Source: Candidatus Desulfobacula maris (GTDB lineage Bacteria > Desulfobacterota > Desulfobacteria > Desulfobacterales > Desulfobacteraceae). From it: a stretch of DNA of 33,623 nucleotides. The stretch lies in contig JACNHV010000254.1 of assembly GCA_014383445.1 (NCBI GenBank), positions 1-33,623 of the forward strand, written 5' to 3'. The notes beneath the pieces were generated by a model. The model did not search any database. It saw nothing but the letters and a program-made list of their open reading frames with translations, and was not told where the DNA came from. The translations under genes and the position numbers were made by a program. Shown piece by piece: positions 1 through 33,623 of this stretch (its first letter is position 1; the number at the start of each line of letters is the position of its first letter).

Positions 1-2
1 TA

Positions 3-242
3 ACCAAACGTAGAATAGTGCTGGAAGGAGACCTGCCAAGTGCAATGAATCCCCCTAAAGGGTGCCCGTTCTGCACCCGGTGCCATCGGAAAATTGGTGA
101 TATTTGTGATAATGAGCTTCCACTGGAACAATTGGTAAAAGACCGGCATGTCATCAAGTGTCATATACCCATTACAGAATTGAGTAAGATAGAGCCTGTC
201 ATCAGAATACCCAAAGCAACGGAGCGTATTCATGCTGAATAA
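3..242 (+). CDS. Oligopeptide/dipeptide ABC transporter ATPase, C-terminal end (partial)
   Basis: Only the last 79 codons lie in the window; the open frame runs off the left edge. The visible part begins TKRRIVLEGDLPSAMNPP and continues with GCPFCTRCHRK and a later KCHIP. This is the Cys-containing C-terminal extension typical of OppD/OppF/DppF-type ATPases of peptide and nickel importers, where these cysteines are often proposed to hold an iron-sulfur cluster. The Walker motifs and signature sequence must lie upstream. It would energise import of a peptide or similar small solute at the inner membrane. It stops 309 bp before the MttB-type gene, with a regulator relic between, so a shared operon is unlikely. 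The exact substrate cannot be told from this fragment. Confidence 0.85.
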   Translation, partial: TKRRIVLEGDLPSAMNPPKGCPFCTRCHRKIGDICDNELPLEQLVKDRHVIKCHIPITELSKIEPVIRIPKATERIHAE

Positions 243-282
243 TCCTTGAATGGAAATATATTTACATCCTTCCAAAAGTGAC

Positions 283-451
283 TTAGTTAAACCAGATATC
301 GTTTTTCAGGTAGGCCTGTTCCAGTTTCTCCTGATGATTTTTCACTGCATCTCCCATATCAGCGGTAAAGGTGTGGAGCAGATACTGCCTTTCTGATTTT
401 GGCCAGGGTCCAACCCATATAGTATGCCGGCGCATAGGACAGCCTTGCACC
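283..451 (-). pseudogene. Relic of an RpiR-family regulator (SIS domain remnants)
   Basis: Two short blocks on the minus strand match the intact RpiR-type regulator at 18474-19349. Block one (451 down to about 382) reads GARLSYAPAYYMGWTLAKIR, against GSRLSYTFAYYLGWSLTKIR in the intact protein. Block two (about 363 down to 283) reads NHQEKLEQAYLKNDIWFN then stop, against NYQKQLEQVYLENDVLFN. The blocks are in different frames, and the roughly 110 residues that separate them in the intact protein are missing, as is the N-terminal HTH domain. It is therefore a decayed copy of a regulator that once stood divergently beside the MttB gene at 552. The rest of 243-551 holds nothing else I can name. 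Confidence 0.75.
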
Positions 452-551
452 CATTTGCTTGACTATTAATTAACCCCATGGCATTTAGGCAATAAACTAT
501 TAAAAAATATACCATCAACCATTATACAAGCAAAAACACAGGAAGATCGTC

Positions 552-2003
552 ATGAATTTAATGGGTTTACAGGGAGGACAATATAAGCCTCTGTCACCGG
601 AACAGGTTAAAACTATACATGAAGCATCCTTAAAAATTCTGGGGCACACCGGGATTACCTATGAACCAGGGCTGGAGGAAACAATAAAAATGCTGGAAAA
701 GAATGGCACCTCCATTGACAAGGACCAGAAACGAATCAGATTTCCAAAAGAATTGGTCACCACCCAGGTGGCCAAGGCCCCTGAAAAAATTTTGCTCTGC
801 GGTCTGGACCCTGAAAATGATATGAATTTAACACAGGACCGTGTCCATCTGGGAACCGGCGGTGCTGCCATCAAGATCCTGGATCCGGATACGGGTAAAA
901 TACGTTCCACCACCCTGGATGACCTGTACAAAGTCTCCCGCCTGGTTGACCAGCTTTCCAATATTCATTTTCTGGTTCGGCCCTGTATTCCAACGGATAT
1001 CGATGAAAAAGACTATGATATCAATATGTTTTATACCTGCCTGGCCGCATCAGGCAAGCATGTTATGTCTGGAGTCAACGATGAAGAGGGCCTCCACAGG
1101 GTAATGGAACTGGCAGCCATGATCATGGGTGGAAAGGAAAAGCTCAAAAAAAGACCGATCATCTCGATCACTGCCTGTTTTGCCATAAGTCCCCTGAAAC
1201 TTTGTACCCAGTCCACCCGGATCATGCAGGAAGCCATCCGTAATTTTATCCCCGTGGCATTGTCCAGCGCACCCATGGCTGGTTCCACATCTCCTTTGAC
1301 CATGGCAGGCACCCTGGCCCAGCTCCATGCCGAGCAATTGGCCGGTATCACCATCTGCCAATTGACAAATCCAGGGGCTCCTCTGCTCTATGGAGGAATT
1401 CCAGGAATGGCAAATCTCAAAACCATGGGATATTCAGGCGGCGCTGTGGAGTTCGGAATGATGAATGCAGCCATTCACCAGCTCGCCCGTCATATTAAAG
1501 TCCCCAATTATAATTCATCCGGTCTTTCCGACTCCAAAGTACCAGATGCCCAGGCCGGGTATGAAAAAGCCTTTACATCTGTTCTGGCATCCATGGGCGG
1601 TTCCAATTATATCCACCACGCAGCCGGAATGCTGGAATCCATGCTCACCATAGCCCATGAACAATTTGTCATTGATGATGAAATCATTGGAAATTGCTGC
1701 AAGGTGCTTAAAGGGATTGAGGTGGATGAAGAACACCTGGCTCTGGAGGTGATTCATTCAGTAGGTCCTGGAGGCGATTTCATGACCTCTCCACACACCA
1801 TGTCCCATCTGCGCAAAGAATATTATATAGGAAACGGGGTCACGGACAAAAAAGCCCGGGGGAAATGGGAAGCAGCAGGCAGTCTTGATACCAGACAAAG
1901 AGCACTTGCCATAGCCAGAAAATTGCTTGAAACGCCTCAACCATCTTATATCCCGGAAGAGATTGACAAGGCCATAAGAGAAAAATTCAATATTTTGTTA
2001 TAG
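552..2003 (+). CDS. Trimethylamine methyltransferase (MttB) family protein, non-pyrrolysine type
   Basis: A 483-residue protein of the MttB/glycine betaine methyltransferase family (TIM barrel). Such proteins transfer a methyl group from a quaternary or tertiary amine to a cognate corrinoid protein in the cytoplasm. Family-like stretches include LGTGGAAIKILDPDTG near the N-terminus, ALSSAPMAGSTSPLTMAGTL in the middle and VGPGGDFMTSPHTMSHLRKEYY near the end. The same SSAPMAG...PLT and VGPGGHF...HTMNHFKKEL pattern occurs in the second MttB homologue at 6491-7960. The frame has no internal TAG, so this is not a pyrrolysine-containing trimethylamine enzyme; MtgB-like proteins acting on glycine betaine, carnitine or proline betaine are the better comparison. 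The start has a GGAAG ribosome site about 8 nt upstream. No corrinoid protein gene is in the window. Substrate is not determinable from sequence alone. Confidence 0.9.
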   Translation: MNLMGLQGGQYKPLSPEQVKTIHEASLKILGHTGITYEPGLEETIKMLEKNGTSIDKDQKRIRFPKELVTTQVAKAPEKILLCGLDPENDMNLTQDRVHLGTGGAAIKILDPDTGKIRSTTLDDLYKVSRLVDQLSNIHFLVRPCIPTDIDEKDYDINMFYTCLAASGKHVMSGVNDEEGLHRVMELAAMIMGGKEKLKKRPIISITACFAISPLKLCTQSTRIMQEAIRNFIPVALSSAPMAGSTSPLTMAGTLAQLHAEQLAGITICQLTNPGAPLLYGGIPGMANLKTMGYSGGAVEFGMMNAAIHQLARHIKVPNYNSSGLSDSKVPDAQAGYEKAFTSVLASMGGSNYIHHAAGMLESMLTIAHEQFVIDDEIIGNCCKVLKGIEVDEEHLALEVIHSVGPGGDFMTSPHTMSHLRKEYYIGNGVTDKKARGKWEAAGSLDTRQRALAIARKLLETPQPSYIPEEIDKAIREKFNILL

Positions 2004-2016
2004 TGGAGTACCTGAT

Positions 2017-2190
2017 ATGTGCGGTAAGGTTTTCTATCTCAGGAGCCGCAACAAGGCTCCCTGGAAAAGTGATACATGGGAAGTGCCGCTGTGGATACTT
2101 TTCTACAGGAATTATCCATGCCCTTTCAAGCAGATTCGGTTCTGCCGTTTATCTTTAAAAATGGATGGTATCTGCCATGAAATTCCTTGA
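2017..2190 (+). CDS. Possible small protein, 57 residues, unknown
   Basis: A short frame begins 13 nt after the stop of the MttB-type gene with a GGAG sequence 8 nt before its ATG. It begins MCGKVFYLRSRN, contains PLWILFYRNYPCPF and ends DGICHEIP, with four cysteines and three tryptophans. I do not recognise a family. The spacing suggests possible co-translation with the upstream methyltransferase gene, but an accidental ORF is equally possible; the same stretch contains an imperfect hairpin (GGAGCC/GGCTCC at 2042-2060). Confidence 0.3.
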   Translation: MCGKVFYLRSRNKAPWKSDTWEVPLWILFYRNYPCPFKQIRFCRLSLKMDGICHEIP

Positions 2191-2217
2191 TCAATAATTT
2201 GTCGGAGGCAGCTTTTG

Positions 2218-3120
2218 CTAAGGGGTTCGTTGTCCCAGTTTGCTCAAGGCAAGGCCAGATCCTACAATGAGCAATGCACCGGCAAAGAAACGCCAGGTAG
2301 CCGGATCATTAAGAAACATAATACCCACAATAGCTGTAAAAACAGTTTCACTGGACATGTAGACCGAGCCCTCCCAGCCCTTACAGAAGAAAAATCCCTG
2401 GTTCATGAGAAGTTGCGCTCCCAGGGATGTAAAAACAATTCCCAAAATCATGGCCCATTCCAGAGCAGATGCCGGATATATTGGATTCATTATAAAAGCG
2501 GGCAGGGTGAGTAAGGTTCCCATGGTGCAGAAATAAAGATAAATGATGACCGGGCCGTTTTTAGCTCTCAGGAACCGTATCAAAGTGACGGTAAGTCCGG
2601 CAAACAAGGCGCCAATAATGGCCATTATCTGGCCATAGGTATTGCCAGTGAAACTGAAGTCAAAGAGAACTGCAATTCCGGCAACTAGCAGGGTAACACA
2701 TCCTATTTGACAAATGTTTATGGTTTCCCGGTAGATAATGAATCCGAACAGGCCTGCAAATACTGGATAGGAGTAAAACAAAACACAGGCCGTTGATATC
2801 GGTAGAATCCGTAAAGAAGTAACAACGCAGAAAAAGGCAATGGAACCGACACATCCCCTCAGGATCAGCAATGGAATATTATGGCCGGAAAAAGGGTTGC
2901 TTCGGGTGCCCTGCCCGGGAAAATCTGCGGATATCACCAAGGCCGTCATTCCCCCGAAGAATCGAATAAATCCAAAGTGCCAGACGGTATAGTTTTGAGG
3001 CATGAGCTTGACCAGGACACTCATGATGGTGAACAAAAAGGCTGCCAAAAGCATGAGAACCGGTCCTGCAACCCTGGGTTCCATATTAATCATCCGTAAT
3101 CTTGCAGGTAGTAGTGTCAT
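2218..3120 (-). CDS. EamA/DMT-superfamily transporter
   Basis: A 300-residue, very hydrophobic protein with about ten predicted membrane segments in two repeated halves, the layout of the drug/metabolite transporter (EamA) superfamily. Segments visible include VAGPVLMLLAAFLFTIMSVL at the N-terminus, ACVLFYSYPVFAGLFGFIIY mid-protein and FFAGALLIVGSGLALSKLG at the C-terminus. The motif SSETVFTAIVGIMFLNDP matches the typical end of the second EamA repeat (P-x(n)-E-P-V-x-A-x-x-G). AAGGA lies a few bases before the first ATG, supporting this start over later methionines. It is convergent with the MttB gene and is probably transcribed alone. Family members export or import amino acids and other metabolites; the substrate here is unknown. 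Confidence 0.88.
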   Translation of the reverse strand: MTLLPARLRMINMEPRVAGPVLMLLAAFLFTIMSVLVKLMPQNYTVWHFGFIRFFGGMTALVISADFPGQGTRSNPFSGHNIPLLILRGCVGSIAFFCVVTSLRILPISTACVLFYSYPVFAGLFGFIIYRETINICQIGCVTLLVAGIAVLFDFSFTGNTYGQIMAIIGALFAGLTVTLIRFLRAKNGPVIIYLYFCTMGTLLTLPAFIMNPIYPASALEWAMILGIVFTSLGAQLLMNQGFFFCKGWEGSVYMSSETVFTAIVGIMFLNDPATWRFFAGALLIVGSGLALSKLGQRTP

Positions 3121-3228
3121 TGGCTTTCCTTATATCCCGGCAAAGGAATTGAGAAAAACTCTGTTTAGCACTGACAGGAAAAAAGAACAAGATTAAATTG
3201 GCTGGATGAAGTTTCGCCTTCTCTGGTG

Positions 3229-3244
3229 CAGATCAGACGATCTG
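3229..3244. repeat. Short perfect inverted repeat in a 393-bp intergenic region
   Basis: CAGATC-agac-GATCTG lies about 110 bp upstream of the EamA transporter start. It could be an operator or a weak hairpin. Nothing else stands out in 3121-3400 apart from rising AT content toward the DUF2889 gene. Confidence 0.3.
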
Positions 3245-3438
3245 TTTGTTCGATAAAGTGTAAAGCAGTGAAATTTGACTCAATGGCATTGCAGCCCAAG
3301 CCAGGCAAGCTTTTGATCGATTGAAAAAATTGAATCTGATTGGATAATCAGTTTTTTCCCTTGAGAGTGTTTTTTGACCCGGCCCTGCAGGGAAATCTTA
3401 AGTATAATAATTTTTTTGGTAGTTCGATAAAAATTTTA

Positions 3439-3467
3439 TTGACATATTTTTCGTTATTTTTCATGAT
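3439..3467 (+). promoter_or_regulatory. Candidate sigma70 promoter for the DUF2889 gene
   Basis: TTGACA at 3439-3444 is followed after 17 bp by CATGAT at 3462-3467, a 4/6 match to the -10 consensus, about 46 bp before the ATG at 3514. The surrounding DNA is AT-rich, so chance matches are likely. Confidence 0.4.
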
Positions 3468-3513
3468 TCGGATTTAATGACAGTTTTCCTAAAGAAAAGG
3501 GATAAGATATTTA

Positions 3514-4068
3514 ATGGAATATTTAGAAGTAGATAAGCTTGAGAAAATACATAATAGAAATTTAGACATTTCGAGCTATGTTGTAGATGAAGAGCATGTT
3601 TTAATTGCAGGAGAATTCAAAGAAAGAAATCTGATAACGGTTTATGAGAGATCTGGTGAACCAATAGAACCAAATATTTTTCATCATATGCAAATTCAAT
3701 TACTCGTCAAAAATGCTGAATTAAAGATTGTGGATATTCATGTTAAAATTCCAGGTGCTCCCCATGATGAAATCTGTAGAGAAATGGAAAGTAGTCTTGA
3801 TAAAATAAAAGGACTTAACATCGCACCAGGATTTACATCTAAAATCAAAAAGATTGCAGGTGGTATAAAAGGATGTGTTCATTTGACAACCTTACTTTTA
3901 TCTATGGCGCCAGCAGCACTTCAAGGATATTGGATATTTGAAGCACGAAAAACACAAAGAAGCGAAGAATCTGTTTTGGATATTGAAAAATATTTAGTTG
4001 ATGCCTGCTGGGCATGGCGAAAGGATGGACCCTTATCTGTAAATCTTAATACAAAAAATAATAACTGA
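3514..4068 (+). CDS. DUF2889 family protein
   Basis: A 184-residue soluble protein matching the DUF2889 family by its pattern: an N-terminal beta-rich half with [13 protein letters not shown], a central [14 protein letters not shown], then [20 protein letters not shown] and a helix with [13 protein letters not shown]. The conserved Gly-Cys-x-His-Leu around residue 130 is the family hallmark. No function is established for the family. The gene is clearly more AT-rich than its neighbours and uses A/T-ending codons heavily, a sign of recent acquisition. It lies just before a broken site-2 protease and an attC-like palindrome, so it may have arrived as part of a gene-cassette or island segment. 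An AAGGGATAAG stretch precedes the start. Confidence 0.8.
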
Positions 4069-4168
4069 ATATTTGACCCCGAAGTGTTAAATCTGTTTTA
4101 TCGACGAAACAGCAAATGTATTTTAAGGGTTTAAAAAATTTCGTTATTAATTAAGGAGACAATCCTTA

Positions 4169-4349
4169 GGCCTGATCAATCTGTTGCTTCAAGATCCGCT
4201 TGGGTTAATCCTCATCGCCATACCGCTCTTGTATGCTATAATTTTTCATGAGTTGGCGCATGGGTATGATATTGGTCTCTTCCGCAGGGATCATCGCGAA
4301 CATGCTATTGGCGTTCGGTGCTCTTTTTTTGGATCGATTGTTGTCCTAA
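4169..4349 (+). pseudogene. Broken M50 (site-2 protease) family gene
   Basis: The first block reads LLLQDPLGLILIAIPLLYAI followed by IFHELAHGY at 4244-4267. HExxH-type HELAHG is the zinc-binding motif of M50 membrane metalloproteases. Directly after it the frame changes: in the +1 frame 4269-4349 reads ILVSSAGIIANMLLAFGALF and then stops at TAA, which resembles the later [S/A]-G-P-x-A-N-x-x-L-A membrane segment of the same family. The 50 or more residues that normally separate these motifs are missing, as is the downstream NPDG-type region. There is no good start codon: AAGGAGA at 4154 precedes only a weak TTG at 4184. This is an internal deletion with frameshift and should not make an active protease. 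Confidence 0.7.
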
Positions 4350-4520
4350 AATTCTTATGGGTTTCGCATCACCAAGCATTCAAAACCACCTTTTCCGCCT
4401 TGAAAGATATGGATTTTTATTATTATTCGGTATATGGCTTTTGTCTAAAGGCCTAAAGATACAACAGACGCAGTAGATGAGCACCAACGCTCAGTGTACA
4501 AAAAGATAAATATCAGAAAC

Positions 4521-4611
4521 ACCTAACCAGCGGGTCAACTTGACCGCGTTAACATTGGCGGCGCTGTCGCTGTTAGTTCATTGGCGCGGACAAGTTACCC
4601 TTAACGTTAAA
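4521..4611 (+). repeat. attC-like site (integron cassette recombination site relic)
   Basis: Two 25-bp arms, 4524-4548 and 4585-4609, pair as an imperfect palindrome. Both arms, read inward, share the blocks TAAC, GGGT, AACTTG and CCGCG, separated by an unpaired spacer, one extra C on the left arm and one mismatch. The outer left end ACCTAAC fits the R'' consensus RYYYAAC. The right end is GTTAAAA, close to but not matching R' GTTRRRY. Total size of about 90 bp is within the attC range. No integrase gene is visible here, so it would be a remnant or an isolated cassette. The remaining 4612-4884 is AT-rich and holds no gene I can support. Confidence 0.55.
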
Positions 4612-4884
4612 AATCAACTATATTTCCTGAATAGTCCTAATTTTAGACGTTTCCCATCTTTAAACTCTTTATAAAAAATTGACAACAGACTTTGGCAAAC
4701 GTCTAAGCTTTTTAGAATTTAAGAAAGACCCCGGACTACTCCCTGCAATCCTTCAGTTTTCCTTTACCTGATAATGAGGTCCCCGGTGATATCCCAGTTC
4801 TTATTTGCGCCAGGTAGGGGAAATTGAAACAAATATTTGTGTGCCGAAAGCAGCAGATCCTATTAAGGCTCTATAGCGCTGTTT

Positions 4885-6192
4885 TTATCCGATAACCGAA
4901 AAACTGGAATCCTGGTTTATTTCCCGGTTCCGGCTGAAAAAACCAATATTCAATGTGCGGTTAATATATTTCATCCTATATTGCAGGGGTGTCTTGTCAT
5001 GGTCATTGCCACTTTCGCAATACTGGATGAGTTCACTCATAAAAGAACCCACTGGAGGTGCATTCTTGTACTGATTCCCGCTGGTGCCTATGGCCAGATA
5101 AAATCCAGGAAGATCTGACTTGTCATAAATGGGATACCAGTCATCTGATACATCATAGAGATCCACCAGCCCCTGATCTTTATTTGGGATGGGCAGGTCC
5201 GGGATCCGCATGGCTACCCGCATGGCCTGAGTCTTGAGCTGGTCTGTAAAATTTTTATTATAATCGTCAGGGTCAACATAATCCAGGGGATCACATGCAG
5301 GCTCTTCGCTGCCGATGAGGACGTGATTACCGACTTCAGGCCGTGTATAGACACCCGTGTCAGAATCTGAGGTAATAATTCCGGTGTTTTCCCAGTCCAC
5401 TCCTGCAGGACTTGGCACATGGGCCACTTCCACCCGCAAAGCCCGGGTTTTGATGTTCATCTTATCCTCAACCCCTGCCATGCGGTTAATAATATAGGAA
5501 TGGGGGCCTGCCACATTGACCACAACAGGTGCTTCTATAATAGTGCCGTCTTTCAGGGCCACTCCGGCTGCCCTGCCCTCTTTTTTCAGGATATCAACAA
5601 CCTGGGTGTTGAACATGAAATCAGAACCCACATTCCGGGCGGCAATTTCCACATTATGGGTGGACAGCTTGGGGTCGCTTACATAGCCTGATTCAGGAAC
5701 ATAGACAGCCCCGTTGATGCTTTTTCCCGTGGGCTTTCCAAAATCAGGATCATCCATGCGTTTCTGGGGATGGAAAGAGCGAAGATCTGGGTTGGGCAGA
5801 TATTGCTTCATCTCTTCCGGGGTAAGTTCCAGGTAACCCACGCCAAGGGCATCCAGGGATTCCATCACAGGGGCCAGATTCTTGTTGTGTTCAGATTTGT
5901 AGACCATGGCACCTGTATTCTTGTAATAGGCCATGCCGGCAGGATCAATGGTCTTCAGGTATTTTGGCCAGTCCAGCCAGTAATAATAACCTTCCCGGGC
6001 CAGGGCCACCCCTTCAGGCGAGGAATAGTAAAGCCGGATAATGGCACAGGAGCCGGCTGTAGAACCAAAGCCCGAACCGCCCAGCTTGTCGATGCTCAGT
6101 GTTTTATAGCCTTTCAAGGCCAGTTCATAGGCAATGCTGTTTCCAATAATCCCGGCACCAATGATAATGGCATCATATTTTTTTTGGGTCAT
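4885..6192 (-). CDS. FAD-dependent oxidoreductase, DAO/sarcosine dehydrogenase-like (paralogue 2)
   Basis: A 435-residue flavoprotein of the DAO superfamily (sarcosine/dimethylglycine dehydrogenase, SoxB-like). The Rossmann FAD motif GAGIIG is at residues 12-17 and the acidic residue ending the second strand is in SIDK (Asp36). It is closely related along its length to the product at 11811-13169: both share PE.GYV.DP.LS.HN, GNQYKNAP and a C-terminal GFFSR.REIN..SSFSV.G. It should oxidise an N-methyl group of a secondary or tertiary amine, probably passing electrons to the ETF encoded upstream. GGAG lies 9 nt before the ATG. It is the last gene of the cluster, but a palindromic element separates it from the MttB gene, so it may have its own promoter. 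Substrate could differ from paralogue 1. Confidence 0.88.
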   Translation of the reverse strand: MTQKKYDAIIIGAGIIGNSIAYELALKGYKTLSIDKLGGSGFGSTAGSCAIIRLYYSSPEGVALAREGYYYWLDWPKYLKTIDPAGMAYYKNTGAMVYKSEHNKNLAPVMESLDALGVGYLELTPEEMKQYLPNPDLRSFHPQKRMDDPDFGKPTGKSINGAVYVPESGYVSDPKLSTHNVEIAARNVGSDFMFNTQVVDILKKEGRAAGVALKDGTIIEAPVVVNVAGPHSYIINRMAGVEDKMNIKTRALRVEVAHVPSPAGVDWENTGIITSDSDTGVYTRPEVGNHVLIGSEEPACDPLDYVDPDDYNKNFTDQLKTQAMRVAMRIPDLPIPNKDQGLVDLYDVSDDWYPIYDKSDLPGFYLAIGTSGNQYKNAPPVGSFMSELIQYCESGNDHDKTPLQYRMKYINRTLNIGFFSRNREINQDSSFSVIG

Positions 6193-6213
6193 TTCTTTTT
6201 CTCCAAAGCTTAT

Positions 6214-6389
6214 GATTCACTCAAAAATTAATTTGTAATTGTTTAGCCCGTTTAAAAGAAGTTATCTCAAAGCCCTGTCTGATGGATATTTGCAGGAGGT
6301 TAAGCGTTTAGCATCGAACAAAAATATCCATCAGATAGGGCGGTTTCAAACATAAGAGCTGAATAGTTACATTAATTTTTGAGTGAATC
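6214..6389. repeat. Nested palindromic element, MITE-like, 176 bp
   Basis: The outer ends are perfect 19-bp inverted repeats: GATTCACTCAAAAATTAAT at 6214-6232 and its complement at 6371-6389. Inside is a second inverted pair, CCCTGTCTGATGGATATTT at 6273-6291 and an 18/19 complement at 6322-6340. The intervening arms also align roughly, so the whole element can fold into one long hairpin. It has no coding capacity. It fills the gap between the second MttB gene and the following flavoprotein gene and looks like a miniature inverted-repeat element mobilised by an unknown transposase. Confidence 0.65.
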
Positions 6390-6393
6390 CTTA

Positions 6394-6480
6394 TTAATTT
6401 TGTACATTTAATTTAGCACCGACCTGAAAACCATCAATTTCCTCGATTTCGGTCAGGGCAGTATTCATCTTTTCCTGGGT
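6394..6480 (-). pseudogene. Possible remnant of an ACT-domain C-terminus
   Basis: On the minus strand, overlapping the end of the MttB gene in another frame, the sequence reads VTQEKMNTALTEIEEIDGF and ends VGAKLNVQN then TAA. This resembles the last helix and strand of an ACT regulatory domain (such as those ending homoserine dehydrogenase). No upstream part is left. It may be debris brought or left by the neighbouring palindromic element. Very tentative. Confidence 0.25.
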
Positions 6481-6490
6481 GACACAGGAA

Positions 6491-7960
6491 TTACCCTTTT
6501 TTTAATTTGGCAAGGATTTCCTTTTCACCTTCTCTTTTCAATCGGTCAAGCTCTGAAATGATTTTATCGCTTAAAGGTTCTGGTTTATGGGTTTCGGCAA
6601 TCATTCTGACTTCTTGTTTCACCCTGTCTTCCATTGAGGGTTTGCCGGCATCTTTCCACCCATCAATGGTCTGGCGGTTCATCAGTTTAGCATTCCACAA
6701 CTCTTTTTTAAAATGGTTCATGGTATGCTGCTGTACGAGAAAATGACCACCAGGCCCTACATCTTCCATGATCTGCCTTGCAATGGTTTCTCTGTTTACT
6801 GTGATACCTTGTACAAACCGCTTTGTCATACCGATCACTTCGTTGCCCATGACCAGCTGTTCAAGGGAACATGCCATGCCCGCAGCCATATACCCGACAT
6901 CATGGATAAGGTTAAGGCCGGAAAGGCCCTGGCTCAATATTGAAAAGGCACTTTCAATGCCTGCCTGGGCATCCAGCATTTTGGAATCAGTTGCACCTGC
7001 TAAGCCCCAGGTGGGCAGATTAAAGGATCGCGCCACCTCTGCCTGGGCAGCAAGAGCCAGGTTGTTTTCCGGTGCGCCCATTGCCATGAGTGCTGTTTTC
7101 ATATCAAGGATACCAACATTGCCGCTCATAGCAACAGGACATCCTGTCTTTCTCAATTGGGCAATGGTGATATGGATGAGCGATTCTGCCGTGATCAGGG
7201 TAATCAATCCAGCCAGGGTAACTGGCCCTGTGGCACCAGCCTGAACGGTTGAACCCGGCAGCTGGGGCATAAACCTGTCTGCTGCAACAAAAATACGCTC
7301 AACCACTTCATTCGGGAAAAAAAGAGGTGCAATGGCTTCGGGATAGGCAATAATAAAGGGTTTCTGAGTTAAATTATCCTGTCCTCCGGCAATCACTGCG
7401 GCCATCTCATAAACATATTCACAGCCAAGGGCAGTATAACCTATAAAAACAGAAGGTTTTGTCGTGTTGGAAACCATGGCGGGGAATTCATGGACTTCTG
7501 CGGCATCTGCCGGCACATCCTGAGCCGTTCCCATGGGCATGACAAAATCAATGCCATCCAGGTAATCTGCAACTTTTCCACCCAGTTCAATATCCTTGAT
7601 ACTGGTATTCCGGAATTCCCCAGTAAATGCATCCAGTGTAAATGGACTGGCTGTGGATGTGCCATAGTGGCTTTTTTCCCCTTCCACTTCCATTGCCCGC
7701 CTGCCGTTTCTGTCATAGATGGTCCAGCCATTGGGGGTTGTGACCAGGCATTCCTTAACAATATGCCTTGGAATTTTAATGTTGTTGTCCTTAATCCAGG
7801 CCCCGGCCTGTTTCATCATTTTATGAACTTCTTTGTGCTGGCATTTAAAACCAACTCTTTCAATAATATCAAAGGCCGCCTGTTTTATTTCCCAGATCTG
7901 GTCATCCGTGAAAATCTTCATACCAACGGATCTTGTTTGAATATTTGAAGACTGAATCAT
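6491..7960 (-). CDS. Trimethylamine methyltransferase (MttB) family protein, non-pyrrolysine type
   Basis: A 489-residue second member of the MttB superfamily. Recognisable stretches are GTSTASPFTLDAFTGEF near the N-terminus, the barrel segment QAGATGPVTLAGLITL, GLAGATDSKMLDAQAGIESA and the C-terminal VGPGGHFLVQQHTMNHFKKE. The frame has no internal amber codon, so it is expected to resemble glycine betaine-type (MtgB-like) enzymes rather than pyrrolysine trimethylamine methyltransferase. It would transfer one methyl from an amine to a corrinoid protein that must be encoded elsewhere. Its ATG overlaps the TGA of the upstream AOR gene (ATGA), implying translational coupling and placing it firmly in the sox/etf operon. 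Substrate is inferred only from context with the sarcosine-type flavoenzymes. Confidence 0.9.
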   Translation of the reverse strand: MIQSSNIQTRSVGMKIFTDDQIWEIKQAAFDIIERVGFKCQHKEVHKMMKQAGAWIKDNNIKIPRHIVKECLVTTPNGWTIYDRNGRRAMEVEGEKSHYGTSTASPFTLDAFTGEFRNTSIKDIELGGKVADYLDGIDFVMPMGTAQDVPADAAEVHEFPAMVSNTTKPSVFIGYTALGCEYVYEMAAVIAGGQDNLTQKPFIIAYPEAIAPLFFPNEVVERIFVAADRFMPQLPGSTVQAGATGPVTLAGLITLITAESLIHITIAQLRKTGCPVAMSGNVGILDMKTALMAMGAPENNLALAAQAEVARSFNLPTWGLAGATDSKMLDAQAGIESAFSILSQGLSGLNLIHDVGYMAAGMACSLEQLVMGNEVIGMTKRFVQGITVNRETIARQIMEDVGPGGHFLVQQHTMNHFKKELWNAKLMNRQTIDGWKDAGKPSMEDRVKQEVRMIAETHKPEPLSDKIISELDRLKREGEKEILAKLKKG

Positions 7961-9810
7961 TTTTTCCCCTCCAATTTGGTAAAATTTGTTTTATAGACCG
8001 GTTCAGGAGGAATTCCTTTTTCATCCCACCCCATGGCATTGTAGTACTCGTGTAACATGGTTTCAAAATTTTTCCGGGTTAATCCCAGATTGCTTTCTTT
8101 GTTCATAAACATTTCAGGAAGCCTGTCTTGAGTATTCCCTTTTTCATGGCGGATATTGAAAAGCTTTTCAAGACTTGCAATTTTCTGCCCTGCATCAAAA
8201 AGATCTTTTGTTGAAATGTTTAAACCGGTCAGTCCATTGATGAGTCTGACTTCTTTTTCAAGGTTAAAAGACCTTAAAAGAGATAGCACCGGCACCTTGC
8301 AAAGCCCCAGGCTGTCAATAATGATATTGGTGGTAACGGCTTTTTTTATCACCAGCCCTTTTGCACAGATGGATTTAATATTAACTGCTTCGTGGGTTCC
8401 AAACTCTTTTTTTGCCTGTTCTTTGGTCCAGCTGTATTCCAGGGATGCATATACATTATTATAATCCCCTCCCCGGCTGGACACAGCATATCCAAGGGCA
8501 GTTCCCATAATAGCTGACGGATGATAGCCGGTCAGTTCAAGCCCCTTGATATGGGCAGCATATTTCGAGGCACCATTGCCGATGAGCTGGGCAGCCCTTC
8601 GGACACCAAGGCGTAAAATTTTGCCAAGGCCTTTAGCCTCAACCATCTGAACGATTAATTTTTCCATGGTGTCTGCATTGCCCCATGAAAGATCAAGATC
8701 TCCAACCAGATTTTCCGGTAATAATTTTTTTTCAAAAAGATCCATGGCAAAGGCAATAACAGAGGCTGCCGAGGTGCTGTCAACTCCCAGACGGCTGCAC
8801 AGATTATCCAGTTTAATGATCTGTGTAAGGTCTTCAAGACCGCATTTGGGTCCCAGGTTAAGGACAGGTTCAAATTCCGGTCTCGTAAAAAGTGTCTCTT
8901 TATCCGATCCTTCCAGCTTGAGATCTGCCTTGCATTGTACAGGACATCGAAAGCAGCCGCTGGACCGGACAATATTTTTATCAAGCTGTCTTGTGTCTAT
9001 TTGTTCAATCTTCTCCGTTCCGATTTTACCATAATTTTTCCTGCCCATGATCCCCATGTCATTTACCCATTTTACATATCCTGAACTTCCATATTTTGAA
9101 AAAAAGCCGAATTCGGGTGCTTTCTTTATTTCAGATACATAGGCGCTGACAGCCTTTTTCTGCAAGGGTGTGATAGCAGAAAAATGTTTATGGGTTCCCT
9201 TGGAAATCGCAATGGCTTTAAGATTTTTTGATCCCATGACCGATCCCATTCCCGTTCTGCCGGCAGCATGATCTTTTTCGGTCATAATTGCGCCAAACCG
9301 GACCTTGCTTTCACCGCCGGGACCGATGGTGAGAATCTTTAATTTTTCATCATTATGGGATCGTTTAATCATCTCCTGGGTTTCAAAGGTATCATGTCCC
9401 CACAGATGGGATGCATCCTCAAGGCGGGCTCCATTGGAATCAATATAAAGAGAGACTGGTTTTTGTGATTTTCCAGTGATGATAATAGAGGCAATGTTAC
9501 AGGATCTGAGCCAGGCACCTGCATATCCGCCGATATTTGAACTTCCTAATATTCCTGTCAAAGGCGAAAGCGCATTAAGATGCAGTCTTGATGAGGTCGG
9601 CGCTGATGAGCCTGTAAGAAAGCCACAGGATATCAGCAGAATATTCTCAGGGGCCAGAGGATCTGTTCCTGAAGAAAGATGATGATAAAGATACCAGATG
9701 TTAAATCCGCGGCCGCCCATAAACTCCACTGCAGGTTCAGGGAACGGTGAAAGACCACAAAGACCTGAATTAAGATCTACATTAAGCAGTTGACCAAATT
9801 GTTTTACCAA
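7957..9810 (-). CDS. Aldehyde:ferredoxin oxidoreductase family protein (tungstopterin, 4Fe-4S)
   Basis: A full-length, 617-residue AOR-family enzyme. The N-terminal domain has GGRGFNIWYLY, PENILLISCGFLTGSSAP and LSPLTGILGSSNIGG, then AAGRTGMGSVMGSKNLKAIA, all typical of the bis-pterin binding fold. The 4Fe-4S ligands are visible as Cys286-x2-Cys289-x3-Cys293 and a distal Cys504 in DSLGLC. Known AORs oxidise aldehydes to acids and reduce ferredoxin, without oxygen, in the cytoplasm. In this operon, between the ETF genes and the MttB gene, formaldehyde from oxidative N-demethylation or a betaine-derived aldehyde is a plausible substrate, but that is inference. Its TGA overlaps the MttB ATG; it follows etfA by 89 bp. 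Many AOR-family proteins have uncharacterised substrates. Confidence 0.9.
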   Translation of the reverse strand: MVKQFGQLLNVDLNSGLCGLSPFPEPAVEFMGGRGFNIWYLYHHLSSGTDPLAPENILLISCGFLTGSSAPTSSRLHLNALSPLTGILGSSNIGGYAGAWLRSCNIASIIITGKSQKPVSLYIDSNGARLEDASHLWGHDTFETQEMIKRSHNDEKLKILTIGPGGESKVRFGAIMTEKDHAAGRTGMGSVMGSKNLKAIAISKGTHKHFSAITPLQKKAVSAYVSEIKKAPEFGFFSKYGSSGYVKWVNDMGIMGRKNYGKIGTEKIEQIDTRQLDKNIVRSSGCFRCPVQCKADLKLEGSDKETLFTRPEFEPVLNLGPKCGLEDLTQIIKLDNLCSRLGVDSTSAASVIAFAMDLFEKKLLPENLVGDLDLSWGNADTMEKLIVQMVEAKGLGKILRLGVRRAAQLIGNGASKYAAHIKGLELTGYHPSAIMGTALGYAVSSRGGDYNNVYASLEYSWTKEQAKKEFGTHEAVNIKSICAKGLVIKKAVTTNIIIDSLGLCKVPVLSLLRSFNLEKEVRLINGLTGLNISTKDLFDAGQKIASLEKLFNIRHEKGNTQDRLPEMFMNKESNLGLTRKNFETMLHEYYNAMGWDEKGIPPEPVYKTNFTKLEGKK

Positions 9811-9899
9811 CCCATCTTCCTTTCTCTATTCATCATCAGACTGAATTTTATTAAGGCTTGTCTCTTATCATACAAAAGTCTTGCCGTCATATTTTTTTC

Positions 9900-10853
9900 T
9901 CAGCCATTGTCCAGAATTTTTGTAAGCGTTGGAATAATCTCTAACGCATCTGCCTTCACATAATAATCACAGTTTGACAGGATGGCGGCATTTTCATCCG
10001 TGTTTATAGCGATAATCATTCCCGAGGTTTTCATACCGGCAAAATGCTGGATAGATCCGGATATGCCACAGGCAATATAAACCTTTGGGCTTACTTTCTC
10101 GCCCGTCTGTCCCACCTGCATGGAATAGGGTACCCATCCTGCATCCACTGCAACTCTGGAAGCCCCTACAGCAGCATTTATTTTTTTTGCGCATTGGAAA
10201 AGGATGTTAAAATTTTCACTGTTTTTCATCCCTCTTCCTCCGGCAATAATCACATCAGCCTCGGCAAGGTTAATTCTTGTGGTCTTGTCTATTCCGCCTG
10301 ATTTAATAACCCTGAAACCTGTGGCAACAATGTGACTTGAATCAAATTTCAACATCTGGGCTTTTTCTTGAGCCTTGACAGGTTCAATGGCATTGGGTCT
10401 GATACCAAACACCAGTACCTCCCCTGTTAACTGTATCGTGGCAATGGTTTTACCCGAATACTGGTATGTCTTTGCTATTTTTTGTTCAAGGTCAACATAA
10501 AAACAATCCATGACCAGAGGCGCAAAAAGATGTGCTGCTATCCGCGGCAAAAGATCTTTTCCCATTGCCGTGGAAAGACCGAAAACCATGGAAATATTAA
10601 ACTCTTTAATGGCATTTATCATTGCTTTTGCTCTTGTTACCGGATTGTTCAGCTGATCCGGGGCAAGCCAAACTTCAACAATCTTTGTGATGCCAAAAGA
10701 TTCCAGAACCTCTTTTACACTTTTTGCATCCGCATCCATGACAAAAGCAAAAAGTTGTGTATCCTTTGCCCTTGCCAGAGTGATCATGCCAAAATTGGTT
10801 TCTTTAACTCTCCCTTTATCCAGTTCTATTATGACACCGATATTTTTCATCAT
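9900..10853 (-). CDS. etfA: Electron transfer flavoprotein, alpha subunit
   Basis: A 317-residue protein with the canonical C-terminal FAD-binding domain of ETF alpha: VGASRVAVDAGWVP, then GQTGEKVSPKVYIACGISG, SIQHFAGMK, and AINTDENAAI followed by the terminal helix. The N-terminal domain is the adenine-nucleotide-fold partner of EtfB. Together they form the ETF that takes electrons from flavoprotein dehydrogenases and passes them to the quinone pool or another acceptor. It overlaps etfB by ATGA. Its place downstream of five flavoprotein dehydrogenase subunit genes strongly suggests it is their dedicated electron acceptor, making the complex a dehydrogenase and not an oxygen-using oxidase. 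I see no extra N-terminal ferredoxin domain of the bifurcating type. Confidence 0.93.
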   Translation of the reverse strand: MMKNIGVIIELDKGRVKETNFGMITLARAKDTQLFAFVMDADAKSVKEVLESFGITKIVEVWLAPDQLNNPVTRAKAMINAIKEFNISMVFGLSTAMGKDLLPRIAAHLFAPLVMDCFYVDLEQKIAKTYQYSGKTIATIQLTGEVLVFGIRPNAIEPVKAQEKAQMLKFDSSHIVATGFRVIKSGGIDKTTRINLAEADVIIAGGRGMKNSENFNILFQCAKKINAAVGASRVAVDAGWVPYSMQVGQTGEKVSPKVYIACGISGSIQHFAGMKTSGMIIAINTDENAAILSNCDYYVKADALEIIPTLTKILDNG

Positions 10854-11617
10854 AGAACCTTTGCCTCTTGTTTAAGAATTCTTATAATTTCTTTTGCAAC
10901 AAAACCGGCATCACCTTTTATCTCTTTCGGCTGCCGGGCCTGGTGCAAAGGTTCCAGTTCAACAATGCGCATTCCTGCCGGAGAATCTTTAATATTCAAA
11001 TCAGTAAAAACAATTTTTTGGACCGGTTTTTTTTTGGATTTAACCACATCAGGAAAAGTCGGGTATCTTGGGGTGTTCAACCCTTTTCCAGCCCCGAGCA
11101 CGCAGGGCAAAGACATTTCATAGGTATTGGTAATGCCGCCGGATAGTTCACAGTCAACAACGGCCTTGTCCACCTCAATATCCAGCTTAACCACGTTTGT
11201 GGCAACAGGAAAATCAAATACTGCCCCGATCCGGAACATGGTCTGCATTCCTTCGGCATCAATGGATTCTTTGCCTGTAAAAATCAGCCCGGGGGTTCCA
11301 TCCTGTTCAATGGCAGCCTTAAGGGCAAGGGCCGTTACCATGCTGTCGTAATTTTTATCACATGTAATCAAAATCCCTCTGTCAGCCCCCATGGCCAGCG
11401 CCGACCGAATCGTTTTTTCGGCATCATTTTTACCAAGGCAGACTGCTATAACTTCAGAATCCGGAGTATTATTTTTAATCTTAGCAGCTTCAGTAACGGC
11501 ATGTTCATCATAGGGGTTTAATAGAAAGGATATGCTTTCATCAATACGATTTTTATCAAGAATGGTAATATGAGCCGCAGAATCAGGAACATGTTTAACG
11601 CAGATATAGATTTGCAT
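10850..11617 (-). CDS. etfB: Electron transfer flavoprotein, beta subunit
   Basis: A 255-residue ETF beta subunit. Hallmarks are MQIYICVKHVPD at the start, LNPYDEHAVTEA, the nucleotide-binding ALAMGADRGILI, IFTGKESIDAEG and the late TPRYPTFPDVVKSKKKP loop that contacts partner dehydrogenases. It forms a heterodimer with EtfA, whose ATG overlaps its stop. A 193-bp gap separates it from the preceding flavoprotein gene; this gap contains an inverted repeat, so the etf-AOR-mttB half of the cluster could also be transcribed separately or attenuated. Confidence 0.93.
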   Translation of the reverse strand: MQIYICVKHVPDSAAHITILDKNRIDESISFLLNPYDEHAVTEAAKIKNNTPDSEVIAVCLGKNDAEKTIRSALAMGADRGILITCDKNYDSMVTALALKAAIEQDGTPGLIFTGKESIDAEGMQTMFRIGAVFDFPVATNVVKLDIEVDKAVVDCELSGGITNTYEMSLPCVLGAGKGLNTPRYPTFPDVVKSKKKPVQKIVFTDLNIKDSPAGMRIVELEPLHQARQPKEIKGDAGFVAKEIIRILKQEAKVL

Positions 11618-11718
11618 TTGTTATTTCACCATTAAAATTTGAGCCCAGGGCTTTAATCGGTTCGCAAAGGAGCTTATGCTTCCAAAATTGGCGGTTTTCG
11701 GTCGAGCAATACTTTATC

Positions 11719-11788
11719 TACCACGAATAACATGAAGAGCTAAGAGAAAAATCATACTTTCTTCGTGCTCTTCATGTCGTTCATGGTA
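11719..11788. repeat. Imperfect inverted repeat in the flavoprotein/etfB gap
   Basis: Arms at 11719-11740 and 11767-11788 match at 18 of 22 positions (ends TACCA, inner ATGAAGAGC), with a 26-nt loop. It is not followed by a T-run in the direction of transcription, so it is more like a small interspersed palindromic repeat or mRNA-stability element than a simple terminator. Confidence 0.55.
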
Positions 11789-11810
11789 AAGATATTTTTA
11801 TAAAACCTTT

Positions 11811-13169
11811 TTATCCGTTTACAGAAAAGGAGCTATTGTAGTTGATTTCTCTTTTTCTTGAGAAAAAACCCACATCAGTTGACCTGTCTGTATACTTGAA
11901 CTTGTATTGCAAAGGCTTTTTATCATGATCCAGACCCTTTTCGCAAGCATCAATCAACTGGGCCATCATATGTCCGACAACTGGTGCATTCTTGTACTGG
12001 TTGCCACTGGTCCCGATTGCCATGTAATATCCTGGCAGATCTGACTTATCATAAACAGGAATCCAGTCATCAGAGCAGTCATAAAGATCAACAACCCCTT
12101 TGGGCTGATTGGGTACGGAAAGTGTCGGGATCCGTTTGCCAAGCCTGTAGCATTGTGCTTTCCACTGTTCTTCGGTCAGGACATTATCCTTGCCATGTCC
12201 GCCTTTGCCGGCATAAAAATCATCCGGATCAACCCATTCCTGGGGATCACAGTCTGGATCTTCACTGCCGATCAGAAATGTGTTGCCTACTTCCGGACGG
12301 ACATAACAGCCGATATCCCCATCAGACATGTGATATCCTTTGTTCAGATAATCATATTCTTCAGGTGAGGGGCAATACATAACCTCATGACGAAGTGCCT
12401 TTGTTTTGATGTTGCAGCCTTCCCATACGCCTTCAGCCATCTTATTGATCTTGAATGAATGGGGCCCGCCCACATTAACAACAATTCCTGCATCAATCTG
12501 GGTGCCGTCTTTCAATGTAATACCCGTTACTCGTTTATTTTCACTTCTGATATCCACTACTTCGGCATTGAACATAAACTTGGCACCTTTTGCTTCGGCT
12601 GCTCTCATGATATTATGGGCAGACAAGGCAGGGTCATTTACATAACCGCCTTCAGGGCAGAAAATTCCGCCTTCAAGCTCTTTTACAGGTTCATTATAAA
12701 ATGCCGGATCTTCAGGTCGGGTTACGGGCCAGAATTCGTGAAGATCAGCTACAGGAACCATTTTTTTTATCTTATCATTATCCCATTCTTCATATTTCAC
12801 ACCCACTTCATCATAATTTTTCTGAACTTTTTTCCAGTCGTGTCCCTGGGACTTGAGCAGGAGAGATCCTGTGTTCATGTATTTGGCAAGCCCTTTTTCA
12901 TCTGTCACATTGTCCAGATAGTTTTCCCAGTTCAGCCAGTATTTAAATCCCTCATACGCCATGGCAACACCGTCGGCCGTGGAGTAATGCGCTCTTACAA
13001 TGGCGCATGATCCGGCTGTAGACCCTTCTCCTGCATCTGGAAGCTTGTCAACATTAAGGGTTTTATATCCCATTTTAGACAATTCATAGGCAATGGGGCA
13101 TCCGATTACACCGGCTCCAATAATAATTGCATCAAATTTTTGATTCATTTTTTTATCTCCTTGTATCAA
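11811..13169 (-). CDS. FAD-dependent oxidoreductase, DAO/sarcosine dehydrogenase-like (paralogue 1)
   Basis: A 452-residue DAO-superfamily flavoprotein. The Rossmann motif GAGVIG near residue 20 is preceded by KFDAIII; STAGSCAIVRAHYSTADGVA follows, resembling the FAD-contacting region of SoxB and dimethylglycine dehydrogenase. The C-terminal end GFFSRKREINYNSSFSVNG is shared with the paralogue at 4885-6192. It lacks the C-terminal aminomethyltransferase-like domain of true dimethylglycine/sarcosine dehydrogenases, so any one-carbon product must be released or handed over. It sits 21 bp after the SoxG-like gene. A possible alternative start at Met7 (MNQKFDA) has TAAAAAAATG just before it and AAGGAG 8 nt upstream of that, so the protein may begin there, making it 446 residues. 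Confidence 0.88.
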   Translation of the reverse strand: MIQGDKKMNQKFDAIIIGAGVIGCPIAYELSKMGYKTLNVDKLPDAGEGSTAGSCAIVRAHYSTADGVAMAYEGFKYWLNWENYLDNVTDEKGLAKYMNTGSLLLKSQGHDWKKVQKNYDEVGVKYEEWDNDKIKKMVPVADLHEFWPVTRPEDPAFYNEPVKELEGGIFCPEGGYVNDPALSAHNIMRAAEAKGAKFMFNAEVVDIRSENKRVTGITLKDGTQIDAGIVVNVGGPHSFKINKMAEGVWEGCNIKTKALRHEVMYCPSPEEYDYLNKGYHMSDGDIGCYVRPEVGNTFLIGSEDPDCDPQEWVDPDDFYAGKGGHGKDNVLTEEQWKAQCYRLGKRIPTLSVPNQPKGVVDLYDCSDDWIPVYDKSDLPGYYMAIGTSGNQYKNAPVVGHMMAQLIDACEKGLDHDKKPLQYKFKYTDRSTDVGFFSRKREINYNSSFSVNG

Positions 13170-13190
13170 ATTTACTGGCGAAAGCCATTG

Positions 13191-13826
13191 TTAAAGTTCT
13201 TTAATCCATTTTGCAAACCTGCTTTCGCCGGCTGGTTTCAATCCAAACTCTTCACCTGCATGCAGTATGGAATCTATCATATCTCTTCCATACCCTCTTG
13301 AGCAGGTCAATATCAGCCCTGACTTGTCACCTGCTTTGTTCAGCGTTACAATCTGACACGGCACATGGGAAAAAGGGCCTTGAAACAGGAAAGGTGCCTT
13401 TCTTAGCTGATCCATAAAATCAAGGGCAGTCAATTTTTCACAAATTGAAAACACATTTTTCCCGATCAGCGCAACGCATAAAGTCGATTCTGTGACCTCT
13501 GTATATCCTGGTTCATCAGGCATACTGACGGTATCGTCGGCATCCAGGTTAAACAATGAAACCTGGGTCCGGTTCATGCGATTGGCAAGAATACCGTTTT
13601 CAAGAACACAATCGCCCGGTGTTTCAGGAATAAGAATTCCAAACGGTTTTTGAGCTGCAAGGTTGGAATCCTGCAGATCAAACCTCGGTCTGTGACTCAA
13701 GTCAACCAGATATGGTCCGTCTCCTTCTCCATTATACTCCATAACCACTTCCCAGTTGTCCCTTGACTCTGTTTTAAGAGGTGTACTTTTAAATACAACG
13801 GGGGAAACTCTTTGCAATTTTTTCAT
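13191..13826 (-). CDS. soxG: Sarcosine oxidase gamma-subunit-like protein
   Basis: A 211-residue protein with the gamma-subunit fold of heterotetrameric sarcosine oxidase, which is related to the aminomethyltransferase/YgfZ fold. Visible pattern: SHRPRFDLQDSNLA, then ILIPETPGDCVLENGILANR, and a C-terminal LILTCSRGYGRDMIDSILHAGEEFG, which corresponds to the family R-x-F-x-x-x-L-W/M-x-x-L region. The gamma subunit has no cofactor in known structures and packs against alpha. Position directly after soxA (9 bp) supports the call. Sequence conservation in this family is low, so the assignment leans partly on synteny. Confidence 0.75.
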   Translation of the reverse strand: MKKLQRVSPVVFKSTPLKTESRDNWEVVMEYNGEGDGPYLVDLSHRPRFDLQDSNLAAQKPFGILIPETPGDCVLENGILANRMNRTQVSLFNLDADDTVSMPDEPGYTEVTESTLCVALIGKNVFSICEKLTALDFMDQLRKAPFLFQGPFSHVPCQIVTLNKAGDKSGLILTCSRGYGRDMIDSILHAGEEFGLKPAGESRFAKWIKEL

Positions 13827-13835
13827 GATTTTTCC

Positions 13836-16757
13836 TTACATTTTCATCCGTTTACCTTCTGGATCATAAAACGGCATTTCAACCACTTTTCCGTAAATCC
13901 GATCATCACCGCACTCATCTTCGAAAATCGTAAGCCTTGTGCCGATCTTGGAAAGGGGTGCCTCAACCAGGGCCATTCCCACTGCTTCATTTAATGAAAA
14001 ACTGTCTCTTGCAGTAGCGATATATCCCCTGACCTTATCATCCACAATCAATGCGCCATCTCTTGGAGCCCGGGAATTGTTTTCCATTTTAAACCCAACA
14101 AGCTTAAGACGGGTCTGGTCTTTCTCTGCCTGGTGCAATGCCACTGCACCAATAGTTTTTGCATCTGCTTTTTTCCGATCCCACAAAAACCCAAGACCCA
14201 CATCCAGAAGATTGGTCCTCTGTTCAGATTCCTGACCAAGAATAATATGGCATTTTTCCATACGAAGCACGTTCTGGGCTTCAACACCAAAATTCTGGAT
14301 ATTGAATTCTTTTCCAGCTTCCTTGAGCATCAGCCAGACAGCCTTCATATAGGAAGAGGGCACATGCAGTTCATAGGAAAGCTCGCCCACAAAACCCAGG
14401 CGCATGGCTCTTAGAGGAATAGTATCACTTATTTTAAACTCTTTGTATTCAGAATACCCAAAAGCCTCATTTGAAATGTCAATATCCACAACTTTTTCAA
14501 GCACCTTCCTGGCATTGGGTCCTGAAATATTGATAACCCCCAGGGCATCAGTAAGGTTAACCAGGGCAAAATTCCATCCATCATACCGGGTATGGTATCT
14601 GATCCACTCCGCCGTCTGTCCTGCACGACCGCTTGAAGTGGTGAAATAATAGTCATTTTCTCCCTGTTTGATGACAACTCCATCATCTATCATGCAGCCA
14701 TCGTCATTGCACATGGCTGAGTATTTGATCCGGCCCTGTTTTACCCTGGACATATCTGAGACAAACACCCGCTGGAGTGCTTTTAATGCATCCGGCCCAT
14801 AAATCCTGAACTTACCAAGGGTTGATCCATCAAGCATTCCCACATTGGATCTGACATTTTCAATCTCTTTTTTACAGGATAAATCATTTGAAAAATACCG
14901 GGCCCGCTGCCATACGCCGATATTTCTGAAGATTCCGCCGTCTTTTCTCTGCATCTCATCCATGGGCGTTATTTTAAACATCTTGTGATTGACCCCGGCA
15001 TAGGTAGAGATCAGTGTGGGAACAAGGGGCGGTCTGACATTGGTGGGTCTGATGGAAATATCGGGCAGAGCCTGATATTTAGCAACATACAAGGGCAGGT
15101 TATGGCCGGGAATACCTCCCTGACCAGGCCCTAATCCCGTTGCTGTAAACCGCTTGATCAGTTCGGGAACGTCAAATCCTTTTTCAATGGCCTGTTTGAT
15201 ATTTTTAATGGTTGCATCTTCGTCAAAGCAGATAAAGCTCTTACGACCTTTCACAGGTGCTGTTACAAGCTTTGTTCCCCGGACAGGTCCTGGAAGGTTT
15301 TCCAGGGCTTTTTTCGCTTCACCGATTTCCCCAATGGAGCAATTTTCACAGTCAAAGGCAGCCTTTAAACCGGCAAGCATGCCTGACGCTTCAATGGATA
15401 AGGGATCATTAAGCCCCAAAAGACGACCTGCTGCATGCATTTTATCCGGCATTTGATCTGGCAGGAAAAAACCCGTATGGTTATCATACTTAAGCGTGCC
15501 TTGCGCCACTGTAATATGACCGGTAACAGGTGTCATTCCAGCTGATGCCACAACAAGGTCACAGTCAAATGTTTTTGACACCTGGCCGTCAACACTTGCA
15601 AGGCTGACTTTCTTTACAAGTTTTCTGCCATGGGCTTTTGTGGCCACCCACCCTTTTAAAAACAAAATGTTCTTGTCCTGTATTTTTTTCAACAGAACAG
15701 GGTCCTGACCGTCTTCCCTGATATCTGCTATGCAGGAAATGGCAAGACCAAGATCGTGGAGTTCCAGTGCAGCTTCAAGGCCCAGATCATGACCTATGCT
15801 GAAAACAGCTTTTTTACCGGGAAGCAGGCCATAGGTTTTGGCCATGCGCAGGGCACAATTGATCTGCATGACTCCGGGTCTTTCATTGTTGTCAAAAATC
15901 AAGGGCCGTTCAATACATCCGGCCGCAACAACAACACTTTTGGCTCGAATCTCAATATACCGCTCGTTAAATACATCATCTTTTTTCCCGATCTGGAACC
16001 CGGTGACCAGGTTGTTGTTATAGGTTCCAACAGCAGCTGTATGGGTAAATACCCTTATATTTTCAAAGGATTCCACCTCTTTTGCAAGCTGGCCTGCCCT
16101 GTTGTGAAGGGTCTCTCCTTCTTTGTACTGGCTTGACCTGTATTCAAAAAATCCACCCAGCCAGGGCCGGGATTCCATGAGGATGACCCGCAAGCCTTTT
16201 TGGGCTGCGCCAAGAGCAGCCATCATTCCGGCAGGTCCGCCACCGATAACACAGACATCTGTATTCAGAAAAATTTCATCAAATTTTCCAGGCATCTCAA
16301 AATCAGGACTGATTTTGCCAAGTCCGGCAGCTTTCCGGATCTGCTTCATGGCAATGGGCCAGATTTTTGCAGGCTTATGCATGACATTATAATAAAATCC
16401 TGCCGGCATCATCCAGTCCAGTTTATCCAGGAAAGACATCCAATCATTTTCTGCAGAACCTTTTACGTTCTGTTCTTTAATGACCATACCGTCTTTAAGC
16501 AGCGTGTTTTCACACCTGACATTGGGGATACCATCCACTTCCATACAGGTATTGCTGCATTCACCATCAAGACTATAAAGCCCTCTGGGCCTGTGATATT
16601 TGAGACTTCTGGCAAATATCCTGATCCCATTTGCATATAAAGCCGTTGCAACGGTATCGCCCTTTACACCATAATATTTTTTCCCTTTATATATAAAGGC
16701 AATTTTCTGGGCTGTATCTACTTTCAATGTAGGCAGATGATTAAACCTGTTCATCAT
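13836..16757 (-). CDS. soxA: Sarcosine oxidase alpha-subunit-like protein
   Basis: A 973-residue protein with the full alpha-subunit layout. An N-terminal ferredoxin-like Fer2_4 domain (about 1-100) is followed by a pyridine-nucleotide/FAD-type domain with VIGGGPAGMMAALGAA (GGGPAG at 172-177). A second nucleotide motif comes near VFSIGHDLGLEAALEL. The C-terminal aminomethyltransferase (GCV_T) domain from about residue 590 contains SNVGMLDGSTLGKFRIYGPD and LGFVGELSYELHVP. Known enzymes bind NAD here, and the GCV_T domain binds tetrahydrofolate to trap the methyl as 5,10-methylene-THF. Unusually, the N-terminal domain carries Cys67, Cys71 and Cys82 in a pattern reminiscent of a 2Fe-2S loop. Its ATG overlaps the soxD stop. 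With ETF alongside, the complex probably acts as an anaerobic dehydrogenase. Confidence 0.92.
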   Translation of the reverse strand: MMNRFNHLPTLKVDTAQKIAFIYKGKKYYGVKGDTVATALYANGIRIFARSLKYHRPRGLYSLDGECSNTCMEVDGIPNVRCENTLLKDGMVIKEQNVKGSAENDWMSFLDKLDWMMPAGFYYNVMHKPAKIWPIAMKQIRKAAGLGKISPDFEMPGKFDEIFLNTDVCVIGGGPAGMMAALGAAQKGLRVILMESRPWLGGFFEYRSSQYKEGETLHNRAGQLAKEVESFENIRVFTHTAAVGTYNNNLVTGFQIGKKDDVFNERYIEIRAKSVVVAAGCIERPLIFDNNERPGVMQINCALRMAKTYGLLPGKKAVFSIGHDLGLEAALELHDLGLAISCIADIREDGQDPVLLKKIQDKNILFLKGWVATKAHGRKLVKKVSLASVDGQVSKTFDCDLVVASAGMTPVTGHITVAQGTLKYDNHTGFFLPDQMPDKMHAAGRLLGLNDPLSIEASGMLAGLKAAFDCENCSIGEIGEAKKALENLPGPVRGTKLVTAPVKGRKSFICFDEDATIKNIKQAIEKGFDVPELIKRFTATGLGPGQGGIPGHNLPLYVAKYQALPDISIRPTNVRPPLVPTLISTYAGVNHKMFKITPMDEMQRKDGGIFRNIGVWQRARYFSNDLSCKKEIENVRSNVGMLDGSTLGKFRIYGPDALKALQRVFVSDMSRVKQGRIKYSAMCNDDGCMIDDGVVIKQGENDYYFTTSSGRAGQTAEWIRYHTRYDGWNFALVNLTDALGVINISGPNARKVLEKVVDIDISNEAFGYSEYKEFKISDTIPLRAMRLGFVGELSYELHVPSSYMKAVWLMLKEAGKEFNIQNFGVEAQNVLRMEKCHIILGQESEQRTNLLDVGLGFLWDRKKADAKTIGAVALHQAEKDQTRLKLVGFKMENNSRAPRDGALIVDDKVRGYIATARDSFSLNEAVGMALVEAPLSKIGTRLTIFEDECGDDRIYGKVVEMPFYDPEGKRMKM

Positions 16758-17014
16758 TTTTGCCCTCCCGGTTCCGGCTTTTCAAGGTTGGTGGTCGTAT
16801 CCCGGTAAATGGGAAACCATGACCCGCATCCATCTTTGTGAAACCACCACTCCTGCTGGACCCCTGCAACACATTTATTCATGTGCACATAATCGCACCA
16901 GGCTTCCGGGGTCAGATCTTTTTCATCAGGTCTTGGGCCCTTTTCCTCTCCGCCAAATTTGAATTCATATCCGTTTCTTTTCCCGCAAATTGGACATGTG
17001 ATTGTTAATGCCAT
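16754..17014 (-). CDS. soxD: Sarcosine oxidase delta-subunit-like zinc protein
   Basis: An 86-residue delta subunit. The zinc ligands of the characterised enzymes are all present: Cys7 and Cys10 in TCPICGKR, then His59 and Cys63 in WWFHKDGCGSWF. YEFKFGGE and the C-terminal FPIYRDTTTN are also typical. The subunit is structural within the heterotetramer. It starts 12 bp after soxB and its stop overlaps the soxA start (ATGA), so B-D-A-G is in the usual order. Length is slightly below the common 90-110 residues. Confidence 0.92.
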   Translation of the reverse strand: MALTITCPICGKRNGYEFKFGGEEKGPRPDEKDLTPEAWCDYVHMNKCVAGVQQEWWFHKDGCGSWFPIYRDTTTNLEKPEPGGQK

Positions 17015-17026
17015 TGTTTTTCTCCT

Positions 17027-18283
17027 CTAATTGTCCGGGCTGTAACTCACAAGTTCAGCCGTCTCACCCATGAGCTTGTGCTCTTGATATCGTTTAAGGG
17101 CAAAGGGTTTCAACATGTCAGGGCAAACGTCTGTTGCCATGTATTCAGCCATGTATTTACCCACGGCAGAGCAGGATTTAAATCCAAAATAGCCCCATCC
17201 ACAATCCATGAAAAATCCTTCAACATGGTTGTTGCCTTCCATGATCGGTGCCATGTCAGGTGTCATATCAGCAAGCCCGCCCCAGATTCTCATAAACCTG
17301 ACACCTCTTAGACAGGGTAAAAATTCAGACAATGCTTCAGCCTGATGTTTGATGTAGTGAGCCGTATTCAAGGTGGTATAATTAGGCCAGGGATCCATAT
17401 GTGCACCCGTGGCGATTTCACCTTTCAAGGTTTGATTGGCATAGCAATGGTAGGCGCCCGAAGAAACCACATGATCCAGAACTGGTTTCAAGGGCTGGGT
17501 CACCATGGCCTGGATTGTCAAAACACTGATGGGAAGCTTGATTCCCAGCATGTCATAGATCAGGGCAGCAGAATAGCCTCCAGCTGAAATCAATACCTGT
17601 TTGGTATTGATGACCCCGCGACTTGTGGTTACGGAAGTTACTTTACCGTTTTGCGTACCAATTCCTAAGGCTTCGGTCTGCTGGTGAATCTCAACACCTT
17701 TTTTGGCAGCACCTCTTGCAAGCCCCCAGACCACTGCATCATGGCGAACAACACCACCTGGCGGGTGGAACATTGCCCCGTGAATGGGAAATGTAATATC
17801 CTCGGAAATATTCAAGGCAGGAACCAGCTCTTTTGCTTCTTTTGCATCAATGAGATGACTTTCTACTCCATGAAACTGAGCTGTGGCAATTGTCATGCGG
17901 GCAGCCTTCATGGCAGCTTCAGAGTGCATGAGGTTTAAATTCCCGCAATTGTTAAACATTAAATTGTAATCCAGGTCCTTTGTCAGAACCGGCCAGAGAT
18001 CAAGGGCTTCCTTATAAAGGGGAACATTATACTGTGTGCGCTGATTAGCGCGAACAATAGCAGTATTCCTTCCAGCACCGCCAAATCCGATATAGTTTTT
18101 CTCTATAATCGCGATATCCGTGATGCCATGTTCCTTTGCAAGAAAATAAGCCGTTGCCAGGCTGTGAAGCCCGCCTCCAATGATAACCACGTCATAACTT
18201 GATTTAAGCTTGGTCTTTTTTCCCCACATGGGTTTTTTTTTCAAAAACATTGGCCTTCTCTTAAAATTAAGGATTTTTGTCAA
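17027..18283 (-). CDS. soxB: Sarcosine oxidase beta-subunit-like protein
   Basis: A 418-residue catalytic beta subunit. The FAD motif is GGGLHSLATAYFLAKEHG (residues 36-53), followed by GGAGRNTAIVRANQRTQYN. The stretch VVRHDAVVWG places His181 where characterised heterotetrameric enzymes attach FMN covalently. It would oxidise the N-methyl of sarcosine or a similar amine. I chose the TTG at 18283 because AGGAG stands 5 nt upstream; an ATG twelve codons in has only AGAAGG near it. It is the first gene of the ten-gene cluster and is read divergently from the RpiR-type regulator at 18474, which is the likely controller. Homologues in aerobes use oxygen; here the ETF genes suggest a different acceptor. 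Confidence 0.92.
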   Translation of the reverse strand: MTKILNFKRRPMFLKKKPMWGKKTKLKSSYDVVIIGGGLHSLATAYFLAKEHGITDIAIIEKNYIGFGGAGRNTAIVRANQRTQYNVPLYKEALDLWPVLTKDLDYNLMFNNCGNLNLMHSEAAMKAARMTIATAQFHGVESHLIDAKEAKELVPALNISEDITFPIHGAMFHPPGGVVRHDAVVWGLARGAAKKGVEIHQQTEALGIGTQNGKVTSVTTSRGVINTKQVLISAGGYSAALIYDMLGIKLPISVLTIQAMVTQPLKPVLDHVVSSGAYHCYANQTLKGEIATGAHMDPWPNYTTLNTAHYIKHQAEALSEFLPCLRGVRFMRIWGGLADMTPDMAPIMEGNNHVEGFFMDCGWGYFGFKSCSAVGKYMAEYMATDVCPDMLKPFALKRYQEHKLMGETAELVSYSPDN

Positions 18284-18327
18284 ATTACTCCTTATCCATT
18301 TTCTTCACTACTGGATGAAATGATTCC

Positions 18328-18402
18328 TGTCAAGCACTTATTTTTAAAATGACATTATTTCTTTCATGGATGCTTGACAAACCCATTTCTATTCTATAAC
18401 AA
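18328..18402. promoter_or_regulatory. Divergent promoter region with symmetric 9-bp operator-like repeat
   Basis: TGTCAAGCA (18328-18336) and its exact complement TGCTTGACA (18371-18379) face each other across 34 bp. Each contains a TTGACA -35 box, one pointing to soxB and one to the RpiR-type gene. For the rightward promoter, TATAAC or TAACAA at 18395-18402 is a possible -10 (spacer 15 or 17). For the leftward one only TAGTGA is found at the right spacing. The symmetry suggests a regulator site overlapping both promoters. Confidence 0.5.
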
Positions 18403-18473
18403 TAAATAAAATTAGGATGCTATAATGATGATTGCTTACTCTAACATAATACTCATAACAGGTTGAAACCATA

Positions 18474-19349
18474 ATGAATGATCCAGCAACACATCCGGTA
18501 ATTAATGATATATCCAATAAACTGGAGTCCCTTACCCCCAAAGCCCAGACTCTTGGGACCTATATCATGCAAAACCCTTCCAAGGCTGTTTTCATGACCA
18601 CAAAGGAGCTAGCTGAAACCTGTGGGATCAGTGAAGCCACCGTGGTTCGATTTGTCAGCACCCTGGGATACAAAGGGTATTCAGAATTTCAGGAAGCATT
18701 AAAGGATTTTGTAAACACAGGCCTTTCTCTTCCTGAAAGAGCTGCCATCAAAGGCATTAAAGAGCCAGGGACAGACAGGCTTCACCGGGGTATCCTGGAA
18801 GAATTGAACAACCTAAAATATCTGTATGAAAATATTAATATTGATACGATGAACCAATTTGTTGAGCACCTGGATAAAAGCCATTCTGTCTATGTTGTCG
18901 GCTCAAGGCTGTCCTATACATTTGCTTATTACCTGGGCTGGTCATTGACCAAGATCAGAAAAGGGGTACACATCATGAAAGGCAGTGACTCTACCTGCTT
19001 TGACATGCTGACCAATGCCCACCCCAACTGCCTGGTAATCCTGATGGCAACTTCCCGGTATCCCAATGAACTGATCAAGCTAAGCAAGATGATCCGCCGC
19101 AGCGGCCACACCTTATTAACCATGGCTGACAGCTCCATCTGCCCGGTAATCGGGTTTGCAGACCTGTCCCTTGTAGTCCCGTCAAGATCCATCCCCTTCA
19201 TTGGCAATGTCTCGGGCCTACTGGCCGTAATCCAGTATATTGTCCAGGAACTGGCCAATAGGAAAGGGGAGGAATTGACCAATTATCAAAAACAACTGGA
19301 ACAGGTTTATCTGGAAAATGATGTCCTGTTTAACCTTGAACCCAAATAA
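18474..19349 (+). CDS. RpiR/MurR-family transcriptional regulator
   Basis: A 291-residue regulator. The N-terminal HTH_6 domain (about 1-85) contains VFMTTKELAETCGISEATVV, then RFVSTLGYKGYSEFQ. A SIS sugar-phosphate-type domain follows (about 115-260) with SVYVVGSRLSYTFAYYLGW and later ILMATSRYPNELIKLSKM. RpiR proteins bind DNA as dimers and respond to a small-molecule ligand at the SIS domain. Its divergent orientation to soxB makes it the probable regulator of the methylamine cluster, with ligand unknown. RpiR-type regulators beside methylamine and betaine genes also fit the relic of a close paralogue at 283-451, next to the other MttB gene. The YbaK-type gene follows by 11 bp and may be co-transcribed. 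Confidence 0.9.
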   Translation: MNDPATHPVINDISNKLESLTPKAQTLGTYIMQNPSKAVFMTTKELAETCGISEATVVRFVSTLGYKGYSEFQEALKDFVNTGLSLPERAAIKGIKEPGTDRLHRGILEELNNLKYLYENINIDTMNQFVEHLDKSHSVYVVGSRLSYTFAYYLGWSLTKIRKGVHIMKGSDSTCFDMLTNAHPNCLVILMATSRYPNELIKLSKMIRRSGHTLLTMADSSICPVIGFADLSLVVPSRSIPFIGNVSGLLAVIQYIVQELANRKGEELTNYQKQLEQVYLENDVLFNLEPK

Positions 19350-19360
19350 TTGGAAAAAAC

Positions 19361-19849
19361 ATGCTAAAAACCCAGGAAGAACTGCTCAATGTGCTTACTC
19401 AAATCAACATTGAATATAAAAACCATGAACATCCAGCCGTGTATACAGTTGAAGAAGCAGACCTGCATCACGGAGGCATAGAAGGTGCCCACAGTAAAAA
19501 TCTGTTTTTTAAAGATAAAAAGAAAAACCTGTTTTTAGTTGTCACCCTTTCTGAAAAGACTATAATAATCAAGGAAATGGCAAAAAAAATCAATGCCAAA
19601 AGTCCGTCCTTTGGGAAGCCCGATCTTTTAGCCCAGGTTTTAGGCGTAATTCCAGGTTCAGTGACTCCCTTTGCCCTTGTCAATGCCCAAAACCATGATA
19701 TCAAAGTGATATTGGACAAAGATTTGATGGAAAACAAACTTCTCAACTTCCATCCCCTGGTCAATACTGCAACAACAACCATTGCCTCTAAAGATCTGAT
19801 AAAATTCCTGGACCACTGTAATCAGGAGTTTGAAATCATCCGATTATAG
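19361..19849 (+). CDS. YbaK/ProX-type aminoacyl-tRNA deacylase
   Basis: A 162-residue protein of the YbaK/prolyl-tRNA editing family (ProX/PrdX-like). Recognisable stretches are YKNHEHPAVYTVEEAD, GAHSKNLFFKDKKKNLFLVV, the lysine-rich SFGKPDLLAQVLGVIPGSVT, PFALVNAQNHDIKVILDKDL and the C-terminal FHPLVNTATTTIASKDLIKF. Family members hydrolyse mischarged Ala-tRNAPro or Cys-tRNAPro as free-standing cytoplasmic editing enzymes. The match is to the 160-170 residue ProX group. It may share a transcript with the regulator upstream (11-bp gap), although a functional link to amine metabolism is not evident. Confidence 0.88.
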   Translation: MLKTQEELLNVLTQINIEYKNHEHPAVYTVEEADLHHGGIEGAHSKNLFFKDKKKNLFLVVTLSEKTIIIKEMAKKINAKSPSFGKPDLLAQVLGVIPGSVTPFALVNAQNHDIKVILDKDLMENKLLNFHPLVNTATTTIASKDLIKFLDHCNQEFEIIRL

Positions 19850-19864
19850 CGTGACCCCTCAGAC

Positions 19865-20188
19865 TCATGCCGATTTAAACCGGGGGATGATCCCGCCCAC
19901 AACAGGTTCATAATACCGGTAAAGAGTTTTTTCCCCCAGCAACTCATCAATCTGGCGCTGGATTGCCATGCGTTCATCGCTGTGCATCCATTTGTTCCAG
20001 TCTTCCAGGGTATTCCAGGAACTGATGATCAGATACTCCCCATCACAGTCCAGGCAGCTGAAGGTCTGATCTGTCAGAAATCCTGGTTGAACTGTGACAC
20101 GGGATCTGAGTTGTACGATCAAAGGCGCCAGTTTGCCTGCCATGGTCGCATCCTTTACCGTTCGTCTGATAATAATGGAAACTGCCAT
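19865..20188 (-). CDS. ABM-domain (antibiotic biosynthesis monooxygenase-like) protein
   Basis: A 107-residue single-domain protein with the dimeric ferredoxin-like ABM fold. It has VSIIIRRTVKD at the first strand, a helix ending in LIVQLRSRVTVQPGFLT and CDGEYLIISSWNTLEDWNKW, whose W-x-S/x-x-x-x-W pattern is the family signature. Such proteins include heme-degrading and quinol monooxygenases but many have no known role. AGGAGGG lies 6 nt before the ATG. It is convergent with the YbaK-type gene, 15 bp apart, and appears monocistronic. Confidence 0.82.
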   Translation of the reverse strand: MAVSIIIRRTVKDATMAGKLAPLIVQLRSRVTVQPGFLTDQTFSCLDCDGEYLIISSWNTLEDWNKWMHSDERMAIQRQIDELLGEKTLYRYYEPVVGGIIPRFKSA

Positions 20189-20301
20189 AATACCCTCCTT
20201 TTTTAAACCAACTAATGATAGAGCAAAAGTGCCGACAGGAATGCAGCAAAAAAATCAAAAAATACCAGAGTTAAGAAAATTGATCATTCAGTTTCAGTTG
20301 A

Positions 20302-20319
20302 GGTTCATCGGTTTGAACC
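20302..20319. promoter_or_regulatory. Candidate operator upstream of lexA
   Basis: GGTTCATCGGTTTGAACC is an 18-bp palindrome (GGTTCA-N6-TGAACC). It resembles in length and ends the GGTT...ACC LexA box described for Geobacter, though the inner positions differ. Another GGTTCA half-site lies at 20378-20383, and TTTGAACCCTTA/TAAGGGTTCAAA form a 12-bp inverted pair (20312-20323, 20374-20385). It lies about 195 bp upstream of the lexA-type start, which is far for autoregulation. The rest of 20189-20513 is AT-rich; TATACA near 20478 is a possible -10. Confidence 0.35.
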
Positions 20320-20513
20320 CTTATAGTCTATCAATTTGTCTGATTTATTGTCAATATATAATCGAAATTCCTTTAAGGGTTCAAAAAGCTTATGAAATTA
20401 TGATTTGTATTTTGTTCATATTTTATATTTACAAAATCTTTACATTCATATTGACATTTAAACAAAAGGCGGCCACACTATACAAAATCAAATAAAAAAT
20501 AAGGTTTAAGAAT

Positions 20514-21149
20514 ATGAGGCTAAAACTGACCCAGAACCAGCAGAAAATACTTGATTTCTTAAAACAAAAAGTTAAGGAAAACGGCATCGCTCCCAGCCTT
20601 CGCATAATTGCCGCTGAACTTGCCATCAGCCATGCTGCTGTTGCACAAACCCTGAAAACCCTTGAAAACAAAGAATATCTCAAAAGAGACGGCCGGTACA
20701 GCCGGACCATCCACATCCTGGATAATATAGGTGAGCTACACCTTGCGCAAAGACAAAAGCATATTCCTGTTATCGGCAACATCGCAGCAGGGATCCCCAT
20801 GTATGCCCAGCAGGAATGGGAAGGCAGTCTTCTGGTGGATGCAAAGATATACCCGGGCCAGAATCTTTTTGCCCTTAAAATACAAGGCAGTTCCATGAAA
20901 AATGCCGGTATTCTTGACCAGGACCTGGCCATTTGTGAGCCCCGTCAATATGCCCACAACAAAGAGATTGTTGTGGCGTTGATCCATCACGAAGAAGCCA
21001 CTGTAAAACGATTTTTCCTTCACCAGGATTGTATTGAGCTGCGGCCTGAAAACCCGGATTTCAGATCCCAGAAATATGAATTTGATGAAGTGTTGATACA
21101 AGGCAAGGTCATCGGTATTGTTCGCGGACCTGCTGGTTTGGAGATATAA
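20514..21149 (+). CDS. lexA: LexA-family SOS repressor
   Basis: A 211-residue LexA-type repressor. The N-terminal winged helix includes APSLRIIAAELAISHAAVAQ, then TLKTLENKEYLKRDG. The C-terminal S24 protease domain has all the parts needed for RecA-stimulated self-cleavage: the Ala92-Gly93 scissile bond in NIAAGIPMYA, the nucleophile Ser127 in GSSM and the general base Lys165 in ATVKRFF. It should repress DNA-damage genes, including the three genes directly downstream, which run with no gap or with overlap. This linked arrangement is typical of LexA copies that head damage-inducible mutagenesis cassettes, so a second, global LexA may exist elsewhere. Confidence 0.93.
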   Translation: MRLKLTQNQQKILDFLKQKVKENGIAPSLRIIAAELAISHAAVAQTLKTLENKEYLKRDGRYSRTIHILDNIGELHLAQRQKHIPVIGNIAAGIPMYAQQEWEGSLLVDAKIYPGQNLFALKIQGSSMKNAGILDQDLAICEPRQYAHNKEIVVALIHHEEATVKRFFLHQDCIELRPENPDFRSQKYEFDEVLIQGKVIGIVRGPAGLEI

Positions 21150-21980
21150 ATGACCAAAAAACCTTGTCTGGCATGCAAGCTCTTTGTCGGCACCAGCGGT
21201 TATTCCTATGGAGAATGGATCGACTCAGGTTTCTATCCTTCCGGCACCCATTCGTCCGATATGCTTGATTTTTACACCCGGATCTTTCATGCAACAGAAC
21301 TCAACTATACCTGGTATCAGATGCCAAAGGCCCCGGCCATTGAACGTATGTGCACAAAAGTTCCAAAGAATTTCAAATTTGCTGCAAAACTCACACGGAC
21401 CATGACCCATGAGATAAAAAAAGGACAATGGACAAAACAAGTCATGCTCTTTCGCCAGGGTATAGAGCCTTTAATCCAGTCTCAAAAATTATTATGTATT
21501 CTCATACAGCTTCCGCCATATTTCGAGCGATCCATCAATTTCAGAAATTATCTTGCAGCACTTCTGGATGAACTTGCGGGTCTGCCTGTTGCAGTAGAGT
21601 TCCGGCACGATTCCTGGGCAAATGACAAAGTATTTTCAGAACTTGAACGAAGGAAGGTTACTCTGGTGTCAGTGGATGAGCCTGATCTGCCCAGCCTTTT
21701 TCCACCACTTGATGTTGTGACCAACCCAGACCTTTTTTATGTCCGTTTTCACGGCAGGAATTCCAAGGGATGGCGATCAGGCAACATGCAGAAACAATTT
21801 GACTATGATTATGCCCAAAGGGAACTTGAAAAATGGGCAGCCACCATTAAAACAACCATGATGGCCCAGGCTGCAGCAGGTGGTATTTTTTTTAACAATC
21901 ATGTAAGGGGCCAGGCCCCGAAAAATGCATTACGCTTGATCGATCTTTTGCTCAAGGACTATCACCTTCAGAAGACATGA
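21150..21980 (+). CDS. DUF72 family protein
   Basis: A 276-residue DUF72 (YecE-like) TIM-barrel protein. Diagnostic stretches are FVGTSGYSYGEW at the start, FKFAAKLTRTMTHE, LPVAVEFRHDSWAND, DLFYVRFHGRNSKGWRSG and GIFFNNHVRGQAPKNALRLI at the end. The biochemical function of the family is unsettled. Its ATG directly follows the lexA stop (TAAATG) and its TGA overlaps the start of the Y-family polymerase homologue, so it is translationally coupled on both sides. In many bacteria the gene between lexA and imuB is imuA; here that place is taken by DUF72, which makes a role in damage tolerance worth considering. Confidence 0.92.
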   Translation: MTKKPCLACKLFVGTSGYSYGEWIDSGFYPSGTHSSDMLDFYTRIFHATELNYTWYQMPKAPAIERMCTKVPKNFKFAAKLTRTMTHEIKKGQWTKQVMLFRQGIEPLIQSQKLLCILIQLPPYFERSINFRNYLAALLDELAGLPVAVEFRHDSWANDKVFSELERRKVTLVSVDEPDLPSLFPPLDVVTNPDLFYVRFHGRNSKGWRSGNMQKQFDYDYAQRELEKWAATIKTTMMAQAAAGGIFFNNHVRGQAPKNALRLIDLLLKDYHLQKT

Positions 21981-23158
21981 GCCGCTCAATCATTCATTTA
22001 AACATTGCAGATTTTGCCGTTGCAGTGGAAAGCAATATACAGCCGTCCCTCAAGGGATATCCCCTGGTTATCGCTCCTTTGGGGGCACCACGGGCCGTGG
22101 TGTATGACATGAGCGATGAGGCATATAAAGAAGGTATCAGAAAAGGTATGGCATTGGCCCGTGCAAAGCGGATCAATAAAAAGATTAAAATTCTGCCGCC
22201 CAGTTTCAACCGGTATGAACGGGTCATGAAAGACCTTTTAAAGCAAACCTTTGCCTTTACCCCGCTCATCGAATCAGGAACATCAGACGGCCACATATTT
22301 CTGGATGTCACAGGTTCAGGACGACTTTTTGGCCCTTCCGTTGATGTGGCGTTTAAACTTAAAAAGGCGTTTAAAAAAACATTTAATTTTGATCCCATCT
22401 GGTCTGTTGCCACCAACAAGCTTGTGGCTAAAGTGGCCACCCGGGTTGTCAAGCCTGTGGGAGAGTATATTGTCGCACCAGGTGATGAAAAAGCTTTTCT
22501 TGCCCCATTACCCCTCAATCTGATACCCGGCCTTATAAAAAAAGATTTAACAAAATTTTTTGAATTCAATCTTTTTTTTATCTCCCAGGCAAGAGTCCTT
22601 ACCCTGGAACAGCTTAAGATCCCTTTTCATTTCCGGGCGCCCCTGATTTACGACTGGATCAGGGGTATTGATCCAACACCCGTCACAACCCTTTGCGAAA
22701 ACCTTTCCATCATAAGCTTTGACCATGAATTCAGCGATGACACCAACACTGCTGATCTGCTTAAAAGGGCCCTTTATCTCATGGTTGAAAAAACATGCAA
22801 AACCTTGCGGAACCGAAGACTTACAGGTGGTGTCACAAAAATTATCCTTTCCTATTCAGATGGGCTGCAAACCACCTCAAGGCTAAAACTTGTTCCACCC
22901 ACATCCAATGATATGGCCATGTTTAAAAAATGTATCCCGCTTTTAAACAAAGCATGGACCAGAAGGGTGAGAATCCGCCACATGCGCCTGACGTGTGAAA
23001 AGCTTTGCCAGGGCGCGATACAGGCAGACCTGTTTTCCACGGGGACCAAAGAGACAAAGCAGGGTGAACTGATCCTGGCAATGGACAAAATCAATGAAAA
23101 ATTCGGCAAAAATTCGATAAAGGCCGGGTTAACAATAAAGGTTAAGAATGAGGGCTAA
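21977..23158 (+). CDS. imuB: ImuB-like, catalytically degenerate Y-family polymerase homologue
   Basis: A 393-residue protein with the Y-family (DinB-like) palm, fingers and little-finger layout. Aligning IHLNIADFAVAVE with the DinB motif IHVDMDxFFAxVE puts Asn9 and Ala11 where the metal-binding aspartates belong. In the second motif, SDGHIFLDVT against SIDEAxLDVT puts Gly105 and His106 at the catalytic Asp-Glu pair. All acidic catalytic residues therefore seem lost, as in ImuB. A QADLF sliding-clamp motif is present at residues 349-353 (nt 23021). It would act as an adaptor recruiting the DnaE2-type polymerase encoded next to the clamp at damaged DNA. It lacks the long C-terminal extension of mycobacterial ImuB. 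Routine annotation would call it DNA polymerase IV. Confidence 0.8.
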   Translation: MSRSIIHLNIADFAVAVESNIQPSLKGYPLVIAPLGAPRAVVYDMSDEAYKEGIRKGMALARAKRINKKIKILPPSFNRYERVMKDLLKQTFAFTPLIESGTSDGHIFLDVTGSGRLFGPSVDVAFKLKKAFKKTFNFDPIWSVATNKLVAKVATRVVKPVGEYIVAPGDEKAFLAPLPLNLIPGLIKKDLTKFFEFNLFFISQARVLTLEQLKIPFHFRAPLIYDWIRGIDPTPVTTLCENLSIISFDHEFSDDTNTADLLKRALYLMVEKTCKTLRNRRLTGGVTKIILSYSDGLQTTSRLKLVPPTSNDMAMFKKCIPLLNKAWTRRVRIRHMRLTCEKLCQGAIQADLFSTGTKETKQGELILAMDKINEKFGKNSIKAGLTIKVKNEG

Positions 23159-23183
23159 GAATGATTGACAAAGACAGACACCA

Positions 23184-26100
23184 ATGATTGCCTTGAACAC
23201 AAGATCCCATTATTCTTTTATGTGGGGCACAGGTTCTGTAAAAGATCTCTGCTGCCATGCAAAGACCCTTGGATATCAAAAAATAGCCCTGACAGATACA
23301 GACAATTTATGCGGCATGTGGCAGTTTATCAAGGCCTGCAGACATCAGGGATTAACCCCTGTTATTGGTGCGGAGATCACAGATCCCCATACAACCCACA
23401 GAGCGGTCTGCCTGGTAAAAAACAGCAACGGCTACAGCCATCTGACCCGGCTTATCACCCAGCGACACAGGGAGAAAGACTTTTCTCTGAAAACAGCCCT
23501 GCCAGCCATTTCCCAGGGGCTTGTGGTGTTGACCAAAAGTCACGACCTTTTACCCTTCTGGCATCAAAACAATGTAGATCTTGCCGTCAACCTTAGTCGA
23601 AATCCCCTGTCCCGACAGCATCCCCTGTGCGTGACAGCCGGAAAACTTGGCATTCCCATGGTGGCAACGCCCGGCAGTTTTTTCCTGAACAAAGAAGATC
23701 TAAAAGTTCATCGCATGCTCAGGGCCATTGACAACAACACCTGCTTAAGCCGCCTGACCCATAAGGATGTGGCACCGGATACGGCATTCCTGGCTGGCCC
23801 AAAGGTATACCAGGAAAAATTTGCTGTATTTCCAGATGCCATAAAAAACAGTTTTAGCCTGGCAGAAAAACTGGAATTCCAGGGACCGGATTTTGGTATT
23901 GTCATGCCTCCATTTAAAGAAGACACAGGTCTTGGTGCAGATAAACTGTTATATGAAAAGACATTGCAGGGAGCAAAAATTCGGTATGGCTCAAGCCTGT
24001 CAGGTCGTGTCATCAAAAGGATTGACCATGAACTTGCCATCATCCGGCAAAAGAATTTTTGTGAATATTTTCTCGTTGTTGAAAGAATTGTTAAAAAAGC
24101 CTCACGAATCTGTGGCAGAGGGTCCGGCGCAGCCTCCATTGTGGCCTATTGCCTTGGCATCACCAATGTCTGCCCCATTAAACACAACCTGTATTTTGAA
24201 CGGTTTTTAAACCTTCAAAGACCAGATCCCCCAGATATTGATATTGATTTTGCCTGGGATGAAAGGGACGATATATTAACCTGGGTGTTAAATGAGTTCA
24301 AAGGCCATAGCGCAATGGTATCCAGCCATATCCTGTTTCAGCCCAGGATGGCGGTACGGGAGGTGGCAAGGGTCTTTGGGCTGCCTGAGGCGGAAATCGG
24401 TAAGGTATCCAAACGACTTCCCTGGTTCTGGAAACTAAATGAAGCCAAAGACGATCTTTTGAACAGGATAAAGCATCGTCCTGAATTTAAGTTTATGGAT
24501 TTCCCACAGCCATGGCCTGAAATCATGGGCTATGCCCAGGCCATTACAGGAACCCCAAGATATCTTTCCGTCCACCCCGGGGGCATTGTCATTACCCCCA
24601 ACCCCATTGACACCTATGTACCAGTGGTAACAGCCCCCAAAGGAGTGCCTCTTATCCAGTGGGAAAAAGATGGCACGGAAGAGGCAGGTCTTGTTAAAAT
24701 AGATCTCTTAGGCAACCGGAGTCTCGGGGTAATCCGGGACAGCATAAACAGCATCAGGGAATCTTCCGGCAAATTTGAGGACTTTAACAGTCTTGACCCG
24801 GAAGATGATTATGAAACCCAGCAGAATGTGGCCCAGGGCAATACCATGGGATGTTTTTACATCGAAAGCCCTGCCATGCGTCTATTGCAAAAAAAGTCCA
24901 GGATAGGTGATTTTGAACATGTGGTGATCCATTCCTCCATTATCCGGCCGGCAGCCAATGAGTTCATCCAGGAATACATCAAGCGACTTCATACGGGAGT
25001 CTGGAAACCTATTCACCCTCTTTTGGAAGGTGTATTGAACGAAACCTTTGGCATCATGGTATTTCAGGAAGATGTCTCAAAGGTGGCCATAAAAATGGCA
25101 GGGTTTACCCATGCCCAGGCCGATGGCTTAAGAAAAATCATATCAAAAAAAGACAGGGAGCTTGAAATCGCGGATTATTATGACCGATTTAAAAAAGGCG
25201 CCCTTGAAAAAAAAGTTCCTCTAAAAGAGATCCAGTCGATCTGGGACATGATCACAAGCTTTTCAGGTTACTCTTTTTGCAAACCCCACTCTGCCTCCTA
25301 TGCAAGGGTGTCCTTTCAGGCTGCCTATTTAAAAACCCATTTTCCAGCAGAGTTCATGGCAGCCGTCATCAGCAATCAGGGTGGATTTTATTCCACTTTT
25401 GCCTATGTATCTGAAGCCAGGAGACTGAATGTAAGAATTCTTCCCCCTGATATCAATCAAAGCCATATAAGCTGGAAAGGACACAATCGTAAACTCAGGG
25501 TTGGATTGTTGTCCATCAAGGATCTTTGTTTTAAAACCATGAAAACCATTATTGAAGAAAGAAAAAAAACTGCATTTTCAAATCTTGAAGATTTTTTTGC
25601 CAGGGTCAATCCCAGGGAAGATGAGGTTCGGGCCCTGGTCCATTGCGGCAGCCTGGATTCATTAGATGATAAAGGCAACAGGGCCGGTCTTTTATGGGCC
25701 TTTGCATCCTGGCAAAAGCAGGAAAAAAAAAAGGATCAACAGCCTTCCTTATTTAATCTTAATGGATTCAGCCTTAACGAGTTTAACAATAGCGGGTTTA
25801 ACAATCCTGGATTTAATCACAACAGACCCGGCACCAATATGCCAAAACTTCCTGCTGAAAATCCCATTGAAAAGCTTCGAAAAGAATTTTTGGTCCTGGG
25901 GTTTTTATGCGCCTGCCACCCCATTATCCTGTTCAAAGACATCATACAGCAGCATGGCACGGTCAAAGCAAAGCACCTGCCAAGGTTTGTCAATAAAAAA
26001 ATAATATTTGCCGGATGGCTCATAACAGGAAAAGTCGTAAAAACCAAACATGGAGATCCCATGAAATTTCTGACCTTTGAGGATGAAACCGGTATTGTTG

Positions 26101-26264
26101 AAACAATCTTTTTCCCAAAACCCTATGCTGTTTTCTGCCATTGCCTGGATTATGGGAGACCCTATCTGCTTTATGGAAAGATTGACTCAAACTGGGGAGC
26201 CATCACTCTTATAGTCGAAAAAACGCGTCCTATGCCGACCTTGCAATTTCATCAGCCTCACTGA
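23184..26264 (+). CDS. dnaE2: Error-prone DNA polymerase III alpha subunit (DnaE2/ImuC-type)
   Basis: A 1026-residue C-family polymerase, shorter than replicative DnaE (about 1160) and like DnaE2. The catalytic aspartates are kept: Asp353 and Asp355 in PDIDIDF and Asp507 in VKIDLLGNRS. RICGRGSGAASIVAYCLGIT is the family glycine-rich motif. The N-terminal PHP domain has lost metal ligands (LNTRSHYSF and LTDTDN where His residues are usual), so no proofreading by PHP is expected. A QPSLF clamp-type motif at 853-857 precedes a Gly/Phe/Asn-rich linker, and an OB-fold with FLTFEDETGIVETIFFP ends the protein. It follows imuB by 25 bp and overlaps the convergent flavin reductase gene by 35 bp. It should perform translesion synthesis under LexA control. 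Confidence 0.92.
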   Translation: MIALNTRSHYSFMWGTGSVKDLCCHAKTLGYQKIALTDTDNLCGMWQFIKACRHQGLTPVIGAEITDPHTTHRAVCLVKNSNGYSHLTRLITQRHREKDFSLKTALPAISQGLVVLTKSHDLLPFWHQNNVDLAVNLSRNPLSRQHPLCVTAGKLGIPMVATPGSFFLNKEDLKVHRMLRAIDNNTCLSRLTHKDVAPDTAFLAGPKVYQEKFAVFPDAIKNSFSLAEKLEFQGPDFGIVMPPFKEDTGLGADKLLYEKTLQGAKIRYGSSLSGRVIKRIDHELAIIRQKNFCEYFLVVERIVKKASRICGRGSGAASIVAYCLGITNVCPIKHNLYFERFLNLQRPDPPDIDIDFAWDERDDILTWVLNEFKGHSAMVSSHILFQPRMAVREVARVFGLPEAEIGKVSKRLPWFWKLNEAKDDLLNRIKHRPEFKFMDFPQPWPEIMGYAQAITGTPRYLSVHPGGIVITPNPIDTYVPVVTAPKGVPLIQWEKDGTEEAGLVKIDLLGNRSLGVIRDSINSIRESSGKFEDFNSLDPEDDYETQQNVAQGNTMGCFYIESPAMRLLQKKSRIGDFEHVVIHSSIIRPAANEFIQEYIKRLHTGVWKPIHPLLEGVLNETFGIMVFQEDVSKVAIKMAGFTHAQADGLRKIISKKDRELEIADYYDRFKKGALEKKVPLKEIQSIWDMITSFSGYSFCKPHSASYARVSFQAAYLKTHFPAEFMAAVISNQGGFYSTFAYVSEARRLNVRILPPDINQSHISWKGHNRKLRVGLLSIKDLCFKTMKTIIEERKKTAFSNLEDFFARVNPREDEVRALVHCGSLDSLDDKGNRAGLLWAFASWQKQEKKKDQQPSLFNLNGFSLNEFNNSGFNNPGFNHNRPGTNMPKLPAENPIEKLRKEFLVLGFLCACHPIILFKDIIQQHGTVKAKHLPRFVNKKIIFAGWLITGKVVKTKHGDPMKFLTFEDETGIVETIFFPKPYAVFCHCLDYGRPYLLYGKIDSNWGAITLIVEKTRPMPTLQFHQPH

Positions 26265-28155
26265 TGCAGTACATCAGATGTCGTGGAGATTTTGCATCGC
26301 CGATGAGATGAAACGGAACCCTGGTTTTTCTTTCAAGTTTTTTTGCTTCCCTGATGGAGCTGTGTTTTTCAGAAATCACCACTGACTCAAAACCGGATAA
26401 TGTGATATTTTCCCCATTGGATTTAAAAACAACCCCGTCATCTGCGAACTGCTTAACTGACACATTTTTATACAGGGCCACATTTCCTTTTTTCAGTCTT
26501 TCCCTCAAATAATACCGGTCATTGCTGGACATTTCCTCTGCAAAACTCTTTTTCCGGTTCAAAACAACAACCTGTTTTCCCTGGTCTGCCAGAAAATCAG
26601 CTGTGATCAAACCTGTCATGCCGCCACCCAGAACAATAACCTTGTCTTTGACCTGTTCTTTGCCGCTGATCACATCAACATTGGTCACAAGGTCCATTTT
26701 TGTCTGAAAAAGCCCTTTTATCACTGGCATATCCGGCATTGAACCTGTGGCAAGGATTACCCTGTCAGGATTAATTTCATTGATAAGATCGAGGGTCAGC
26801 TCTGTATTATACCGGATCTCAACATCCAGTCTTGCCATTTCATTCCTGAAAAAATCCAGGATATCATTGAGTTCACCGCGACCGGGTGCTTTTGAAGCAA
26901 GGGACAGCAACCCTCCTGTATCCTCTCCTTTTTCGCAGACAATGGTCTTATGCCCTTGAAAAGCAAATTGTCTTGCCGCTGCCATGCCAGCAGGGCCTGC
27001 ACCAGCAATGAGTATTTTCAAAGCCTGTTCAGGCCTGGTTTCGTTTTTGAGTTTATATTCCCTTCCCACATCAGGATTAACCACACAGGAACCCGGCTCC
27101 TTGGCAAGTACTGCATGAATACACCCAAGACAGCATCCCACACAGGGACGAATCCGGGAAAATTCACCCTTTCTGGCTTTTTCAGGATAATAGGGATCAG
27201 CCAGAAAAGACCTGCCCAAGGCCACCATGTCAGCTTTTCCTTCTTTAATAATCTCTTCGGCATGGTCTGGATATTTAATCCGCCCCACGGTAATCACGGG
27301 AATATTAACATGTTTTTTAACTTCCTGGGCCAGATGGACAAAGCATCCATGGGGGGTGTACATGGAGGGAATGGTCAGTTCGCTTGATCCGTAAACCCCG
27401 CCTGAAACATGAATGTATACAACCCCTGCCTTTTCAAGCAAAGGTGCAAGTCTTACCGTACTTTTAAGATCCCAGCCATTTTCAATATAATCATTTCCAT
27501 TGATCCTTATACCGATGGGAAAATCTTTTCCTGTCTTTGCCTGGATATCTTCAATAATTTCAAACAAAAACCGTGTCCGGTTTTCAAAAGATCCCCCATA
27601 TTTATCTGTTCTGATATTGGAATTGGGTGCCATGAACTGGTTGATCAGGTAACCATGGGCACCATGAAGCTCGATAAAATCAAATCCTGATTCCCGGCAC
27701 CGCCTGGCTGAATCTCCAAAACAGGATGTCAATTCTTTTATTTCACCAATCTCAAGGGCTCTGACCGGACCCTTTACAACGGCAGGTGCTGGAATAGGAG
27801 AAGGTGCCACTTTTTCAGGAAGATAGGACTGACGTCCTCCATGCAATAGCTGCACCCCGAACAGGGTTTCATACTGCTTCACCCTTTGAACCATATCTTT
27901 TAAGGCTGGAATACAATTATCATTATACATCTGAGGAAGATCAGGCAGTTCCTGACCTCCGGGATGGACGCTTCCTCCCCCCACCAGCATCATGCCCACA
28001 CCGCCCCTGGCTCTTTCAATGAAAAACTCAACCAGCTGGTCCGTTACACAACAGTTTTCATCTACACCAAAATTTATGCTCATGGCAGACATTAAAAGCC
28101 TGTTTTTTGATGTCATATTGCCGATCTGAATCGGGCTGAAAAGGTTTGATAACAT
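26230..28155 (-). CDS. Old Yellow Enzyme-type FMN/4Fe-4S/FAD oxidoreductase (FadH-like)
   Basis: A 641-residue multidomain reductase of the 2,4-dienoyl-CoA reductase/trimethylamine dehydrogenase type. An N-terminal FMN TIM barrel (1-340) begins LFSPIQIGNMTSKNRLLMSA and contains ELHGAHGYLINQFMAPNSN. The 4Fe-4S ligands follow as CVGCCLGC plus a Cys 11 residues later in SCVVNPDVG. The C-terminal half has the FAD motif ILIAGAGPAGMAAARQFA and the NAD(P)H motif IVLGGGMTGLITADF. Such enzymes reduce activated C=C bonds with NAD(P)H, but trimethylamine dehydrogenase, which uses ETF, has the same layout. A role in amine demethylation is therefore possible, though the gene lies outside the amine operon. 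It appears monocistronic. Confidence 0.9.
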   Translation of the reverse strand: MLSNLFSPIQIGNMTSKNRLLMSAMSINFGVDENCCVTDQLVEFFIERARGGVGMMLVGGGSVHPGGQELPDLPQMYNDNCIPALKDMVQRVKQYETLFGVQLLHGGRQSYLPEKVAPSPIPAPAVVKGPVRALEIGEIKELTSCFGDSARRCRESGFDFIELHGAHGYLINQFMAPNSNIRTDKYGGSFENRTRFLFEIIEDIQAKTGKDFPIGIRINGNDYIENGWDLKSTVRLAPLLEKAGVVYIHVSGGVYGSSELTIPSMYTPHGCFVHLAQEVKKHVNIPVITVGRIKYPDHAEEIIKEGKADMVALGRSFLADPYYPEKARKGEFSRIRPCVGCCLGCIHAVLAKEPGSCVVNPDVGREYKLKNETRPEQALKILIAGAGPAGMAAARQFAFQGHKTIVCEKGEDTGGLLSLASKAPGRGELNDILDFFRNEMARLDVEIRYNTELTLDLINEINPDRVILATGSMPDMPVIKGLFQTKMDLVTNVDVISGKEQVKDKVIVLGGGMTGLITADFLADQGKQVVVLNRKKSFAEEMSSNDRYYLRERLKKGNVALYKNVSVKQFADDGVVFKSNGENITLSGFESVVISEKHSSIREAKKLERKTRVPFHLIGDAKSPRHLMYCISEADEIARSA

Positions 28156-28247
28156 TTGTTAAACATCCTTGAAAATTATTATTGAATTATTTTTAAATCC
28201 AAATTTATATGTCCAGAAAAATCAATATATGCGGATTTTCCATCTGG

Positions 28248-28275
28248 ATACAAGTTTTTTTAAAAAAACTTGTAT
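28248..28275. terminator. Perfect 28-bp palindrome, likely terminator
   Basis: ATACAAG followed by seven T, then seven A and CTTGTAT, forms a perfect palindrome, extended by CTGG/CCAG arms further out. It lies just beyond the stop of the GTPase gene (minus strand) and upstream of the flavin reductase start. The T and A tracts make it a plausible transcription terminator in either direction. Confidence 0.5.
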
Positions 28276-28314
28276 TTTACCATATCCAGAAGGACATGAA
28301 TGGATTACCCATCA

Positions 28315-29712
28315 TTATTCCCTGGATATGTCATTTAAAACAGATTCAATCAATTCTTCAAACTTTGACATTATTGTTTTCTCCTTTATGAAGGAACGGC
28401 CCGTCACTGCTTTAAAAAACTTTGCACAAACATTTCTCTGGCTTGCTTTAAAGCCTGTGGAATATCCTTTTTTTTTGGTGTCTGTATTCCCGGGCAGGTC
28501 TGCCAAATCTCTTTTGCCGTGGGGACGTTTAATAATAAGGGAATAGTAGATCAATGCCCGGTCAATCAGAATATAGAGAAACTGAAGGTTCTTGTTGGGA
28601 CCCAGCTTAAGTTTATCCCCCCCAAATCTGATGCCTGCCCTTTTCTTCTGTGTTATTTTTTCCCCGCCAAACAGGGCAGACCCGGCCCCTAAAATCCCTC
28701 CCAGGGCAGTAAATACACCCAATGTATGTCCTGCAAAAGCCGTATCTATCACAGCCCCCATGGTGCCGCCGATGATGGCGCCTGCTGCTGCCAGCTGTCC
28801 TTTTGTAAGGCCCAGAATCTCCCAGGTCTTTTTTGAAAAAAGATCGTGTTTAAGAATTGAATACTCTGGCAGATGATATTCAAAAACATGATGTTTGAAC
28901 AAGGCTCTGATCTGTTTAAACATCTTATTTTCCAGATCTTTTATATGGGCCTGATATTTTTCATTGAGCTTTTCTTTGATCTTGTCTTGATCAGAAGATG
29001 AGGTGATGGATTCAGATATGGAAAATGACAGACTTTTTTCAATGGTCTGGATCATTAAGGCTGTAACCAGACGATTTCTTTTCTGCCAGTCCTCTTTAAA
29101 TGCCAGGATCACCCGGGAAAGAACAGATTCCCATTCCTGGTCAATGGCTTTAAGGCTTTCAAGCATTTTAATACGCTCTGTAAAATTGGCTGTGTTTGAA
29201 TTAAAAATACGAATACAATTAAAATGCTTTCTAAACTCAAGTTTCCAATCCTGGGTATAATCATTCTGATCTGTTTTGGAATTAATAACAGCCATTCTCG
29301 GTCGACCTGTAAGCCTTAAAATTTCCATTTCCGCCAGATCATCATCCCGCACAGGCCTTGAACCGTCCACCACATAAATAATACCTGCGCCCCTGGCCAC
29401 GGGACCTAAAAGTTCACACTCATCTGCAAAAAAAGGATCATTTTTAAAGGTATCAATAAACCGGTCAACAATTTTGGCAGGGTCGCCATCAAATGCCTTA
29501 AACCAGGCAAGAGTCTGTCTGGGCACCTGGAAACCGGGTGTATCCACAAACCGGATAATGTCTTCCCCGTCAATTGTTACAGAATAACGCCTTGATATAG
29601 TTGTTTCGCCTGGGACAGGGCTGACCTTTATCTGGTCATCCTCCGTCAGGGTGGAGACCACGGAAGACTTCCCCTCATTGGGGTGGCCCAATACGGCAAA
29701 TTCAAGTATCAT
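28315..29712 (-). CDS. GTPase with DUF3482 domain
   Basis: A 465-residue GTP-binding protein. The P-loop is GHPNEGKSS (residues 9-17), switch II DTPG at 57-60, and SKTD in VINSKTDQ stands for the NKxD guanine-specificity motif. A DUF3482 helical region follows, with a glycine/alanine-rich hydrophobic hairpin GAAIIGGTMGAVIDTAFAG and GVFTALGGILGAGSALFGG, probably membrane-associated. It starts 2 bp after the stop of the DUF2868 gene, the usual partner of this family. The pair presumably works together at the inner membrane; its function is unknown. Oddly, the last 18 codons (from an internal ATG with AAGGAG 9 nt before it) could also be read as a separate peptide. Confidence 0.87.
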   Translation of the reverse strand: MILEFAVLGHPNEGKSSVVSTLTEDDQIKVSPVPGETTISRRYSVTIDGEDIIRFVDTPGFQVPRQTLAWFKAFDGDPAKIVDRFIDTFKNDPFFADECELLGPVARGAGIIYVVDGSRPVRDDDLAEMEILRLTGRPRMAVINSKTDQNDYTQDWKLEFRKHFNCIRIFNSNTANFTERIKMLESLKAIDQEWESVLSRVILAFKEDWQKRNRLVTALMIQTIEKSLSFSISESITSSSDQDKIKEKLNEKYQAHIKDLENKMFKQIRALFKHHVFEYHLPEYSILKHDLFSKKTWEILGLTKGQLAAAGAIIGGTMGAVIDTAFAGHTLGVFTALGGILGAGSALFGGEKITQKKRAGIRFGGDKLKLGPNKNLQFLYILIDRALIYYSLIIKRPHGKRDLADLPGNTDTKKKGYSTGFKASQRNVCAKFFKAVTGRSFIKEKTIMSKFEELIESVLNDISRE

Positions 29713-29714
29713 TG

Positions 29715-31292
29715 CTAAATAAACCTTTTCACTACTATGTCAGGATTTTCAAGTTTAAACACAGCTTTTTTCCAGACATCATAATTAATATCTGTATTGT
29801 CAACTGAAAGATCTGCCTGGCCGGCATCCTGGGTTAACAGTATCCACAAGAGTCTGCCCTGGGGCATAAGAGCCTTTATCTGTTTAATATAATGGAGCAG
29901 CCCTCTTATGGGCGGCTGCCAGACTTCATGGACCAGGATCACATGATCCACATCTTCTTGGCTCTTCTGCCGGATGATATCTGCATCATCGTTAAAATCA
30001 AAACTGATTCCCAGGGCCTCTTTCACATTAAAAAATAAATGAGTTTCAATACCCTTGATGACGCTTTTAATTATTTCATCAGAATAGACGTTTTTTGATA
30101 AAAGGAGCAATGCCTTTTGGCCTGGCACATCCTGTCTGGTTTTAAAAGAAGAGTTTTCTTTTATATTATTGTTCAGGTTTTCTTCACTGACCTGGCTTGC
30201 CTGAGTTTTATCAGCGTTATAGTCCAGGACAGGAGACTGCATTCTGACAATTAATAGTTTGAACCTGGGCCTTTTAAAGTTAAAATGGTGCAGGACATGT
30301 TTTTGAGCTAAAATCCCGATAATGATAAGAAATCCCCTGGGGATTACAGCATAAAACAGGATTCCCATACAGATGAAGGGCCACCAGGATACCAGATCCT
30401 GTGTTGCCAGGACAGAGATGCCGTCCTTTAAAATAATCCTGGACCCTTCTATCTGTTCAAGGCTCGGGTGGGCAAGGAATTCCGGCACAAACCAGGACCA
30501 GGGAAGAGCTATGAATGAAACCAGATCATAAACCCTGTCACTTGAGGCTGTGAGCGTGGACTGCCACCCAAATGCCATGTCGCTGACAATCACCCTGAAA
30601 AATGTTCCGCCAAGGGCTCCCGTTGAAAAACTTACGGCAAAAACAGATGTCATAATAAAAATCGGCCAGAAAAAAAGATCCTTATATTCCCTGTTCTTCA
30701 CCCGGATGAGCAACGAGGTATATTCCAGGGTATCAAGGCTTTTTTTGAAAATGGTCTGCCCTGTTTTTTTAATAATTTTTGGCAGCACATTAAAAAATAA
30801 TGATGAGATCAATGTATGGATGATGGAATTGTGAAAAAAGTTTTCTGATCTTTTCGTTCCAATGGCCTTTCGCACCAAGAGGATCAGGGTTAATAATATC
30901 AACAGTACCTGGAACAAAATAAACAAAACAATAAAAATCGATACATTGATGGGGCGGTTCCCGTGATAGGCAAGGAATGAATATGCCAGGGATACTCCAG
31001 TGACTCCTCCTGTCAAGGCCATGGCATAGATCATCCAGGAATACAGGGTTGAAAAAATGGTGCCGGGCAGCAGGGTTAATCCCTTTTTATCTTTTTTCTT
31101 AAAAAATTCATCTTTTCTAAAAGCCAGCCATTTCAATAAGAGGTTTTTTTCTGTCTGGGCGGTGCTCCTGCACTGATTATAAATTTTACGATCCCTCACC
31201 AATTGCTCTTGAATCTCTTCGGGAGAATCAAGAGCATCATCCATACTGATAAAATAATCCAGATCAATGATATCTTTTAATCTTAGTTTCAT
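29715..31292 (-). CDS. DUF2868 domain membrane protein
   Basis: A 525-residue protein with an acidic cytoplasmic N-terminus (LKDIIDLDYFISMDDALDSP), about four to five membrane segments such as IFIVLFILFQVLLILLTLIL, and a soluble C-terminal domain of about 180 residues. This matches the DUF2868 family, which is regularly encoded next to the DUF3482 GTPase found here two bases downstream. In the C-terminal domain, HVILVHEVWQPPIRGLLHYI and LLWILLTQDAG look like alternating strands of an alpha/beta fold. No catalytic motif is evident. The two genes form a clear operon. Confidence 0.83.
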   Translation of the reverse strand: MKLRLKDIIDLDYFISMDDALDSPEEIQEQLVRDRKIYNQCRSTAQTEKNLLLKWLAFRKDEFFKKKDKKGLTLLPGTIFSTLYSWMIYAMALTGGVTGVSLAYSFLAYHGNRPINVSIFIVLFILFQVLLILLTLILLVRKAIGTKRSENFFHNSIIHTLISSLFFNVLPKIIKKTGQTIFKKSLDTLEYTSLLIRVKNREYKDLFFWPIFIMTSVFAVSFSTGALGGTFFRVIVSDMAFGWQSTLTASSDRVYDLVSFIALPWSWFVPEFLAHPSLEQIEGSRIILKDGISVLATQDLVSWWPFICMGILFYAVIPRGFLIIIGILAQKHVLHHFNFKRPRFKLLIVRMQSPVLDYNADKTQASQVSEENLNNNIKENSSFKTRQDVPGQKALLLLSKNVYSDEIIKSVIKGIETHLFFNVKEALGISFDFNDDADIIRQKSQEDVDHVILVHEVWQPPIRGLLHYIKQIKALMPQGRLLWILLTQDAGQADLSVDNTDINYDVWKKAVFKLENPDIVVKRFI

Positions 31293-31421
31293 AGTTTGTT
31301 ATTAGCAGAACTAATAGTAAAAGAAAATAATTAAGACGGATCAAGATTTAAGATCCAGATGCAGGATCTTCCGGTAATAGGATTCTGATTGATAAATGGC
31401 TGCCAGAGGATTGTTTTCCTG

Positions 31422-32045
31422 TTAAATTGGCTTTGCACCGTATTTTACAATTAATTTTTCAAGGTTTTCATAGGATTGAGCCCCCACAAGACGGTCAAGC
31501 CCGATAAAAAAACTGGGTACGGCTGTGACACCTTTTGTCCTTGAAAGTTCCCAGTCTGAATCCACGGCATCTGAAAATTCCCGGGTTTCAATAACTGCCT
31601 TACCCTCCTCGCGATCAAGGCCGGAGCTTTCTATCAGGTTTAATAGAACATCTTTTTGAGCGATATTCTTTCCTTCCACAAAATAAGCCTTGAATGCTTC
31701 CATGTGAAACGGGTGGCCATGACCTTTTGTTTCTGCCCAAAGACCAACCTCCTGGGCAAGCCGGCTGTTATAGGTCATCTTTCTGTCACCCAGGGCAAGC
31801 CCAAGCTTTTCCGCGTTTTCTCTCAGGTTCGCCATCATTTTGTTCACATCAAAGGCTATCTTTTTGTGTTTAAACAGGTCTTCCAGGGTACGACCCTGCT
31901 CAGGCGTATCCGGATGAAGGGGAAACGCCCGCCACTTGATGCGGATATCATAGTTTTTTTCTAACTTTTCAATACTCCCGGTAATGAAATAACACCAGGG
32001 TCAAACATAGTCTGAAAATATTTCAAGCTCTAAAGCTGTAGACAT
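31422..32045 (-). CDS. Selenocysteine-containing FrnE/DsbA-like oxidoreductase (UGA recoded at codon 15)
   Basis: Read from the ATG at 32045, the frame is MSTALELEIFSDYV, then TGA (32003-32001), then PWCYFITGSIEKLE and on without a stop to 31422: 207 residues. FrnE-type thioredoxin-fold proteins have SDYVCPWCY at this place, so the UGA stands exactly for the first active-site Cys (U15-P-W-C18). AAAGGAG lies 7-8 nt before the ATG, proving the start lies upstream of the UGA. A hairpin follows the UGA with GG in its loop (separate entry). The rest of the family is present: KWRAFPLHPDTPEQG, and near the end KGVTAVPSFFIGLDRLVGAQ with the cis-proline VPSFF. It probably acts in thiol-disulfide exchange in the cytoplasm. 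Automatic gene callers would report only a 141-residue fragment from 31847. Confidence 0.85.
31967..31989 (-). promoter_or_regulatory. Bacterial-type SECIS hairpin candidate
   Basis: In the mRNA, UUUCAUUAC and GUAUUGAAA pair (8 pairs, one U-U mismatch) around the loop CGGGA. The loop begins 21 nt after the UGA and has the GG expected of bacterial SECIS elements, within the usual 16-37 nt distance. It lies inside the coding sequence, as bacterial SECIS elements do. Confidence 0.75.
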
Positions 32046-32288
32046 AATTTTCTCCTTTGATCAAGTCATTTTTAATGAACATCGGTACAATTAAACACGC
32101 TGCAAAAAAATAAATCAAGTGTCCTGAAGACTGATCTGCCAAGATTTCAAATGTGTTAACGGCTGAAGGCTCTGCCACGGGGCATACACACTATTTATGG
32201 GTTATAAAAAAAATAAATAATTTTACTTTGTATGAAGATTGGCCTATTTTAGCCCAATTGTTTAATAATTTTTAAAAAAAGGGGGCCC

Positions 32289-32903
32289 ATGCTGCTGACA
32301 TTCTTAAAAGGATTTGGAGTCGGAAGCGGCCTGATTATTGCTATTGGCGCCCAGAATGCATTTGTTTTAAGCCAGGGAGTCAGAAAAAACCATTATATTA
32401 TTATTCCTTTGATCTGCGCTATTTGTGACGCACTTCTCATCATACTGGGGGTAACGGGTATGGGAACCCTTGTTTCTTCAAGCAAAAGCCTTTCATTAAT
32501 CGCAGGCATTGGCGGAGCTGGTTTTCTCTTCATATACGGGATCGGATCCTTCAGATCTGCCATCAAAGGAGGAAGCCTTTCTGCGAACCAAAAAACTGAA
32601 TCATCTTTTAAAACTGCTATTCTCACAACCCTTGCCGTAACACTGCTCAATCCCCATGTATATCTTGACACAGTTATTTTACTGGGCAGCATTTCCAGTC
32701 AGTTTAAACAGCCCGGCCACTTCTTTTTTGGTGCCGGTGCTGTAATGGCATCCTTTGTCTGGTTTTTTTCCTTGAGCCTTGGCGGAAAGATGCTTGCGCC
32801 TTTATTTACAAAAAAATCATCCTGGAGAGTTCTGGATACTCTTGTGGGAATGACCATGTGGGCCATTGCCCTGTCTGTAGTAAAGGGTTTATTTACCCTC
32901 TAG
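32289..32903 (+). CDS. LysE/ArgO-family amino-acid exporter
   Basis: A 204-residue inner-membrane protein with about six membrane helices. The family signature GAQNAFVLSQGVRKNH is at residues 21-36, and NPHVYLDTVILLGS, conserved in LysE/ArgO, lies near residue 121. Members export lysine, arginine or other amino acids. AGGGGG stands just before the ATG. The gene appears monocistronic and is divergent from the selenoprotein gene with a 243-bp gap, AT-rich near 32200-32280, where its promoter should lie. Substrate cannot be told. Confidence 0.92.
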   Translation: MLLTFLKGFGVGSGLIIAIGAQNAFVLSQGVRKNHYIIIPLICAICDALLIILGVTGMGTLVSSSKSLSLIAGIGGAGFLFIYGIGSFRSAIKGGSLSANQKTESSFKTAILTTLAVTLLNPHVYLDTVILLGSISSQFKQPGHFFFGAGAVMASFVWFFSLSLGGKMLAPLFTKKSSWRVLDTLVGMTMWAIALSVVKGLFTL

Positions 32904-33045
32904 ATATTCTCTCATGAGCAACCTGTTTTTGGGTGATATCCCGGGCAACGGCCACCAGGTACTCTTTGTCTGCCAATTGTAAAAAACTTGCATTTACTTC
33001 AACGGGAAATATTGTCCCGTCCCAGCGCTGGGGTGATTGATCAAA
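32893..33045 (-). pseudogene. Truncated PAS-domain remnant (sensor kinase fragment)
   Basis: On the minus strand the sequence reads QRWDGTIFPVEVNASFLQLA, then DKEYLVAVARDITQKQ and a stop at 32893-32895. This is the end of a PAS domain as found in sensor kinases (DGxxFPVEV...VARDITxRK). Everything upstream is missing, and an in-frame stop lies just before. The 3' end overlaps the end of the LysE gene by about 11 bp. The break lies next to the transposase gene, so an insertion or deletion by that element probably destroyed the gene. Confidence 0.7.
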
Positions 33046-33155
33046 ATACAATTAAAATGAGCCTTTCCAAAAATAAAAAATAATTTCTTGAAATGATTGA
33101 ACATTTTTATAATTCGTGTCATGAATAACCATCGTCAATCCAAGTGAGGTGACAT

Positions 33156-33623
33156 ATGAGTTTTAAACCTGATAATCAAACGCTTTCATTTTCAGATCTG
33201 GAATTATCCCAGACAAAAGTAAAAAACAATACTCTTGAACACTTAAAAAATCTGGATCAAAGCATACACTGGGATCCCATTGAATCCACCCTGCTGGAAA
33301 ACTATCCCATTGGAAAAAAGAAAAAAGGACCCCAGGCCTATCCTCCTTTAATGCTGTTCAAATGCCTACTGCTCAGGAACTGGTTTCAAATCAAATCCGA
33401 TGTTGAGTTGGAAAGCCTTATTAATGATCGGTTCTCATTTAAAAAATTCATCAGTCTTCCAATGGGAGAACCTGCCCCTGACAGTTCAACCTTTTCAAGA
33501 TTCAGAAAAAGACTTACCCTGGAAAAATATGACATGGTGCTGTCAGATATTTCAGACCAGATATCCCGTCAAAATATCATTATCAACATGGGCAGCACCA
33601 TGGACATTCAGGTCATCAAATCA
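33156..33623 (+). CDS. IS5-family transposase (partial, runs off window)
   Basis: The first 156 codons of a DDE transposase of the IS5 family. Visible pattern: TLSFSDLELSQTKV near the start, YPIGKKKKGPQAYPPLMLFK, LLRNWFQIKSDVELESLIND, then LPMGEPAPDSSTFSRFRKRL, matching the N-terminal helical domain in IS5 (…[20 protein letters not shown]…PDRTTIMNFR). GSTMDIQVIKS at the end holds the likely first catalytic Asp (Asp151). GAGG precedes the ATG. The left IS end should be between about 33040 and 33120, but I cannot identify the terminal repeat with only one end in view. Confidence 0.9.
   Translation, partial: MSFKPDNQTLSFSDLELSQTKVKNNTLEHLKNLDQSIHWDPIESTLLENYPIGKKKKGPQAYPPLMLFKCLLLRNWFQIKSDVELESLINDRFSFKKFISLPMGEPAPDSSTFSRFRKRLTLEKYDMVLSDISDQISRQNIIINMGSTMDIQVIKS

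Follow-up and report, generated by a model that had tools for sequence, protein, structure and literature searches.

An in-frame TGA predicted to encode an active-site selenocysteine in a FrnE-type DsbA protein from Candidatus Desulfobacula maris

Our analysis of the window (the whole stretch of DNA that was analysed, 33,623 nt) identifies a minus-strand gene in which a TGA codon resembling a stop is predicted to be read as selenocysteine (Sec) at a DsbA/FrnE-type active site. The call is solid: the reading frame, the conserved TGA, a hairpin, the Sec machinery, and the fold family are all evident from sequence, and we infer the presence of Sec in the protein. The features of the gene are as follows:

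32045-31422, minus strand: predicted complete selenoprotein gene, FrnE-type DsbA with active site U15-P-W-C18 (207 residues, about 23 kDa, TAA stop)
32056-32052, minus strand: ribosome binding site AGGAG, 6 nt 5′ of the ATG (read from the sequence)
32045-32043, minus strand: start codon ATG (read from the sequence)
32003-32001, minus strand: in-frame TGA, codon 15, predicted to be read as selenocysteine (from the frame and relatives)
31967..31989, minus strand: bacterial SECIS-type hairpin (from synonymous freeze, compensatory changes, and fold)
31512..31520, minus strand: Val176-Pro177-Ser178 (Pro177 column invariant among 11 sequences)
31424-31422, minus strand: stop codon TAA (read from the sequence)

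The frame contains a single internal TGA (context SDYV-U-PWCYF) and is otherwise free of stops. A sequence-only reading of this DNA had proposed that the TGA replaces the first Cys of a CPWC motif, that coding similarity continues on both sides of it, and that a ribosome site lies upstream; all three are confirmed, the motif reading U-P-W-C. Gene calling with table 11 returns only a 141-residue open reading frame with an internal GTG start (31847-31422). A scan of the window yields 51 read-through TGAs of comparable shape, TGA 32003-32001 among them, the other 50 being assessed by eye on short peptides only. TGA 32003-32001 stands beyond chance because homology extends both 5′ and 3′ of it and because it is common to 80 of 80 named contigs (the best 80 of 259, described below).

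The assignment to the FrnE/DsbA family, also made in the sequence-only reading, is borne out by sequence and by predicted structure. Specifically, residues 7-199 match Pfam DSBA (E 1.7e-34), and the best solved relatives are structures of Deinococcus radiodurans FrnE (DR0659; PDB 5cnw and 5cp1; sequence E 1.2e-15), in which the first active-site Cys of CPWC aligns with the UGA position; D. radiodurans FrnE has Cys where the present protein is predicted to have Sec. An AlphaFold2 model, built with 11 relatives and with Cys in place of Sec, has a mean pLDDT of 91.4, and D. radiodurans FrnE entries account for all five of its best PDB matches (TMq 0.85-0.88). The protein has the DSBA thioredoxin domain and inserted helical domain that define the FrnE branch (PF01323/COG2761), and Pro177 is likely the cis-proline of the thioredoxin fold, a role assigned from the fold family. 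The N-terminus, MSTALELEIFSDYV, contains no signal-like stretch as judged by eye. Apart from U15, the only cysteine in the 207 residues is C18, and the C-terminal CXXXXC of the D. radiodurans FrnE subtype is absent. The search of NCBIfam gave no model above cut-off, only a partial and weak match scoring 35.5 bits where 190 are required, which makes plausible the earlier suggestion that ordinary gene calling would miss or truncate the gene.

To determine whether the TGA is shared, we compared the gene with homologues from the window's family, from public genomes, and from the phylum. A match is present in 62 of 86 genomes of the family, and the TGA is found at the U of UPWC in all 30 best family loci, one of which is the window's own; the matched region of these 30 contains no TAA, TAG, or frameshift, and extra TGAs are confined to the vicinity of the C-terminus, at which the gene would terminate. 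Forty further family regions comprise 31 with TGA at the site, 6 with Cys, and 3 with an alignment short of the site; among the 31, L088 repeats L048, and L080, L083, and L089 are broken or partial extra copies. L087 is another such copy, and the relatives that harbour these four also carry a longer one. A scan of public species genomes, which was not tuned to TGA in that one of its three patterns had Cys in the motif, returned 259 relatives. The TGA is present at the codon in 80 of the best 80, a selection biased toward close kin, at protein identities of 50-95%; at least 33 of these 80 named contigs share DNA with the family-genome loci, so the two sets overlap and are not independent. Carriers among the best 80 of 259 include Desulfobacula, Desulfotignum, Desulfospira, Desulfonema, Desulfosarcina, Desulfosediminicola, and others, together with one Thermodesulfovibrionia draft. 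Among cultured relatives, Desulfospira joergensenii DSM 10085 (L117) and Desulfosediminicola flagellatus (L126, with U-P-Y-C) both carry the gene. Across a phylum sample, 81 of 395 genomes have a match at 1e-20, with TGA in 68 of 83 match rows, and 37 hand-chosen divergent phylum loci divide into 26 with TGA, 10 with Cys, and 1 in which the site is not reached. The in-frame UGA thus aligns with Cys or Sec of homologues, the pattern that the sequence-only reading had proposed to look for. A plasmid search matched 269 records, none reaching 60% identity. Of the window's neighbouring genes, LysE, DUF2868, and the DUF3482 GTPase seldom recur within 3 kb of the 80 named loci (best 80 of 259), at 13, 13, and 10 loci respectively, so gene context is little informative on function.

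Directly 3′ of the UGA lies a SECIS-type hairpin with G in its apical loop. The hairpin, TTTCATTAC-CGGGA-GTATTGAAA, pairs 31989-31981 with 31975-31967 (8 pairs and one U·U mismatch, which becomes a G·U pair in some relatives) around the loop CGGGA at 31980-31976. The CGGGA-loop hairpin of the sequence-only reading is therefore real, but its onset, placed there at 21 nt, is not: the hairpin starts 11 nt downstream of the UGA, and it is the loop that begins at the 21st nucleotide. Among 57 TGA-bearing family sequences (counted without L080, L083, L088, and L089), synonymous codon identity is 0.85-1.00 at codons +5 to +12 after the TGA, a mean excess of 0.53, compared with 0.13 for the gene as a whole (standard deviation of 193 windows, 0.08); over the rest of the gene there is a modest excess above expectation. 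Across 96 distinct sequences (without L089, L195, L170, L182, and L207), each of the seven matched stem positions counted is paired in 82 to 96 of the 96 rows, and the mismatch position in 31. Double changes are seen, for example from A-T to G-C and from T-A to C-G. Pairing holds in 89.2% of cells, versus 24.6-58.1% after the partner has been shifted by 1 to 3 nt; double-change cells number 18 in register versus 1-9 shifted, and positions with a double change 5 of 8 versus 1-4 of 8 (4 of 8 at shift +2 or +3), the rows being related by kinship and the cells thus not independent events. In every one of the 96 rows, a G is present among the two leading loop bases, and 90 rows have GG. When the 55 nt from the TGA onward are folded without constraint, a different structure is preferred (z -1.48), and a shorter downstream stretch of 28 nt does adopt the hairpin, though only mildly better than shuffles fold (z -1.49; 18 of 200 equal it). 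The comparative part of the hairpin evidence is strong, and folding energy alone is weak. In L196-L200, L202, L203, and L205, the hairpin is re-paired by G-C pairs (e.g. CGGTAC/GTACCG) with loops CGTGC or CGTGG.

Constraint alone does not identify a binding partner, and the frozen hairpin might serve another RNA function, in mRNA stability or regulation, with read-through incidental. We consider this highly improbable: the hairpin sits just 3′ of the UGA, its loop keeps the G and mostly the GG described above, the genome encodes SelB, and three Cys homologues of the window's family (L075, L077, and L078) lack both the TGA and the conserved hairpin sequence. Very unlikely also, and rejected, is a restart after the TGA (e.g. 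at GTG 31847), by which the functional product would be the 141-residue protein lacking the active site. The open reading frame with its GTG start does exist, but conservation across loci extends to the UPWC motif and to the residues that precede the TGA, and the frozen hairpin lies 3′ of the TGA and 5′ of the putative restart.

The coding sequence 3′ of the TGA was compared with that of two close relatives, giving dN/dS of 0.018/0.232 (about 0.08) against a relative at 95% identity and 0.048/0.221 (about 0.22) against one at 91% identity; by these ratios, the region is under purifying selection. The interrupting TGA, and the broken second copies in certain relatives, would fit a pseudogene in which a nonsense mutation struck a Cys-containing frnE and the remainder is decaying. 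We reject this reading as extremely improbable, because the TGA and the downstream frame are both conserved: the identical codon recurs in all 80 named contigs (best 80 of 259) down to 50% protein identity, selection persists 3′ of it, and the 30 best family loci remain intact as described. The sequence-only reading had held that a real stop followed by decay in relatives would count against it, as would a genome without selB and selC. In the relatives, the TGA and the coding sequence beyond it are kept.

The genome, for its part, contains all four Sec genes for which that reading had proposed a search. In particular, the draft (4.85 Mb, 94% complete) has above-cut-off matches for tRNA-Sec (selC, 75 bits), selB (343 bits), selA (597 bits), and selD (371 bits, with one internal TGA of its own), and ARAGORN reports a tRNA-SeC with anticodon tca. 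Since models also score above cut-off among 14 control genomes (tRNA-Sec in 5, selB in 2, selA in 1, selD in 2), the argument rests on the four genes together and on no single match. Across the phylum sample, tRNA-Sec is found in 353 of 395 genomes and, by comparison of two listings, in 56 of 67 genomes with the TGA form, no better than in the remaining genomes; the TGA form is thus not enriched in genomes of this sample with a detected tRNA-Sec. The 11 TGA-form genomes without tRNA-Sec were searched again under laxer settings, and none yielded it (0 of 11). Ten of the 11 have selB above cut-off, so that in these ten the tRNA-Sec gene was likely missed or unassembled; the draft G276 (locus L201), rated 100% complete, has the TGA form with neither tRNA-Sec nor selB above cut-off. 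A general reassignment of TGA to Trp or Gly in the organism, which would also leave the frame open on read-through, is vanishingly improbable and already refuted, since the site is Cys and never Trp or Gly in 6 of 6 non-TGA family loci and 10 of 10 phylum loci, the genome carries Sec machinery, and the close relatives L021 and L022 appear to terminate the same gene with TGA.

We therefore return to the reading of the TGA as Sec. With high confidence, the gene is predicted to encode a FrnE-branch thiol-disulfide oxidoreductase of the DsbA family, probably cytoplasmic, that uses Sec for the first Cys of CPWC through SelB- and hairpin-dependent recoding and has a putative disulfide reductase/isomerase role. 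As judged from the conserved parts, a ribosome reaching the UGA would encounter the hairpin 11 nt downstream, which would recruit SelB and Sec-tRNA-Sec, and the UGA would be read as Sec at the nucleophilic position of the active site. The U15 selenolate would attack substrate disulfides, and C18 would resolve the mixed selenosulfide. Because there is no third cysteine and no C-terminal CXXXXC, the enzyme would be recycled by an outside thiol system. By homology with D. radiodurans FrnE, its likely role would be protein disulfide reduction or isomerisation under oxidative or metal stress.

In a quick tree of 67 hand-chosen proteins, with 28 of the 64 inner branches left open, the UPWC proteins fall in one clade (36 Sec and 5 Cys forms), and a second clade holds 15 Sec and 8 Cys forms. 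This tree requires a minimum of 7 Sec/Cys changes, or 4 counting starred branches only. The five Cys forms nested inside the UPWC clade (L075, L077, L078, L185, and L186, with CTWC or CPFC) suggest Sec-to-Cys losses in relatives. The U-P-[FY]-C FrnE-like proteins of the phylum (L170-L184) resemble the present protein in the position of the Sec codon, but they are only 25-36% identical and fall outside the UPWC clade. A tentative proposal, which we hold as possible and somewhat doubtful, is that the UPWC FrnE clade is ancestrally and mostly selenoprotein in the phylum, its nested Cys forms being losses, and that the SECIS hairpin has fixed the residues YF[IS]TG[SR]IE after the active site. If true, an RNA element rather than enzyme function would have shaped part of a redox enzyme.

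Selenoproteins of this kind have been described before. According to excerpts of the sources, the 2005 Sargasso Sea study reported nine UXXC DsbA-like selenoproteins under COG2761 (PMC1088965), the GOS study reported 63 UxxC sequences as 'DsbA 1' (pfam01323; PMC2398784), and a 2026 review lists a UxxC 'DsbA-like protein form 1' (PF01323; PMC13188914). COG2761 is the COG of FrnE (DR0659 frnE; PMC1978522). Compared by these descriptions, the present gene belongs to the same COG/Pfam family and likewise has its Sec codon at the first residue of the redox motif; it differs in belonging to a Desulfobacula-like sulfate-reducer lineage, as placed by its nearest named contigs. The family being already known, the gene adds a member to a selenoprotein family known since 2005, and the kind itself is not new. 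A C-terminal CXXXXC, absent here, has been proposed to regenerate the active site of D. radiodurans FrnE, and the FrnE proteins from D. maricopensis and S. roseofulvus likewise lack it (PMC8945050, in excerpt). Titles and abstract openings retrieved for FrnE and selenoprotein include none on a bacterial FrnE selenoprotein. A Desulfobacula-like MAG is credited with 34 putative selenoproteins (PMC8318568) and D. autotrophicum with at least 31 Sec proteins (PMC2702500), and deep-Sep was tested on Desulfosediminicola flagellatus (PMC12013277), which carries the gene (L126). DsbA does not appear in the main text of the first, DsbA/FrnE in the accessible text of the second, or Dsb/FrnE in the main text of the third; the supplements may list the gene.

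Elsewhere in the window are two MTTB-family methyltransferases (PF06253; 552-2003, plus strand, and 6491-7960, minus strand), as well as FAD-dependent oxidoreductase genes. Nearly the whole profile is open in both, and since there is no in-frame TAG, they are apparently of the non-pyrrolysine type. A 90-residue open reading frame at 4184-4456 (plus strand) has no Pfam match and looks like a gene fragment; its HELAHG motif is reminiscent of a site-2-protease metal site.

Taken at the level of sequence, a frame that looks truncated is confirmed as that of a full, putative redox selenoenzyme. It provides a clear case in which a recoding hairpin is nearly unchanged while the proteins have diverged to about 50% identity. 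With no NCBIfam model above cut-off, such genes may be truncated in routine annotation; the hairpin, together with the UPWC pattern, could aid in their recovery by annotators.
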